This document shows positions 1-64,000 of a DNA stretch of 64,000 nucleotides, piece by piece. Source of the DNA: Methanoculleus sp. GTDB lineage: Archaea; Halobacteriota; Methanomicrobia; Methanomicrobiales; Methanoculleaceae. The notes beneath the pieces were generated by a model. It was not told the DNA's origin and ran no database searches. It was given only the letters and a program-made list of their open reading frames with translations. The stretch lies in the NCBI RefSeq assembly GCF_030019085.1, contig NZ_JASEFJ010000008.1:1-64000 (forward strand), in the 5' to 3' direction. Both the position numbers and the translations under genes were made by a program. Numbering within the stretch: the first letter of the stretch is position 1; the number at the start of each line of letters is the position of its first letter.

Positions 1-450
1 CGAAATCGTCGCATACCTCATCGTTCCGGTGAATGTCCGGTGGAAAACAACCTTGATCTCACCGATTTTGGGGAGTTTGATCCGGTTGCGCTCAAAATCC
101 ACGGCGTAGTGTTGCGGTACCTGAAAGGACTGTACCGGGTTCTTCTTAGATTTGAATCGCGGAAATCCTTTCTTCTCGCGGAAGAACCGGGTGAAGGCAT
201 TGTCGAGATTCTTGTTTGCACTCTGGAGCGACTGCGAGTTGACTTCCTTGAGCCACGGATATTCTTCCTTGAGAGCGGGAAGTTGATTGTTCAAGTCATA
301 GCAGGAAAGTTTGCGTCCTTCTTGCTCGTATGCCCGGATCTTCTGCTCCAGAGAATGGTTATACACAAACCGACAGGCATGGATGTGCTTCATAAGGAGC
401 GTAACCTGCTCTCTCGATGGATAGATCCGATACCTGTAGGCTTGAAGCAT
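1..450 (-). CDS. tnpB: IS200/IS605-family TnpB, N-terminal part (cut by window edge)
   Basis: Read on the minus strand, this frame stays open from an ATG at 450 to the first base of the window, giving 150 residues. The protein starts MLQAYRYRIYPSREQ and contains the run NSQSLQSANKNLDNAFTRFF followed by GFPRFKSKK, which is the typical N-terminal domain of TnpB, the RNA-guided nuclease carried by IS200/IS605 elements. The RuvC catalytic residues and the zinc finger would lie beyond the edge, so activity cannot be judged. A TATA-like stretch (about 465-481) precedes the start. No tnpA lies upstream, so this looks like a tnpB-only (IS1341-type) copy. A conserved IS-end motif sits about 50 bp upstream. 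The opposite-strand frame over the same bases is a shadow. Confidence 0.88.
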   Translation of the reverse strand, partial: MLQAYRYRIYPSREQVTLLMKHIHACRFVYNHSLEQKIRAYEQEGRKLSCYDLNNQLPALKEEYPWLKEVNSQSLQSANKNLDNAFTRFFREKKGFPRFKSKKNPVQSFQVPQHYAVDFERNRIKLPKIGEIKVVFHRTFTGTMRYATIS

Positions 451-502
451 ATAAGGATTGCGTCTTCTTATAATAATATATAGTCTCTGGTAATTGTGTG
501 AC

Positions 503-562
503 GAGGGGCGGCTCTGCTTTCATCCCCACCCTGAAGGGTTGGGGTCTTCCAGCTCCGCCCCC
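503..562 (-). repeat. Conserved IS605-type end motif, copy 1
   Basis: Read on the minus strand this 60-bp segment starts GGGGGCGGAGCTGGAAG, has a CCCC...GGGG hairpin core, and continues GGGGATGAAAGCAGAG. The same two blocks occur at 20332-20390. In both places the motif lies 5' of tnpB sequence (here the intact start at 450, there a C-terminal remnant), so I infer that it is the left end of the same IS type. IS200/IS605 elements are known to use imperfect hairpins at their ends. Confidence 0.7.
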
Positions 563-675
563 TTCACCCCCGCAAGATAAATGCACCACCATTTCCGGTA
601 GTATGGGCGAGAGACGATCAAACTTTTTCATCGGTGCTCTCGAGTCATTCGCATTAAACGTCCTTCATCGACCAC

Positions 676-860
676 CACCACCCCCCAGGGTGGCGGGCAT
701 TGCGTGACGATAGACCCTGAAGGCCATGGGAGTGGACTGGAATAAGACTGGCCGGAGACGTCCCCCCATGGCACTCTACCGGGTGAGAACCCCAGATCGG
801 TGGAGGGACTGAGGGGGTTCGGGCTGAACGTCCCTCTCTCCCCTCCCCTCAACCGTCTCT
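676..860 (+). repeat. Diverged non-coding repeat, copy A
   Basis: The core at about 692-727 (GGCGGGCATTG, CGATAGACCC, GGCCATG) matches 63021-63057 (GGCGGGCAGTG, CGATAGACCC, GGCCGTG). Both copies are preceded by runs of CCACCACC and followed, in the same order, by a CCATGG and then a block of the form GGAGGG...GGG(C/T)GAACG. The copies are too diverged to be a recent duplication. The boundaries are approximate. Confidence 0.45.
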
Positions 861-1005
861 TGCAAAAACCCCGGTTGCATCGGAAGCGTTTCATCAAACC
901 AGGGCAAAGCAGCCAGACGGTGTTGTTCGATTGTCCCCTGTTAAGCCGCGTCTGGTTCGGAACGATCAAATTAAATAGATCTAACACCAAAAAACTTGTA
1001 TTAAC

Positions 1006-1035
1006 CCCCTCCGGCCTACTGCGACTCCGGAGGGG
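1006..1035 (+). other. Perfect 9-bp stem hairpin
   Basis: The arms CCCCTCCGG (1006-1014) and CCGGAGGGG (1027-1035) are perfectly complementary around a 12-nt loop. It lies 85 bp before the ORF at 1120 and is not followed by a T run, so it is not a typical terminator. It could be a leader structure or an IS-related hairpin. Confidence 0.5.
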
Positions 1036-1119
1036 AATGCTCCGGCGTTCAGGGGGACCCGTGCGACCGTGGAATCTGTAACATCACCGGCAAAGACACA
1101 ACCGCAGGTAAGGTGAAGA

Positions 1120-1488
1120 ATGGCACGTTATTATGGATACTCCCCTAAAGGCACCGTAAAGAGTGCCGTGGAATCGTTTGAATCGAGAACCCAGATACTG
1201 GGCGCTGGCGGAATGCTGCTCGGGACAGTCTACGTGGACATCAGCGACGAAGAATGGGCTGTTGCGATCGCTTACGGCCGGGCGCACCACCCCGGACTGA
1301 GGGGTCCTGAACCGGTCTATGAAGTCAGATACGCCTATCGGCCGGAGGGAGAAGGCGGGATAAAGAGGCTCGACACGCGGGAGGAGACTCCGTGCGCCGT
1401 TTCGACCGACACTATCCCTTCAGCGGACGAGTTTGTGATTCGGGCTCTTAGCGACGAGAAAAAGCGGATTGGCGGCACCGGTTTGTAG
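1120..1488 (+). CDS. Hypothetical protein, 122 aa
   Basis: I do not recognise this protein. The ATG follows a good ribosome-binding site (AGGTAAGGTGA ending 3 nt upstream). The frame has an ordinary soluble composition with no membrane segment, signal peptide or cysteine pair. The middle part (EEWAVAIAYGRAHHPG) alternates hydrophobic and charged residues as a folded domain would. It converges on cca, whose stop lies 42 bp away. The overlapping minus-strand frame 1084-1290 has no such binding site. It is probably a lineage-restricted gene. Confidence 0.6.
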   Translation: MARYYGYSPKGTVKSAVESFESRTQILGAGGMLLGTVYVDISDEEWAVAIAYGRAHHPGLRGPEPVYEVRYAYRPEGEGGIKRLDTREETPCAVSTDTIPSADEFVIRALSDEKKRIGGTGL

Positions 1489-1529
1489 GGGTATCTTCGG
1501 GATGGTCCAGGCCCCGACTTCCTCGCGGG

Positions 1530-2909
1530 TCAGGACGATCTCCCTGCCATCCTCTTTATCCTGGCAAGAGGCGATGCGCGGTCCAGGAACCGTGAGAGAA
1601 AGACGGCAAACTCCTCGTCCCAGCACTCAGCGCCGCTCCTCACGTTCCAGCCCTCTTCCATAGACCGCCGGACGTGCTTCCCGAGCGCGGTATCAAGGAG
1701 GGTGTTTGACCGCAGCAGGTCGACGGCGCGGGTAAACCTACGGGCTACCTCAACCACGTAGCGCCCTTCCTCGATGTATGGCCCGGCAAAGACCTCTTTC
1801 CTGACATACTTCTCCAGGAACTTCCGGGAGTTCTCACTCGACCAGAGCGGTGGGCCGATATGCCTGCGCATCACCGGCACGGTTTCGGCCATCAATTCAA
1901 AGAGCAGCATGCACCGCTTCTCCCCCATGAAGACGTCGCTCCGGTTCACCGGAAATCCGCTTCTCTCCAGGAGGTCGCGTATTGACTCGGCGGATTTCCG
2001 TAGTTGAGGCACCACCGTATCGGGGGTGAGATCGGGTGTTTTGAAGGTTATAGAATATAGGTACGTCCCCCTTGCAGAGAGGAGGCGGGAGAAGACCTCC
2101 GGGGTTAGCGCCGGTGCGGGCGGGCGGCAGAAGAACACCTCCGAGGGCTCCTCAAGGTAACCGCGTGCAAGTTCCACGAACTCAAACATCCGCGAGAGCG
2201 ATAGCGCCGCCGCGACGTTCCTCTCTGGATCGACCGGATCGATCACCACAAGCGGGTCGTCGAACTCCTTCGTCCCGTGTCCCTCGATATCTATCACCTC
2301 CCCCGGTTTCCAGCGGGCTGCAGCCTCAAGGAGAGGGTGGAACCCGCCGTAGTAGATAGTCAGGACCTCGCAGAGATAACCGGAGAACCCGCAGGTCATA
2401 TGGTCCGAACCATAGACGCCGCCGGACTTTGCGAACTGCTTTAATAAGAGGACGTCGTCGACGTATCCGTCGATATGAGCAAGGACATAACGGGTATGAA
2501 AAGGCGTCCGGTCAACGGCGCTCTTGATCTCGGTGGCGCTCGCCACCGCGTAACATGGGACGAGATCGATATCCAGAGAATCTATTGTGGCATTGACATA
2601 TGGGTGCTCTGCGTACTTCTCGCGCCAGGTTGCGCCAAATTCATCGGCGATCCGGCGTGCGAGCGATAACCCCTCCTCCTGAAGTTCCTGGCGGGAGAGG
2701 GAGGTGTCAAAGAGAATGAAGATATCCAGGTCACGGTCACCCCGAACGAAGGTATCACGGGCGACCGAGCCAACCATCATCGCTTTCGCCTTCCCCGACC
2801 GCTCAACTGCCTCGATAAGGCGCTCTCCCATCGTCCGGATGTAAGTCCGCTCCTCAGGTGTTGGACGGATCCTCCTGAGCACCTCCTCTTCGCAGGGGAA
2901 CCGCGTCAA
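1530..2909 (-). CDS. cca: CCA-adding enzyme (tRNA nucleotidyltransferase, archaeal class I)
   Basis: Adds or repairs the 3'-CCA of tRNA using CTP and ATP. The nucleotidyltransferase motif is clear near residue 50: GSVARDTFVRGDRDLDIFI, with the D-x-D metal ligands in DLDIF and the third acidic residue probably in SLDIDLVP. The rest matches the long archaeal class I layout of about 450 residues. The reading frame opens further upstream, but the best start is the TTG at 2909: GGAGGT lies 6 nt before it, and the codon overlaps the thpR stop (TTGA). This gives 459 residues. The gene is translationally coupled to thpR, another enzyme acting on RNA 2',3' ends. The C-terminus converges on the orphan gene at 1120. 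Confidence 0.95.
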   Translation of the reverse strand: MTRFPCEEEVLRRIRPTPEERTYIRTMGERLIEAVERSGKAKAMMVGSVARDTFVRGDRDLDIFILFDTSLSRQELQEEGLSLARRIADEFGATWREKYAEHPYVNATIDSLDIDLVPCYAVASATEIKSAVDRTPFHTRYVLAHIDGYVDDVLLLKQFAKSGGVYGSDHMTCGFSGYLCEVLTIYYGGFHPLLEAAARWKPGEVIDIEGHGTKEFDDPLVVIDPVDPERNVAAALSLSRMFEFVELARGYLEEPSEVFFCRPPAPALTPEVFSRLLSARGTYLYSITFKTPDLTPDTVVPQLRKSAESIRDLLERSGFPVNRSDVFMGEKRCMLLFELMAETVPVMRRHIGPPLWSSENSRKFLEKYVRKEVFAGPYIEEGRYVVEVARRFTRAVDLLRSNTLLDTALGKHVRRSMEEGWNVRSGAECWDEEFAVFLSRFLDRASPLARIKRMAGRSS

Positions 2910-3448
2910 AGCGCGACCTCCGCAAGATCCTCGTAGATCGGACCGCCGGGTGTCAGCGTGCTCTTCTTTAGTTTGATGGCGCTCACCAGACACCTTCCGA
3001 GCGGTTCGCGGCGTATACGACGCTCCACCTCCTTTATTAGTGCGGGGTGGAGATCTTTTACACGTGCAAGTGTAACATGGGGGTGGAACGGACGCTTCTC
3101 CCTCGGGAACCCGAGCGGTTCCAGGAGACCGTCCACCTGCCGGGCCAGGGCGGCGCTCTCTCCCGAGTCGGTGACGTCACACCAGATCACCCGCGGTCTC
3201 CGTGGGTGGTCGCAGACAGGATAACCGACCGTTATCTCAAAGGGTTCGGCTTTCGTCGCCTCGAGCGTCATGACGATCCCCTCGATCGCCGCCGGGTCGA
3301 CCTCCCCAAGGAACTTGAGCGTGATATGCATATTTTCGGGCTCGACGATGGCGAGTCGGCCGGGCGCCTCTCTCAGGATCTCCTGTGACTCGCGGGCGCG
3401 CTCGCGGATCTCTTCCGTCAGATCGATTGCAACAAACGTCCTGACCAT
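2906..3448 (-). CDS. thpR: RNA 2',3'-cyclic phosphodiesterase (LigT/ThpR)
   Basis: A 180-residue member of the 2H phosphoesterase family, with both catalytic HxTx motifs: HITLKFLG near residue 42 and HVTLARVK near residue 128. Family members hydrolyse 2',3'-cyclic phosphates to 2'-phosphates and can ligate tRNA halves in vitro. The length is normal for ThpR. The gene is the first of a two-gene unit; its TGA shares bases with the TTG start of cca, which suggests coupled expression of two tRNA-end enzymes. An AT-rich stretch (ATAATACGATATAG) just upstream of the ATG may be promoter sequence. Confidence 0.93.
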   Translation of the reverse strand: MVRTFVAIDLTEEIRERARESQEILREAPGRLAIVEPENMHITLKFLGEVDPAAIEGIVMTLEATKAEPFEITVGYPVCDHPRRPRVIWCDVTDSGESAALARQVDGLLEPLGFPREKRPFHPHVTLARVKDLHPALIKEVERRIRREPLGRCLVSAIKLKKSTLTPGGPIYEDLAEVAL

Positions 3449-3596
3449 ACTATATCGTATTATCTTGCCTCACCATACAAAAGGTGATTGTCTACTACGG
3501 AAAACCGGCTTGAAGGGGCGGGGGCTGCGAGTTCCCGGGCGTATCGCAACGATGGTTTGGTGTCCCTCCTGCTCTGCTCAGAAATGAATGATACCT

Positions 3597-3605
3597 GTTA
3601 TAACG
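3597..3605 (+). promoter_or_regulatory. TATA box for nrdH-nrdD
   Basis: GTTATAACG is the only TATA-like element before the glutaredoxin-like gene. Initiation about 25 bp downstream would leave a leader of about 25 nt before the ATT codon at 3651. The core GTTATAAC is itself palindromic. Confidence 0.4.
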
Positions 3606-3650
3606 CCACAGAACGAGATCATAATAACCGAATGATCCGGGGGTATTGCC

Positions 3651-3920
3651 ATTTCCGATACAACGCAATTCATCGTATATACGCTGGAATCCTGCCCGAA
3701 TTGCGAGATCCTGAAAGAGTTTCTGGCCTCCAGGAGCGTGCCCTTCATCGAGTGCGACATGGCATCCGCTGAAGCGCTGACCGAGCTTCGCATGAACGGG
3801 GTATTCGTTCAGGAGGCGCCGGTGTTGCAGAAGGGCGACATATTCTATACGTCAGCCGACCTCTTTCCCGGGGGCGTCTTCCGGGAAGACCTGGTTGCCT
3901 GTCTGATCGTGGAGGCGTGA
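3651..3920 (+). CDS. nrdH: Glutaredoxin-like redox protein (NrdH type), apparent ATT start
   Basis: The frame reads TTQFIVYTLESCPNCEILKE near its start, a thioredoxin-fold beta strand followed by a CxxC active site (CPNC), and continues through MNGVFVQEAPVLQKGDIFY, where the APVL segment holds the cis-proline. This is a compact glutaredoxin/NrdH of about 89 residues. It directly precedes nrdD and overlaps its start region. Known biochemistry in Methanosarcina barkeri shows an NrdH-like protein reducing class III NrdD, so the same role is inferred here. There is no ATG, GTG or TTG before the CxxC; an in-frame TGA lies at 3633. The likely start is the ATT at 3651, 6 nt after a GGGGGT ribosome-binding site. 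The ATT at 3645 is possible but too close to that site. Confidence 0.75.
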   Translation: MSDTTQFIVYTLESCPNCEILKEFLASRSVPFIECDMASAEALTELRMNGVFVQEAPVLQKGDIFYTSADLFPGGVFREDLVACLIVEA

Positions 3921-3922
3921 GG

Positions 3923-6900
3923 TTGAGCCGTAAGTCAACACAGACGACGCTGTTCGGGGAGTTTGTCCCCACATTTCCAAAGGTCAGGACTTCGCGGGGC
4001 TACCTCCTTGACTGGGACAGAAATCGGATCATCAGGCAGATCGTGGAGGAGACCCGGCTTGTTGAGGTCTTCTACGGCTACGAGGGGGCAGACGAGGAGA
4101 CGGCAAAAGAGATTGCCAGGCTTGTCGAGAGAAAGATCCAGATGCTGGGGCTTCAGTCCCTTTCAGGGCCCCTGATCCGCGAGATCGTCAACATGACGCT
4201 CCTTGAGCGAGGGCTGATCCCGTACCGTAACGTCTGCACCAGGGTTGGAACCCCGGTCTTCGATGCCCATCTCATCGATGTGGGGCGGGGGTTTGAAGCG
4301 CACGACAACGCCAACCTCCAGGAGAATGCCGAGACCTCACACAAGAAGAAGGCCGACAAGATAAGCAAGGAGCAGTACCTCCTGCAGCTCCCCCCTGACC
4401 TTGCAGACCACCACCTCCGCGGGGATCTCCATATCCACGACCTGGAGTACTTCGGGACCCGTCCGTTTTGTATCGACGGGAGCACGGCCATACCCGTTCG
4501 GATGGGTAACCGGATCCGGAGCATCCGTCCAGACGAACTCCCGATCGATGGTGATGCGTGGCGACCGCTGGACCTCTCCGCGCTCACGCCAAAAGGCTGG
4601 AGACGTGTCCTAAAGGTGACCCGCCGGACGGTGAACCCGGGCGAGATGCTCAGGATCCGGACATCAGGCGGACGAACGCTGATGGTCACCCGGGAGCACC
4701 GTATCCCGGTGCGGACCGGCGAGGGGATGGCCATCCGCCGTGCCGACGAAGTACGCGCCGGGGACGCCCTCTACAGGATCAGCGGGGCCGGTGCCGTGCG
4801 CGGGGAGACGATCGAGGCGATCGATCTCGTCCGGGAACTGCCTGCATCGGTCCCGGCCCACCTCCTTGAGAACGTCTACGTCCGCGGTGCAGGAGAGATC
4901 TTTGCCCAAGTGGTCCGGAGCGGCCGGGCTTCTTCATACTCCGACATATCGCGGGCCCTCGGCATTGAGCACCAGAAGCAGTGGTATACGCGCGGAATTA
5001 TGCCGGTCGCACTCTTCAGCACGTTCTGCAGTCGTTACGGCATCGAGGATTACGCCGGGGTCACCATCGGGGTCACGGGGAGCGAGCACGAGCTGCCTGC
5101 TCTATTGACGCTCACCCCCGAACTCATCCGCCTCCTCGGGCTCTTCGTTGCGGAAGGCAACTACAACGTTTCTCTAGAGGCCGGGCAGTACAACCTCGCG
5201 ATCATCGAGAACCGCCAGGCACCCGCCATCCTGGCCCCGGCACGCACCGCCCTGAACACCTATGCAACGATCGCCGGCGGCGCTCCCGACACCACGACCA
5301 TCTACGGGGCCGAGGTGGGGCGCAACCGGGCGCCGCAGGTCTACTTCGGCGGGAAGCCGGCATACCTGCTCTTCCGCTATGTCTTCGGCATCCCTGAGGG
5401 GGCAGCAAGGAAGCGCCTCCCCTGGATAGCCTACCATCTTGACGATGTGCTCCTCCACGAGTTTCTTTCCGCTCTCTTCACCGGAGACGGCTCGGCATAC
5501 TACTGCCCGGAAAAATCGGACTGCATCGTCAACTACACCACCGAGTCACCGACCCTCCGGCAGGAACTCTCGCTCCTGCTCACATCGCTTGGGATGACAC
5601 CCCACATCGTCGAACTCTACGGAGATAACGAAGAGCGGCGGACACTCTACCGCCTCCAGATCAACGGGCGGAAGGATATTGAGACATTTGCCCGGTACGC
5701 CACGTTCCTCGATGAGCGGCAGGACCACATCGACGGTTTCCTTTCTGCGGTGAAGGAGATGCAGGTTGGAGAGCAGGAGGAGACCGTCGTCGAGGTCTCT
5801 GTGGCAGAACCGACCGGAGCGTACGTCTACGACCTCTTCCTCGACGGCGACGGGAGCGAGGAGAGCCACACGTTCTTCGCCTCCGACGGCCTCCTCATCC
5901 ACAACTGCCAGGATTGGGACCTTCGCTACTTCTTCTACTATGGTCTGATGCCCGACGGCAACGGTACAAAAGCCTCTGTTGCCGGCCCGGCGAAGCGGGC
6001 GGAGGTGGCGGTTCTCCATGCGGTCAAGGCGCTCGGTTCCGCCCAGACAAACTTTGCCGGTGGCCAGGGCTACTACAACTTCCTGACATTCATGGCACCA
6101 TACTTTGAGGGGATGGACTATGACGGGATCAAGCAGTTGATGCAGATGTTCGTCTACGAGATGACCCAGATGATGGTCGCCAGAGGAGGTCAGGTAGTCT
6201 TCTCGTCGGTCCAGCTCTCACCCGGCGTCCCCACCCTCTGGAAGGACAAGCCCTGCGTCTTCCGCGGCAAGGTCTGGGACGGAAACCAGGCGCCGCTCCG
6301 GACATACGGCGAGTTCGAGCGGGAGGTCAGACTCCTTTTCAAGGCGCTGATGGAGGTGATGCTCGAGGGGGACTACTGGGGCAAACCATTCTCCTTCCCG
6401 AAACCCGAGATCAGCATCGAGCCCGATTTCCTCACCGAGGACGAGGAGTTCAACCGCAACCACCCAGACCTCCCGACCTACCACGACCTCTACCTGATGA
6501 CGTTTGAACTCGCGTCCAAGTACGGCACCCCCTACTACGACAACCAGATACCGGCCTACCGTGGTGCCGGGGAGGGTATATCGTGTTACCAGTGCCTGGC
6601 AGGGGACGAACTGGTTCCGGTGGCCGATGATGAGGGCCGGATCAGTGTAAGGCATATCCAGGAGATATTCGATACTGCGGCAAAGAACGGGAGACGGATA
6701 GATACTTTCGGAACTGAGCTCGCCTACTATGATGGGAGAACACCGAGCGTCGATTTTGAAACCCAGGAAGCGTCACTCCGACCGTTCCACGGTGTTATGC
6801 GTAGACGGTATACTGGCCAACTCCTCCGGATCACCCTGGAGTCGGGTCGTGAGATCACGGTCACCCCCGATCATCCGGTCTACGTCCTCGATGGGGATGT

Positions 6901-8956
6901 GTTTGTCCGTGATGTTGCAGGCGAACTCGCCGTGGGTGACTGTCTCCCGGTGCTTAAAGCGACGGGGTTCTGCGAGCGGCCGGTTGAGGAGATCGAGGTT
7001 GCAGAGACCCTGGCTAAGGTTGGTTACGGCAGTTCGATCCGCGTCACCGGAGATGTTGTAACCCTCAGGACATCCGGGCGCGTCAGTCTGCCCCGTCTTC
7101 TGCCGGTCAGCAGCGAACTCGTCAGACTCCTTGGCTACTATCTTGCAGCAGGGCGCAGCGAGCGTTTGGCGCGGCGTTATACCGTCAGATTCACGTTTGA
7201 GGGAGGGGATGCGGACCTCGCGACGGATACCGCCACCTGCATCCGTGCGGTCCTGGGGGTCGAGCCGCAGGTCTGTGAGACGGCATCGGGAACGGCGGTG
7301 ATCATCAGCAGCAAGCTCATCTACCTCCTCTTTGTCGCCCTGGGCTGCGCTTCAGCCGATGCCGATAAGTCTGTTCCGGATCTCGTCTTCAACCTCGATC
7401 GCTCTCTGGTGGCGGATTACCTTGGTGCGGTCTTCAGCGCAACCGATAAGAAGGCCTCCGGCCGCCCTGCCAGGAGCATCAGGCTGAATGTAGCCTCCAG
7501 GGAAGTCGCCCAGAAACTTGTCTGGCTGAGCGGCAGGATCGGTGTCCAGATGAGTTACGCCGAAAGGGACAGGCTTTTTGGTCTACCGCCAGACAGCGTC
7601 CCCCACAGGGTCTACACCTGCAGGATAACGGACAACGACCAGATAGAGAGGTTCCAGGCGGAGACCGGTTACCCTCCAATGATGCCCCGAGGACGGCAGA
7701 ACGGCTGCCCGTTCGCGCTGATCCCCGAGACTCAGGTCACACCCGGATGCACCGGTCTTGCCTGTGCAAGCAGGTACAGTGGTGATGGGGTTGAGAAGGT
7801 CCAGGTGACCATCGTAATCCCACCAATCGCAGAAGAAGAGGAAGAAGTGTTTGCCGGTCTTCTTGAGTATGGGGATGTGCACCCGCTCCGTATTCGATCG
7901 ATCGAGACGGTGGACCACGATGGTTACGTCTACGACCTTGTCGACGTCGCAGGCACCCACACCTTTGCAAACGCGCTCGGGATAGTGACCGGGAACTGCT
8001 GCGCCTACCAGTTCTCATCGCTTGCCGACGAAGACGACGAGTTTGAGGACAAACTCTACTTCCGCGAGGGGAAACACTTCTCGATGGGTTCATGGCAGGT
8101 TATGTCGATCAACTGTCCGCGGGCGGCTTACAAGGCCGATGGCGATCAGGAACGACTCTTTGCCGAGCTCAGGTCTCTCATGGATATCGCAGTCGACCTC
8201 TTCCGGATCAAGCGCCGGTGGATGTCCCTGATCCGGGGGAGCGGTCGGATGCCGTTTGCGATGCAGCGCCCGAAGGACCCGTACACTGGCGAACGCGGCG
8301 CGGTGGCCGTGGATCTGGAAGGTCTCGTCTATACCATAGGCGTCGTCGGTGTCAACGAGATGGTGCAGCACTTCACCGGCTACCAGCTCCACGAGTCGAA
8401 GGAAGCCTTCCGCCTGGCTGTCCGTGCGATGACCGAGCTCGAGTTCTACGCCCGTGAACTCTCAAAGAAACACAACATGACGATCGCCCTCGCTCGCACC
8501 CCTGCGGAGACGACCGGCCAGCGGTTTGCGGTTGCCGATCTCCTGGACGAACGGTTCCGCGATAATGCGATCAGGGTGGCCAAGGGCGATGTCGAACGAG
8601 CGCTCGATATGCTTGGCACGACGCTTGACCTCCCCATCTACTACACCAACGGGACACACGTAACGCCGGGAGCGGCAGTCCCGCTCACGAAACGGATCGA
8701 GATCGAGCATGTCTTCTTCCCTATAGTGGACGGCGGGAACATCTTTCACATATGGCTCGGGGAGGCCCGCCCTGACCCCCGTGGGCTGATGGAGATGGCG
8801 CTGAACCTCTGCCGGACAACCCAGATCGGTTACTTTGCATTCACCCGCGATCTGACGGTCTCCCTCAAAGAGTTCCGCGAATACAGGCCGGTGAGATCCG
8901 GGCAGATGGCTGAGCACCCGGTGACGACCCTGGAGGTTGACCGGGTGGATGCCTGA
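3923..8956 (+). CDS. nrdD: Anaerobic (class III) ribonucleoside-triphosphate reductase with two inteins
   Basis: Reduces ribonucleotides to deoxyribonucleotides by glycyl/thiyl radical chemistry. The frame encodes about 1,677 residues, of which two inteins (4469-5905 and 6593-7996) account for 947, leaving an extein of about 730 residues. An ATP-cone-like N-terminus (RTSRGYLLDWDRNRIIRQIV) is followed by the NrdD barrel. After splicing, the junctions read TRPF-CQDWDLRYFF and GISCYQ-CCAYQFSS, both active-site cysteine regions. A GTG at 3917 is in frame, but the TTG at 3923 has better spacing (7 nt) from GGAGG. Unusually, the C-terminus (after YFAFTRDLTV) lacks the zinc-binding cysteines and the R-V-x-G-Y glycyl-radical motif expected for the family. 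No nrdG activase is adjacent. Confidence 0.93.
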   Translation: MSRKSTQTTLFGEFVPTFPKVRTSRGYLLDWDRNRIIRQIVEETRLVEVFYGYEGADEETAKEIARLVERKIQMLGLQSLSGPLIREIVNMTLLERGLIPYRNVCTRVGTPVFDAHLIDVGRGFEAHDNANLQENAETSHKKKADKISKEQYLLQLPPDLADHHLRGDLHIHDLEYFGTRPFCIDGSTAIPVRMGNRIRSIRPDELPIDGDAWRPLDLSALTPKGWRRVLKVTRRTVNPGEMLRIRTSGGRTLMVTREHRIPVRTGEGMAIRRADEVRAGDALYRISGAGAVRGETIEAIDLVRELPASVPAHLLENVYVRGAGEIFAQVVRSGRASSYSDISRALGIEHQKQWYTRGIMPVALFSTFCSRYGIEDYAGVTIGVTGSEHELPALLTLTPELIRLLGLFVAEGNYNVSLEAGQYNLAIIENRQAPAILAPARTALNTYATIAGGAPDTTTIYGAEVGRNRAPQVYFGGKPAYLLFRYVFGIPEGAARKRLPWIAYHLDDVLLHEFLSALFTGDGSAYYCPEKSDCIVNYTTESPTLRQELSLLLTSLGMTPHIVELYGDNEERRTLYRLQINGRKDIETFARYATFLDERQDHIDGFLSAVKEMQVGEQEETVVEVSVAEPTGAYVYDLFLDGDGSEESHTFFASDGLLIHNCQDWDLRYFFYYGLMPDGNGTKASVAGPAKRAEVAVLHAVKALGSAQTNFAGGQGYYNFLTFMAPYFEGMDYDGIKQLMQMFVYEMTQMMVARGGQVVFSSVQLSPGVPTLWKDKPCVFRGKVWDGNQAPLRTYGEFEREVRLLFKALMEVMLEGDYWGKPFSFPKPEISIEPDFLTEDEEFNRNHPDLPTYHDLYLMTFELASKYGTPYYDNQIPAYRGAGEGISCYQCLAGDELVPVADDEGRISVRHIQEIFDTAAKNGRRIDTFGTELAYYDGRTPSVDFETQEASLRPFHGVMRRRYTGQLLRITLESGREITVTPDHPVYVLDGDVFVRDVAGELAVGDCLPVLKATGFCERPVEEIEVAETLAKVGYGSSIRVTGDVVTLRTSGRVSLPRLLPVSSELVRLLGYYLAAGRSERLARRYTVRFTFEGGDADLATDTATCIRAVLGVEPQVCETASGTAVIISSKLIYLLFVALGCASADADKSVPDLVFNLDRSLVADYLGAVFSATDKKASGRPARSIRLNVASREVAQKLVWLSGRIGVQMSYAERDRLFGLPPDSVPHRVYTCRITDNDQIERFQAETGYPPMMPRGRQNGCPFALIPETQVTPGCTGLACASRYSGDGVEKVQVTIVIPPIAEEEEEVFAGLLEYGDVHPLRIRSIETVDHDGYVYDLVDVAGTHTFANALGIVTGNCCAYQFSSLADEDDEFEDKLYFREGKHFSMGSWQVMSINCPRAAYKADGDQERLFAELRSLMDIAVDLFRIKRRWMSLIRGSGRMPFAMQRPKDPYTGERGAVAVDLEGLVYTIGVVGVNEMVQHFTGYQLHESKEAFRLAVRAMTELEFYARELSKKHNMTIALARTPAETTGQRFAVADLLDERFRDNAIRVAKGDVERALDMLGTTLDLPIYYTNGTHVTPGAAVPLTKRIEIEHVFFPIVDGGNIFHIWLGEARPDPRGLMEMALNLCRTTQIGYFAFTRDLTVSLKEFREYRPVRSGQMAEHPVTTLEVDRVDA
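4469..5905 (+). other. Intein 1 in NrdD, with LAGLIDADG homing endonuclease
   Basis: An in-frame 479-residue insertion. It starts at a Cys (CIDGSTAIPV, block A). Block B is GGRTLMVTREH with the T-x-x-H signature. The C-terminal splice site reads GLLIHN followed by Cys, with the usual penultimate His and terminal Asn. Two dodecapeptide motifs, LLGLFVAEGN and ALFTGDGSAY, keep their acidic residues, so the endonuclease may be active. It inserts at the first active-site cysteine region (TRPF-C). Confidence 0.93.
6593..7996 (+). other. Intein 2 in NrdD, endonuclease domain apparently decayed
   Basis: An in-frame 468-residue insertion, starting CLAGDELVPV and ending GIVTGN before a Cys. Block B is GREITVTPDHPVYV with the T-x-x-H signature. 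The insertion sits in the CYQ-CC cysteine pair of the active site. The first dodecapeptide reads LLGYYLAAGR, with Ala where the catalytic Asp/Glu is expected, and the second (YLGAVFSATDKK) lacks a D-G end. The residue before the terminal Asn is Gly rather than the usual His. Splicing still seems required, since the enzyme core lies on both sides. Confidence 0.9.
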
Positions 8957-8975
8957 AGAAGGTTCATCCTTTTTT
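8955..8975 (+). terminator. Terminator-like stem with T run after nrdD
   Basis: The short stem AAGG-TTCAT-CCTT immediately after the nrdD stop codon runs into a series of six T residues. This fits a poly-T archaeal terminator, although the stem is weak. Confidence 0.45.
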
Positions 8976-8992
8976 GGATACGGGAGGCGATT

Positions 8993-9002
8993 CTTATATA
9001 AA
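8993..9002 (+). promoter_or_regulatory. TATA box for the DUF1786 gene
   Basis: CTTATATAAA lies about 50 bp before the ATG at 9049, which would place transcription start near 9023 and leave a leader of about 25 nt. Confidence 0.55.
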
Positions 9003-9048
9003 TGGATCGTCGCGCTGGAGACAAACTGATTAGAATACGAGGCCATGC

Positions 9049-10089
9049 ATGATCGATCTGATTAATCCACTCATCGCGATCGATGTCGGTCGGGGCACCC
9101 AGGATATCCTGGTCTACGAACCCGGCAGGGCGATCGAGAACAGCATCAAACTGGTTCTTCCCTCGCCGACCGTGATCGTTGCGGAGAAGGTCCGTGAGGC
9201 GACCAGGGCCGGTCGCCCTGTCTTCCTGGAGGGGTTTCTGATGGGCGGTGGTGCAAACGTCGGCGCTTTACGGGAGCACCTCTCACGCGGTTTCCCCGTC
9301 TATGTCACACCGGACGCGGGAGCGACCATCCACGACAACCCGGAGCGGGTGCGGGCGCTGGGCTTTGAGATCCGAAGTGATCCCCCCTCAGATGCGATGA
9401 CCGTCCGCACCACCGATTACATGGAGCAGGAGATCGGACAGGCTCTCGCCCTTTTTGGTGTAGATTACCCCGATAACGTTGCGATAGCAGTCCAGGACCA
9501 CGGTTACTCACCGCACCGGAGCAACCGCATACACAGGTTCGAATTTATGCGGGAACGGCTTGACGCCGGTGGATGGGAGATCCTCTCTCTAATCTCCGAT
9601 CCCCCGCCTGAAGATATGACCCGGATGCAGGCCGTCCGACGTCAGGCGCCGGGGGCCCTTGTCACCGATACCGGCCCCGTCGCCCTCATCGGGGCGCTAT
9701 GCGATCCCGTGGTCAGGCGGATGGCCCGGACCGGGGTGACTCTGGTCAATGTCGGGAACGGCCACACGCTCTGCTTTACCCTGAAGGGGGGCGAGATCCA
9801 CGGCCTCTTCGAGCACCACACTGGCGCACTCAACCCGGGGAAACTTCGCCACTACATCCGGCGACTCGCTGACGGGACGCTGACATCGGAGGAGGTTTTT
9901 GAGGATGGCGGTCACGGGGCTGCTGTCAGGAAACCCCTTACAACCGATGCCGTTGTGGTAACCGGGCCAAACCGTCTCCGACTGCTGTCGGAGGCTTACC
10001 AGGCGGCGCCGTTTGGGGATATGATGCTCTCGGGATGCTTCGGGCTCGCCTATATCTGGAAGGTGTTTCGGGAGAGAAGTGAGGGGTAA
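9049..10089 (+). CDS. DUF1786 family protein, 346 aa
   Basis: The N-terminal motif LIAIDVGRGTQDILVY is characteristic of DUF1786, a family found mostly in methanogens and often labelled as pyruvate formate-lyase activating enzyme-like. I see no CxxxCxxC radical-SAM motif, so that label is not supported here. IDVGRGTQ together with the later TLVNVGNGHT block resembles the phosphate-binding loops of the ASKHA (actin/Hsp70) fold, which suggests nucleotide binding (inference). The molecular function is unknown. The gene has its own TATA box and converges on nusA. Confidence 0.85.
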   Translation: MIDLINPLIAIDVGRGTQDILVYEPGRAIENSIKLVLPSPTVIVAEKVREATRAGRPVFLEGFLMGGGANVGALREHLSRGFPVYVTPDAGATIHDNPERVRALGFEIRSDPPSDAMTVRTTDYMEQEIGQALALFGVDYPDNVAIAVQDHGYSPHRSNRIHRFEFMRERLDAGGWEILSLISDPPPEDMTRMQAVRRQAPGALVTDTGPVALIGALCDPVVRRMARTGVTLVNVGNGHTLCFTLKGGEIHGLFEHHTGALNPGKLRHYIRRLADGTLTSEEVFEDGGHGAAVRKPLTTDAVVVTGPNRLRLLSEAYQAAPFGDMMLSGCFGLAYIWKVFRERSEG

Positions 10090-10107
10090 CGGCGTAAAAA
10101 AAGATGT

Positions 10108-10560
10108 TCAGGCGGTCTCGCTCTGCATCAGCACAACATCGTCGATGTCGTGCTGGCGCTGCGCGAGAACCTTCGCCTTGAAGATGTTCTTACCCGCCTT
10201 GCCGATGGCAAGGCCGCGGTCATCGTCCATGACCTCAATACGGGCGATCCGCCGACTCTCTTCGTCTGTATCGAACTCGATATCGGTGACCCTTGCAGGA
10301 AGGAAACAGTTCCGGATGAACTGTGCGGGGTCGGTGGAGTACTCCACAACCTCGATGCGTTTCCCCATTACCTCGGAAGCCTTTTTGATGCTCGATCCAC
10401 CCTTGCCGATGGCAAGTCCCATATCCCCGGGATTGATCACGAAGATGAGCCGCTCGTTGCGGTTATCAACCACGCAATCGCGGCTACCTGCGCCGGTGAG
10501 GCTTTCAAACTGGGAGATCAGGCGCATACACTCCTCAGTCAGCGTGACCTGCGACATCAT
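10108..10560 (-). CDS. nusA: NusA-like transcription factor (KH domains)
   Basis: A 150-residue archaeal NusA, which consists of two KH RNA-binding domains without the bacterial N-terminal and S1 domains. The two KH signatures are visible: DMGLAIGKGGSSIKKA and DRGLAIGKAGKNIFKA. It is the last gene of the RNA polymerase operon and starts directly at the stop codon of rpl30e, consistent with a role in transcription elongation or termination. In many archaea rps12, rps7 and the elongation factor genes follow; here the strand changes instead. Confidence 0.95.
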   Translation of the reverse strand: MMSQVTLTEECMRLISQFESLTGAGSRDCVVDNRNERLIFVINPGDMGLAIGKGGSSIKKASEVMGKRIEVVEYSTDPAQFIRNCFLPARVTDIEFDTDEESRRIARIEVMDDDRGLAIGKAGKNIFKAKVLAQRQHDIDDVVLMQSETA

Positions 10561-10848
10561 CTACACTCTCACGGCGTTCAGGATATCGGACTCGCCCGGT
10601 TCGACCACGGCAAGAGCACTGACAACATACGGCATGCCGCAGGCCTTTCCGAGCTGGATACTCGATCCTTCATAGACGTAGACAGGGATATCGATCCCAT
10701 TCACCATATTTTTGACAGATTCGGGGCTGTTCTTGGCCACAACAACCAGTCTGGCCCTGCCCTCCTCGATGCATTCCTGGGTCTTGTTCCGGCCCAGGAA
10801 CACTGTACCAGTCTTCACGGCTTTGCGGAGTGAAGCATTAAAGTCCAT
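10561..10848 (-). CDS. rpl30e: Ribosomal protein L30e
   Basis: A 95-residue large-subunit protein of the L7Ae/L30e fold. Characteristic segments are TGTVFLGRNKTQECIEEGRA near residue 14 and the C-terminal GKACGMPYVVSALAVVEPG. Its place between rpoA2 and nusA is the usual archaeal gene order. Confidence 0.96.
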   Translation of the reverse strand: MDFNASLRKAVKTGTVFLGRNKTQECIEEGRARLVVVAKNSPESVKNMVNGIDIPVYVYEGSSIQLGKACGMPYVVSALAVVEPGESDILNAVRV

Positions 10849-10859
10849 TACGATTTCTC

Positions 10860-14677
<3,818 letters not shown>

Positions 14678-14698
14678 TTTTTGAAACTGCCCCCTCTC

Positions 14699-16513
14699 TC
14701 ATACCATATCTTCGAGCCTCAGGCGGGGAGCGATGCCCATGCTCTTCATCTCATCGAGGAGTAACTTGAACGCGTAACTCATCTCGACAGGGTATATGTC
14801 GGTCTCGCTACCGCAGGTAAGGCAACGGGTAACTTTCCTCTTCCGGTCGACCATAGCCACCATACCACATTTCGCACAGACCCACTGTGTCACCTTATCC
14901 GACTCATCGAGGAGTCTTTCTTTTAGCGCCATGGCCGCACCGTGGCCGATCATCACATCGCGCTCCATCTCACCGAACCTGAGCCCTCCCTCACGGGCAC
15001 GGCCTTCGGTAGGCTGGCGGGTGAGGACCTGCACCGGGCCGCGCGAACGTGCATGCATCTTGCTCGAGACCATGTGATAGAGTTTCTGGTAGTAGATGAC
15101 ACCTATGTAGATATCGGCCGCAAACTGCCGTCCGCTGACACCGTCATACATAACTTCGCGACCGTTGTGCGCAAACCCGAGTTCCTGGAGGGATTTCCGA
15201 AGTTCTGTCTCCCGCTCACCCCGAAACGCCGTCGCGTCGATGCGGCGCCCTTCGAGCGAACCCACCTTTCCACCCAGCATCTCGAGCATGTGTCCGATGG
15301 TCATACGGCTCGGAATGGCGTGGGGGTTGATGATAAGATCAGGCGTCATGCCAGACTCGGTGAACGGCATATCCGCTGCGGGCTGGATGAGCCCTATGAC
15401 ACCCTTCTGCCCGTGCCGGGACGCAAACTTGTCGCCGACCTCCGGTATCCGGAGGTCGCGAGTCCTGACCTTTACCAGGCGTGAGGAGTTCTCCCCTTCC
15501 GTGATGATGACCGTATCCACGATCCCGTGCTCGTTGCTCCGCATAGTGACCGATGTATCGCGCCGTTTTTCGACGGCGATCAGCTCGCTCGTAGGCTCCT
15601 CCAGGAATCTGGGGGGGGATGTCTTGCCGATCAGGACATCTTTCTCGCGCACAACTGTCTCGGGGTTGATTATACCATCGATGTCCAGATTCGCGTAGTA
15701 CTCCGAACCGTGTGCTCCTGAGACCTCTTCGTCCGGGATCTCGATCCGGTCCACCTGACCACCGGGGTAACGCCGTTCTTCACCCTCGTAAGTGCGGAAG
15801 AAGTGCGAGCGCCCCAGACCACGGTCGATGGATGCCTGGTTGATGATCAGGGCGTCCTCAATGTTGAACCCCTCGTAGGAGATGATGGCGACGACGAAGT
15901 TCTGGCCAGCCGGCCGATCGTCGGATCCGATGACATCGGAGGTCTGGGTGTAGATGAGCGGTTTCTGGGCGTAGTGAAGCATGTGCCCCCGGGTGTCGGG
16001 ACGAAGTTTCATGTTTGCTGCGCCGAACCCGAGCGCCTGTTTGACCATCCCAGCTCCCATTGTGACACGGGGACTGGCGTTGTGCTCAGGGAACGGAACG
16101 TGCGCCGCACCTATGCCCAGGATTAGCGAGGGGTCGATCTCCAGGTGCGTGTGCTCCGGGGTGAGATCCGTTTCGTTTATGGCGATGAAGAGATCCTCCT
16201 CCTCTTCGGCATCGACAAACTCGATCGCGCCCTTCTGCACAAGGTAGTCAAAGGCGATCTCACCGTTCCGAAGGTTTTCGATATCCTCTTCAGTTACCTG
16301 GGGAACACTTTCTCGAACCACGATCAGCGGCCGGCGTGCCCTGCCCCGGTCGGTGTGGACGATGACGTCGTTGTTGAACTCTTTGTAGGATATGTTTATC
16401 TCAGACGGGATCTTGCCGCAGCGGCGCATCTCGCGCAACCGGTTGACAAGATCCGCCGGATCGTTGATAAGTCCGATCAGGGCCCCGTCAACAAAGACAC
16501 GCGACTGTCTCAT
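14699..16513 (-). CDS. rpoB1: DNA-directed RNA polymerase subunit B'
   Basis: The C-terminal half of the second-largest subunit, 604 residues. Visible landmarks include [20 protein letters not shown], the conserved [13 protein letters not shown] segment, and the C-terminal zinc motif [13 protein letters not shown]...CLTCGSETD. The start overlaps the rpoB2 stop by 4 bp, the usual arrangement where the B gene is split in methanogens. Confidence 0.98.
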
Positions 16514-18051
16514 ACTGTCTCTCTCCTGAGGGGGATAACGCCCATTTCGTATAGAATGTTCTTCACGTCCACTTCGTTGCTGACGCCGTTACTGATCTCG
16601 ACCATCTGGGCGAAGTTCTTCACCAGCCCACAGTTTGGCCCTTCTGGCGTCTCGCTAGGACAGATCCGTCCCCACTGGGTAGGGTGCAGGTCACGGGCCT
16701 CAAAATGGGGCTGTGAACGTGAGAGCGGGGAGATCACACGGCGGAGGTGCGAAAGAACTGCCATGTGGTCGACCCTGTCCAGGAGTTGGGATACGCCGGT
16801 TCGGCCCCCCACCCAGTTGCCGGTGGCAAGCGGGTGGAGCAGCCTCTCGGTCAGGACGTCCGCGCGCACCGCGGTGCCGATCGAGAGGTCGCGGTGGCGC
16901 ATGCTGGCCCTTTCAAGCTGGTACTTAACATCTCGCGTCAGGCGGTTGAGCGAGATCCTGAATAGGTCTTCCATAAGGTCGCCCGCAAGTTTCAGCCGCT
17001 TGTTAGCGTAGTGGTCCTTATCATCTATTCTGCGTCGCTCAAGTACGAGATCGAAACAGGCCTCGGCCATCCTCCCCAGGAAATGTGCTTTTGCCAGACG
17101 GACACTCTCTACCGCCGGTCTGTAACCCGGGTCATCCTCTTTCAAGCCAGCCGGCATCAGGTGGTTTAAGTGGGGAAGCAGGTAGTTATCAAGAACAAAC
17201 TCGGCTCGTTTGCGCTGGTAGTCACGGGTCTGGTTTGGCGCGAGTTTCTTGCCGACGTACATGATCCCTTCGTCGACGGTGTCGCACTCGCTCTCCTCCA
17301 GGTTCTGCATCATGAAGGTCAGGATATCCTCATCGGTTGAGACCGCCTCGACGATGTCATGGTCACCCTGGAGCCCCAGCGCCCGCATCAGGTCAACGAA
17401 CCGGAGGTGCCCGGCGACTGAGGGGAACGAGACTTCCAGCAGGTTTTTGCGGTTCCGCTCAACGATCACCAGCGCGCGGTAGCCCCGGTACTGCGAGAAG
17501 ACCTTCGCAACGTATATCCGTTCGTTGTAGCGTTCGGTAAATTCGGTCATGATCTTGTTTGAGGCAAGATCCTCGAGCGTCATCAGCACCCGCTCTGTGC
17601 CGTTGACGATGAAGTAGCCGCCTGGATCGAGGGGGTCTTCGCCATGCTCGATCCTTTCGGTATCTTTCATGTCGTAGAGGTTGCAGGCGGCCGAACCCAC
17701 CATCACCGGCAGCTGCCCGATGGTGGTGACGATCGGATCCTGCGCTTCTCCTCCCTGGATAAGCTTCATCTCGAGTTGTATGGGCGCGGCGTAGGTGAGG
17801 TTCCGTAGGCGTGCCTCGCTCGGGAAGAGCTCGGACTGAGATCCGTCCGCTTCACGGACGAGGGGTTTCTTCACCTCTATCCTTCCCAGTTCAACCCATA
17901 CCGCCTCTTTTCCTTTACCGCGGGACTCGATATCGGTCTCGATGACTCTCTGTTCATCGACAACTTCCTGAAGGTTGTGCAGGAGAAAGTTGTTATAAGA
18001 GTCTAACTGGTGGCGCGCAACATGTTCCCGCGCAAAATATGCCCTGGACAA
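16510..18051 (-). CDS. rpoB2: DNA-directed RNA polymerase subunit B''
   Basis: The N-terminal half of the second-largest subunit, 513 residues. It begins with [20 protein letters not shown] and contains [20 protein letters not shown] and the conserved [18 protein letters not shown]. Initiation is at a TTG codon (18051). No strong ribosome-binding site is visible. The gene follows rpoH with a 43-bp gap. Confidence 0.97.
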
Positions 18052-18094
18052 AACACTTCTGTCTAACAGATGGATCAGCTCCCGGCCTCTGAAT

Positions 18095-18346
18095 TTATTT
18101 CTTTGGTCTTTTCACGACTATTCGGTAGGCTTCGGCCCTGCCAGCGGTTCGGCTTTCACGAATGATGCGGATGACGTTTCCTACCTCGCCATTGATGGTC
18201 TTCACTGCAGGATCGTCGTGGTAGATTTTCGGTAATTGTTCTAAGGATATTCGGTAAGTTGCAAGAAGTTCCGCAACCTCATCCTCGCTCATGATCTGAT
18301 GGTCAGGTACCATCTCGTGTTTGAGTACGTTCAATGAAGTGCCCAT
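18095..18346 (-). CDS. rpoH: DNA-directed RNA polymerase subunit H
   Basis: A small archaeal Rpb5-like subunit of 83 residues. The H signature is clear: [17 protein letters not shown] near the start and [12 protein letters not shown] in the middle. The frame opens 18 bp further upstream, but the ATG at 18346 has GAGGTG 7 nt before it and gives the standard N-terminus. It heads the polymerase operon, 79 bp behind tRNA-Lys on the same strand. Confidence 0.96.
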
Positions 18347-18425
18347 CTCCTTACACCTCATCAACGAAAAAGTTGCATATCAGATGAATCACCTTGCTAA
18401 AACCCATAGACATCGCCCATGGCAA

Positions 18426-18499
18426 CGGGCCCAAGGGGATTTGAACCCCCGACCACCTGGTTAAAAGCCAGGCGCTCTACCTAACTGAGCTATAGGCCC
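18426..18499 (-). tRNA. tRNA-Lys (TTT)
   Basis: On the minus strand the acceptor arm GGGCCTA pairs with TGGGCCC, followed by discriminator G. The anticodon stem CCTGG/CCAGG encloses CTTTTAA (anticodon TTT), and the T arm is GGGGG-TTCAAAT-CCCCT. CCA is not encoded and there is no intron. A TATA-like AGTATAAATAA on the plus strand (18539-18549; minus TTATTTATACT) lies upstream. The gene precedes rpoH in the same direction. Confidence 0.96.
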
Positions 18500-18538
18500 C
18501 ACGCGTACTGCCATCTAGCATTATTACAATGCGAGAAG

Positions 18539-18549
18539 AGTATAAATAA
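18539..18549 (-). promoter_or_regulatory. TATA box upstream of tRNA-Lys (and possibly rpoH)
   Basis: TTATTTATACT on the minus strand lies about 40 bp before the tRNA. Between the two is a small inverted repeat, GCATT...AATGC (18519-18533). No equally good TATA box lies between the tRNA and rpoH, so read-through into the polymerase operon is possible. Confidence 0.5.
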
Positions 18550-18690
18550 TTTACCTGGAGACGTAGAACATGGTTAGCGGTCTGATGTTATAAACCTTTC
18601 AATCTTCTTCCGGCTCCACGAGTCATATCGGAATATTTTAATGTTCCCGGGCATCTGTTTTGTACATACGTCGCCGAACCGGGTGAATCC

Positions 18691-19134
18691 ATGATTCCTT
18701 CACGATACTATGCCGAAAATGCAGTACCCGCTATATCGTGGGTTGCCCAGGGCATCTACCTTCTCATTGCTGTCGCACTATCCGCGCTTGCGCTCGTCTC
18801 GTTGTATGATGTTGCTCTCCAGATGGTGGCGCTTATCCACGTTGACGAGATGACACAGGGTGTCCTGCAGGTGCTGCATGCGATCCTTTTGACCCTCATC
18901 CTGGTGGAGATCCTGGAGACGGTGACAGCGTATTTCAGGACAAAAAAGGTGCTGGTAACGCCGATCCTGATTGCGGGTATCACCGCGATGGTGCGACGGG
19001 TGTTGGTCTTCGGGATAGAGGTCCACGAACCCACCGAGATTGGCGTGACACTCGCGGCGATTCTCGTGCTGACGATCGCGGTTGTCTTTATCGGGAGGCA
19101 GGAACGTCAGGAAACATACCTGGATGCAGTTTAG
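18691..19134 (+). CDS. psiE: PsiE-like integral membrane protein
   Basis: A 147-residue protein with four predicted membrane helices: about residues 17-41, 58-80, 88-108 and 118-136. The pattern ...LVEILETVTAYFRTKKV...PILIAGITAMVRRVLV matches the PsiE family (phosphate-starvation-inducible E in bacteria), which is common in archaea but functionally undefined. It stands alone between tRNA-Lys and the response regulator, with an AT-rich promoter region (GGAATATTTTAATG) about 60 bp upstream. Confidence 0.8.
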   Translation: MIPSRYYAENAVPAISWVAQGIYLLIAVALSALALVSLYDVALQMVALIHVDEMTQGVLQVLHAILLTLILVEILETVTAYFRTKKVLVTPILIAGITAMVRRVLVFGIEVHEPTEIGVTLAAILVLTIAVVFIGRQERQETYLDAV

Positions 19135-19193
19135 TTCTGTACGTGAGAGAGGAGAAATCTCTACCGCAAAGGAGGATGGAGAGTGACCACGTT

Positions 19194-19838
19194 TCAGGCT
19201 TCCTGGCTCCCGGATAGTGACTCTATCCGGGTGCGTATCTGATTCAGTCGTTCTTCCTGGATCTTGATGCTTGTGGCCATACTCTTTATGGCTCTTGTTA
19301 TCTCCTCGCTCATTCCGGCACGATCATCTTTGATGTTGTAGGTTGTCTCCAGGATCTTTAAGAGGCGGCGGTTGATATCGACGCTCTTTGAGAGGCGTTC
19401 GTACTCCTCAATGAGCTTCGGATCCGCACCGGCATTGCGTGCTCGTTCGATATCGGCGGAGATCGAATGCCGGCGTGTCAGCACGCGCTCGATGGCCTCG
19501 TAGAGTTGATGGTGGGTGGTGGGTTTGAGTATGTAGTCCTCGATGTAGGGGCCGTACTCGTTTGCCTCTTCAGGGGTAAGGGGTTTTGCGGTCAGCATGA
19601 GAACCGGGATGTTACTTGTCGCAGGGCTGGCTTTGATCTTCTCAAGTGTCTCCCACCCGTCCATCGGTTCCATCATGATATCAAGGAGGATCAGATCCGG
19701 TTGGTCTGTCTTCAGAACCTCAAGACACTCTTCGCCGCTCAAGGCGGTTATCGGCCGATAACCCCCACGCTCAAGCATGGTAGCGAAAACGTCGACGATC
19801 ATTGGACTGTCGTCGACTATCAGTATCGTATACATCAT
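19194..19838 (-). CDS. Response regulator with C-terminal helical extension
   Basis: A receiver domain occupies residues 1-125: the acidic pair VDD near residue 9, phosphoacceptor Asp in LILLDIMM near residue 55, Thr/Ser in LMLTAKP and Lys in YILKPT. It is followed by about 85 mostly helical, charged residues with no recognisable DNA-binding or enzymatic domain (heptad-like DRAGMSEEITRAIKSMATSI...). The start overlaps the TGA of the upstream roadblock gene, so the two are translated together. No histidine kinase is adjacent. The output is probably protein-protein contact, but this is inference. Confidence 0.9.
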   Translation of the reverse strand: MMYTILIVDDSPMIVDVFATMLERGGYRPITALSGEECLEVLKTDQPDLILLDIMMEPMDGWETLEKIKASPATSNIPVLMLTAKPLTPEEANEYGPYIEDYILKPTTHHQLYEAIERVLTRRHSISADIERARNAGADPKLIEEYERLSKSVDINRRLLKILETTYNIKDDRAGMSEEITRAIKSMATSIKIQEERLNQIRTRIESLSGSQEA

Positions 19839-20215
19839 GCCACCTCCTCTCTGATCCTGGCCGCTATATCAAGCAGTTGTCTCTCCAATCCCTGGAGGTC
19901 TCCAGGCTTATCGATCACTGCTGCTATCAGAGCGACCTCCCCGATACTCACGATGAGGATTGCAGCTCCGTTTGAGGAGATGGTAATCAGGGAGGGCCGA
20001 TCTATAGCCACAGTTGCGCAGACCGCTTCCGCCGATGCAAGGACTGTTGCACTCATTGCTGCAAAAATGGAAGACGTAATGCTCCCATCGGGGAAGTGCT
20101 TGCCAATAATAGTTCCCTCGCAGGACACAAGAGCGAACGCGGCAACGCCGGTGACTGACCGGATCTCATCGATATACCTTTGAACGTTCCCCTCTGCAAA
20201 GGGATGACTGCTCAT
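19835..20215 (-). CDS. Roadblock/LC7 domain protein
   Basis: A 126-residue single-domain protein. GVAAFALVSCEGTIIGKHF and the following helix ITSSIFAAMSATVLASAEAV show the roadblock/LC7 alpha-beta fold, a family that regulates small GTPases and polarity systems. It is the first gene of a two-gene unit with the response regulator. A GTPase partner is not present in the window. Such pairs could link phosphorylation to localisation or motility (inference). Confidence 0.85.
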   Translation of the reverse strand: MSSHPFAEGNVQRYIDEIRSVTGVAAFALVSCEGTIIGKHFPDGSITSSIFAAMSATVLASAEAVCATVAIDRPSLITISSNGAAILIVSIGEVALIAAVIDKPGDLQGLERQLLDIAARIREEVA

Positions 20216-20331
20216 CTGATTTTACCCCTGCTATTAACGCATTGAAATATCTGCGTCGCACCATATATGAATATCGAATCACCACAGCACCTGGTTTTAT
20301 CTGTCATGGTCGATTTTAACTTACGGGGGTG

Positions 20332-20390
20332 GGGGGCGGAGCTGGAAGTCCCCGGTCAACCGGTGCGGGGATGAAAGCAGAGTCCCCTCC
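20332..20390 (+). repeat. Conserved IS605-type end motif, copy 2
   Basis: Carries the same GGGGGCGGAGCTGGAAG and GGGGATGAAAGCAGAG blocks as 503-562, in plus orientation, with a different loop between them. It lies about 130 bp upstream of a tnpB C-terminal remnant, so an internal deletion appears to have removed most of the element. Confidence 0.7.
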
Positions 20391-20423
20391 CTGCGGTAGA
20401 TAATATCCTGTTTGGTATGCTAA

Positions 20424-20591
20424 TGTGATGCACCGAACGTACTGGTCTCGGCGTGGCGGTACAAATCGCATCAACAACTTGGGATGGAACAGCCCTTTGG
20501 GCCTGTGGAGACAACACCCCTACATCACACCTCTGTGATGCAAGCGTTGTCCATGATAGCAGGAAGGTCCCGTCCGAGAGGCGCGGGGTAG
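20424..20591 (+). pseudogene. Remnant of a tnpB C-terminus
   Basis: An open frame ends at TAG 20589 and reads MEQPFGPVETTPLHHTSV near its end. The VETTP tail is typical of TnpB proteins of methanogen IS605/IS1341 elements. There is no start codon, catalytic core or zinc finger. With the IS-end motif at 20332 it represents a deleted element. Confidence 0.5.
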
Positions 20592-20966
20592 TTCACAAGA
20601 GTGTTTGGTGAGACCGAAAAGTGACGGCCTACTCCCGGGGCATTGTGTCAATGGAGCGTTGCAAGCAGGGGATGATGTTGAATGGGCAGAACCTACCTCC
20701 CCCCTCTCGCTCTCCGGAAAGAATTGCCTCTTGCAGAAAATCAGGCCCCCCGCGCTCCAGGACAGGCAGGCGGTCTGCGAAGATGCAGATCGGGCGGGGC
20801 ATCCGCGCATGCAGGGTTTCAGCGGGGATCCGGGCACAGCCTGAAGGAACAGGAAGAAACTGCTATATGGTAGCGTGCAATTTACATTTAAGTTCTTCGG
20901 CGCGAAGACTCAAACAAATAGGTTTAAGTCTGGCAATTACTATTTTTATCCCTGGGACGGTTTTGG

Positions 20967-21752
20967 ATGATCAGGGCCTATACAATCACCTCCGGAAAAG
21001 GTGGAACTGGAAAGACGATCGTCACCGCCAACCTGGGCGTGGCGCTGGCCCAGCATGGGAGGGAGACATGTGTCGTCGATACAGATATAGGTCTGGCAAA
21101 CCTGGGGCTTGTGCTGGGTCTCTCCGAGGCTCCGGTCACACTGAATGATGTCCTGGCGGGGGAGGCACCGATCCTGGACGCAATCTACGAGGGGCCCTAC
21201 GGCCTCAGGGTCGTACCGGGTGGTCTCTCGCTCGAGGGGTTCCGGAACGTGGATCCAGAACGGCTCATCGACGTAGTCCGGGATCTCACCGACCGCTGTG
21301 ACTACCTGCTACTTGATGCTCCAGCCGGAATCGGCCCTGATGCGGTTGTAACTCTCACTGTGGCGGATGAGGTCCTGCTGGTTGTGAACCCTGAGATTGC
21401 CTCGATCGTGGATGCCGTCAAGGTCAGGGTTCTGGCAGAGACCATTGGAGGCACGGTAGGTTGGGCCATCCTGAACCGGGCGACACCGGAGAAGAACGAC
21501 AGAATCAGGCAAAGGGTCGAGAGAGCGCTCGGCGTCTCGATCATAGGTAGCATCCCGGAAGATCCCTGCGTCCGAGAGGCCTCGGCGGCCAGAATGCCGG
21601 TTGTCGTCAGATCTCCAGCGTCAAAATCATCAAAAGCTTTCAGAAGGATTGCAGCATCACTGGCGGGTATACCTATTGAGGAAAACCCTGAAGAGGTGCA
21701 GGAAAGATTCGTTGAGCGGCTTGCCCGCGTATTATTCAGGAGAGAAACTTGA
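20967..21752 (+). CDS. minD: MinD/ParA-like P-loop ATPase
   Basis: A 261-residue protein with the deviant Walker A motif TSGKGGTGKTIVTANL near residue 8, switch I VVDTDIGLANLGLVLGL and switch II YLLLDAPAGIGPDAV. These place it in the MinD branch of the SIMIBI ATPases, which position proteins on membranes or poles. The C-terminus lacks an obvious amphipathic membrane-targeting helix, but the next gene encodes a small membrane protein starting immediately after the stop, so the two may act together. MinC and MinE are absent, as usual in archaea. The exact role is not known. Confidence 0.9.
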   Translation: MIRAYTITSGKGGTGKTIVTANLGVALAQHGRETCVVDTDIGLANLGLVLGLSEAPVTLNDVLAGEAPILDAIYEGPYGLRVVPGGLSLEGFRNVDPERLIDVVRDLTDRCDYLLLDAPAGIGPDAVVTLTVADEVLLVVNPEIASIVDAVKVRVLAETIGGTVGWAILNRATPEKNDRIRQRVERALGVSIIGSIPEDPCVREASAARMPVVVRSPASKSSKAFRRIAASLAGIPIEENPEEVQERFVERLARVLFRRET

Positions 21753-21956
21753 ATGACTGTGGACACTAATGCAATCATGATAGTCCTGCTCTCGGCGATC
21801 ATCATATGCCTGCTGTTTATAATGTACGTGATGTACGTGCGTATTCAGCAGCTCCTCAAAGAGGTAGAGGATCTGGCCGGCAGGATGGAGATAACCGGGA
21901 GCGAACTGGAACAACTGACACGAAGCGTGGAGGAGTACACGAAAATCCGGAGATAG
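21753..21956 (+). CDS. Small membrane protein with coiled coil, 67 aa
   Basis: I do not recognise a family. Residues 8-29 form one hydrophobic helix (AIMIVLLSAIIICLLFIMYV), followed by a charged helical region (QQLLKEVEDLAGRMEITGSE) with a heptad pattern that should form a coiled coil. The ATG directly follows the minD stop codon, so the pair is almost certainly co-translated. A membrane anchor or partner for the ATPase is a reasonable inference. Confidence 0.75.
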   Translation: MTVDTNAIMIVLLSAIIICLLFIMYVMYVRIQQLLKEVEDLAGRMEITGSELEQLTRSVEEYTKIRR

Positions 21957-22058
21957 AGATCTCCCCTTTATTCAGGGGTATGAGATTGAAGTCTCAGGGG
22001 CGAGGTGACGGTCTGAAAGCGAAGATATATCTGTAATTTAACCCTATATTCTTGGGAA

Positions 22059-22132
22059 GGGGCCATAGGGTAGCCTGGCCATCCTAGGAGACTGGGGGTC
22101 TTCTGACCTGCGTTCAAATCGCAGTGGCCCCA
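22059..22132 (+). tRNA. tRNA-Pro (GGG)
   Basis: The acceptor arm GGGGCCA pairs with TGGCCCC, followed by discriminator A. The anticodon stem GGAGA/TCTTC encloses CTGGGGG (anticodon GGG), and the T arm is CTGCG-TTCAAAT-CGCAG. There is no intron and no encoded CCA. GATATATC about 30 bp upstream (22023-22030) is a good TATA box. Confidence 0.93.
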
Positions 22133-22175
22133 TTACACTACTATTTTCAGTCCGCCCGTCTAATTATCCTGCAGC

Positions 22176-23033
22176 ATGAGGTTCTATCCGGGCTGTACGG
22201 ACTGTCTGATCAGCCGGGTCGAGTACGAGAGCCGGCTATGCATCGATGATCCGGCGCATGTCGCTGAGATTGTCGGTGCCTGCCGCGATCTTCTCCGGCG
22301 CATCGCCACGGTGCCCCTACCCGCCCCGGTAATCGCGAGCCAGGTGCACAGGCTCGCCTACCGGTTGATCGGCGACGATGATCCCTATCGCTCGCTCAAG
22401 AAGGAGAACTATACGGTGGCCCTGGCCGTCTGCAGGGTGGTGAGAGATAATCTTGTGACGTTCCGCGATCTGGTACTTGCGTCGGTGATCGCCAACACGC
22501 TTGACTACGGTTCGATGGCGCACAGCGTCACCGAGAACTTCGTTGAGTTTTTCGGTGATGAGTTTGCGGCCGGGTTGACCGTTGATGATACCGATGCCAT
22601 GAAGCCTCTCACATCCCGTGTGGTTTACCTTGCTGACAACTGCGGCGAGATCGTCTTTGACTCTCTATTTGTCGATCACCTCAAGAAGAGCGGGTCGCAC
22701 GTCACATTTGCCGTCCGCGGTGCGCCTATCTTGAACGACGCAACCCTTGAGGATGCTCTGGCGCTCGGGCTTGACCGCCGGGTTGACCTGCTAACCCCCA
22801 CAACAGAGGGGGTTGCCGAACTCGGTCTCAACCGGGACCTCATCCCGGCGGTGCTCGCCGATGCTCTCGACCGTGCGACGCTTGTTATCGCCAAGGGCAT
22901 GGCCAACTATGAGTCTCTCTCAGAAGATCGCGATCTTCCGGCAGTAGCCTATCTGATGTCGGTCAAGTGCGGTCCAATCGGGGCCGATGTAGGCATCCCG
23001 GTCGGTTCCAGGGTCGCTCTCCTTCGTGATTGA
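22176..23033 (+). CDS. DUF89 / ARMT1-like damage-control phosphatase
   Basis: A 285-residue archaeal DUF89 protein. The N-terminal CxxC (YPGCTDCLISRVEYE), the metal-binding DNCGE segment (YLADNCGEIVFDSLF near residue 153), and the C-terminal KGMANYESLSE match the family, in which metal-dependent phosphatases remove damaged or excess phosphometabolites. The physiological substrate in methanogens is not established. The gene stands alone behind tRNA-Pro and converges on pgk. Confidence 0.88.
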   Translation: MRFYPGCTDCLISRVEYESRLCIDDPAHVAEIVGACRDLLRRIATVPLPAPVIASQVHRLAYRLIGDDDPYRSLKKENYTVALAVCRVVRDNLVTFRDLVLASVIANTLDYGSMAHSVTENFVEFFGDEFAAGLTVDDTDAMKPLTSRVVYLADNCGEIVFDSLFVDHLKKSGSHVTFAVRGAPILNDATLEDALALGLDRRVDLLTPTTEGVAELGLNRDLIPAVLADALDRATLVIAKGMANYESLSEDRDLPAVAYLMSVKCGPIGADVGIPVGSRVALLRD

Positions 23034-23141
23034 GGGGGTAAGGGGACGCCACTGACGAATGGTCGGCGTGTTATCTGCAAGCCACATCTACTTGGTGCGC
23101 CGGAAAAATAGATCGGGGCGTTCGTCCCGGGTCTGCCTCCA

Positions 23142-24356
23142 TCACCAGAAGATCTTCCGGGACATCTCCAGTGCTTCGATTGCGGGCAGTTTCTTCCCTG
23201 TCAGAAACTCTATCGCCGCCCCACCACCGGTGGAGATGTGAGTGAACCGATCTTCGATCCCGAGTCGCTCTACGGCCGCGCCGGAGTGCCCCCCACCAAC
23301 AATCGAGAACTCCACACCGGATGCTGCCCTCAAGATCTCGTATGTCCCGAGGGCGAACGGTTCCTCCTCAAATAACCCGGCCGGGCCGTTAACAACAACT
23401 GTCCCTGAAGTGGCTATTACCTCTGCAACCCTCTGGATAGCCTCTGTTCCGATGTCAAGCACCTGGGCGTCTTCGGGGATGGCGTTCAGCGGGTAATCGA
23501 CCCGCTCTCCATCTTCGCGCACAGCGACTGAATCGGGTAGAACTATTCTGTCTCCGTAGACTTCAAGGAGCGTTTTAGCCCTCTCGATCTCGGCCATGTA
23601 ACCCAGGTCTTCGATCAGCCGCTCAGACGGCCGTCCTATACGGTAACCCGCGGCGAGCAGAAAGACGTTTCCGACCACGCCGACCATGACCACCCTGTCG
23701 GCAGGCCCATGTGCAAGGACGTTCTGTGCGACCGCAATCGAGTCGTCCACCTTGGTTCCGCCGAGCACAAACGTCACCGGCCTTGGAGCATCTGAAAAGA
23801 CGCGCGAGAGGTTTGTGATCTCTTTCTCCATCAGGAGGCCGGCCACCGAGGGGAGCGCAAGCGGCAGCCCCACTATCGATGGTTGCGAACGGTGAGCCGT
23901 TCCGAAAGCGTCGTTGACGTAGAACTCTGCCATTGACGCCAGTCTCCTGACAAGGACTGTCTTCTTTGCCTCCTCCGGTTTCAGGGTCAGGTTTTCCTCG
24001 GCGGCAAACCGCAGGTTCTCAAGCATAAGGACATCCCCCCGCTTTGCACCTCTGATCGCCTCCCGGGCACATCTGCCGAAGATATCGTCGACATAGGTCA
24101 CGGGGCGGCCGAGCAGTCGCTCCAGTTTTGCGGCGTGGGCCTCAAGCGTCGTGAAGTCCTTCTTACCGGGCCTGCTCTGGTGCGTGATGACGACAAGTCG
24201 TGTGTCCTCGAGTGCCTGTACCGTCGGCAGGTGTTCCCGAAACCGTTTGTCGTCCAGGATCTGGTTCGTTGAAGGATCGATGGGTGAGTTAAAGTCAACC
24301 CTCAGCATCACCGTTCCCGTCAACTTTCCAGCATCTGCAAGGGTAGCGATCTCCAC
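23142..24356 (-). CDS. pgk: Phosphoglycerate kinase
   Basis: Interconverts 1,3-bisphosphoglycerate/ADP and 3-phosphoglycerate/ATP; in methanogens it mainly serves gluconeogenesis. The 404-residue length is typical. MLRVDFNSPID near residue 17 and HQSRPGKKDF are substrate-binding segments, and the C-terminal GGGHSGAAVERLG is the nucleotide-binding glycine loop. The archaeal THQSRPG form replaces the bacterial SHLGRP. It is on the same strand as, and 22 bp downstream of, the ATP synthase D gene, so it may be read by transcripts of that operon. Confidence 0.97.
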   Translation of the reverse strand: MEIATLADAGKLTGTVMLRVDFNSPIDPSTNQILDDKRFREHLPTVQALEDTRLVVITHQSRPGKKDFTTLEAHAAKLERLLGRPVTYVDDIFGRCAREAIRGAKRGDVLMLENLRFAAEENLTLKPEEAKKTVLVRRLASMAEFYVNDAFGTAHRSQPSIVGLPLALPSVAGLLMEKEITNLSRVFSDAPRPVTFVLGGTKVDDSIAVAQNVLAHGPADRVVMVGVVGNVFLLAAGYRIGRPSERLIEDLGYMAEIERAKTLLEVYGDRIVLPDSVAVREDGERVDYPLNAIPEDAQVLDIGTEAIQRVAEVIATSGTVVVNGPAGLFEEEPFALGTYEILRAASGVEFSIVGGGHSGAAVERLGIEDRFTHISTGGGAAIEFLTGKKLPAIEALEMSRKIFW

Positions 24357-24378
24357 CGGGTATCACCACTCTCCCTGA

Positions 24379-25005
24379 TCAGGCGCTCCGTGCCTTAATC
24401 TTTTTCAGGCGGAAGAGTTCCTCACGCTCCATCTCATCGAGTCGCATCTTGATGAAGTTCCGGGCCTCGGTGAGTTCCGGGATCACCTTGAACTCGAGGG
24501 CGTTCACCCGGCGCTTGGTGCTCTCGATCTCGTCGAGCAGTCGTTTCATCGTCGTCTCTATCTCTGCGGCCTCGATGATCGCCTCGAGAAGTTCCTCGAA
24601 CGCCTCTGCGGCCTCGTCGATGACGGCGGAAGTCCCGAGAACTCCGTAGCCGCGATCGAGCACGCTCTTTCGAACGGATGATGCCTCGATCTCCGGGACG
24701 ACCACGCCCATGATGTTCTTGCTCTTGAGCGAGATCTCCGGGACATCTGCTACTGAGAAGGCCGCGGCCTTCACTCCGATCGCGCCCTCGACGGTCTCTG
24801 CGAGGGCGATCATCTCCATAGCATGTGTATACCTCTCTGTCACGACCCCCCGGGTATCTTTTGCCTGCTGCAGCACCTTGAAGAACTCCAGGATCAGCCC
24901 ATCGCGCTTCATCTTAAGGATGTTATAGCCGCGCTCCGAGAGTTTGATCCGCCGCTTGATGCTGATCAGTTCAGAACGGGTCGGCTTGATATCTCGCAGC
25001 GCCAT
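24379..25005 (-). CDS. atpD: A1A0 ATP synthase subunit D
   Basis: The central stalk subunit, 208 residues, mostly long helices. Typical are the N-terminal IKPTRSELISIKRRIKLSER and the C-terminal RRVNALEFKVIPELTEARNF. It is the last gene of the ATP synthase operon, 6 bp after atpB. Confidence 0.96.
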   Translation of the reverse strand: MALRDIKPTRSELISIKRRIKLSERGYNILKMKRDGLILEFFKVLQQAKDTRGVVTERYTHAMEMIALAETVEGAIGVKAAAFSVADVPEISLKSKNIMGVVVPEIEASSVRKSVLDRGYGVLGTSAVIDEAAEAFEELLEAIIEAAEIETTMKRLLDEIESTKRRVNALEFKVIPELTEARNFIKMRLDEMEREELFRLKKIKARSA

Positions 25006-25011
25006 GGATGC

Positions 25012-26403
25012 TTACCCCTCTGCCTTCTTCCGGTATTTCGGGTGGTACTTCTGGATCAGTGCGCGGTCGATACGCACGAGCTGCTCTTCGGGCAGTGTTG
25101 CGAGGAGTTCCCAGCCGAGATCGAGTGTCTCCTCGATCGAGCGGTCTTCGTAGAGACCCTGCCGGACGAACCGGTCCTCAAAGAGATCTGCAAACTCAAG
25201 GAACATCCTATCGCGCTCCGAGAGTGCGTCTTTTCCGACGATGGCAACAAGCCCGCGGAGATCGTTACCTTCAGCATACGCGGCATACAGCTGGTCAGAG
25301 ACCTTCTTGTGGTCCTCGCGCGTGTGGCCCTCGCCAATGCCAAGGTTCATCAGACGGGATAGCGAAGGCAGGACGTTGATCGGCGGGTAGATGCCCTTCC
25401 GGTGCAGGTCACGGCTGACCACGATCTGACCTTCAGTGATGTAGCCGGTCAGATCCGGGATCGGGTGGGTGATATCGTCGCCAGGCATCGTCAGGATCGG
25501 GATCTGGGTCACCGAGCCCCTGACACCCTTGATGATACCGGCACGCTCGTAGATGCTCGCAAGGTCGGTGTACATGTAGCCGGGGTAACCGCGTCGGCCA
25601 GGCACCTCCTCACGGGCTGCACCGATCTGGCGGAGCGCCTCGCAGTAATTGGTCATATCCGTCAGTATGACAAGCACATGATAACCGAGATCGAAGGCGA
25701 GGTACTCGGCGGTTGTGAGCGCAAGGCGCGGCGTGATAGTCCGCTCGACGGCCGGGTCGTCGGCGAGGTTCAGGAAGACGACCGAACGCTCGAGAGCGCC
25801 GGTCTTCTCGAAATCGGCCATGAAGTAGTTTGCCTCTTCCCGGGTGATTCCCATGGCCGCAAAGACCACGGCGAACTCTTCCTTCGATCCGGGCACCTTT
25901 GCCTGTCTGGCGATCTGGAGCGCCACATCGTTGTGGGGCAGACCGGATGCCGAGAAGATCGGGAGTTTCTGACCACGGACAAGGGTATTCATACCGTCGA
26001 TGGTCGAGATACCTGTCTGGATGAAGTCCTCGGGTGACGAGCGGGCGTAGGGGTTGATGGCCGCGCCGGTGATATCGAGCCTCTTCTCTGGCACGATCTC
26101 GGGGCCGCCGTCGATGGGTTTGCCGCCACCGGAGAGGATACGCCCGAGCATATCCCTGCCGACCGGCATCTTGATGGTCTCACCGGTAAAGCGGATGCCC
26201 GAATCCCTGCCAATCCCGGCCGTGGCCTCGAAGACCTGGACAACAACGATCTCATCGCTTGTATCCAGTACCTGGCCACGCTTGATCGTGCCATCAGCGG
26301 TGATGATGTTGACGAGTTCGCCGTAACCCACAGGTTCTGTCTTCTCGACAAAGACCAGGGGGCCTGCAATCTGCGTAACCGTTCTGTACTCCTTCATTCT
26401 CAC
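25012..26403 (-). CDS. atpB: A1A0 ATP synthase subunit B
   Basis: The non-catalytic nucleotide-binding subunit of the A1 head, 463 residues. Conserved segments include [20 protein letters not shown] and [20 protein letters not shown]. It lacks the Walker A lysine loop of the A subunit, as expected. The start overlaps the atpA stop by 4 bp. Confidence 0.97.
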
Positions 26404-28163
26404 ACCGCCCTCAGCGCTTCAAATTCAGCTTCCATATCCTTCAAGATCTTCTCAAGTTCAGGCTTGTAGTCCCTGATGAACTTGATCTGGGGAAGTTCGT
26501 TCTTGCTCTTCATGCTGATGATCTGCTGGGGGGTCGCGCCGGCTGCCTGTGCACTACGAGCAAGGTCAGCGTAGTGCTTGATCGCCCTCATCATGTCGTA
26601 CTGCTTGTCCATCGGACAGAACGTATCCACCGGGTCGTAGGCGTTCTGCTGCAGGAAGACCTCGCGGATCATCCTGGCCACCTCGATCGTGATCTGTTCT
26701 TCGTCCGGCAGCGCATCTGAACCTACCAGCTGTACAATCTCCTGGAGTTCGGCCTCCTTCTGGAGGATGCCCATCGCCCAGGTTCTGAGCGGGTTCCATT
26801 CGGGTGAGACCTCCTGGTCATACCACTCGCTGAGTCTGTCCAGGTAGAGCGAGTAAGAGTCCAGCCAGTTGATCGCCGGGAAGTGCCGGCGCTGGGAGAG
26901 TTTCGCGTCCAGCGCCCAGAAGACCTTGACGATACGCAGGGTGTTCTGAGTGACCGGTTCGGAGAAATCTCCACCGGGCGGTGAGACTGCTCCGATGACA
27001 GAGACAGAACCATCTGTCCCGTTCAGGTTGATGACGCGGCCTGCGCGCTCATAGAACTCAGAGAGGCGTGCCGCAAGGTAGGCAGGATACCCCTCTTCGC
27101 CCGGCATCTCCTCGAGACGGCTTGAGATCTCACGCATAGCCTCTGCCCATCGGGATGTGGAGTCGGCCATCAGGGAGACATCGTAGCCCATGTCACGGAA
27201 GTACTCGGCGATCGTGATGCCTGTATACACGGATGCTTCACGGGCCGCAACGGGCATGTTTGAGGTGTTCGCGATGAGCACCGTCCGCTCCATCAACGGT
27301 TTACCGGTCTTTGGGTCTTCAAGCTCAGGGAACTCGGTCAGAACTTCGGTCATCTCATTGCCGCGTTCGCCGCAACCGATGTAGACGACGATCTCGGCAT
27401 CCGACCACTTAGCCAGTTGCTGCTGCGTGACAGTCTTGCCGCTCCCAAATGGCCCAGGGATGGCCGCCGTTCCGCCTTTTGCGATCGGGAAGAGACCGTC
27501 CAGGATCCGCTGGCCGGTGATCAGTGGAACGTCCGGGTTCAGTTTCTCTTTCACGGGGCGGGGCACACGAACCGGCCAGCGCTGGAGCATCGTGATCTCG
27601 CTACCGTCCTCCAGGACACAGATGGTCTCATCGATCGTGAATTTTCCGGCCCTTATCTCCCTGACCTTGCCGCCCTTCATGGTTGGCGGGACCATGACCT
27701 TGTGGACGATGTTCGTCTCCTGAACGGTGCCGATGATGTCACCGCCTCTGACCTCGTCGCCCTTCTTCACCGTGGGCGCAAACTCCCATTTCTTCTCGTG
27801 TGATAGGCCGGGAGCCGAGACGCCGCGCTCGATAAAGTTGCCCATCGTGTTCACGAGCACCTCAAGCGGCCGCTGGATCCCATCGTAGATACTGGTCAGC
27901 AATCCGGGGCCGAGTTCAACCGAGAGTGAGAGACCGGTGTTCTCCACCGGTTCACCCGGCCTGATGCCGGCGGTATCCTCGTAGACCTGGATGATGACGT
28001 TCTCACCCTGGATCTTGATGACCTCCCCCATCAGTTCCTCATTGCCGACCTTCACCACGTCGTACATGTGTGCATCAAGACCGACAGCGGTTACGACCGG
28101 CCCAGAAATCCGTTTCAGGGCTCCGCGAGTCCTGTTTTCTTTTCTTTTCTCCATTACTTCCAC
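26400..28163 (-). CDS. atpA: A1A0 ATP synthase catalytic subunit A
   Basis: The catalytic subunit of the A1 head, 587 residues. The P-loop [17 protein letters not shown] lies near residue 240 and is followed by [30 protein letters not shown] is also present. The non-homologous insertion that distinguishes A-type from F-type subunits is present (about residues 115-200). It overlaps atpF upstream by 10 bp and atpB downstream by 4 bp. No intein is present. Confidence 0.98.
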
Positions 28164-28456
28164 AGATCAACACCCACCGATCTCTTGATTCTCTCTCTCA
28201 TCGAGAGGCCACTCTCTTCTCCGCCGATCGCGATCACCGTCGGCCTGACAGAATTCTCCAGGGTGATGCGAAGCCGCAGGGGAATTCGTTCCATGTCGCT
28301 GCCCTTCAGCACGAGGATGCCGACGTCCCTGTCGTCCAGCACCTGGTTGATCCGTTCGACCAACCGCGCGTCGGTATCGGCCACATAGGTCTTCCTGACA
28401 CCAGCAAGCCGGAAACCCAGGATGAATTCCTCACTACCTATAACTGCGATCTCCAT
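28154..28456 (-). CDS. atpF: A1A0 ATP synthase subunit F
   Basis: A 100-residue stalk subunit with a Rossmann-like pattern: [18 protein letters not shown] at the start, and [18 protein letters not shown] in the middle. It sits between atpC and atpA in the standard order. Confidence 0.93.
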
Positions 28457-28457
28457 T

Positions 28458-29534
28458 CTACATCACCAGGTAGCCCTTCAACCGCTCACCGGGAATGCCA
28501 GCCTCTTTGCCCCGGGCGAGGGCGCGAAGGTTCGCGACCTCGTACTTCTTCTCCTCCAGATAGACTATGACAGGCAGAACAGAAAACGGATAACGCTTTG
28601 ATATCCGCTCCATCTGGTCGAGTTGAACCCGGGTAAGTGCAACCTCGATCTCGTGGAGAGCACTCAGTCTCCGGATCTCTTCGAGCGCGTTCAGGAGCGG
28701 AACCATCTTTACCCGCCTCTTTAAGGCGTCGATAAACTCGTCCCTGTCATCAAGCCCGAAGATCTGCTGAAGTTCGTCCACACTGAAGGTACCGCCCGGG
28801 ATCATCATATCCCGAACGTCCTCCTGGACATGCCCGGTTCTGAGACGGAAGAGAGTCTGAATGTTCCGCATATCTATCTCGAGCTGGATGTACTTTAGAA
28901 AGATATTCCCTCCCTTCACACCCCCTTTTGCATCCTCGATGAGTCGAGCGTAGTAACCCTTGTAGAGCTCGTTCTCCATGTGAGCAAACGATCCAGTCTC
29001 CATTGCACCGCCAATCTCCTTCTCCAGGGTCGGATAAAATCTTTCGCTCTTCAGCGCCTCAACAACCCTTTCTGGCGATTCCTCGGTGAGAAGACGATCG
29101 AGGGCAACCTTGTCCAGTTTGCCTGCCGGGACCTGAACCTCTTTGATCTTGCCTGGATATACCCCCTGCATCTTGCCGCGCAGGATGGCGACAACGTTCT
29201 GGATATCCCACCGCCGGAGGTAACTCAAGCTGAAGTATTTCAGATCCCCGGGCACAAGTTCCAGAATCTTCTGGTATTCCTTGGCTAGGTTCCAGCTTAA
29301 GGCCTCCTCGACCAGGTCGATACCGGAAAAGGAGGTTCCAAGTTCATCAATCTCTGGGCGGTAGCTGGTATCGCCGATGAACCGGATGATCTCAGGAAGA
29401 CTCATATTCAGCATCCGGAGATAATCCTCTCGCGGAATCAACCGCGATCTACGGACCCGCATGCGGGTGCAGGCGTAGATATAGTTGGTTGCAAATCCGC
29501 TGCTTAACCCTGCCATATACGGATCCTCCTTCAT
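28458..29534 (-). CDS. atpC: A1A0 ATP synthase subunit C
   Basis: The V-type C/d-like subunit, 358 residues, which forms the socket between central stalk and c ring. [20 protein letters not shown] and [20 protein letters not shown] at the N-terminus are typical of archaeal AtpC. A 4-bp overlap with atpE and a 1-bp gap to atpF indicate tight coupling. Confidence 0.96.
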
Positions 29535-30109
29535 TTGAACAGTATCTCTGACACGTCCTTCAGGCAGGATTCCCAGACCTCTTCAAGGAGTGTGCGGTAA
29601 CTGTAATCGATCTGCAGATCGCCGTCTTTGCTCTCGACGATGATGCCGCCGGGGATCTCGACCGGGCTACCTACAGTGTAGCCCGAGAAGTCCTTGTGCC
29701 TGGAGATGATCTCCCTGACAAGCTGCAGATCCCGTTCGTTTGCGTGGACGACACCCTCCCTGACCTCTTTTGCCGCTCTCTTCAGCAGAGATGTGAGCGC
29801 CTTCTCCTGGAACTCGGCTGGCAGTTCACCGACAGCGGCAAGCGAGGTCGAGTAGACCTGATCGAGGACATCCTTCTGGGCGTTTAAGAGCAGCCGCTTG
29901 ACTGCCAGGTTTGCCGCGGAGGTCTCCTGGTTGACGATGTGGCTGGCCGTCCGTTCCACTTCTTCCTGTGCTGCGATCTTGATCGCAGCAGCGTGGTCCT
30001 GTGCCTCTTTCAGGATCTTCTCTACTTCAACCCGTGTCTCTGCCCGGATTGATTCGACCTCCCTTCGCCCTTTCTCCCGGATCTCGTTCACAACCGCTTC
30101 GAGTCCCAT
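29531..30109 (-). CDS. atpE: A1A0 ATP synthase subunit E
   Basis: A peripheral stalk subunit, 192 residues. The N-terminal half (VNEIREKGRREVESIRAETR) is a long charged helix that pairs with subunit H, and the C-terminal globular part contains GGIIVESKDGDLQIDYSYRT. It lies between atpK and atpC. Confidence 0.95.
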   Translation of the reverse strand: MGLEAVVNEIREKGRREVESIRAETRVEVEKILKEAQDHAAAIKIAAQEEVERTASHIVNQETSAANLAVKRLLLNAQKDVLDQVYSTSLAAVGELPAEFQEKALTSLLKRAAKEVREGVVHANERDLQLVREIISRHKDFSGYTVGSPVEIPGGIIVESKDGDLQIDYSYRTLLEEVWESCLKDVSEILFK

Positions 30110-30120
30110 GGTTCACTCCA

Positions 30121-30378
30121 TCAGAACATAAGCAGCAGTGCAACCACAAGACCAAAGATAACAATGGTTTCGGGAATAACCGTCAATAGCAGTACCAGAC
30201 CGAATACGTCACGATTCTCTGCCGTTGCGCCGACGGCTGCAGAGCCGATCGTCATCTCCGCAATAGCGGATGCGAGGCCGGTCAGACCGACTGCAAGAGC
30301 TGCGCTGAACGCCTTCATTCCCAACTGCGATGCCTGAACCATTTCAAGAGTTACTTCAGCTGTGCCAAAATCTACCAT
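30121..30378 (-). CDS. atpK: A1A0 ATP synthase membrane rotor subunit c (K)
   Basis: An 85-residue double-helix proteolipid. The ion-binding carboxylate is Glu70 in the second helix (LLLTVIPETIVIFGLVV). The frame is open 36 bp further upstream, but GGAGG lies 9 nt before the ATG at 30378, which sits just beyond the atpI stop codon. Whether the ring uses protons or sodium cannot be settled from this motif alone. Confidence 0.95.
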   Translation of the reverse strand: MVDFGTAEVTLEMVQASQLGMKAFSAALAVGLTGLASAIAEMTIGSAAVGATAENRDVFGLVLLLTVIPETIVIFGLVVALLLMF

Positions 30379-30382
30379 TTCT

Positions 30383-32344
30383 TTATTCCTCCGTAAACTT
30401 TGATCTCTTTCCAAAGGGTTTGTACTTTATGCCTCCACCTTTGTAGAACTTGGTGAAGAACTCGACATAATGGAGACGAAGCGAGTGCAGGCCGCCTCCA
30501 AGGATACCAAGTGCTGTGTTCAACAGGTGACCCAGCACGAATAGAAGAACGCCAAAGATGATGGCAATCACACCGATTGGTGTGATCGCTTCAAGCTGGG
30601 GTTCTATAATCATTCCAATCGCGAGGTAATTGACCATCATCGCGATTGCGACTGACGATAAGCCCACCGCCACAAGACGGGCGTAGGAGAGTACATGACT
30701 GATGATCGTTGGAAGTTCGACGATCTCGAGTATGTTCTCCTGCGCGATCCCGATGACGCCCATCAGTATGAGAATAGCCCCCACCACCGCGCTGGTGTTC
30801 AATCCCATGAAAAGAACTGGAAGCCCTGTAAGGTTGGGCATCAGCGGTATGGGAAAGAGCGACCAGATCATGAGCAGGATACCCCACATCACTCCAATCC
30901 AACCGGCGTTTGCGATGACCGCCTTTGTTGCGTGTTTGCCGTGGTAAAGTCTACGCGCGTTGGCCATGCCAAGAACACGCCCGAGTGTGACGTGCAGGAT
31001 ACCGATCCAGATCGCAAGGAGCAACAGTTCGACTACCTGGGGTCCATGAGCTGTTGCATGCCCCCCTATGTTGAGGTGCCGGGAGAAGATAAGCGCCTCC
31101 CACGGGAGCGAGTAGCCCAGAAATTCGCTGTAGAGTACGCCAAAGACGATGCTTGAGACGCTTGCATAGGAGAGTACCTTGAGCAGACTCCTCATCCCCT
31201 CGCCCTTCAGGAACTTGCGAAGGCCAAGACTCATCGCAAGCAGGATCGCTCCGTAACCCACGTCACCCAGGATCAGCCCGAAGAAGATGGGAAAAACGAT
31301 GGTCACCAGCAGCGTAGGGTCAAGTTCAGAGTAGCGAGGTCTTGCATAGAGGTCCACGAGCAACTGCGTGGGTGTGGCGAACGAGGGGTTATCGTACTCC
31401 ACCGGTACCCTTGAGTCGTCCTCGATCTCCAGTTCCTCGATGTAGATCCTGCCGTTGGTCACCCTCTCCAGTGCCTCCCGGATCTCGTCAGCCCGGTCAT
31501 CGGGCACCCATCCTTCGCTTATGAAGGTCTCCTCCGTGGTAGCAAACCGCAACGGGGCCTCGGCCCGCTCTACGTCAGCCGTGAGTAGTTCATCGCATGC
31601 TACCAGGAGTTCGGCGTGCTTCTCCCGGATCTCCGCAAGTTTTTGGTTGATCGCAGCAATCTCATCATCGATCCGCCTGATCTCATCCAGGTGGGCCTGG
31701 AGACGGTCGGTAGGTGCTCCGTTCTCCTCAGGGATTGCAAGCGCCTGGAACCCGGCGTTGAGGAGAATCCGCTCGACCTCTTCCTGGTGTTCGTTCTGAA
31801 CCACAACAACGATCATATTGCCGGTAACTTTGTCGGAGAAGTACTTCTCATGAGGAACGTCGATCTTGACATCATGTGAAATGTGCCCGGCAAAGACGGT
31901 AAAACCTCTGTAACCCCGATAAAATTCAAGGTCCAGGGGGATCGCAGTAAATGGTTCAAGTTCTCGTGCGCGCTGTTCGTGCTCTTTCTTCAGGGTCTCA
32001 AGTTTTGAGCGTGAATTGACGAGATCTTCCACCTCCTTCTGGATGGCAGATAGATCCGTCCGGATTATCTCCCTGACCCTGGATGCAGGGATCTTCATCC
32101 TGGCCTCAAATCTGGCCGGGTCTATCCCGCATGCATTCTCGATTGCTCTGACCTTGATTAGCGTCTCAGCCGCACTGCTTGCCTCCGGGAGCGGATGGCC
32201 GATCGATAGTCCCCCTGATTCACTCTCCGGCACAAAATCCTCGATGTGATAGACCTTGTGGCGGTAGAGTTCCTTGATGATAGTCTCGATCTCGCTTTTC
32301 GGGGCCGCGATGAGCAGCCGGCGCATCCGTTCAGGCCACAACAT
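30383..32344 (-). CDS. atpI: A1A0 ATP synthase subunit a (I)
   Basis: The ion-conducting stator subunit, 653 residues. The first 330 residues are a soluble domain with coiled coil (KEHEQRARELEPFTA...; RRIDDEIAAINQKLAEIREK). The second half has 7-8 membrane helices, with the essential Arg in HVLSYARLVAVGLSSVA. It overlaps atpH by 14 bp at its start. Confidence 0.97.
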   Translation of the reverse strand: MLWPERMRRLLIAAPKSEIETIIKELYRHKVYHIEDFVPESESGGLSIGHPLPEASSAAETLIKVRAIENACGIDPARFEARMKIPASRVREIIRTDLSAIQKEVEDLVNSRSKLETLKKEHEQRARELEPFTAIPLDLEFYRGYRGFTVFAGHISHDVKIDVPHEKYFSDKVTGNMIVVVVQNEHQEEVERILLNAGFQALAIPEENGAPTDRLQAHLDEIRRIDDEIAAINQKLAEIREKHAELLVACDELLTADVERAEAPLRFATTEETFISEGWVPDDRADEIREALERVTNGRIYIEELEIEDDSRVPVEYDNPSFATPTQLLVDLYARPRYSELDPTLLVTIVFPIFFGLILGDVGYGAILLAMSLGLRKFLKGEGMRSLLKVLSYASVSSIVFGVLYSEFLGYSLPWEALIFSRHLNIGGHATAHGPQVVELLLLAIWIGILHVTLGRVLGMANARRLYHGKHATKAVIANAGWIGVMWGILLMIWSLFPIPLMPNLTGLPVLFMGLNTSAVVGAILILMGVIGIAQENILEIVELPTIISHVLSYARLVAVGLSSVAIAMMVNYLAIGMIIEPQLEAITPIGVIAIIFGVLLFVLGHLLNTALGILGGGLHSLRLHYVEFFTKFYKGGGIKYKPFGKRSKFTEE

Positions 32345-32660
32345 GCAGCTGCTCCTTGAACCGTGTAACCACGAAATCTACAGCTTTGGTGAGGTTCTTG
32401 CTCCCGGATGCTTTCAGTGCTTCTGCGCGCGCTTCACCCTCTCTAACGATCTCCGCATACCTCCTCCGTGCTTCGGCCTTTGCCTCAGCAAGGCGCTGAT
32501 TCCTGTAATCTTCGGCATCCTTCTGTGCCTTCGTGATCAGGTTTTCAGCCTCAAGCTGAGCATCGGAGAGGCTTTTCTTCCTCTCAGCCTGCGCATCACG
32601 GATCATTGCCTGATACTCTTCTTCTGCTTCCCTGATGCTTTTCAGGACATCGGTCTTCAT
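32331..32660 (-). CDS. atpH: A1A0 ATP synthase subunit H
   Basis: The first gene of the ATP synthase operon, about 109 residues, almost entirely one charged alpha helix (REAEEEYQAMIRDAQAERKK), as expected for the peripheral stalk partner of subunit E. The frame can start at a TTG at 32663, but GGAGGG is better spaced to the ATG at 32660. Confidence 0.93.
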   Translation of the reverse strand: MKTDVLKSIREAEEEYQAMIRDAQAERKKSLSDAQLEAENLITKAQKDAEDYRNQRLAEAKAEARRRYAEIVREGEARAEALKASGSKNLTKAVDFVVTRFKEQLHVVA

Positions 32661-32702
32661 CAAACCCTCCTTCTCACGGCGTATGAATATTTGATGAAAA
32701 TG

Positions 32703-32717
32703 AGCATATATTTATTG
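32703..32717 (-). promoter_or_regulatory. TATA box of the ATP synthase operon
   Basis: On the minus strand CAATAAATATATGC lies about 50 bp upstream of the atpH ATG. It overlaps the last codons of the gene at 32712-33251, so that gene ends inside the operon promoter. Confidence 0.7.
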
Positions 32718-33251
32718 TTGTTTGTTTTCTGCGGATTTTTTCGCATCCAGACGCACCAACTCCACGCTGGAAGGGAGGTTCTTTATCACAACGCCGCCGG
32801 GAATCCCGGTAAGCGAAACTCCGGAGAACTCTTCTGACGAGCAGAGGAGGTGCTGCTCCGGGTGTGTCCCGCGCTGAATGCTACATGATAGATGAATCTG
32901 TGGGCCAACCGAGACGACCATCGAGAGGCGCTTTGACCCTGGATGGTCTTTAGGGAGGACTACGAGGGGGATATGGTAGCGCCTGACAAGTTCGAGCATC
33001 ATCTCTGCCTGCTCGATGGGGCCGCCTTCCGGCATTGAGATAGCGACAAGGTCATCCGCGTCGACCGCCTGGCAGTACTCGTCGTCCGGCGTCTCGATGC
33101 AGAGCACAAACCTGGAGGCGGCCTTCGCCACCAGAAGAAGGGAGCGCTCACCTTGCAGAAGGAGGGTCTCGCCGTCGAGGGGTAGTACAATTATCTCCTC
33201 CCGCCTGGCGGGCAACCCCCTCGAAAAGTCTTTTTCAGACTTCTTCGACAT
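32712..33251 (-). CDS. Conserved hypothetical protein, 179 aa
   Basis: I cannot name this protein. It is soluble and rich in beta-type segments (EEIIVLPLDGETLLLQG, RFVLCIETPDDEYCQAVD, YHIPLVVLPKDHPG), with two or three cysteines and no known catalytic motif. Its start overlaps the preceding zinc-ribbon gene by 17 bp, so the two form one unit. It reads directly into the ATP synthase operon, which nevertheless has its own TATA box. Confidence 0.75.
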   Translation of the reverse strand: MSKKSEKDFSRGLPARREEIIVLPLDGETLLLQGERSLLLVAKAASRFVLCIETPDDEYCQAVDADDLVAISMPEGGPIEQAEMMLELVRRYHIPLVVLPKDHPGSKRLSMVVSVGPQIHLSCSIQRGTHPEQHLLCSSEEFSGVSLTGIPGGVVIKNLPSSVELVRLDAKKSAENKQQ

Positions 33252-33387
33252 TTTCAGACTGGCAGCTCGGGCACATGGGCCGCTTCCCTATGCCCTTGAA
33301 CCGCTCACCACAATCTTTGCAGCGGTAGTTCTTGCCCTTCACCCGATCATTGAACTCTATATCTACAGGTCCACCAACCGTACACAT
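33235..33387 (-). CDS. Small zinc-ribbon protein, 50 aa
   Basis: On the minus strand an ATG at 33387, preceded by GGTGATGA, opens a 50-codon frame starting MCTVGGPVDIEFND and containing YRCKDCGERFKGIGKRPMCP followed by SC: two CxxC knuckles spaced like a zinc ribbon. It overlaps the 179-aa gene by 17 bp. The small size suggests a nucleic-acid- or protein-binding accessory factor, but the function is unknown. Confidence 0.8.
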   Translation of the reverse strand: MCTVGGPVDIEFNDRVKGKNYRCKDCGERFKGIGKRPMCPSCQSENVEEV

Positions 33388-33453
33388 CTCTCATCACCAG
33401 GAATGGAGAGGAAGTCAAAGCATAAAACTCTATCGCGCGGGGTTGCATCGATC

Positions 33454-35394
33454 CTACAGGATGACCGCGAAGACCAGAAGTGCGATTATAAGCATCACGG
33501 CTGCGTGTTTGACGCCCGCCCTGATCGACGCCTCCCCCATCTGCCCCGCGATAAGACCGGAGAATAGGGCCTGGATGATTACACCGTGGAAGAGGAGACG
33601 TTCAAACGTTGCGAGGGGTGTGGTGCCGACGGAGATCGTGCTCATGGCTGCTCCGGCGGTAGAGACCGTCTCGACACCGGCCAGAACGGTGAGGAACTGG
33701 GAGTCGATGACGGCCACGACAAAGAGGAAGACGATAAAGACCAGGTAGACGATGACGGTGTAGATGGACATCTCGGCACCTCTCTCCCGCTTGAGGTTCT
33801 CTGAGATCGCTGCGTCTCTGGCCGCAATGTTGAGTACCTCACCTATGCTGCCAGTCATCCGGCTTGCCGTTGTGATCAGGGTGACCGCCCTGGCGATGGC
33901 CGGGGTGCGTATCCGCACCTCAAACCTGATAAGCGCCTCCTGAACGCTCGCTCCCCATTCGATATCACGCTGGATCTTTCTGATCTCGTACGTTAGAATG
34001 CCGAGATCTGCGGATGCCAGGATCGAGATCGCCTGTGCAAGCGTCAGTCCCACCTGGTTGATCCCTGAGAGGCGACTCAAGAACTCCGGGATGCTCGCCT
34101 CGATCCTCATAACCTTCGTTCGCCAGACCTGGTAGCAGATGCCGAAAGGAATGAGTATGATCAGCAGTGCCACGATCAGGTGGTCGTCCAGGACATCGAT
34201 CAGGACCTCGATATCGGGGTAGGCGGGCGTCATCATGAGTACAAGAAGGACATAGACCATCGCAATCGGGACGGTAAGGTAAAACGTCCTGTTTGGATCG
34301 ATGAGAAACTCGCGGAGCGGATGTCTGAGGAATGACCGGATATTACGGATCCTGTCGTAGTGGCGCAGTTTCTGGAAGAATGACTCTTCGCCGGCGCGCT
34401 TCTCGACCCGGACGTCTTCGAACTCGTGGAGCCATTTTTCGGAGGTGTACCTCTCCACAGTTTCGGTCTTGATCGAGATGATATCTATAAAGAGGATGAA
34501 GAAGAGCGAACCGACCGGGATGAGGAGGTAGATAACGACCGAGAGCTGCATAATCGGTGTGCTGCTCATAAACCCCATCACGATCATAACGATGATCAGA
34601 AAGAGCGGCCCGGCGACAAAGAGCGCCACATAGGATTCGGCGGCCATCTGAAGCGTGGAGAGGAAGTTCTGCTGCTCGAACTTTGCATCCTCCTGGTAGA
34701 GTCTAACCCGCGTCTCCAGGTATTCAAGGACATCCCCACCGCTCTCGATCACCGAGATCAGGTCCTGGATGAAATCCTGTAGTTTATCCGATGGAGTTGT
34801 CTCCTGCAGATTCTGGAGCGCCGTTATGAGGTCGCAGCCGAAGTAGTCCGTGTCCCGGACGACCCGGCGGAACTCGTGTGCAACTTCACCGTAAATCCCT
34901 GTGTTCTCGCTGAGGGAACGGAATATATCCACCATCTCCGCACCGCCCTGTCGCATGGCATACATGTAAGAGACGGCGTTATGGAGCAGGAGGTTGATCC
35001 GGGTTGCCCGGTTCGTCTTATGGATGGCAGGGTAACGCAGGGCAAGCGTCCATGACGCATAGGCTGTGAGAACTAATATGACCGCACTGATGACAAGGTG
35101 CAGTGCCGTAAAAACCTGTTCCCTCAGGACATAGTCCGGCAGGCCGATTTGAAAGACGTTGTAGATTCCAAGGCTGAACTGAGGAAGAGAGAGGAGATGC
35201 ATCGCAAGGAATGCCGCTGTGGCACAGGTGACGCCGATGAGCAGCGAGACCAGGAGTGCCAGCAGGAGGTAGTGCTCCATCGTCACGCCGATGCATGCCG
35301 CAACCAGGTCTTTACGGAGGTCGCGGTAGCGCACGGGGTTGCGCTCCACCCTCCTGTGGATGAAACGGCGGAGGCGCACGCGCAGAGATGACAT
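33454..35394 (-). CDS. Type II secretion/type IV pilus assembly membrane protein (TadC/FlaJ-like), two-module
   Basis: A 646-residue polytopic membrane protein. Two T2SF/TadC modules are visible: one around residues 120-300 (LLHNAVSYMYAMRQGGAEMV, LISVIESGGDVLEYLETRV) and a second around 400-590 (LSRLSGINQVGLTLAQAISI, LITTASRMTGSIGEVLNIAA). Each is flanked by hydrophobic helices. Proteins of this type form the inner-membrane platform for pili, archaella or related filaments. It shares one base with the upstream ATPase gene, so the two act as a platform-motor pair. No pilin or prepilin peptidase gene is nearby. Confidence 0.92.
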   Translation of the reverse strand: MSSLRVRLRRFIHRRVERNPVRYRDLRKDLVAACIGVTMEHYLLLALLVSLLIGVTCATAAFLAMHLLSLPQFSLGIYNVFQIGLPDYVLREQVFTALHLVISAVILVLTAYASWTLALRYPAIHKTNRATRINLLLHNAVSYMYAMRQGGAEMVDIFRSLSENTGIYGEVAHEFRRVVRDTDYFGCDLITALQNLQETTPSDKLQDFIQDLISVIESGGDVLEYLETRVRLYQEDAKFEQQNFLSTLQMAAESYVALFVAGPLFLIIVMIVMGFMSSTPIMQLSVVIYLLIPVGSLFFILFIDIISIKTETVERYTSEKWLHEFEDVRVEKRAGEESFFQKLRHYDRIRNIRSFLRHPLREFLIDPNRTFYLTVPIAMVYVLLVLMMTPAYPDIEVLIDVLDDHLIVALLIILIPFGICYQVWRTKVMRIEASIPEFLSRLSGINQVGLTLAQAISILASADLGILTYEIRKIQRDIEWGASVQEALIRFEVRIRTPAIARAVTLITTASRMTGSIGEVLNIAARDAAISENLKRERGAEMSIYTVIVYLVFIVFLFVVAVIDSQFLTVLAGVETVSTAGAAMSTISVGTTPLATFERLLFHGVIIQALFSGLIAGQMGEASIRAGVKHAAVMLIIALLVFAVIL

Positions 35395-37064
35395 CAGCGG
35401 ATCAACTCACCAAGGTTGTCGATTGAGGAGAGCACCGCCTCAGGGCTGATCGCCCAGGCCTGAATGATCCTGGCGACCGACCTGTAATCCTTTATGCCCT
35501 GATCGAGCATAGCAAGGAGGATGTTCCGCCGGGTCTGCAGTTCTTCTTCAAGCTGTTTAAGCCCCCAGCCGCGGTACTCCATGATCTCGTTAAATATCTT
35601 CGATCTTCCGGTGTAGGAGAAGGTGTCAGCCACGGGATTGTACTCGAATACGGTGTTTACCTGAACGTTCCCCGTGATCGGGTCAACCCCGGCGATCTCG
35701 ACGATCTCGCGGCACCTTCTCACGCGGTCGCCTCCACGGTGGGTGAGAGCCTGGACGGCTATGATGTCAAGAGCTTGGAGCATGTTCCTCGGTACATTGA
35801 GTGGCGCGCTCTCCAGACGGTGGATCGCTGCATCGACGTCGCTTGCGTGCATTGTGGAAAACGTCGTGTGGCCGGTGTTCATCGCCTGAAATAGAGTCTG
35901 CGCCTCACTCCCTCTGACCTCTCCGACCAGGATGTACTCGGGCCTCTGCCGCATCGCGGCTTTCAGGAGTTCAAACATCCCTATGGGGGTTGCGCCAGGC
36001 CCACCCGCGACCGTCTCGCGTGTGACGGTCGCAACCCAGTTCTCGTGATATAGTGTGATCTCACGTGTGTCCTCGATGGAGACGATCTTTGAGAGTGGCG
36101 GGATGAAGAGGGCGACCGCGTTTAATGATGTGGTCTTACCCGACGCCGTCCCACCGACGAAGAGAAGGCTTTTGTTGTTCTCGATCGCCAGCCAGATGTA
36201 GACGAGCTGGTTTATGTCGAAGGTGTTCGTCTCTATCAGTTCTACTGGCGTAAACGGCGACTCGCGGAACTTGCGGATGGTAAACGATGTCCCACGACTG
36301 GTAACCTCCCGGCCGAGTGTAACCTGTAGCCGTGAACCGTCAGGGAGGGTTGCGTCAACGAGCGGGCTACCTATGGAAACGTGCTTTCCGGAACGTTGGG
36401 CAAGCGTGATAGCAAGCGAGTTCAACGCGGGTTCATCGAACATGATCTGCGTCTTGATGTTCTGGTGTTTGCGGTGGTAGAGGAATATTGGGATGTTTGT
36501 GCCGTTGCAGGAGATGTCCTCGATTCCGGGGTCCTTCATCAACGCGTCGATCCGCGACCAGCCCAGGTAGTTTCGTTCAAGGTAGTAGCGGATCCGGTAG
36601 AAAGAGTCGTCAGGTAAGGATATGCCGTACTCCGCGAGCAGGTCATCTGTTCTTCGCGCGAGAACAATCCTTCTGTCGGTGACGAGGTCACGGTCTTCCA
36701 GGATCAGGACATCTCGTAGGTCTGTATATAACCTTTCCAGGAGTTCGTACTCAAATTCGGAGAGCACCGGTTCGAACAGGAGGTACTCGTTCTGGTTCGT
36801 CTGGAGGTTTCGGGCTATAACGACGAGTGCAAGACCTTCAGTGACCCAGTAACGGTCTATCTCTCTGTAGCCGGGCGGGATCACAGCATCGGTGAGGGGG
36901 CCGAATTTTACTGGATCATACCCGGCAGTTCTCCGAATCTCTTCTCCTGACCGGAGAAAGCGGTTGATGAGGCGGTGCTGTTTGGGGGATCCCGCGCCAG
37001 GTATTGCGGCGCCCACGGTGGGATCTTGTTCCTTTACACTTCCAGTATCATGTGATTCCTGCAT
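35394..37064 (-). CDS. Type II/IV secretion system ATPase (TadA/FlaI-like)
   Basis: A 556-residue hexameric motor ATPase. Walker A is FVGGTASGKTTSLNAVALF near residue 295, the Asp box SIEDTREITLYHENW follows, Walker B is PEYILVGEVRGSEAQTLF, and the His box is TGHTTFSTMHASD. The N-terminal part carries the GspE-type N2 domain (DPGIEDISCNGTNIPIF). It is expected to power assembly through the TadC-like protein encoded just downstream. A TATA-like AAATATATATGC (37143-37155, minus) lies about 80 bp upstream of the ATG. It is divergent from the KaiC-like pair. Confidence 0.93.
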   Translation of the reverse strand: MQESHDTGSVKEQDPTVGAAIPGAGSPKQHRLINRFLRSGEEIRRTAGYDPVKFGPLTDAVIPPGYREIDRYWVTEGLALVVIARNLQTNQNEYLLFEPVLSEFEYELLERLYTDLRDVLILEDRDLVTDRRIVLARRTDDLLAEYGISLPDDSFYRIRYYLERNYLGWSRIDALMKDPGIEDISCNGTNIPIFLYHRKHQNIKTQIMFDEPALNSLAITLAQRSGKHVSIGSPLVDATLPDGSRLQVTLGREVTSRGTSFTIRKFRESPFTPVELIETNTFDINQLVYIWLAIENNKSLLFVGGTASGKTTSLNAVALFIPPLSKIVSIEDTREITLYHENWVATVTRETVAGGPGATPIGMFELLKAAMRQRPEYILVGEVRGSEAQTLFQAMNTGHTTFSTMHASDVDAAIHRLESAPLNVPRNMLQALDIIAVQALTHRGGDRVRRCREIVEIAGVDPITGNVQVNTVFEYNPVADTFSYTGRSKIFNEIMEYRGWGLKQLEEELQTRRNILLAMLDQGIKDYRSVARIIQAWAISPEAVLSSIDNLGELIR

Positions 37065-37251
37065 ATCCTCTGACCCGCCTCACCTGGCTCTCCGATTCCC
37101 CGGTGCACCACCCCTGGTTCAATAGGGGATGTGGAGCAGCATGCATATATATTTGCGGGTTTTCTAGCCAGAGTATTACTTTTGTAGCAGCAATGTTTGT
37201 CGTAACCGACCAACCAGAACGTTTTAATGTTCCACATGTAAGGAATGTACC

Positions 37252-38091
37252 ATGGAAGACCGCCTCCTGATGCGGATGCCGACTGGAATCCCGTCTCTCG
37301 ATCCCGTCCTGGACGGAGGTGTTCCGCCTGGCTCTGTGGTGCTCCTCCTCGGGGAGCACGGTGCCGGCAACGTCGAGTTCGTGCAGACCTCTCTCATGCA
37401 TCTGACCCGGATGAAAAGAGCGGGTCAGGCGAGAGGTAAGGGGGTGCTCATTCCGGAGAGTATCTCCTATGTGACGATCACCCGGATGCGGGAGGATATA
37501 CTGAGAGAGGTGGCTCTCTCCTTTAACCCGGATCTCTATGACCAGCTCGGGGAGGGTATCCGCTTTTATGACCTCTCGGAGTTCTACTTCGATGCCAGTC
37601 TCGTCCCGACGGGCTGGTATGGTGCAGGCAGCGTCATGGAACGCCTGCAGAAGAAACAGCGGAGGGAGGGTGACGGTATCCTTTCAGAGATTGCGGGTGT
37701 GCTCAAAGTGCTTCCTCAGGATGGCCTGGTAGTCCTGGACTCCCTGACCGATATTGCGCCGTCGCTTGAGGTGGGAGAACCGTGGCATGCGTTCATAGCT
37801 TTCATGCGCGGACTGCAGCGTGCGGCGAAACAGTGGAACTGCACGATCTTCCTTTTGCTCGCTTCCGGTATACTTGGTAGGTCGCAGGAACTTGAGATTG
37901 CCGATTGCGTTGACGCTACATTTCTTTTCCACTGGGAGGAGAGCGGCGCACAGCGCCGGCAGCGGGTCATGTATTTCGGGAAGTTTCGGGGGGTCATGAC
38001 CTGGCTTGAGGATAAGAACCTGGTAAAGTTTGCGGTCTCTATCTCGGCGAAGGGGGGCTTTGAGGTCAGAAACATCAGGATGGTGGTATAG
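37252..38091 (+). CDS. KaiC/RecA-like ATPase homologue with degenerate P-loop
   Basis: A 279-residue RecA-fold protein. It begins like KaiC-type ATPases (MPTGIPSLDPVLDGGVPPGS), but the P-loop reads LLLGEHGAGNVEFV: the Walker A lysine is Asn40 and the following Thr/Ser is Val. A Walker B-like strand DGLVVLDSLTDIAP is retained. It is therefore unlikely to hydrolyse ATP in the usual way. It overlaps by one base a second KaiC-like gene with an intact P-loop, suggesting a hetero-oligomer (inference). The pair is divergent from the TadA-like ATPase, resembling FlaH next to FlaI and FlaJ. Confidence 0.85.
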   Translation: MEDRLLMRMPTGIPSLDPVLDGGVPPGSVVLLLGEHGAGNVEFVQTSLMHLTRMKRAGQARGKGVLIPESISYVTITRMREDILREVALSFNPDLYDQLGEGIRFYDLSEFYFDASLVPTGWYGAGSVMERLQKKQRREGDGILSEIAGVLKVLPQDGLVVLDSLTDIAPSLEVGEPWHAFIAFMRGLQRAAKQWNCTIFLLLASGILGRSQELEIADCVDATFLFHWEESGAQRRQRVMYFGKFRGVMTWLEDKNLVKFAVSISAKGGFEVRNIRMVV

Positions 38092-38780
38092 TGGCCAGGG
38101 CGAAGTTCGGGGTTGTTGGGCTCGACACGATGCTCTCGGGAGGGCTTATCGAGAAGAGCATATGTGCGCTTGTCGGGACATACGGCACCGGAAAGACAAT
38201 GCTTGCACTTCAGTTCGCCTACGAGGGTCTATCCCGGGGCGAGAAGGTTATCTACATAAGTCTTGAAGAGCGGGAGGAACTCCTCCGCACCACGATGACA
38301 CAGAAAGGCTGGGATCTGGCTGTGTTCGGCGACCGGTTCTACCTTCTCAAACTAGATCCGACTGACTTCAACCTTGCGATCAACAGCATCAAGAGCGAGC
38401 TTCCCGCTCTCATCGAGAGCACAGGGGCCTCAAGAGTGGTCATCGACCCGATCTCTCTCTTTGAGGGGCTTTTTGAGGATGAATCTGACCGGCGGCGGGA
38501 GATGTTCAGGTTTGTGGAGGTGATGCGGGATGAGGCCTGCACCCTGGTGCTGGCGAGCGAGACCTGTCCGGGAAACCCGGAGGAGAGCAGGTACGGTATA
38601 ATTGAGTACCTGGCCGATACGGTGATCCTTCTGCGCTACATCCGCTCTCCGGGACTCACCGAGGTGCACCTGGCCCTCGAGGTCGTGAAGATGCGCCGGT
38701 CAGCCCATTCGCGTGAGATCAAACCGTTTGAGATCTTCCAGGACGGCATCATGGTCCACTCGGAGGCAAGCCTGTTTTAA
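38091..38780 (+). CDS. KaiC-like RecA-superfamily ATPase
   Basis: A 229-residue single-domain KaiC/RadA-like ATPase. Walker A is ALVGTYGTGKTMLALQFAYE near residue 29, and Walker B lies in ASRVVIDPISLFEGLF. IYISLEEREELLR after the P-loop is typical of the family, as are the acidic residues there. It starts at a GTG that shares a base with the previous stop codon. It could be a regulator of filament assembly or of gene expression; the close TadA/TadC genes favour the first. Confidence 0.88.
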   Translation: MARAKFGVVGLDTMLSGGLIEKSICALVGTYGTGKTMLALQFAYEGLSRGEKVIYISLEEREELLRTTMTQKGWDLAVFGDRFYLLKLDPTDFNLAINSIKSELPALIESTGASRVVIDPISLFEGLFEDESDRRREMFRFVEVMRDEACTLVLASETCPGNPEESRYGIIEYLADTVILLRYIRSPGLTEVHLALEVVKMRRSAHSREIKPFEIFQDGIMVHSEASLF

Positions 38781-38813
38781 CTTGCGGTGTGGAGGGTCGT
38801 AGAAAAGCCGACC

Positions 38814-39077
38814 TCAGATCGTGATCCCGATCAGGTGCAGGAGCACCAGGATTAGGGCGCCTGGTAGCCCTCCAAGGGCACATATGAGGATTGTGACAAG
38901 CGAGATCTGGATATCGGGCGCACCGAACCAGGCGAGGACGCTAAAGTAGTTCAGAACCCAGAGCGTGACGAGTCCGGCGATGGCGTTGATGACAAGTGTC
39001 AGTGCCTTCTTCATCAGGTAGTAAATGGCTGCGGCTATCGCAACTGCAAGAAGGATGGCGAGGATCTCTTCCATCAT
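38814..39077 (-). CDS. BofA-like membrane protein, 87 aa
   Basis: Three predicted membrane helices (about residues 3-22, 26-48, 56-85). The C-terminal part FGAPDIQISLVTILICALGG followed by PGALILVLLHLIG resembles the archaeal branch of the pro-sigmaK processing inhibitor BofA family. Archaea have no sigma K, so the role is unknown. It starts directly at the stop codon of the upstream tldE-like gene and is likely co-transcribed with tldD-tldE. Confidence 0.75.
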   Translation of the reverse strand: MMEEILAILLAVAIAAAIYYLMKKALTLVINAIAGLVTLWVLNYFSVLAWFGAPDIQISLVTILICALGGLPGALILVLLHLIGITI

Positions 39078-40376
39078 CTATTTACCAATGATCTGCTGGT
39101 TATTTAACCGTATTGATGGAACAGTGAGCCGTCCGACGCGTCTTACGTCGTTCCCGAACCCCCCGATCTCACCGAGCATCTCAAAGACGTTCCCTGAAAG
39201 CATCGCTGCCCGGATCGGTTCGACCAGTTCTCCATCCTCCATCCAGAATGGGTTTGCGACCTCAACCGAGAAGTCGCCGGAGAAGGGGTTTGCGGTGTGG
39301 GCCCCGACAACATCGTGGACCCAGACTGCACGCCCGTAACCAGGTTCTTTCTCGGGGGTTCCGTCGATGAAGAGGTTGTGCACCCCGATCACCGGGGGTT
39401 CGCTTCCGGTTCGAACAGCGCTTCCGGTGCTCTCCTCCCCGTAGCGGTAGCCGGTCTTGAGGTCGTAGGCAAACCTGCGGACCACCCCCTGATCGATGAA
39501 GACCAGACGTCGGGTGGGAACGCCTTCAGCGTCCCAGGCGGTGCTTCCCGGCCCCGGCGCAAAGGGGTCGTCGTAGATGGATAGCGATTCATCAAAGACC
39601 TGCTCTTCGACACTGTCTGCGAGGGGCGATCGACCGGCCTTCACGTTCCGCCCGGAGAGTGCCGGTATGAGAACCTGGCCGATGAGGCTTGCGACCGCAA
39701 CCGGGGAGAGGACTATGTCGTATCGCCCGGTCTCTATATCGCGCCCACCAAGAGAGCGGGCGGCAAGCATCGCAGCCCGTTCCCCGACTGCGTGGGGGTT
39801 GATATCGTTACGGAACGGTGAGACGTCGAACTCGTAGCCGGTGGACTGCTCCCGGATCGTCTCCATAGAAACTCCCACAACCGTCCGTTCTATCTCGTAG
39901 GTGATGCCATTTGAGTTCGAGATCGAGAGGTGAGACCGCCCGAGGTCCGCAGACCCGCCGATGACCTCCACAGGGTACTCCGCGGCGCCGGCGAGGAGGT
40001 CGTCGACCAGTCTTGCTGCGTCTTCGACCGCGACTGTAAGGCTTTCGTCTGCGGTTAGAGGGGCGCCTGTGAGAGCAGCCGGCCCAGGGAACCCGCCCCA
40101 TCGCTGTGGTGTGGCGAGCCTGCCACTTGCGAGCGCTGCATCCAGACAGTCCTTCCAGCGGTCAGGGTCGCCTGTGGACGAAAACCCGATCTGCCCGTTC
40201 CTGACCGTCCGGATAGCCATGCTCCAGGCCTCTGATTCCTCGGCGACCCCGATGATCCCTTTCTTGATCTCGGTGATGACGCTCCGCCCACGGGCGGAGA
40301 AGACCTCAACCTCGTCTGCCAGGCGCTCCCCTTCCCGGAGAACCTTTTCGATCAGGTCTTCGCCGTTCATGTTCAT
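39078..40376 (-). CDS. pmbA: TldE/PmbA-like protein (metalloprotease partner)
   Basis: A 432-residue member of the TldD/PmbA family without the HExxxH zinc motif, so it is the TldE-type partner. Family landmarks include the N-terminal AEESEAWSMAIRTVRNGQIG, and the C-terminal NPFSGDFSVEVANPFWMEDG. TldD/TldE form a heterodimeric peptidase that degrades unfolded peptides. The 4-bp overlap with tldD supports a complex. Confidence 0.93.
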   Translation of the reverse strand: MNMNGEDLIEKVLREGERLADEVEVFSARGRSVITEIKKGIIGVAEESEAWSMAIRTVRNGQIGFSSTGDPDRWKDCLDAALASGRLATPQRWGGFPGPAALTGAPLTADESLTVAVEDAARLVDDLLAGAAEYPVEVIGGSADLGRSHLSISNSNGITYEIERTVVGVSMETIREQSTGYEFDVSPFRNDINPHAVGERAAMLAARSLGGRDIETGRYDIVLSPVAVASLIGQVLIPALSGRNVKAGRSPLADSVEEQVFDESLSIYDDPFAPGPGSTAWDAEGVPTRRLVFIDQGVVRRFAYDLKTGYRYGEESTGSAVRTGSEPPVIGVHNLFIDGTPEKEPGYGRAVWVHDVVGAHTANPFSGDFSVEVANPFWMEDGELVEPIRAAMLSGNVFEMLGEIGGFGNDVRRVGRLTVPSIRLNNQQIIGK

Positions 40377-41701
40377 TCGCCACGCCCCCCGATGATCGCG
40401 TCTTTCAGCAGGAGGTGGGGCGCACCATCACTCACGGGTACAACCTGCCCGCCTTTGCCGCAGTAGCCTGGATTCATCCTTCGGTCATCCCCGATCAGGG
40501 CGATGTTGTGGAGCGTTGTGAGGATCTCGCCCGAAAGCGAGACGTCACGGAGCATACCGGTCGTCTCACCACCCTCGATAAGGTATCCGTACTCCGCGTT
40601 GAACTGGAATACCCCACGACCCGGGTCGACCTGGCCGCCCCTGGATCCTATCAGCAGGATACCCTGCCGGCACTCCGCCAGGATCTCCTCTCGCGTGGCG
40701 TCGCCGTTCTCGATGAAGGTGTTGCTCATCCTGACGATCGGCGGCGCCCCGTGCTCGGCACGTGCGTGCCCGGCTATGCCGTCCCCGACCGCTGCCAGGG
40801 TCTCGCGGTTGTGGAGATAGGAGGTGAGGATACCGTCACGGATTATCTCTGTCCGATGCACCGCCACCCCCTCGGCGTCAACCGGCATGAACCCGAACTC
40901 GTGCAGCGTCGGATCGTCGACTATCACAAGCCCTTTGCAACCTATACGCTCGCCGATCCTCCCACCGAGAACCGATGCCCCTTCACGGACAAGGTCACCC
41001 TCGCTCGCGTGACCGACAGCCTCGTGGGTGAAGACCCCGGCAAGTTCAGGGTCGAGGACGGCACGTTGCATTCCGCCTTTCGGGATTTTCGCATCGAGCA
41101 GCGAGACCGCAACCTCGCCAGCCTTTCTACCGAGGTCATGCCTCCCCCGGAGGTTAAACCCCCTGATGGTGTGCTCGCGTTCACTGCCCATCTGCATCAC
41201 CCCATTTCTGGATGCTATCGCGACGACCGAGAACCCGGAGCGGATGGATTCGTAGGTGTTTTCATTCCCTTCAGAGTCCAGGAACCTGACCGTGTCGACC
41301 CCTTCGGTGTAGTTCGCCCGTGTGTTCGTCACCCCCGGTATCCGTGCCGCTCCCTCGATCTCAGCAAGCAATCGCGTCTTCTCCTCGAGGTCGATCTCCC
41401 GTGGATCCTCCCCCGGTGGTGGAACGGGGAGCGTGCCACGCGGGGCGTCGGCAAGGTCGAGGTGATCTTTAGTGACGGCGGCAAGACGGGCTGCCTCCCT
41501 GACGAGGGTATCGATCTCATGCTTTGAGTCGAGGTCGACGTGATCCCGGATGAGGATGCCCCAGCCATTCGAGGCAAGCGCCCTGACAACCGTTCTGTCA
41601 AAAAAAGAGGTACCTGCGGACTCGACCACCCTGTTTTCGATATCGATCCGGGTGACCTCGCCCCGTACGCACCGTATATCGTAGTAGCGCACTTCAGACA
41701 T
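40373..41701 (-). CDS. tldD: TldD zinc metallopeptidase
   Basis: A 442-residue catalytic subunit of the TldD/TldE peptidase. The zinc motif HEAVGH lies in GVFTHEAVGHASEGDLVREG near residue 235, followed by IGCKGLVIVDDPTLHEFGF. It is translationally coupled to the partner gene downstream and follows lonB by 6 bp, so a proteolysis-related cluster lonB-tldD-tldE is likely. Confidence 0.95.
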   Translation of the reverse strand: MSEVRYYDIRCVRGEVTRIDIENRVVESAGTSFFDRTVVRALASNGWGILIRDHVDLDSKHEIDTLVREAARLAAVTKDHLDLADAPRGTLPVPPPGEDPREIDLEEKTRLLAEIEGAARIPGVTNTRANYTEGVDTVRFLDSEGNENTYESIRSGFSVVAIASRNGVMQMGSEREHTIRGFNLRGRHDLGRKAGEVAVSLLDAKIPKGGMQRAVLDPELAGVFTHEAVGHASEGDLVREGASVLGGRIGERIGCKGLVIVDDPTLHEFGFMPVDAEGVAVHRTEIIRDGILTSYLHNRETLAAVGDGIAGHARAEHGAPPIVRMSNTFIENGDATREEILAECRQGILLIGSRGGQVDPGRGVFQFNAEYGYLIEGGETTGMLRDVSLSGEILTTLHNIALIGDDRRMNPGYCGKGGQVVPVSDGAPHLLLKDAIIGGRGE

Positions 41702-41707
41702 GGGGTA

Positions 41708-43648
41708 TCAGGCCGCCGGGTGTCCGAGGTTCGGGTCAAAGATGCCGCCTGTCGAGCTGGCCGCCAGTTTTCGTAGTTTCGAGAGGAACCCCTCGCGGTT
41801 CTCGGGCACGAGCGCGTTCTGGAGAACCTCCTCTATGTGATCAACCGGCACGATCTCGATCATCGAGCGGTATCGGTCCTCAATAAGAACATCGTCCAGG
41901 TTCGACCGCGGTATGATCACCTTCTTGATCCCGGCCTTTGCGGCCGCCTCGATCTTGTAGGTGACGCCTCCTATAGGGAGGACGTCGCCCCTGACCGAGA
42001 GCGAACCTGTCATCGCGACGTCCTGGCGCACCGGGATGTTCTCTATCGCGCTGATCACCGCTGTCGCCACGGTTACGGAGGCCGAATCCCCCTCGACACC
42101 GCCGTAGGTGCCGATGAACTGGATGTGGATATCCATGTTCCGGATATCCCTGCCGGTGAACTTCTTGATCAGGGCACTGACGTTCTTGATAGACTCCTGA
42201 GCGATCTCCTTGAGCATCCCGGTTGCGATGACCGTCCCGTTCGCCCCCTGACTTGTCGTCACCTCGGCCATCACAGGGAGCACGGTGCCGGAGTCGCTTC
42301 CCATCACCGCAAGCCCGTTCACGCGGCCAACCCGTGTACCCTCAACGACCGTGATATCGTAATCACGGCTTCTTCGGATGTATTCGTCGGAGATCTGGTC
42401 CTCGATTGAGCGAGCGGCCGCTTTCGCTGCGAGGACGTGTTTTGCCGTGGTGAACTCTACCCCCTCCTGCCGGGCGAGGTCACCCGCGACGCGGATGAGA
42501 CCGCCCATATCCCGGAGTTTAAGGGTCAGGTGCCCCTTCCGGTTCGAGCGACGGCGGGCCTCGCGGAGAACCTCAAGCATGGCGCTCCGGTCAAAGTGAG
42601 GGATCTTGCCGTCGTTCTTTACCTCCTGGGCGATGAACCGGAGGAACTTCTTCCGGTTCTCGGTGGTATCTTCCATCGTCTCGCGCATGTAGACCTCGTA
42701 GCCGTAACCACGTATACGTGACCGGAGTGCGGGGTGCATTCCCTGGATGGCATCGACGTTTCCTGCTGCAACCATCACAAACCGGCATGGGACAGGCTCG
42801 GTTCTGACCATAGCACCGCTTGAGCGCTCACTCTGACCGGTGATCGGGAAGGATCCCTCCTGGAGCGCGGTCAACAGGTTCTGCTGCGAGTGAGGGGTAA
42901 GGGTGTTGATCTCGTCTATGAAGAGAACGCCGCCATGTGCCCGGTGGATTGCCCCGGCCTCGACACGGTCGTGTGCTGGTGTCTCAAGCCCCCCGCTCTG
43001 GAAAGGGTCATGCCGGACGTCGCCGAGCAGAGCGCCAGCGTGTGACCCGGTGGCATCGACGAATGGCGCCGTGTTATTCGAGTCATGAGATACCAGGAGT
43101 TTTGGGACCATCGCATCTTCGCGAGGCATCGAGTATCTCAACGCCATGAAGATGAATGCGGCGGCTATTATGCCCATAAGCCACTGGTAGGTGATTATCG
43201 CGTAGCCGATGATCCCGATGATCAGAAGCATGATCAGAGTGCTCCGCATCTGGATCTTCTTCCTGGCCTCGGCCTTGTGGGCGTTGACTATCTGCTTACC
43301 GCGGCCAGCGGGCACGGTTCGTATGATCGGGTTGTTGCTGTCTTCGGAGTTAGGGTAGACCAGTATGTCCTGGAGTTCCTCTTTTGGGAGGAGTTCGGCC
43401 ATCGCCTTTGCCAGCATCGATTTGCCGGTTCCTGGTGTACCGATCATCATAACGTGTCTGCGCTGAACCGCAGCCTTCCGGATCACCTCAACGGCGTGTT
43501 CCTGGCCGATGACCTGATCTATCAGTTTCGGGGGTACATCGATATCTGAAGATGTGCTCACCTCAAGACCGGAGAAGAGATCCGTCTCTTCAATCTCCTC
43601 GTCGGTGAGGTCTATGTCTGGAATTTCTGTTAGTCCTGTTGAATCCAT
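41708..43648 (-). CDS. lonB: ATP-dependent protease LonB (membrane-anchored archaeal Lon)
   Basis: The archaeal Lon, 646 residues from the ATG at 43648 (GAGGT upstream); the frame is open 48 bp further, but without a binding site. The AAA+ domain has Walker A MMIGTPGTGKSMLAKAMAE near residue 70 and Walker B HGGVLFIDEINTL. Two adjacent membrane helices (IMLLIIGIIGYAII, WLMGIIAAAFIFMAL) are inserted in the AAA+ domain, as in other archaeal LonB. The protease domain has the Ser in GVEGDSASVTVATAVI and the Lys in GGVTYKIEAAAKAG. Confidence 0.97.
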   Translation of the reverse strand: MDSTGLTEIPDIDLTDEEIEETDLFSGLEVSTSSDIDVPPKLIDQVIGQEHAVEVIRKAAVQRRHVMMIGTPGTGKSMLAKAMAELLPKEELQDILVYPNSEDSNNPIIRTVPAGRGKQIVNAHKAEARKKIQMRSTLIMLLIIGIIGYAIITYQWLMGIIAAAFIFMALRYSMPREDAMVPKLLVSHDSNNTAPFVDATGSHAGALLGDVRHDPFQSGGLETPAHDRVEAGAIHRAHGGVLFIDEINTLTPHSQQNLLTALQEGSFPITGQSERSSGAMVRTEPVPCRFVMVAAGNVDAIQGMHPALRSRIRGYGYEVYMRETMEDTTENRKKFLRFIAQEVKNDGKIPHFDRSAMLEVLREARRRSNRKGHLTLKLRDMGGLIRVAGDLARQEGVEFTTAKHVLAAKAAARSIEDQISDEYIRRSRDYDITVVEGTRVGRVNGLAVMGSDSGTVLPVMAEVTTSQGANGTVIATGMLKEIAQESIKNVSALIKKFTGRDIRNMDIHIQFIGTYGGVEGDSASVTVATAVISAIENIPVRQDVAMTGSLSVRGDVLPIGGVTYKIEAAAKAGIKKVIIPRSNLDDVLIEDRYRSMIEIVPVDHIEEVLQNALVPENREGFLSKLRKLAASSTGGIFDPNLGHPAA

Positions 43649-43678
43649 TGCCGAGTTTACCTCTTTGATGCAGTGGTA

Positions 43679-43694
43679 GTTATATAATTTATTC
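43679..43694. promoter_or_regulatory. Shared TATA region between lonB and prs
   Basis: GTTATATAATTTATTC reads as a TATA box in both directions. Its centre is about 38 bp from the lonB ATG and about 44 bp from the prs ATG, so each promoter would give a leader of about 10-20 nt. No other TATA box fits in this 81-bp divergent gap. Confidence 0.65.
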
Positions 43695-43729
43695 ATCCTC
43701 GTTCAAATACTTTCTAGCAAAGGTGACCC

Positions 43730-44587
43730 ATGAGAATCATCAGCACAGAGCGGTCCCAGGTTCTCGCAGCCCGCGTTGCCGAAAAACTGGGGGTACCGCT
43801 GGTCGAGACTATATTTCGCCGGTTTCCCGATGGGGAACTGTATATGAGGTGTGGAGAGCTGGACGATGAGACCCTGATCATCAGCAGCATCGTCGACAAC
43901 GATATGTTTGTGCAGACCCTCCTTGCGATCGATGCCGCCGACAGGTCAGCGAACACACTGGTGATACCTTACATGGGGTATTCCAGACAGGATAAGCGTT
44001 TCTCTCCGGGCGAACCGATCAGTGCCCGGGCGGTCGCGCGGGCTCTCTCTACCGGTATCGGGCGTGTCTATGTGATCAACATCCATGATCGAAGCGTGCT
44101 GGAACACTTCAGCGTCCCGGCGAAGGAGATCACAATCACCCCGGCCATCGGGAGTTATGTTGGCGATCTGCGCCTGAAAAACCCCCTGATCCTCGCCCCG
44201 GATGAGGGTGCGATCGATCTCGCCTCTGGGGTTGCAGCGGTTGGGGGATGGGACTGCGATCACCTTGTGAAGACCCGATTCTCCGGCGAGGAGGTCAGGA
44301 TTGCTCCAAAGACCATAGATGCGGCAGGACGGGACGTCGTGATTGTGGACGATATCATATCGACCGGCGGGACTCTGGCAACCGCTGCCCGGATGCTCAG
44401 GGATCAGGGGGCTATATCCATCCATGCCGCCTGTGTCCACGGGGTGCTCACGAGCGGTGCCTATACCCGTCTGCGGGCGGCAGGGCTCTCATCGGTGGTC
44501 TCCAGTGATACCTGCGAGAGCGCTTCCAGTCTCATATCGGCCGCCAATGCCATCGCCACCACTATCAGGGAAGATGCTCACTGTTGA
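43730..44587 (+). CDS. prs: Ribose-phosphate pyrophosphokinase
   Basis: Makes PRPP from ribose 5-phosphate and ATP. The 285-residue length is typical of archaeal Prs. The PRPP-binding motif VVIVDDIISTGGTLATAARM is near residue 205, and the ATP-loop region RFPDGELYMR and the flexible-loop YMGYSRQDKRFSPGEPISA are present. GGTGA lies just before the ATG. It opens a run of four overlapping or closely spaced genes. Confidence 0.96.
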   Translation: MRIISTERSQVLAARVAEKLGVPLVETIFRRFPDGELYMRCGELDDETLIISSIVDNDMFVQTLLAIDAADRSANTLVIPYMGYSRQDKRFSPGEPISARAVARALSTGIGRVYVINIHDRSVLEHFSVPAKEITITPAIGSYVGDLRLKNPLILAPDEGAIDLASGVAAVGGWDCDHLVKTRFSGEEVRIAPKTIDAAGRDVVIVDDIISTGGTLATAARMLRDQGAISIHAACVHGVLTSGAYTRLRAAGLSSVVSSDTCESASSLISAANAIATTIREDAHC

Positions 44588-45554
44588 CGGATCCCGCCTT
44601 GAAGGAGGTGGAGGAACAGTCCGCATGGCCGTGGCCCTCTCGGCCATATCCGCCACGCCGGTTAGAGTGACCGGGATACGTCAGAACCGGCCGAATCACG
44701 GGCTTGCCCCGCAACATATCGCTGCGGTAATGGCGGTTGCTGGAACCTGCGATGCTGAGTGCACGGGTCTCTCTCCGGGGAGTGGCGAGATCACATTCAC
44801 CCCACAGCGGGTCAGGCGGACGGATCTCTTGATAAAGACCGGGACTGCCGGGAGCATCCCGCTGGTCATCCAGGCATGGCTCCCGGCCGCTCTTATCTGC
44901 GGCGGAAGCATCAGGGTCTCCGGTGGGACAGAGGTGGCCTGGAGCCCGACCATCGATTATCTCGATCGTGTCTTTGCGCCGGTGCTACGCCGGGCAGGTG
45001 TCTCTCTGGAGGTTGAGGTGCTGGAGCGGGGTTACTATCCGGAGGGAGGAGGAATGGCGCGCGTACGGGTGGATGCATCCCACCCACGTCCGATTGCGAT
45101 CCCGGAAGAGGAGTCCTGCGGGCTGGTTTCCTGTTCGGTGGGTCTTCCTTCACACGTTGCGGAGCGCCAGGCTGCATCCGCCCGGGAACTCCTGGAGGCC
45201 CGGGAGGGTCTATCCTGCACGGCGGAGATCGATTCTCGTGGGCGCGGGGCAAGCGTCGGGAGTTCTATAACAGTATGGAAGGGTGCTAAAGGCGGTATCG
45301 CTCTTGGGAGACGGGGTCTTCCCGCTGAGGAGGTTGGTCGGGCGGCTGCCTGCGCCCTCATGGAGGAGTGCGGCAGGCCGGGTGTTGTTGACGCCCACCT
45401 GGCCGACCAGCTCCTGATCTACCTTGCCTGCTACGGGGGTGAGTATACGACGCACACCCTATCGATGCATGCGAAGACTGCCTGCTGGTTGCTTGAATCG
45501 TTCGGCTACCCTGTCCGTTGCCGGGAGAACGAGGTATTGGAGCTCTCGGCATGA
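44574..45554 (+). CDS. rtcA: RNA 3'-terminal phosphate cyclase
   Basis: Converts RNA 3'-phosphates to 2',3'-cyclic phosphates with ATP. The 326-residue protein starts MLTVDGSRLEGGGGTVRMAV and has the GLAPQHIAAV and GGGMARVRVD segments of the RtcA family; a His near the C-terminus (TTHTLSMHAKTA) is the likely adenylation site region. The frame is open far upstream inside prs, but the ATG at 44574 gives the family N-terminus and overlaps prs by 14 bp. Confidence 0.94.
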   Translation: MLTVDGSRLEGGGGTVRMAVALSAISATPVRVTGIRQNRPNHGLAPQHIAAVMAVAGTCDAECTGLSPGSGEITFTPQRVRRTDLLIKTGTAGSIPLVIQAWLPAALICGGSIRVSGGTEVAWSPTIDYLDRVFAPVLRRAGVSLEVEVLERGYYPEGGGMARVRVDASHPRPIAIPEEESCGLVSCSVGLPSHVAERQAASARELLEAREGLSCTAEIDSRGRGASVGSSITVWKGAKGGIALGRRGLPAEEVGRAAACALMEECGRPGVVDAHLADQLLIYLACYGGEYTTHTLSMHAKTACWLLESFGYPVRCRENEVLELSA

Positions 45555-46006
45555 CGCTCGTGCTCGATGCATCGGCCTTCTTTGCGGATCTGCCTGTAGA
45601 CGGCCCCGCCTGGACAACGCCCACGGTGGTAGATGAACTTGTCGATTTTCATGCGAAGTGCCGCTTCACGGCTCTCTCTGCCGCCGGGCTCAGGGTCAGG
45701 GAGCCGCGCAGGGATGACCTGATACGGGTGGATGAGGCTGCACGTCTGACGGGGGATGCAGGAGAGCTCTCCTTAACCGATCGCGAGATCCTGGCACTTG
45801 CACTGGAACTCGGCGCAGTCCTCGTCACAGACGATTTTGCGGTCCAGAATGTTGCTCATCATCTCGGCATCGAAACGCGGAGCATACTGCAACGCCCGGC
45901 CAGGCCACGCCGGTGGCGCTACCGCTGTACAGGGTGCGGGCGTTACTGGCGAGAACCGGGGGACTGCCCTGTCTGTGGCGCGCCTGTCAAAAGAAAACTT
46001 AAATAA
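45551..46006 (+). CDS. nob1: Nob1-type PIN-domain endonuclease with zinc ribbon
   Basis: A 151-residue archaeal Nob1, the nuclease that trims the 3' end of 16S rRNA. The PIN domain begins MTLVLDASAFFADLP; the acidic cluster continues in LSLTDREILALALELGA and VLVTDDFAVQNVA. The C-terminal zinc ribbon is CTGCGRYWREPGDCPVCGAP. The ATG overlaps the rtcA stop codon (ATGA), coupling two RNA 3'-end enzymes. Confidence 0.92.
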   Translation: MTLVLDASAFFADLPVDGPAWTTPTVVDELVDFHAKCRFTALSAAGLRVREPRRDDLIRVDEAARLTGDAGELSLTDREILALALELGAVLVTDDFAVQNVAHHLGIETRSILQRPARPRRWRYRCTGCGRYWREPGDCPVCGAPVKRKLK

Positions 46007-46028
46007 ATCGCCCGGAGATCTATTCTCC

Positions 46029-46643
46029 ATGTCCGCGCTCGAAGACCTGATCACGAAGGCAAAGGCGCTCCAGGCAGAAGGACACACACCCGGCCAGATC
46101 TCCGACGAGCTTGGTCTCTCGATGGAGACGGTCACCTGGTTGCTCACCCAGCAGAAAGGTGCTGAAGCCCCAAAGGATGTTCACATTGACTGGACGGCGG
46201 TGGCAAGTCACGGCACGCTTCTCTCCGATATGGCGAGGATGATGCTCGAACGCTTCCTTTACCTGACAGACGATGGAAGCCTGGACCGCGAAGAGGAGAG
46301 AGCCGGGACGGTCGTGGGTATCGCTCAGTCAGGTGTCCCGCTTGCAACCCTTATTGCTGCGGAGGAGGGGCTGAGACTTGCAATCTACCTCCCTGCGAAA
46401 CACAGTCGCGGTGAGACGCCCACAGGGTCCATCTGGGGTACCTTCTCCACTATTGCCGGACAGCGCTGTATCGTCGTCGACGATGTCGTCACGACCGGGG
46501 CGACACTCTCCGAGACGATCACATTCCTCCGGCGTCATGGAGCCACCCCTGTGGCGGTCTGGTCGCTCTTTGATAAACGGGGTATCAGAGAGGTTGAAGG
46601 CGTTCCGGTACACTCGCTATTTGTTATATCCAGGCTCGGTTGA
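46029..46643 (+). CDS. gfcR: GfcR-like regulator (HTH plus PRTase domain)
   Basis: A 204-residue fusion of an N-terminal helix-turn-helix (HTPGQISDELGLSMETVTWL) and an orotate phosphoribosyltransferase-like domain with the PRPP motif RCIVVDDVVTTGATLSETI. Haloarchaeal GfcR, a transcription regulator of sugar and purine-related genes, has this layout, and methanogen copies are often called PyrE-like. Clustering with prs, the PRPP-making enzyme, fits PRPP sensing. The start at 46029 has GGAGAT upstream; the frame is open earlier inside nob1. Confidence 0.85.
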   Translation: MSALEDLITKAKALQAEGHTPGQISDELGLSMETVTWLLTQQKGAEAPKDVHIDWTAVASHGTLLSDMARMMLERFLYLTDDGSLDREEERAGTVVGIAQSGVPLATLIAAEEGLRLAIYLPAKHSRGETPTGSIWGTFSTIAGQRCIVVDDVVTTGATLSETITFLRRHGATPVAVWSLFDKRGIREVEGVPVHSLFVISRLG

Positions 46644-46700
46644 GGTGACCTGGAGACCGGTTGAATAGACCCCTTCTGCGGGTGTCCGGCCAGTTATGAT

Positions 46701-46715
46701 CTGCGTCATACGCAG
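46701..46715. promoter_or_regulatory. Inverted repeat just upstream of the thermosome TATA box
   Basis: CTGCG-TCATA-CGCAG is a perfect 5-bp inverted repeat about 16 bp before the TATA box. It could be an operator for heat-shock regulation or the end of the gfcR transcript. Confidence 0.4.
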
Positions 46716-46730
46716 AGACCTCTATCGACT

Positions 46731-46740
46731 AATTTATATA
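46731..46740 (+). promoter_or_regulatory. TATA box of the thermosome gene
   Basis: AATTTATATA lies about 46 bp before the ATG. Transcription would start near 46761, just before the strong ribosome-binding site AAAGGAGG (46767-46773). Confidence 0.75.
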
Positions 46741-46781
46741 GAACTTCTGAACAAACCTAACGGACAAAGGAGGATTATACA

Positions 46782-48380
46782 ATGCTTTCTGGACAGCCCA
46801 TCATTATTTTGCGGGAAAACGTTGAGCGCACCCAGGGATTTGAGGCGCAAAGATCGAATATCATGGCCGCAAAGGCAATTGCTGCCGCAGTTCGGACAAC
46901 GCTTGGTCCCCGTGGGATGGATAAGATGCTGGTCAGCTCAACCGGGGACGTCGTGATAACAAACGACGGCGCAACCATCCTGCACGAGATGTCCGTACAG
47001 CATCCCGGTGCCAAGCTGGCCGTCGAGGTTGCCGAGGCCCAGGACGACGAGGTCGGCGACGGTACCACGACCGCAACCGTGCTCCTCGGATCCCTTATGG
47101 AAGAGGCGGAGGATCTGCTGGCTCAGGACGTCCATCCCACCACCATCGCACAGGGTTACAGGCTTGGTATGGAGAAGGCGAGTGAGATCCTGGATGAACT
47201 GGCAATCCCCGTTGGCGCTGACGATCGGGAGGATCTTCTCAAGCTTGCCGGGACGGCCATGACCGGTAAGTCAATTGAGGGGATAAAGGACAAGGTATCC
47301 GCGATAGTGGTGGACGCGGTGCGGCAGGTCGCCACCAGGACGGAACAGGGCACCTACGTCGTGGATGAGGATGACATCAAGATAAAGAAACAGGTCGGGG
47401 ATTCGATGGACGACATCCAGCTGGTTCGGGGTGTCGTCATCGACAAGAAGCGTGTCTTTGAGCAGATGCCTGAGAAGGTCACGAACGTGAAGGTAGCCCT
47501 CCTTGCCCAACCGCTTGAGATCACAAAGACCCAGGTGAAGTCCAAGATCAAGATCACCTCCTCCGATCAGGTCAGGGCGTTCTCCGAGCAGGAGCGCGAG
47601 TCGCTCAAGAAACTTGCTGACCAGATCGTTGCCGCCGGCGCAAACGTTGTACTCTGCCAGAAGGGGATCGCCGACGCGGTTCAGTATTACCTGGCAAAGC
47701 ACGGTGTCTACGCTGTAGAGGACGTGAAAGAGGAAGATATGAAGTTCGCCGCAAGGGCGCTCGGAGGGAACATCGTCAACAAGCCCGATGAACTCACCGA
47801 AGAGGCGCTCGGCCACGCTGAGATGGTCGAGGAGGTTCCCGATGCCGACCTGACGATCATTTCTGGCTGTGAGAACCCGAAAGCGGTCACGATCCTCCTG
47901 CACGGCACCTCTCAGCTGCTTCTGGACGAACTTGAGCGCGGGGTCTATGACGGCACCCGGGTCATTCAGGACGCAATCGAGGATGGCAAGTTTGTTACCG
48001 GCGGGGGGTCGGTTGAGACCGAGCTCCAGCTGCGCATCCGTGACTACGCCTCAACCATCGGCGGGCGCGTCCAGCTTGCTATCGAGGCGTTTGCAAACGC
48101 GTTTGAGGTCATACCGAGGACACTTGCGGAGAACTCCGGGTTTGATACGATCGATAAGGTCGTTGCCCTGAGGAAGGCACACGCCGAGGGCGCCAGGCAC
48201 GCCGGACTGGATGTCTACACCGGTGAGGTTGTCGACATGCTGGAGGTCGGAGTACTCGAGCCTCTCAGGGTGAAGGCCCAGGCGATCAAGAGCGCGACGG
48301 AGACGGCAGTCCTCCTCATACGTGTTGACGACATGATGATCACCCGGTCCGAGAAACCGGGCGGAGCGGGCGCTGAGTAA
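46782..48380 (+). CDS. thsA: Thermosome subunit (group II chaperonin)
   Basis: The archaeal chaperonin, 532 residues. Signature segments include [20 protein letters not shown] near residue 48, [31 protein letters not shown] and the C-terminal [20 protein letters not shown]. The C-terminus ends GGAGAE without a long Gly-Met tail. It is single in this window, with its own strong promoter. The subunit letter is arbitrary. Confidence 0.98.
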
Positions 48381-48381
48381 C

Positions 48382-48585
48382 TCAACCCCTTGAGGAGGTC
48401 TGGAACAGCACTACCTCCTCCTCCTCGATCTTTTTGTCCTGTGGAAGGCTTCTTTTGTTGTGGAACAGCAGTGCGGTGTCGGGGTTGATCCCGAAATACA
48501 GGAGGGAGGTCTCATAAGTATCTCCGGGCCTGCCGCTGTAAATCAGCACACCGCCGTCGGGGATTGTGGTGAACCGGCAGAGCAT
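48382..48585 (-). CDS. Hypothetical protein, 67 aa
   Basis: I do not recognise it. The frame starts MLCRFTTIPDGGVLIYSGRP and ends with an acidic stretch (KKIEEEEVVLFQTSSRG). A TATA-like CTATAATATTA lies about 20 bp before the ATG, which would give a leaderless or nearly leaderless message. It ends 1 bp beyond the thermosome stop, tail to tail. Confidence 0.5.
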   Translation of the reverse strand: MLCRFTTIPDGGVLIYSGRPGDTYETSLLYFGINPDTALLFHNKRSLPQDKKIEEEEVVLFQTSSRG

Positions 48586-48636
48586 ATCTCGATAATATTA
48601 TAGTAAAAGAACCTAAATACTATGCGCCATCTCTGT

Positions 48637-48721
48637 GCCGAGGTAGTCTAGTCCGGGAAGGCGGTGGCCTCGAAAGCCACTGGTGCCTGGCACCTCGGGA
48701 GTTCAAATCTCCCCCTCGGCG
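48637..48721 (+). tRNA. tRNA-Ser (CGA)
   Basis: The acceptor arm GCCGAGG pairs with CCTCGGC, followed by discriminator G. The anticodon stem GTGGC/GCCAC encloses CTCGAAA (anticodon CGA). A long variable arm (GGTGCCTGGCACC) marks it as tRNA-Ser. The T arm is GGGAG-TTCAAAT-CTCCC. There is no intron. Confidence 0.95.
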
Positions 48722-48849
48722 TTTTTGCTGTAAAACCTGGCGCAACACGTGGACATCTCCCCGTCCGGTGTTGCTACATCTCAGGAAATCTTGTCTGCCC
48801 ATGCCGGGTTTTCATACGCAGGATCCATCCGAACGGCAGAGCCTGATTT

Positions 48850-49722
48850 ATGCAATTGATGCATACCTCTACTGCAGTAGTTATGCCTGGCAGAATGACT
48901 GAAGTTTCATCCAGACGTCCTGTGGATGGCGGGATCCCTGCCGGGATGCTCGCCGCCGTGCGCCAAGAGCGGCCGCTAATCCACCACATCACAAACAGTG
49001 TCACAATCAACGACTGCGCGAACATAACCGTCTGCGCTGGGGCCGCCCCTGTGATGGCAGATGCGCCTGAGGAGGTGGCCGATATGGTTGAAGCCGCCTC
49101 CGCGCTCGTCCTGAATATCGGCACACTCTCTGTCGCGCAGGTCGAGGCGATGTTGATTGCCGGTCGCCGGGCAAACGATCTCGGGATTCCGGTCGTCCTT
49201 GACCCTGTTGGCGCCGGGGCAACAGAGTTTCGGACCGCATCCGCAAGACGACTCCTGGAGGCTCTTGATATCGCTGTCCTGAAAGGTAACGCCGGGGAGA
49301 TCGGGGTCATCGCCGGAACCGGTGGAAGCGTCAGAGGAGTAGATTCGGCCGGTATCGCGGCCGACCCTCTGGCGACGGTCCGGGAGTGCGCCCGCTCGAC
49401 CGGGGCGGTGGTGGCGATGACAGGGGAGACAGATCTGGTCACTGATGGGGGGAGGGTATACGCCGTCAGAAACGGCAGTCCCCTGATGGAGAGGTTATCC
49501 GGGACCGGGTGCATGGCCGCATCGGTCACCGGGGCGTTTGCGGCGGTTGCGGACGATCTTCTTGCTTCGTCGGCGGCAGCACTCGCGGCTTTTGGGCTGG
49601 CCGGTGAGCGGGCAGAGGCGGGGGCACGAGGGCCTTACTCGTTTCGGACGGGGCTCTTTGACGAATTTGCCGCGCTCACTCCTGATGACCTTGCCAGGTA
49701 TGCACGGATAGAGGAGTTGTGA
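48850..49722 (+). CDS. thiM: Hydroxyethylthiazole kinase
   Basis: Phosphorylates the thiazole moiety for thiamine salvage. Characteristic segments are PLIHHITNSVTINDCANITV, APVMADAPEEVADMVEAA, and VVLDPVGAGATEFRTASARR; the anionic hole and catalytic Cys are in MERLSGTGCMAASVTGAFAA. Length is 290 residues from the first ATG; an ATG at 48895 would give 275, and neither has a clear binding site. The stop overlaps the thiE start region. No TPP riboswitch is apparent upstream. Confidence 0.95.
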   Translation: MQLMHTSTAVVMPGRMTEVSSRRPVDGGIPAGMLAAVRQERPLIHHITNSVTINDCANITVCAGAAPVMADAPEEVADMVEAASALVLNIGTLSVAQVEAMLIAGRRANDLGIPVVLDPVGAGATEFRTASARRLLEALDIAVLKGNAGEIGVIAGTGGSVRGVDSAGIAADPLATVRECARSTGAVVAMTGETDLVTDGGRVYAVRNGSPLMERLSGTGCMAASVTGAFAAVADDLLASSAAALAAFGLAGERAEAGARGPYSFRTGLFDEFAALTPDDLARYARIEEL

Positions 49723-50354
49723 TGGGATATGACCTCTATGTGATCACGGACGAGACGGTCGGGCGCGGGCGTTCACATGCCGAACTCGCCGCTCAGGCAG
49801 TTGCCGGGGGTGCGGACGTGATCCAGCTACGTGAGAAACGGTTGCCGGCGCGGGACCTCCTCCATGTTGCTACTGCCGTCCGAAAGATCACCCGCGATTT
49901 CGGTGCCCTCTTCATCGTGAATGACCACCTTGATCTGGCGCTCAGGGCCGGTGCCGACGGTGTCCATCTCGGCGCAACCGACCTCCCCGTATCTGAGGCA
50001 CGGAGCCTCGCCCCTCCCGGTTTCATCATCGGCGCGTCGGTGGACTCGGCTGCCGGGGCGGTAAGGGCAGAAGCGGCTGGTGCCGATTATGTGGCACTCA
50101 GCCCGACGTTTGCTACCGGTTCAAAGGCTGATGCGGGGCCTGGCCTCGGGCTTTCCCTGCTCTCGGTGGTCAGGGCAGCCGTCTCCATCCCGCTAATCGC
50201 GATCGGTGGGATCAACGCCGGGAACGTTGCTGATGTCATCGCTGCAGGGGCTGACGGTGTTGCGGTGATCTCGGCGGTCGTCGGGGCGGATGATGTCACG
50301 GCCGCTGCCCGTGACCTCCGCGCCCGGATCGCCGCCGTGAAACAGGATCGTTGA
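49722..50354 (+). CDS. thiE: Thiamine-phosphate synthase
   Basis: Joins hydroxymethylpyrimidine diphosphate and thiazole phosphate. GADVIQLREKRLPARDLL and FIVNDHLDLALRAGADGVHL hold the pyrophosphate-binding and catalytic residues, and ADYVALSPTFATGSKADAG the thiazole-phosphate loop. It has 210 residues from the ATG at 49722 (GGAG 6 nt upstream); a GTG one codon earlier is in frame. It is coupled to thiM. Confidence 0.96.
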   Translation: MGYDLYVITDETVGRGRSHAELAAQAVAGGADVIQLREKRLPARDLLHVATAVRKITRDFGALFIVNDHLDLALRAGADGVHLGATDLPVSEARSLAPPGFIIGASVDSAAGAVRAEAAGADYVALSPTFATGSKADAGPGLGLSLLSVVRAAVSIPLIAIGGINAGNVADVIAAGADGVAVISAVVGADDVTAAARDLRARIAAVKQDR

Positions 50355-50392
50355 GATCTCTTATCCATGGCCCACACCGTCTCGTTCTAGAG

Positions 50393-50420
50393 ATCCTGCA
50401 TGACCACCTGGAGGTCATCT
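50393..50420 (+). terminator. Hairpin after thiE
   Basis: ATGACC and GGTCAT form a perfect 6-bp stem around a 7-nt loop (about 50400-50418), 45 bp after the thiE stop. A T-rich stretch (GTATTGTTAAAG) follows at some distance. It is either a terminator or a leader element for trmO. Confidence 0.3.
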
Positions 50421-50502
50421 GTGGGTATTGTTAAAGGAGAAGACGTGCCGACACACAAAACCTCATCGTCCTGATTGTAGAACCGTTTCTGTGTGATCAC
50501 CC

Positions 50503-50985
50503 ATGACCCGGATCGAGTTCACTCCAATCGGCACCGTCCACTCCCCATTCCACGACCCGCGTGATATGCCCATCCAGCCAGTCGGAGCCAGGGGTGTCCG
50601 GGGAACGGTTGAACTCAACCCCGGTTGCACCCAGGGTTTAAAGGACATTGAGGGTTTCTCCCGGATCATCCTCCTCTATCACTTCCACCGCTCTGAGGGC
50701 TATTCGCTTGAGGTGGTGCCATTCCTGGATACAAGGCCTCATGGTGTCTTTTCGACCAGGGCACCCCGTCGCCCGAACGCGATCGGTCTCTCGATCCTGC
50801 GGCTTGTTGCCGTCGATGGCGCGACGCTCATCGTCGAGGATGTCGATATCCTGGACGGCACCCCGGTTCTGGACATAAAGCCTTACGTCCCGGAGTTTGA
50901 TGCCTACCCTGACGAGCGTTCCGGATGGATGGAAGAGATTACAAAAGATCCACGCAATGTACGCTCGGATGATAGGTTTTGTTGA
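50503..50985 (+). CDS. trmO: TrmO-like tRNA methyltransferase (UPF0066), paralogue 1
   Basis: A 160-residue protein of the TrmO/YaeB family, whose bacterial member methylates N6-threonylcarbamoyladenosine at tRNA position 37 using SAM. FTPIGTVHSPF at the start, TRPHGVFSTRAPRRPNAIGL near residue 80 and VDILDGTPVLDIKPYVP are the diagnostic blocks. It lies just upstream of modA, and a second copy lies just downstream. In many archaea such genes accompany molybdate/tungstate transporters, so the substrate here may not be tRNA. Confidence 0.88.
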   Translation: MTRIEFTPIGTVHSPFHDPRDMPIQPVGARGVRGTVELNPGCTQGLKDIEGFSRIILLYHFHRSEGYSLEVVPFLDTRPHGVFSTRAPRRPNAIGLSILRLVAVDGATLIVEDVDILDGTPVLDIKPYVPEFDAYPDERSGWMEEITKDPRNVRSDDRFC

Positions 50986-51034
50986 GTGCAGGGATCAAAA
51001 CGTTTAATATGGCAGGTGTAAAGTAAACTAACTT

Positions 51035-51042
51035 GATATAAT
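51035..51042 (+). promoter_or_regulatory. TATA box of the molybdate/tungstate operon
   Basis: GATATAAT lies about 58 bp before the modA ATG; transcription would begin near 51063. Two AAAGTAAA repeats flank it (about 51020-51027 and 51046-51053). Confidence 0.5.
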
Positions 51043-51057
51043 CATAAAGTAAATGAT
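51041..51057. promoter_or_regulatory. Candidate operator of the molybdate/tungstate operon
   Basis: ATCAT-AAAGTAA-ATGAT is an inverted repeat that begins in the TATA box and ends just before the expected transcription start. A repressor bound here would block initiation. ModE-type or other metal-responsive control is inferred from position only. Confidence 0.4.
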
Positions 51058-51096
51058 ACATCTTTAATATCCGGAACGCCGGTACTGAATGGTATC

Positions 51097-51912
51097 ATGT
51101 CAAAAAAACGCATTGCATTGATTACGGCTTTTCTACTTGCCATCTTTCTCTGCACGGCAGGGTGCAGTAACACAGTCAGCGAGAATGAGACTCACACCGC
51201 GGGCAACACGACGCTGTTCGTCTACTCCGGCGCCGGGCTAAAGGCGGCGATGACCGAGGTGGGGGAGGTCTTTACCGAGAAATACGGCATCGGCATCGAT
51301 TACAACTTTGCCGGTTCCGGCACGCTCATCACGCAGATGGAGTTAACCCGGAAAGGCGACGTCTTCATCCCTGGTGGAACGCCAGACTATCGGATCGCCC
51401 AGGATAAGGGGCTGGTCGGAGTTCCCGGATACGTTGCCTATCATGTCCCGGTGATCGTTGTTGCCCCTGGAAACCCGAAGAATATCACCTCGATTGAGGA
51501 CTTTGCCCGGCCTGGACTGAAGATCGCCCTCGGCGACGCGAAGACCACCGCAATCGGCAGGGCCGGCGATAACCTCTTCCAGCAGCACGGCATCCTTGAC
51601 GCCGTTGAGGCAAACGTCGTCCTCCGGGCGCCGACGGTCAACGAGGTGGCCGTGGCGATGAACATGGGCACCGCTGACGCCGCCCTCATCACGCTTGATA
51701 TGGTCAACCCCGAGACCATGGAGGTCATCGAACTACCGCCAGAAAATGGTGTGGTCCTGATAGTGCCGATAGGGGTGACCACGTTCACAGAGCATCCGGA
51801 TGCCGCCCGTCTCTTCGTTGAGTTTGTCACCTCCGATGAGGGGAAGGCTATCTTTGTAAAGCACGGGTTCCCGGCATATCCTGATCCGGCTTACGCCGGT
51901 ATAGAACCGTGA
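51097..51912 (+). CDS. modA: Molybdate/tungstate ABC transporter substrate-binding lipoprotein
   Basis: A 271-residue exported binding protein. The N-terminal hydrophobic signal (IALITAFLLAIFLCTAGC) ends in a lipobox whose Cys (near residue 23) would carry the lipid anchor. TTLFVYSGAGLKAAMTEVGE is the usual start of the mature ModA-like domain, and NFAGSGTLITQMELTRKGDV contains the Ser residues that contact the oxyanion. Tungstate- and molybdate-binding proteins are hard to tell apart by eye. It is followed by a trmO-like gene, then permease and ATPase genes. Confidence 0.9.
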   Translation: MSKKRIALITAFLLAIFLCTAGCSNTVSENETHTAGNTTLFVYSGAGLKAAMTEVGEVFTEKYGIGIDYNFAGSGTLITQMELTRKGDVFIPGGTPDYRIAQDKGLVGVPGYVAYHVPVIVVAPGNPKNITSIEDFARPGLKIALGDAKTTAIGRAGDNLFQQHGILDAVEANVVLRAPTVNEVAVAMNMGTADAALITLDMVNPETMEVIELPPENGVVLIVPIGVTTFTEHPDAARLFVEFVTSDEGKAIFVKHGFPAYPDPAYAGIEP

Positions 51913-51917
51913 TCGGC

Positions 51918-52400
51918 ATGGAGTACTCCTGCAGGGCGATCGGCGTTGCCCGGACAGCCTTCACCGATCCGGCCGCCACCCCCATTCAGGCGGCCTTCTC
52001 CGCCGCCCGCGGGACGGTGGAGGTCTACCCCGCCTACAGGGAGGGGTTGTCGATGCTCGCCGGGTTCTCCCACATCATCCTCATCTACCGGTTCCACCGG
52101 GCTCCCGCCGAAGAACTTGCCGAACGGCCGCTTATCGATGGCGCTGAGCCGCACGGCATCTTCGCCACCCGGCACTTCAACCGCCCGAACCAGCTTGGTA
52201 TATCTGTAGTCAGGCTCGCCGGGATCGAGGAGGGGAGCATCGTCATTGAGGGTGTCGACCTCCTGGACGGTACTCCGATCCTCGATATCAAGCCGTATAT
52301 ACCGGCATTTGACTGCATTGAGAGCGCGAACTCTGGTTGGGTTACGCCTCAGCACATCGAGCAGATCCGGAGACAGTGTGCATCATTCAGGTCAGGTTAA
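51918..52400 (+). CDS. TrmO-like protein (UPF0066), paralogue 2
   Basis: A 160-residue paralogue of the gene at 50503, with the same blocks: IGVARTAF, AEPHGIFATRHFNRPNQLGI and VDLLDGTPILDIKPYIP. The Arg-rich loop differs (RHFNRPNQ against RAPRRPNA), which may mean a different substrate. The GTG at 51909 overlaps the modA stop; the ATG at 51918 gives exactly the length of paralogue 1. Its position inside the transporter operon suggests a role connected with molybdenum/tungsten use. Confidence 0.85.
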   Translation: MEYSCRAIGVARTAFTDPAATPIQAAFSAARGTVEVYPAYREGLSMLAGFSHIILIYRFHRAPAEELAERPLIDGAEPHGIFATRHFNRPNQLGISVVRLAGIEEGSIVIEGVDLLDGTPILDIKPYIPAFDCIESANSGWVTPQHIEQIRRQCASFRSG

Positions 52401-52402
52401 AC

Positions 52403-53215
52403 GTGTTCCAGGATCGGGCCACTCTCCCACGCCCCACACCCTTCAGGGTGATCTTTCTTGCCGTATCGTTCTGTCTGATTGCGTATTTTCTCGTGGTCAT
52501 TGTTGGCCTGGTGTTCTATCCGCCTTTTCCGGCTCTGGTTGAGAGCCTGCGATCCCGGGAGATCCTGTTTGCTGTTGAACTCTCGCTCGTTACGTCGGTG
52601 GTCTCCACCGCCCTTTGCGTTGTCGCCGCCGTGCCTGTCGCCTATTCGTTAGCCCGGTTCTCGTTCCCTGGCAGAGGGTTAGTAAACACCCTCTTTAACG
52701 TCCCGCTTGCCCTGCCGCCGCTCGTCGCGGGTGTGGCGTTGCTCATCTTCTACGGCCCATCGACGTTCGGCAAGACGCTCTCGGCTTTCGGTCTCGATAT
52801 AGTCTACACCCCGGTCGGGATCGTTGTTGCCCAGTTCTTTGTCAATCTCCCCTACTTGGTCAGGGTCGCTCGTTCGGCCTTCGAGACGATCAACCCGCGT
52901 TTCGAGCACGTTGCCCGGACGCTCGGGTGCACCGAGTGGGGCGCGTTCTGTCAGGTAACTCTCCCCCTCGCCAGAAACGGTCTGATCGCCGGGCTGGTCA
53001 TTACCTGGTCGAAGGCTATCGGTGAGTTTGGAGCTGTCATGATGCTTGGGGGAGCTACCCGGATGAAGACCGAGACCCTGCCCATCGCGCTCTTCCTGAA
53101 CATGTCAACGGGCGACCTCGATCTTGCCATAGCCGCGTCTGTCATCCTGATAATCATATCGGTGATCTCGTTTGCGGTCTTCGAACACTACAGCGGTGGA
53201 CGGGGGTTGTTCTAG
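52403..53215 (+). CDS. modB: Molybdate/tungstate ABC transporter permease
   Basis: A 270-residue inner-membrane permease with about six helices. The coupling EAA-like loop EHVARTLGCTEWGAFCQVTL followed by PLARNGLIAGLVITWSKAIG is near residue 180. The frame extends back into the trmO-like gene, but a GTG at 52403 with AGGT upstream gives the normal length. Confidence 0.92.
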   Translation: MFQDRATLPRPTPFRVIFLAVSFCLIAYFLVVIVGLVFYPPFPALVESLRSREILFAVELSLVTSVVSTALCVVAAVPVAYSLARFSFPGRGLVNTLFNVPLALPPLVAGVALLIFYGPSTFGKTLSAFGLDIVYTPVGIVVAQFFVNLPYLVRVARSAFETINPRFEHVARTLGCTEWGAFCQVTLPLARNGLIAGLVITWSKAIGEFGAVMMLGGATRMKTETLPIALFLNMSTGDLDLAIAASVILIIISVISFAVFEHYSGGRGLF

Positions 53216-54265
53216 GTGCTCAGGATCACGGGGCTCACCAAACGTCTTGGGGACTTTGTCCTCGACGGTGTGGACCTGACAGTTGCCGACGGAGAATACT
53301 TCATCATCCTTGGGCCTACCGGCGCAGGAAAGACCATACTCCTCGAGACGCTGGCGGGGATATACACAGCGGACGACGGAACGATAGCGCTGGATGGCCG
53401 TGACATCACCCGCACCGACCCGAAAGATCGGGGGATTGGCATGGTTTACCAGGATTATATGCTCTTTCCCCACCTTACCGTCGGGGAGAATATCGGGTTT
53501 GGTCTCCGGCAGCGGAAGGTCGATCCCGCCCGTATAAGGGGGAAGGTGCAGGAGATCGCCGCCCTTCTCGGGATCGAGCATCTCATTTCCCGCGCTCCGG
53601 GGACGCTCTCAGGCGGGGAGCAGCAGCGGGCGGCGATCGCCCGGGCGCTCGTTCTCAGGCCTCACGTTCTCCTCCTGGATGAACCACTCTCGGCGCTCGA
53701 TACCTCCACCCGGGACAGACTCCGGAGGGAACTGAGGTCGATCTGCCGGGCGACGAGAACAACGGTCATCCACATAACCCATCACTTTGAGGATATATTC
53801 GCCCTCGCCGACCGCGTGGCGGTGATGGAGGAGGGGAGGGTTGTCCAGGTTGGTACCCCCGATGAGGTATTCCGGAAACCTGCCACCGAATTTGTTGCCG
53901 CCTTCACCGGGATGGAGAACGTATATTGCGGGGTTTCAAAAGTTCTGAACGGCGAGGCGACGATCGATCTCGGCGGGATCACCGTCCGGACGGTCAGCGA
54001 GATCGAGGGTGAAGTCTGTGTCGGTATCCGGCCGGAGGAGGTGATCTTATCCCGTGAACCCTTTGAGTCAAGCGCCTCAAACACCTTCCCCGGCACGGTG
54101 ACCGAGATCCAGAGAAACGGCACTTTTTCAAGGGTCTTCGTCGATGCAGGGGTTCCTTTCGTTGCCGTCCTGGCACCGCAGAGCGTCGAGCGTCTGCGAC
54201 TGGCCGAGCGGGGACTGGTTCATGTCACATTCAAGGCCTCGGCTGTTCATGTATTTCTGCGGTAA
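53216..54265 (+). CDS. modC: Molybdate/tungstate ABC transporter ATPase
   Basis: A 349-residue ABC ATPase. Walker A is LGPTGAGKTILLETL near residue 33, the signature LSGGEQQRAAIARAL, and Walker B LLLDEPLSALD. A C-terminal regulatory domain contains GEVCVGIRPEEVILS, as in ModC/WtpC. It starts with GTG right at the modB stop codon and ends the operon. Confidence 0.94.
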   Translation: MLRITGLTKRLGDFVLDGVDLTVADGEYFIILGPTGAGKTILLETLAGIYTADDGTIALDGRDITRTDPKDRGIGMVYQDYMLFPHLTVGENIGFGLRQRKVDPARIRGKVQEIAALLGIEHLISRAPGTLSGGEQQRAAIARALVLRPHVLLLDEPLSALDTSTRDRLRRELRSICRATRTTVIHITHHFEDIFALADRVAVMEEGRVVQVGTPDEVFRKPATEFVAAFTGMENVYCGVSKVLNGEATIDLGGITVRTVSEIEGEVCVGIRPEEVILSREPFESSASNTFPGTVTEIQRNGTFSRVFVDAGVPFVAVLAPQSVERLRLAERGLVHVTFKASAVHVFLR

Positions 54266-54301
54266 GAGCAGATGTCCCGTCCCGACCACAGGAGTGACCA
54301 A

Positions 54302-54436
54302 ATGGAAAAATCCGATGAGATAACCGATGAACTACCCTGTCGCGTGAGGAGCCATAGGAGGTATCCGCCGGGATTATGCCTGGCATCCCGGTGGACGGCG
54401 TCGAGATGCTATCACCTCCCATGCGGCCGTCCGTGA
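54302..54436 (+). CDS. Possible small ORF, 44 aa
   Basis: An ATG with a good ribosome-binding site (GGAGTGA at 54291-54297) opens 44 codons (MEKSDEITDELPCRVRSHRR...). The sequence has no family resemblance and loses coding character in its second half. It may be a remnant or chance. Confidence 0.2.
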   Translation: MEKSDEITDELPCRVRSHRRYPPGLCLASRWTASRCYHLPCGRP

Positions 54437-54501
54437 TGAAGCCCCTGGCCAGGGTGCACAGGGTGAAAAAGCAGAGTGAAGGCGGGATGAGCCCGCCACA
54501 C

Positions 54502-54660
54502 TTATAACTTCTTGAACCGGCTCTTTGGCGCGCCGCACCTGGGACATTTCCAGGTCTCGGGCAGGTCTTCAAAGGCTGTGCCGGGTTTAACACCGTGTTC
54601 AGGGTCGCCGAGAGCGGGGTTGTAGACGTAGCCGCACTGTGTGCACTTGTATGAATCCAT
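54502..54660 (-). CDS. rub: Rubredoxin, 52 aa
   Basis: A single-iron electron carrier. The two knuckles [20 protein letters not shown] and [13 protein letters not shown] carry the four cysteines, and [11 protein letters not shown] between them is the standard linker. GAGGTGAT lies before the ATG at 54660. It stands alone, opposite the molybdate operon. Confidence 0.95.
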
Positions 54661-54745
54661 CGCTTCATCACCTCACTCCCCGCCGACCGGCCGGACGGCA
54701 GGGTATAAGATCTCGTTTACTTCCGCATCAGGATAAGTGCTCCGG

Positions 54746-56344
54746 TCATGATAGTGGGAAGGGAAGTTCCTTTCCCGTGCAGCCGTCGAGGACGATCGAA
54801 CGCTCACCGCGCTCTGATGCAAATCTGATCACGTAGACCGGGTAATAGATCGTCTCAAACTCGATGATCTCGGCCGTTGGTTCAAGCCCTTTCAGGATCG
54901 TCCGGAGCGACGACTCCGTGACTCTTGCCTCCAGGCTCTCACCCCGTAGAGGCTCCATAGGGAGGTTACAGGCTCCGGCCTGGAGGGATGAGAGTAGTGG
55001 GACGTCCTCTGCCAGCAGTGGTACGTAGACCGTGGTCTCGCCAACTGTCTTCACCTCTGTTATGAGTTTCGCATCCGAAAGGCTCTTTATCGCTTTCTTC
55101 ACTGCGGCTGGCGGAAGATGGGTCTCGGCCTCGATCTCGACGAGCGTCGAGCCTCCGTTTGCAAGCCCGGTAACAACCCTGACTGCGGCCTCATCGAGCC
55201 CCAGGAGTTCTGAGAACCCTCGCCTGACCTTCAATCCGCGGTCAATCTCGACGATGCAGCCGGTGTAGCCATCGATGACAAAAGACGCTGTCTTTGTGGT
55301 CTTCCGCAGAAGTCCACCGATGTAGCGGACATTTACCAGATGTAGCGGCCGGTAGACCTGCTCCGCCGAGACTATCCTTTCTTCGGGTTCCAGAATCCTG
55401 AATCGGCGTTTCCTTTTCTCCCTGGCGATATCGAGCGCCTCCTCCCGAATCAGCACAGGTATAACCGCGTTCCTGGCGATGGGGTGCTCCACTACCGGTG
55501 GCACCGCTGGCTCCTGCCGCGGGTTGCCGCCACAGGGCTCGGCTCTGGGCCGTTCTCCCGGCCGAAGCGGCTGCGCCGGCATCAGTCTTGGCGTCTGCCC
55601 TCCGTGCCTGCAGATCCGATCCCGAAATCGCATCTTCACCTTTCTGTGAGAGATCCCGCCCATCACAAAAAACTCTCCTGGCTCGAGTTCTGCGAGTTCT
55701 GCGACCTCCCTGTGGGACGAGAAGAAGAGGCTGACCGCTTTCAGATCGTTTTCTATCGAGAGTTTCCCGATGATCTGGTTGTTGCACTGGGAAAGGACGT
55801 TTTTTGTCACGAGCGACGGTCGCTGGGTTGCGACCAGCAACCCGAGCCCCCTCTTCCTCCCACGGCGGGAGATCTCCTCGATCTGCTTGATGGCATCCCC
55901 TGACTGCGGGATGAATTTGTCTGCTTCCTCCAGGATCAGAAGGAACGGTTTCCTCAGCGTGCTCTCCAGGTCGTAGAGAACCTCCGCGAGTCTGGCCACG
56001 TTCTCTCGCATATCGCTCTCCGAGACATCGAAGATCACCGCAGTTCTGGAACAGATCGCCTGCTGCATAACGTCCCGGAGGTTCGCCCGCTCGATATCCA
56101 CGTCACAACCCTCGCCCGAACCGATCCGGATGATGGAGAACCGTTCCGCAAGCGAGGAGTACTCCCCCTCCGTGTCTACGAGGCAGAACCCGATCCTCGC
56201 CTGCAGGAGCTGTTCGCAGATCACCGCAATGCCCCAGCTCTTCCCGGCACCAGACTGCGCTATGATGCACGTCCTGCCAGTGACGAGTTCCTGGGCGTCG
56301 ACGGCGACGTCACGGTCGCCGTCATTACCGATCACCAGCTCCAT
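54746..56344 (-). CDS. HerA-like ATPase (DUF87) with C-terminal winged-helix region
   Basis: A 532-residue FtsK/HerA-superfamily ATPase. Walker A is CIIAQSGAGKSWGIAVI near residue 30, Walker B LLILEEADKFIPQSG, and the following GLLVATQRPSLVTKNVLSQ is a typical sensor. A proline-rich linker (about residues 245-290) leads to a second part with a winged-helix-like stretch (STLVEIEAETHLPPAAVKKA). No nurA nuclease gene is adjacent, so a DNA-end-resection role is not supported by context. Confidence 0.85.
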   Translation of the reverse strand: MELVIGNDGDRDVAVDAQELVTGRTCIIAQSGAGKSWGIAVICEQLLQARIGFCLVDTEGEYSSLAERFSIIRIGSGEGCDVDIERANLRDVMQQAICSRTAVIFDVSESDMRENVARLAEVLYDLESTLRKPFLLILEEADKFIPQSGDAIKQIEEISRRGRKRGLGLLVATQRPSLVTKNVLSQCNNQIIGKLSIENDLKAVSLFFSSHREVAELAELEPGEFFVMGGISHRKVKMRFRDRICRHGGQTPRLMPAQPLRPGERPRAEPCGGNPRQEPAVPPVVEHPIARNAVIPVLIREEALDIAREKRKRRFRILEPEERIVSAEQVYRPLHLVNVRYIGGLLRKTTKTASFVIDGYTGCIVEIDRGLKVRRGFSELLGLDEAAVRVVTGLANGGSTLVEIEAETHLPPAAVKKAIKSLSDAKLITEVKTVGETTVYVPLLAEDVPLLSSLQAGACNLPMEPLRGESLEARVTESSLRTILKGLEPTAEIIEFETIYYPVYVIRFASERGERSIVLDGCTGKELPFPLS

Positions 56345-56432
56345 CCGTTCAAAGAACTAACAGGGTGGCCGGTGCTTTAACGCTTCCTCTTCGGATCAGG
56401 GGGTCGGTTCAGGCAAATTTGAGGAACTTCTT

Positions 56433-57809
56433 TCAAGTTCTGTTCCTGGAGAGCGAGAGAAAGACCCCGAAGACCGATAGGGCCGTAAACGCCAGGAAGA
56501 TCAGCCGCAGACTTGCCAGGAACTCCGGAAACACTTCCGGAGTGACCGTCGTCGACCCCATGAGAACCGCAAAGACAACCAGGACGGCCCCCATGCTCAG
56601 CATCATCCCGAGCGAACGCATCGTCGCCACCATCGCTGATGCGCTCCCGTAGAACTGCTTCTCCACGCTCCCCATGATAGCGGTGGTGTTGGGGGAAGAG
56701 AACAACCCGACCCCGGTCCCCACCAGGAACAGGAGGACGAGGACGGCTGTGATCTGTGTCGTCTCGCTGAGCAGCGAGAGCCCGAAGAGCCCAACGGCAG
56801 CAACCGCCATCCCAGCTGAGGCTATAAGCCCTGGCTCCACCCGGTCGGCCAGTCGTCCTGCTACAGGGGCGACGAAGACCTGGACGATTGGTTGTATCAG
56901 GAGGAGCATGCCTGCGGCGGCGGGTTCGTAGCCCCGGATATACTGGAGGTAAAGGGAGAGGAGGAACGCGACCGCATACGTTGCGCTGTAGTTGATCAGG
57001 GCGGCAGTGTTCGAGGCTGCAAAGACCCGGTTCTTCTGGAGCAGCGAGACCGGCAAAAGGGGATCCGGCCGGTGCTGCTCCACCCGGAAGAAGACCACGC
57101 CGAGCACCAGCGATACCGTAAGGAGTACCAGACCGGAGGGGGTGGTGATCCAGGCCAGGCCCAGGAAGAGGCAGAGGATCAGGGTGGAGGAGAGGATCAA
57201 CCCCGGGACGTCAAAGTGTTTCTGCTGCCGTTCGTTCAAGAAAGCCGGGAACCACCTTGCATAGAAGACGACCGGGACTGCAAGGAGGGCGGTCACGATG
57301 AAGATGCTCCGCCACCCAAAGAACTGGGTCAGGACTCCGCCGAGGAACGGCCCGAAAGAGAGCCCGGCGTATACAGCGGTGGTGTTGATCCCGATCGCGT
57401 ATCCCCGTCTGCCTGGCGGGAAGAGGCTTGATATCAGGGCCACGCTGGTCGCGTTGATCATCGCCCCGCCCATCCCCTGCACGAACCGGAAGAGGAGGAG
57501 CAGGTTCATCGAGGACGTGAATATGGAGAGGATTGACCCGACGGCGTAGACGACGATCCCGATCAGAAATATACTGACCCTCCCTCGTGAGTCACCGAGT
57601 TTTCCCGCCGGAAGGAGGAATATGACCGATGCAAGGAGATAGGCGCTGGAGACCCAGGCCAGCGTGGCTGCATCGGCAGAGAACTCGGTGCCGATTACGG
57701 GCAGGGCGAGGTTGATCGCGGAGGCCGTGAAGGGGTTTATGAACGAGGCGACTGTGACCAGTGCAAGGATGACCCCCTGTGAATAAGTTCGTTCTCCCCC
57801 CTCTTTCAC
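56433..57809 (-). CDS. MFS drug transporter (DHA2/EmrB type)
   Basis: A 458-residue protein with about 14 hydrophobic helices. The MFS motif after helix 2 is LPAGKLGDSRGRVSIFLIGI, and FVQGMGGAMINATSVALISS is the DHA2-type motif C region. It is expected to be a proton-driven exporter of unknown substrates. It is divergent from a decayed MFS gene of a different subtype. Confidence 0.9.
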   Translation of the reverse strand: MKEGGERTYSQGVILALVTVASFINPFTASAINLALPVIGTEFSADAATLAWVSSAYLLASVIFLLPAGKLGDSRGRVSIFLIGIVVYAVGSILSIFTSSMNLLLLFRFVQGMGGAMINATSVALISSLFPPGRRGYAIGINTTAVYAGLSFGPFLGGVLTQFFGWRSIFIVTALLAVPVVFYARWFPAFLNERQQKHFDVPGLILSSTLILCLFLGLAWITTPSGLVLLTVSLVLGVVFFRVEQHRPDPLLPVSLLQKNRVFAASNTAALINYSATYAVAFLLSLYLQYIRGYEPAAAGMLLLIQPIVQVFVAPVAGRLADRVEPGLIASAGMAVAAVGLFGLSLLSETTQITAVLVLLFLVGTGVGLFSSPNTTAIMGSVEKQFYGSASAMVATMRSLGMMLSMGAVLVVFAVLMGSTTVTPEVFPEFLASLRLIFLAFTALSVFGVFLSLSRNRT

Positions 57810-57918
57810 GTCTATCCTCTATGCCTCAAGGCTATGTGCGGTAATAACGTTCGCGCTGAGTGCAGATAAGGGCATTGCCAGTCTTCGGTGGACTACTTTT
57901 AGGATCACGACAAGATAG

Positions 57919-59218
57919 ATGAACATGCGCGCCCCACCCCCGGCGAGCCAGCGGGATCTCCGCTGGACCTCAATCCGGCTCATCATGCTGCTAGGTGTGG
58001 CAAGCCTGTTCGGGAGCCTGATATCTAACGGCGCCAGGAGCGTTACCGGTCCCTATCTTCTCCTGCTCGGGGGAGCGCAACTGTTGTCGGGCTGGTTGCC
58101 GGGGCCGGCGAGTTTATCGGCTACGCCCTGCGGGCGGCCACAGGTGCCTACCCTGGCCGTAACCACCGATACTGGAAGGTAGCGATTGCCGGGTACTGTA
58201 TGCTGGCCGCCATCCCTATTCTTGCGTTCGCCGGTAACCGGGAGATGGCGGCAGCCCTCATTATAGTCAAGCGGATCGGGAAGGCCATCAGGACACCAGC
58301 GCGTGACACGATCCTCTCCTATGCGACTATGGCCGTCGGGAGGGGGTGGGGGTTCGGAGATGCGCTCGATCAGGTCGGTGCGGTCGCGGGCCCCCCGGTC
58401 ATCTTAGCCGCTTTGGTAGTCACCGGCGGTTATATGGATGGATTCCTGGTTCTGGCCATACCTCTCATAGGCGTCGCGGTTGCTCTCTTCCTGGCCTGGT
58501 CGGCGGTCCCGTCACCACGGTTCCTGGAAGTGGCGGAAAAGCGGGGAGACTACACCCCTTCGATCCTGCCCTATGCCACCTTCATATTCCTGGGAATGGC
58601 CGGGTTTGCCACTTTCCCGCTCGTGTCATTCCACCTTAAAGCCCAGGCGATCGTCTCCGACGCCGCTATCCCACTATTCTATGCGGGTGCGATGGTGGTC
58701 TCTGTTTTTGTGGCGCTGCTATTCGGTCGGGTCTTCGATCGTCTCGGTAGCCATATTCTTCTTGCAATCCCCATCATCAGCCTTGCAACGGATCTTCTCG
58801 CTTTCTCGGCCGATCCGCGTATAGTGGTTGCCGGATCGTTCGTCTGGGGGGCCGGGATCGGGATCTTCGAGCCCGTTCTACGGGCTTCGATCGCAGAGTC
58901 CACGAGCCTTGAGCGGAGGGGGAGGTCTACGGCACTATAACTGCGGTCTACGGGACGGCGTGGTTTGTTGGGAGCGCCTTGATGGGTGTTCTCTACGATC
59001 TGTCGTTCGGGCACATCGTCACCTATGTTGTTCTGGTCGAGGCCGCGGCGCTGGTGGCCTACCTCTGGTTGTACCGCTCAAGGATCCCGATCAGGCCGGG
59101 GGAAGGGCGGGGATATCGTCTCGTAATTCTTGGGGCTTTACTGATGGAGTGCACCGCCGATTGCGCCACCGATCAGGGAGAGGATGCCCTGGTATATGAA
59201 AGATATCAGGACGATTAG
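57919..59218 (+). pseudogene. Frameshifted MFS transporter
   Basis: Three successive frames together encode one MFS protein. Frame 1 runs from 57919 (SIRLIMLLGVASLFGSLISN) to about 58076. Frame 2 continues ATVVGLVAGAGEFIGYALRA from 58077 to about 58920. Frame 3 continues VYGTITAVYGTAWFVGSALM from about 58925. The second break sits at a G5 run (GGAGGGGGAGG). The last frame then runs about 80 bp into the DUF5518 gene on the other strand. Either two real lesions or sequencing slips could explain this. Confidence 0.85.
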
Positions 59219-59476
59219 GAACGACGTTCCGAGACCCGCGATGAACCCGAACACCCCGAAGAGAACCGTGCCCCCGATCAATATAAGCAGCGATATGACG
59301 ATGGCGCCAAGAAGCCCTGCAACTAACCCGGCTTTTGCCCCGTTCCAGATCCCGCCACGCACCAACCACCCGGCGACGAATCCGCCAGCTAGCGTCCCGA
59401 GTACGGGCAAGAGGAACCCTAGAAGAACCCCGACGAGCCACCCGACGATGACTCCTGTCCAGAAGTTATCTGCCAT
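59138..59476 (-). CDS. DUF5518 membrane protein, 112 aa
   Basis: A glycine-rich protein with four predicted membrane helices, beginning FWTGVIVGWLVGVLLGFLLP. This is the pattern of DUF5518, small archaeal membrane proteins of unknown function. It has its own promoter, GAGATATATACC (59511-59522 read on the minus strand), and overlaps the end of the MFS pseudogene. Confidence 0.8.
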   Translation of the reverse strand: MADNFWTGVIVGWLVGVLLGFLLPVLGTLAGGFVAGWLVRGGIWNGAKAGLVAGLLGAIVISLLILIGGTVLFGVFGFIAGLGTSFLIVLISFIYQGILSLIGGAIGGALHQ

Positions 59477-60372
59477 CTCTTTTTACTCACCGCTGAGTGT
59501 TCGAGAGAGAGGTATATATCTCTTGAGGCGGATTCAGGATCGTGGGGTCAAGTGTTCCCTGATTTTCAGTCTGGGGGTAACTGCCTTACCCCCTACAGGA
59601 GGGCGCCGGGGGGATGGAAACCTTCTCTGTCTCAGACGACCCGGTTCGGCAGGTTTCAACCGCTGAAATGGTCGTCTTCACAGATTGTAAACCCTGGAAG
59701 AGTAACCTTCAGGGTGGAGACAGACTAAACCAGTCGTTGGCTTCTGGTCCGTGGAGGAAAGATACGCTACAAACGCGGTGTCCTGACTTCGCCGTATAAC
59801 GTTATTCCGCCCGTGACTGTAAAACCACAATTGTTATCTACGAGAGGGGTGATCGAGACTTGAGGGTTGTTCACCCGGTAACAGGGAGGTGTTTCAAACG
59901 AGGATCAAACGTTATAAACCCCCGATCTCGGCGACCGCAAAGCCTTTCAGGGTTGTGCGGCGTTTGCGGTCCAACCCTACCTACACCCCGCTCATGACGG
60001 GTCCGGTTGTGAACGCTGCCGTGCTTGCTGCCCTCTCGGCTACATCGGCCATGTCGGGGTTGACGTTGGGTATCTGCATGCGCCTTGTGGGGCTTTGAGG
60101 GCGCCTGTTCATCTGTGTAACCTTTTTTGAGGGTTACAGCCCTGGTCAGGCTGGTTGTGTGGCAATCAGCGCCTGCTCATTGACTCTTTGCAGAGTTCTT
60201 CCCCATCATAACAGGATGGTCTTTACCTTTTCCCGGGGAGCGAAGGGTTGTGCACCCGACAACCTTGACTGGGTTGTCGCTGGCGCGGGGTTTGACTCAT
60301 TTCCTTCAGGGGTAAAAGGGATATCATGCTACTGCGTAGAGATAATGCTTACGCAAGATCAGGCGGTGACCG
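59477..60372. other. Gene-free segment before the ABC exporter
   Basis: I find no intact gene in nearly 900 bp. A plus-strand stretch (about 59729-59860) stays open and reads like protein (RWLLVRGGKIRYKRGV...), and a minus-strand ATG at 60112 opens 39 codons (MQIPNVNPDMADVAERAAST inside), but neither resembles a family I know. This looks like decayed mobile or gene DNA. Confidence 0.45.
59511..59522 (-). promoter_or_regulatory. TATA box of the DUF5518 gene
   Basis: On the minus strand GAGATATATACC lies about 40 bp upstream of the ATG at 59476, the usual distance plus a short leader. Confidence 0.6.
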
Positions 60373-61323
60373 ATGGAAGGGGCCGATATAATCGAGGTGG
60401 TGGGCCTTGAACATACGTTTGGTGAGGTAGAGGCGGTGCGGGGGATCAGTTTCACTGTCAAAGAAGGCGAGATATTCTCCTTTCTCGGTCCAAACGGTGC
60501 GGGAAAGAGTACCACTATCAACATACTTATAACCCTTCTCCCACTTCAGAGGGGGAGGGTGCGGGTTGCCGGTCACGACGTCGCCAGGGAACCCCGGAGG
60601 GTCAGGGAGGTTATCGGTATAGTTTTCCAGGACGAGGTGCTCGACCGCGACCTCACCGTCTGGGAGACGATGGAGTTTCACGGCCGCCTCTATGGTATCC
60701 CCCGCGACGAACGGCGCAGGCGGATTGATGACCTTCTTGTGGTCGTGGAACTCGACGCCAGACGGAATGAGCGGACAAAGAACCTCTCCGGCGGCATGAA
60801 ACGTCGTCTTCAGATCGCCCGCGGGCTCCTGACCCGGCCGGAGGTGCTCTTCCTGGACGAACCAACTCTGGGGCTCGATCCCCAGACACGGATGAGGATA
60901 TGGGACTACATAAGGCAGGTGAATCAGGCAGGAACGACGATATTCCTGACAACCCACTACATGGAGGAGGCCGATATGCTCTCCGACAGGATCAGCATCA
61001 TCGACCATGGCAGGATTGTCGTCTCCGGCACCCCGGATGAACTGAAGAACACCCTGGGGGAGGACGTCGTTTATCTTGAGACAGAGGATGATGAGAGGGC
61101 TCGTGAGTTTCTTCTGGGGGTGGAGGACGTCCGATCGGTCACCAGGTCACCCCGTGGTCTCTCGGTTGCGATCTCGGTCGATGGCGGTCACGCTCTCCCC
61201 CGGATCATCGATCGGCTGCGTGGGGTCGGGATCGAGATAGTGAGCGTGAACCTGAAAAAACCGACTATGGACGATGTCTTTGTTCACTATACCGGCAGGG
61301 AACTGCGCGACGGGAGAGGGTGA
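60373..61323 (+). CDS. ABC exporter ATPase (DrrA-like)
   Basis: A 316-residue ATPase. Walker A is FLGPNGAGKSTTINIL near residue 39, the signature LSGGMKRRLQIARGL, Walker B VLFLDEPTLGLDPQ, and the H-loop LTTHYMEEADMLSDR. The C-terminal extension ending KKPTMDDVFVHYTGREL is typical of the DrrA/DRA1 class that pairs with ABC-2 permeases. GGCGGTGA lies before the ATG. Confidence 0.93.
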   Translation: MEGADIIEVVGLEHTFGEVEAVRGISFTVKEGEIFSFLGPNGAGKSTTINILITLLPLQRGRVRVAGHDVAREPRRVREVIGIVFQDEVLDRDLTVWETMEFHGRLYGIPRDERRRRIDDLLVVVELDARRNERTKNLSGGMKRRLQIARGLLTRPEVLFLDEPTLGLDPQTRMRIWDYIRQVNQAGTTIFLTTHYMEEADMLSDRISIIDHGRIVVSGTPDELKNTLGEDVVYLETEDDERAREFLLGVEDVRSVTRSPRGLSVAISVDGGHALPRIIDRLRGVGIEIVSVNLKKPTMDDVFVHYTGRELRDGRG

Positions 61324-61329
61324 GCGGAT

Positions 61330-62166
61330 ATGGCGTGGGAGTTTCTTACCGTCTACTGGCGGGAGATGATCAGGTTTGTCCGGTTCAGGACGCAGCTCTT
61401 CTCATCACTCCTGCAACCAGCTATCTGGATGGCTTTCTTCGGGATCGCGATGTCCTCAAACCTCGACCGGTTCGCATCCTCCATACCTGTCCCGGCGGGG
61501 GTTATTCAGGTCGATTACCTCACCTTCATGGCCGCCGGGGTGATCGCGATGACCACTCTCTTTACGAGCCTCTACGGGGGGATGAGCCTCCTGTTCGATA
61601 AGAACTGGGGGCTAATGCGGGAGATGCTCGCAAGCCCCATGCCAAGGACACACATCATGCTCGGAGTCAGCCTCTCGGGGATGACGAAGTCGTTCATCCA
61701 GGCGGGTATCATCATGGTCTTCGGGCTCCTCCTCGGGGTTCGTTTCTTCCCCGGGTTTTCGGCCCCCCGGATAGCCCTCTCGGTAATTGGTGTGTTTGTG
61801 TTCCTGGGTGCGTTCTCGCTTGGTTTTCTCCTCCTCTCCTCCAACATCTCGATGCGGCTTGAAAGCCCCGAGGGTATGCAGGGGATCATGACTCTCCTCT
61901 CACTGCCGCTCTTCTTCGTCTCAAACGCCCTCTACCCCATCCAGGCGTTCCCGCCGTTTTTGCAGGTTCTCTCGACCTATAACCCGCTTACCCATCTCGT
62001 TACCGGGATCCGCTACTTTGCTCTTGGAAACGATTTCTTCGCTGTCGGCGCTCATTACACCATCACAACAGCAGAGGTCCTCACCTCTTTTGCGTACCTG
62101 ACAGTCTTTGCGGCTGTGATGTACCTCCTTGCCCGGAGGGCGTTTGAGAGGGCGGTTGTGGCGTGA
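61330..62166 (+). CDS. ABC-2 type permease (DrrB-like)
   Basis: A 278-residue membrane protein with six predicted helices. LLASPMPRTHIMLGVSLSG-type loop (EMLASPMPRTHIMLGVSLSG) and the C-terminal NPLTHLVTGIRYFALG are hallmarks of ABC-2 permeases. It starts 6 bp after the ATPase gene. The exported substrate is unknown. Confidence 0.92.
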   Translation: MAWEFLTVYWREMIRFVRFRTQLFSSLLQPAIWMAFFGIAMSSNLDRFASSIPVPAGVIQVDYLTFMAAGVIAMTTLFTSLYGGMSLLFDKNWGLMREMLASPMPRTHIMLGVSLSGMTKSFIQAGIIMVFGLLLGVRFFPGFSAPRIALSVIGVFVFLGAFSLGFLLLSSNISMRLESPEGMQGIMTLLSLPLFFVSNALYPIQAFPPFLQVLSTYNPLTHLVTGIRYFALGNDFFAVGAHYTITTAEVLTSFAYLTVFAAVMYLLARRAFERAVVA

Positions 62167-62233
62167 GAGTAACTTGCTCACCCCCCGGCGGATCAGCACC
62201 CCCATCATGGTCGTGGTGTAGCAGTGTTTAAGT

Positions 62234-62446
62234 ATGGATCCGACCAAACCCCAGTTGATGACAGCCTTGCAGACATATCGTTGCTCGATATGCGGCCATA
62301 TCTACGATCCGAAGGTCGGGGATGTGGATGCACCGCCGGGAACCGCGTTTGAAGACCTCCCTGATGACTGGCACTGTCCTGTCTGTCTTGCTGAGAAGAG
62401 CAAGTTCAGCGTATTTTCGTCGCCTCTCGGGCGCCTCGGGCTCTGA
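62234..62446 (+). CDS. Rubredoxin, second copy
   Basis: A 70-residue rubredoxin with a short N-terminal extension. Iron ligands lie in [16 protein letters not shown] and [13 protein letters not shown]; the second knuckle has Leu (CPVCL) where Gly is usual. [11 protein letters not shown] is the conserved linker. The start could also be the ATG at 62258. It differs clearly from the rubredoxin at 54502. Confidence 0.92.
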
Positions 62447-62644
62447 GCGGTCAGGCCGCTTGCACACCATCCATTGCCTGGTGGGCAGGAGCGTGTTGCC
62501 TACAGGCGGATCCGCCCGAGCAGGCCGACCCGTGGTTTCTCCACCTGCACTCTTTTTTCAGGAGGATTGTATAAAGCCAAACTCATTTTGGGCGAAAATT
62601 ATCCCTGCCGAGCGTCTTACCAGGTATACATGCAAGAGGTGACC

Positions 62645-62797
62645 ATGAAACTGAAAGACACGGGTATCAACCGATCATCTGCATTAACCCCCCACCCCTC
62701 TCTGAATCTCACTTTGCGAAACCTTACCCTCACCTACCCCGGGCATTGCGGCAGATATTCTGCTCCCGGAGCACCACGGTTCAGCAACTCCACATAA
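62645..62797 (+). pseudogene. Possible 5' remnant of a gene
   Basis: A TATA box (62568-62576) and a near-ideal ribosome-binding site (GAGGTGA) lead into an ATG and 50 codons whose later part is low in coding character. It looks like the head of a gene cut off by repeat DNA. The original product cannot be told. Confidence 0.3.
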
Positions 62798-62971
62798 AGC
62801 AAAGGATCCCTTTCTACACCTCGGGGGCGGGGGCAGAAACAGGATCTCGGTGATGGGGTTGTGTTGACACAGGAGAACCTCCAGGGCAGCTTATCGATGG
62901 AAAATCACCCCCTGTCTCCTGTCTTGATGTGTTACCGGGACACTCTATTTTCGGGCAGGTAGGTGAACACC

Positions 62972-63180
62972 CCCACCACCCGGCTGCTCACGCGGCCTCC
63001 TCCCCGCCACCTACGAGGGGGGCGGGCAGTGATCGGCGATAGACCCGGATGGCCGTGCCAGATAGGTTTTCACTGTGATACTGTGGATGCACTCCCGGAC
63101 ACTGTATCCATGGAGAATCGCCCCTCCGGGAGGGGCTGACGGGGAGGGGGCGGAACGCCCCAGCCCATGTCTCCTGCATC
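62972..63180 (+). repeat. Diverged non-coding repeat, copy B
   Basis: The core 63021-63057 (GGCGGGCAGTG, CGATAGACCC, GGCCGTG) matches copy A at about 692-727, and the order of flanking blocks (CCACCACCC before; TCCATGG and GGGGGCGGAACG after) is the same. The boundaries are approximate. Confidence 0.45.
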
Positions 63181-64000
63181 TTAGGTCGAACAGTATTCGC
63201 TGACCACTCCCACCACCCGGCAAGGCCGTGCATGGGTCTTCTCTCCAGAGTCTCTCCCGTCTTTCTGGCAATTGCCCGCCGACAAAGCAGATGATACACA
63301 TTTTTCACGGTTTTAAACTACCAGGATCTAATATCAGGCCCCAGAGCAAGTGTACTTTTGCAAGGGGAGCGATCTTTGAGCCTTGAAGTGCGGATATAAC
63401 GGCAAAATAAGGCTGAAGATCCAGGTAGTTTTGGAGGGGGCTAATTTTCATACAATAGACGATCCCCCTTTCGTTTTCGCCACATTTGTCATCCTGAGGC
63501 CGTGGCTTCGTACCCGTGGTGTCCGGGGTGCTGGGTAGGTGTACCTCACAAGGGAGCCTGCGCTGTTGCCGGCCCCGGATCGGATCGTGTTTGTCCGATG
63601 TGATCTCCACTACGGTTTCGGAAAAGGCCCTCCATCCTAAGAAAGTTTGGATGTGATTGATTACGCCCAATCCACACCTACTCTTATTGAAGAGCAGATT
63701 GAACCGGTTACCCTGTGTCAATAGGGTTGGTGGAGCAAAAAAGTGGCATGGAGGTGGGATCGGGCAGGTGCCAGTCCTGCGTCTCTCTCGAGTTCGCATC
63801 CCCAGGGACGTTCCTTTCCCCCTCCCGTTACCGGGAGCCACTTGAAGCGTGAGAATAACAATCATATCTCCGCACGAGAAACTATCCGGTATCGAAGACG
63901 AACCTCTCTGGAAAGGCACCAGAGATTGAAAGACCCCACGCTGGCCCTGCCTCTCGTTCGTGGGTCGTTTAAGTCAGCCCCTAAATTTGCCGTATGAGAC

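What the first reader, a model, noticed from the sequence alone, without database searches (positions are those of the whole stretch)
3923..8956. NrdD appears to lack its glycyl-radical and zinc domain
The two active-site cysteine regions are present, and the protein aligns by eye to the end of the barrel (YFAFTRDLTV), but it then ends with about 35 residues containing no CxxC pairs and no R-V-x-G-Y motif. The 90 bp after the stop also contain no such motif in any frame. A class III reductase cannot form its radical without that glycine, so either the domain is encoded elsewhere (split gene), this is an inactive or repurposed paralogue, or the family variant carries the glycine in an unfamiliar context.
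Basis: partly seen in the sequence, partly recalled or inferred. Interest (0 to 1): 0.6.

Follow-up and report, generated by a model that had tools for sequence, protein, structure and literature searches.

The report
Ribonucleotide reductase split into two genes
In a whole order of methane-producing archaea, the oxygen-sensitive enzyme that makes DNA building blocks is encoded as two unlinked genes, one for the catalytic barrel and one for the small radical-carrying domain, and viruses encode the small domain too, which suggests that the radical-bearing part works as an exchangeable subunit.

Summary
The window NrdD (3917-8956) has all catalytic cysteines, two inteins and the complete barrel, but stops 31 residues after YFAFTRDLTV with no zinc or glycyl-radical domain. 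The domain is encoded elsewhere. G000 contig C55 (36758-37117, minus strand) carries a free-standing 120-aa gene with two CxxC pairs and SRVTGYLQDVAGWNAGKQQELKDR. This split is fixed in Methanomicrobiales. Apart from the probable Methanocorpusculum genus, which lacks both halves and NrdG, every genome sampled at >=95% completeness keeps a truncated barrel plus the unlinked 120-aa gene. Both halves are under purifying selection. In 18 of 106 near-complete genomes, including a 3,544,738-bp single-contig genome, no class I/II reductase was found, so the split NrdD is the only reductase and must work. Two viral records encode radical domain, glutaredoxin and an equally truncated barrel in one tight gene cluster. 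At least 15 other viral records carry the radical domain with no barrel detected. Methanococcoides and Alkanophaga have full-length NrdD plus a stand-alone domain, like the YfiD/GrcA spare part of pyruvate formate-lyase. Best reading: a two-subunit class III reductase in which NrdG charges the small subunit and it docks into the barrel in trans. Function is inferred, not assayed.

The parts
3917..8956 (+). nrdD barrel gene (catalytic subunit lacking the glycyl-radical domain), 1679-aa precursor including two inteins; stop codon 8954-8956
   Evidence: ORF; PF13597 profile 1-510 of 562, E 1.5e-122; TIGR02487 above cut-off
3917..4468 (+). extein 1: N-terminus with weak ATP-cone match (aa 22-99) and first barrel part
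   Evidence: alignment with intein-free relatives; ATP-cone E 0.019, below the curated cut-off
4469..5905 (+). intein 1 (479 aa, LAGLIDADG endonuclease), inserted directly before the catalytic Cys of FCQDWDLR
   Evidence: PF14528, PF14890, TIGR01443; boundaries from alignment with L015
5906..6592 (+). extein 2: barrel, CQDWDLRYFFYYG ... GISCYQ
   Evidence: 65-68% identity over the exteins to full-length archaeal NrdD
6593..7996 (+). intein 2 (468 aa), inserted inside the finger-loop motif SCYQ^CCAYQF
   Evidence: PF14890, TIGR01445; boundaries
7997..8860 (+). extein 3: CCAYQF ... to the last barrel strand YFAFTRDLTV
8861..8953 (+). 31-residue variable C-terminal tail in place of the Zn plus glycyl-radical domain
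   Evidence: no CxxC and no RVTGY; tail dN 0.4-1.5 between species; same truncation in relatives

Best explanation
This is a two-subunit class III (anaerobic, glycyl-radical) ribonucleotide reductase. The window gene encodes the 732-aa catalytic barrel after removal of two inteins. An unlinked 120-aa gene (G000:C55:36758-37117, minus strand) encodes the glycyl-radical subunit: an extra N-terminal Zn ribbon, the canonical CxxC/CxxC Zn site and the loop with radical Gly95 (SRVTGY). Proposed mechanism: the radical-SAM activase NrdG (G000:C2:23202) takes a hydrogen from Gly95 on the free or loosely bound small subunit. The small subunit docks into the open end of the barrel, just where the covalent domain sits in ordinary NrdD. 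Its glycyl radical makes the thiyl radical on the finger-loop Cys (GISCYQCCAYQF), which starts ribonucleotide reduction with electrons from a glutaredoxin/NrdH-type donor. Shown by sequence: the split, its conservation, selection, co-loss with NrdG, clustering of the halves with a glutaredoxin in two viral records, and that it is the only detectable RNR in some genomes. Inferred: the physical complex, radical installation in trans and the electron donor. A probable benefit is cheap repair, since O2 cleaves glycyl-radical enzymes at the Gly and only 120 aa need be replaced.
For: (1) The genome-wide PF13597 search finds exactly one barrel (profile 1-510) and one separate C-terminal piece (504-562, E 8.5e-15) in a 99.6% complete genome. 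(2) The split is order-wide: barrels end at profile 510-516; the 120-aa ORF is present in about 123 of 150 genomes at 64-90% identity; it sits in a neighbourhood (deoxyhypusine synthase, pyrF, GRD, cbiZ, DUF1858) kept in 50 of 50 loci of the order. (3) The probable Methanocorpusculum genus lacks the barrel, the fragment and NrdG2 together while keeping NrdJ (9 of 9 tested for all four). (4) 18 of 106 genomes >=95% complete have no class I/II RNR, among them single-contig G156 and G182, leaving the split NrdD alone. (5) In two viral records the gene order GRD, glutaredoxin, barrel (equally truncated) is kept with overlapping or nearly adjacent ORFs. (6) dN/dS medians are 0.13 for both halves and 0.067 for the radical-loop part. 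(7) Catalytic cysteines are conserved in the barrel; Gly, Zn cysteines and flanking loop are invariant in 42 stand-alone domains. (8) The split point is the natural hinge: in P. copri NrdD the whole GRD (676-739) is a mobile unit (PMC11226230), and GRDs flip out for activation (PMC12662201).
Against: No biochemical, transcript or proteomic evidence. The halves are unlinked in cellular genomes (18.8 kb to over 1 Mb apart), so genomic context within cells does not tie them together. The co-loss is a single evolutionary event. AlphaFold of the small subunit alone (pLDDT 80, pTM 0.51) gave no significant PDB fold match, and a complex could not be modelled. Three assemblies (71-93% complete) show a barrel without a fragment (G038, G136, G086).
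Confidence: 0.9

Rival explanations
1. The truncated barrel is an inactive or repurposed paralogue and dNTPs come from class II NrdJ.
For: NrdJ is present in the window genome and in 88 of 106 near-complete genomes of the order some class I/II RNR is present.
Against: 18 near-complete genomes, several closed, have no class I/II RNR and no other detected NrdD. Barrel dN/dS is about 0.13 with all active-site cysteines kept. NrdG2 is kept wherever the barrel is and is lost with it.
Confidence: 0.03
2. The two products are joined covalently after synthesis (split-intein trans-splicing or trans-spliced RNA) to give ordinary full-length NrdD.
For: The gene carries two inteins, so protein splicing operates on this product.
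Against: Neither the barrel C-terminus nor the 120-aa protein carries intein sequence. The 120-aa ORF has its own ATG shortly downstream of a TATA-like TTTATATTATATA and its own N-terminal Zn ribbon. The barrel tail is unconserved.
Confidence: 0.03
3. The 120-aa protein is purely a spare part or regulator (YfiD-like) for another NrdD and not the obligate radical subunit of the window barrel.
For: Methanococcoides and Alkanophaga have full-length NrdD plus a stand-alone domain, which fits a spare-part role there.
Against: In Methanomicrobiales there is no other NrdD of this lineage to serve, and no other radical domain for the barrel.
Confidence: 0.03

Closest known systems
Class III ribonucleotide reductase NrdD of methanogenic archaea (full-length, e.g. 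Methanosarcinaceae; TIGR02487/PF13597)
   Same: 65-68% identical over the 732 extein residues, with the same catalytic cysteines and the same domain order if the two genes are read together.
   Different: The Zn plus glycyl-radical domain is a separate, unlinked gene with an additional N-terminal Zn ribbon.
YfiD/GrcA and T4 Y06I, autonomous glycyl-radical cofactors of pyruvate formate-lyase
   Same: A small free-standing glycyl-radical domain that works in trans with a barrel; also carried by viruses (PMC8683613).
   Different: Different enzyme (NrdD, not PFL) and different domain family (PF13597 C-terminus with Zn sites). In Methanomicrobiales it is obligate because the barrel has no domain of its own, not a repair part for a cleaved enzyme.
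Split RNR genes in phages (e.g. nrdD of Aeromonas phage phiAS4, nrdD of Lactococcus phage 949)
   Same: NrdD coding sequence in more than one ORF (PMC3653736).
   Different: Those are sporadic interruptions, mostly linked to introns, inteins or homing endonucleases, with adjacent pieces. Here the split is clean, at the domain hinge, fixed across an order, with unlinked genes.

Membership tests
Class III ribonucleotide reductase (NrdD) | 10-stranded RNR/GRE barrel with NrdD sequence signature | tested here: met
   PF13597 E 1.5e-122; TIGR02487 429.6 bits, cut-off 326
Class III ribonucleotide reductase (NrdD) | Active-site cysteines (N-terminal and finger-loop) | tested here: met
   FCQDWDLR and GISCYQCCAYQF kept in all compared barrels, with small variation in the viral one
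Class III ribonucleotide reductase (NrdD) | Glycyl-radical loop R-V-x-G-Y with C-terminal Zn cysteines in the same polypeptide | tested here: not met
   absent from the window ORF; present in a separate 120-aa gene. Filed as a two-subunit variant of the family
Class III ribonucleotide reductase (NrdD) | Dedicated radical-SAM activase NrdG in the genome | tested here: met
   TIGR02495 at G000:C2:23202-23732, E 1.5e-44, over the cut-off
Class III ribonucleotide reductase (NrdD) | Glycyl radical formed and ribonucleoside triphosphate reduction | not testable with these tools
   needs anaerobic reconstitution and EPR
YfiD/GrcA autonomous glycyl-radical cofactor | Free-standing glycyl-radical domain of about 100-130 aa | tested here: met
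   120-aa ORF with invariant radical loop
YfiD/GrcA autonomous glycyl-radical cofactor | Homology to the PFL-type glycyl-radical domain (PF01228) | tested here: not met
   matches PF13597 positions 504-562, no PF01228 match; works like GrcA but is not a member
Split-intein (trans-splicing) protein | Intein N-half at the end of the first ORF and C-half at the start of the second | tested here: not met
   no intein match in the barrel tail or in the 120-aa protein

The most novel reading that the evidence does not exclude
The glycyl-radical domain of NrdD is an exchangeable radical-carrier subunit. It is obligate in Methanomicrobiales, an NrdD spare part beside full-length NrdD in Methanococcoides and Alkanophaga, and is delivered by tailed archaeal viruses (at least 15 records with no barrel detected) to charge or rejuvenate the host reductase during infection. 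It would be the first such spare-part system for a glycyl-radical enzyme other than pyruvate formate-lyase.
Probability: 0.55. Interest if true: 0.85.

Novelty: new variant of a known kind. Interest (0 to 1): 0.7.

Why it matters
A naturally dissociable NrdD gives direct experimental access to questions that are hard in one-chain enzymes: where NrdG binds, whether radical installation needs the barrel, how the domain docks, and whether one charged subunit can serve several barrels. A 2021 study states that only YfiD and Y06I have been validated as spare parts, both for PFL, and suggests others may exist (PMC8683613); these genes are concrete candidates for NrdD. Viral copies suggest that the radical subunit is a contested point in dNTP supply of methanogens. 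It also corrects an annotation trap: barrels look defective and the 120-aa genes look like fragments.

Tried and rejected
Frameshift or assembly error: rejected, since the truncation is at the same point across the order and the fragment's neighbourhood is syntenic. Gly motif hidden in the tail or downstream: rejected. Trans-splicing: rejected. AlphaFold of the 120-aa domain alone and a PDB fold search: no significant match (best E 1.2; P. copri NrdD at rank 17, E 3.6), uninformative. AlphaFold of the viral barrel from a four-sequence alignment: mean pLDDT 46, not used. Tree of 45 radical domains (64 columns): unresolved; the stand-alone label is clustered (3 changes against 13.9 when shuffled) and a single origin is neither ruled out nor shown. 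INPHARED phages: 24 records match; where annotated the hits lie in NrdD genes, and none is close to the archaeal stand-alone domain. Papers: searches of the held library found no description of this split; the M. barkeri NrdD paper and a PNAS class III RNR paper are not held, so prior mention cannot be excluded.

Full report
Observation. The window ORF 3917-8956 (1679 aa) is an anaerobic ribonucleotide reductase NrdD interrupted by two inteins (4469-5905 and 6593-7996). With the inteins removed computationally the exteins make 732 residues, 65-68% identical to full-length NrdD proteins of other Halobacteriota and 92% identical to an intein-free homologue in the same genus. PF13597 is covered only to position 510 of 562. 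After the last barrel strand YFAFTRDLTV come 31 residues without Cys and then a stop; no glycyl-radical motif lies downstream or, with CxxC before it in an open frame, anywhere in the window. Relatives stop at the same place with unrelated tails, and the tail evolves without constraint.

Where the domain is. The same Pfam search over the whole assembly (1.91 Mb, 99.6% complete) gave one more place: contig C55:36767-36928, minus strand, profile 504-562, E 8.5e-15. It lies in a 120-aa ORF, MNWSPEQLKLVEEYRDINKIPETERRYKCHTCHLVVDETPCPNCGETSLEIMCPLDHCDCRHSIVESIEYCPLCGHAVCPECGSHDVMQISRVTGYLQDVAGWNAGKQQELKDRVRYSVV. The C-terminal half is the class III Zn plus glycyl-radical domain; it aligns to residues 697-737 of the P. 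copri NrdD chain (E 3.5e-7), the part called GRD in that structure paper (residues 676-739 there; PMC11226230). The N-terminal half is an extra Zn ribbon. The gene has a TATA-like sequence (TTTATATTATATA) shortly upstream of its ATG, and its stop overlaps an ATG of the downstream cbiZ frame. The activase NrdG2 is on contig C2 and a class II NrdJ on C22.

Distribution. Over 199 genomes of the order, barrels end at profile 510-516. The 120-aa protein gave matches in 127 of 150 genomes; four of these (G024, G082, G086, G126) are weak hits in unrelated long frames, leaving about 123 real ones at 64-90% identity. No fused NrdD of this lineage was seen in the listed rows; G001 has an additional full-length NrdD of another subtype. 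Outside the order, relatives are full-length. The neighbourhood deoxyhypusine synthase, pyrF, GRD, cbiZ, DUF1858 is present in 50 of 50 loci of the order examined (the DUF1858 gene in 48), including 20 of 20 outside the genus, and 0 of 13 outside the order. In single-contig genomes the halves lie from 18.8 kb (G069) to over 1 Mb apart. Genus g20 lacks the barrel, the fragment and NrdG2 together, but keeps NrdJ (9 of 9 tested for all four).

Evidence that it works. Among 106 genomes at least 95% complete, 18 have no match to the class I/II catalytic domain PF02867. They include two single-contig genomes, one of 3,544,738 bp (G156), which by size is Methanospirillum hungatei JF-1 (identification from memory of the genome size). 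In ten of these the fragment was seen individually; in the rest the PF13597 search gave two matches. A free-living archaeon needs an RNR, so the split NrdD must be active there. NG86 dN/dS has a median of 0.133 for the small gene (806 pairs; 0.067 for its radical-loop part relative to whole-gene dS) and 0.134 for the barrel (55 pairs, some with saturated dS).

Viral evidence. Scans of IMG/VR found stand-alone domains in records with terminase, portal or replication genes. In two of them, L237 (66.6-kb record) and L262 (76.3-kb record), the order is radical domain (127 aa), glutaredoxin, NrdD barrel, the last two ORFs overlapping, and the barrel ends at GYFAF(T/S)RDLTVC plus a short tail, exactly like the cellular one. 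This ties the two halves together functionally in a way that the dispersed cellular genes cannot. At least fifteen other records carry the domain and no barrel, though none is known to be complete. One MAG contig binned as Ratteibacteria (L148) is virus- or plasmid-like and carries the domain as well.

Stand-alone domain beside a full-length enzyme. Methanococcoides, a g48 genome, Candidatus Alkanophaga and genus g130 have full-length NrdD and also a stand-alone domain lacking the first Zn ribbon but with the same radical loop. There a spare-part function like that of YfiD for pyruvate formate-lyase is the simplest reading. A plausible path is full-length NrdD plus spare part, followed by loss of the built-in domain in the ancestor of Methanomicrobiales. 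The short domain does not resolve this in a tree.

Mechanism. In P. copri NrdD the whole GRD becomes disordered beyond residue 676, the end of the last barrel strand, when dATP is bound, and GRDs flip out for activation by NrdG (PMC12662201). The natural split lies at this hinge. I propose that NrdG installs the radical on Gly95 of the small subunit, which then inserts its loop into the barrel next to the finger-loop cysteines. The glutaredoxin in the viral clusters fits a thiol-dependent electron supply. Complex formation, radical transfer in trans and the electron donor are inferences. A cheap replaceable radical carrier would limit damage by oxygen, which cleaves glycyl-radical enzymes at the Gly; this advantage is conjecture.

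Comparison. It works like an NrdD and, if the two genes are read together, has all of the tested sequence features of one. Taken alone the window protein fails the defining test of carrying the radical Gly, so it is filed as a two-subunit variant. The small protein works like GrcA but is not a member of that family (no PF01228 match). I found no description of this arrangement in the searchable papers, but subscription papers on methanogen class III RNRs could not be read.

Noticed in passing
window 4469-5905 and 6593-7996: Both inteins sit immediately before catalytic cysteines of NrdD (FCQDWDLR and SCYQCCAYQF), so the +1 extein nucleophile is itself an active-site residue. Intein content varies within the genus (0, 1 or 2 by ORF length).
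   Followed up: partly
L237 5001-7643 and L262 2127-4769: Two viral records encode GRD, glutaredoxin and truncated NrdD barrel in that order, upstream of a family-B DNA polymerase.
   Followed up: yes
L224-L230, L232-L234, L240, L244-L247: Viral records with a stand-alone NrdD glycyl-radical domain and no detected NrdD barrel, often near terminase/portal or replication genes.
   Followed up: partly
L144-L147 (Methanococcoides), L102, L103 (Alkanophaga), L104-L106: Stand-alone glycyl-radical domain in genomes that also have full-length NrdD; M. seepicolus carries two different ones.
   Followed up: partly
L148 5926-6381: Contig of a MAG labelled Ratteibacteria looks like an archaeal virus or plasmid and carries a stand-alone radical domain; probable mis-binning.
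   Followed up: no
G018, G047, G059, G077, G097, G121, G125, G149, G152, G156, G159, G168, G171, G172, G175, G179, G182, G184: Near-complete Methanomicrobiales genomes with no class I or class II ribonucleotide reductase found.
   Followed up: partly
G028:C1:285076-286791 and 300796-302511: Two NrdD barrel genes 15 kb apart in one closed genome, but only one radical-domain gene.
   Followed up: no
L005 9756-10118 and neighbours: The radical-domain gene overlaps the start of cbiZ (adenosylcobinamide amidohydrolase) by ATGA and lies beside pyrF and a deoxyhypusine synthase gene in all 50 loci of the order examined.
   Followed up: partly
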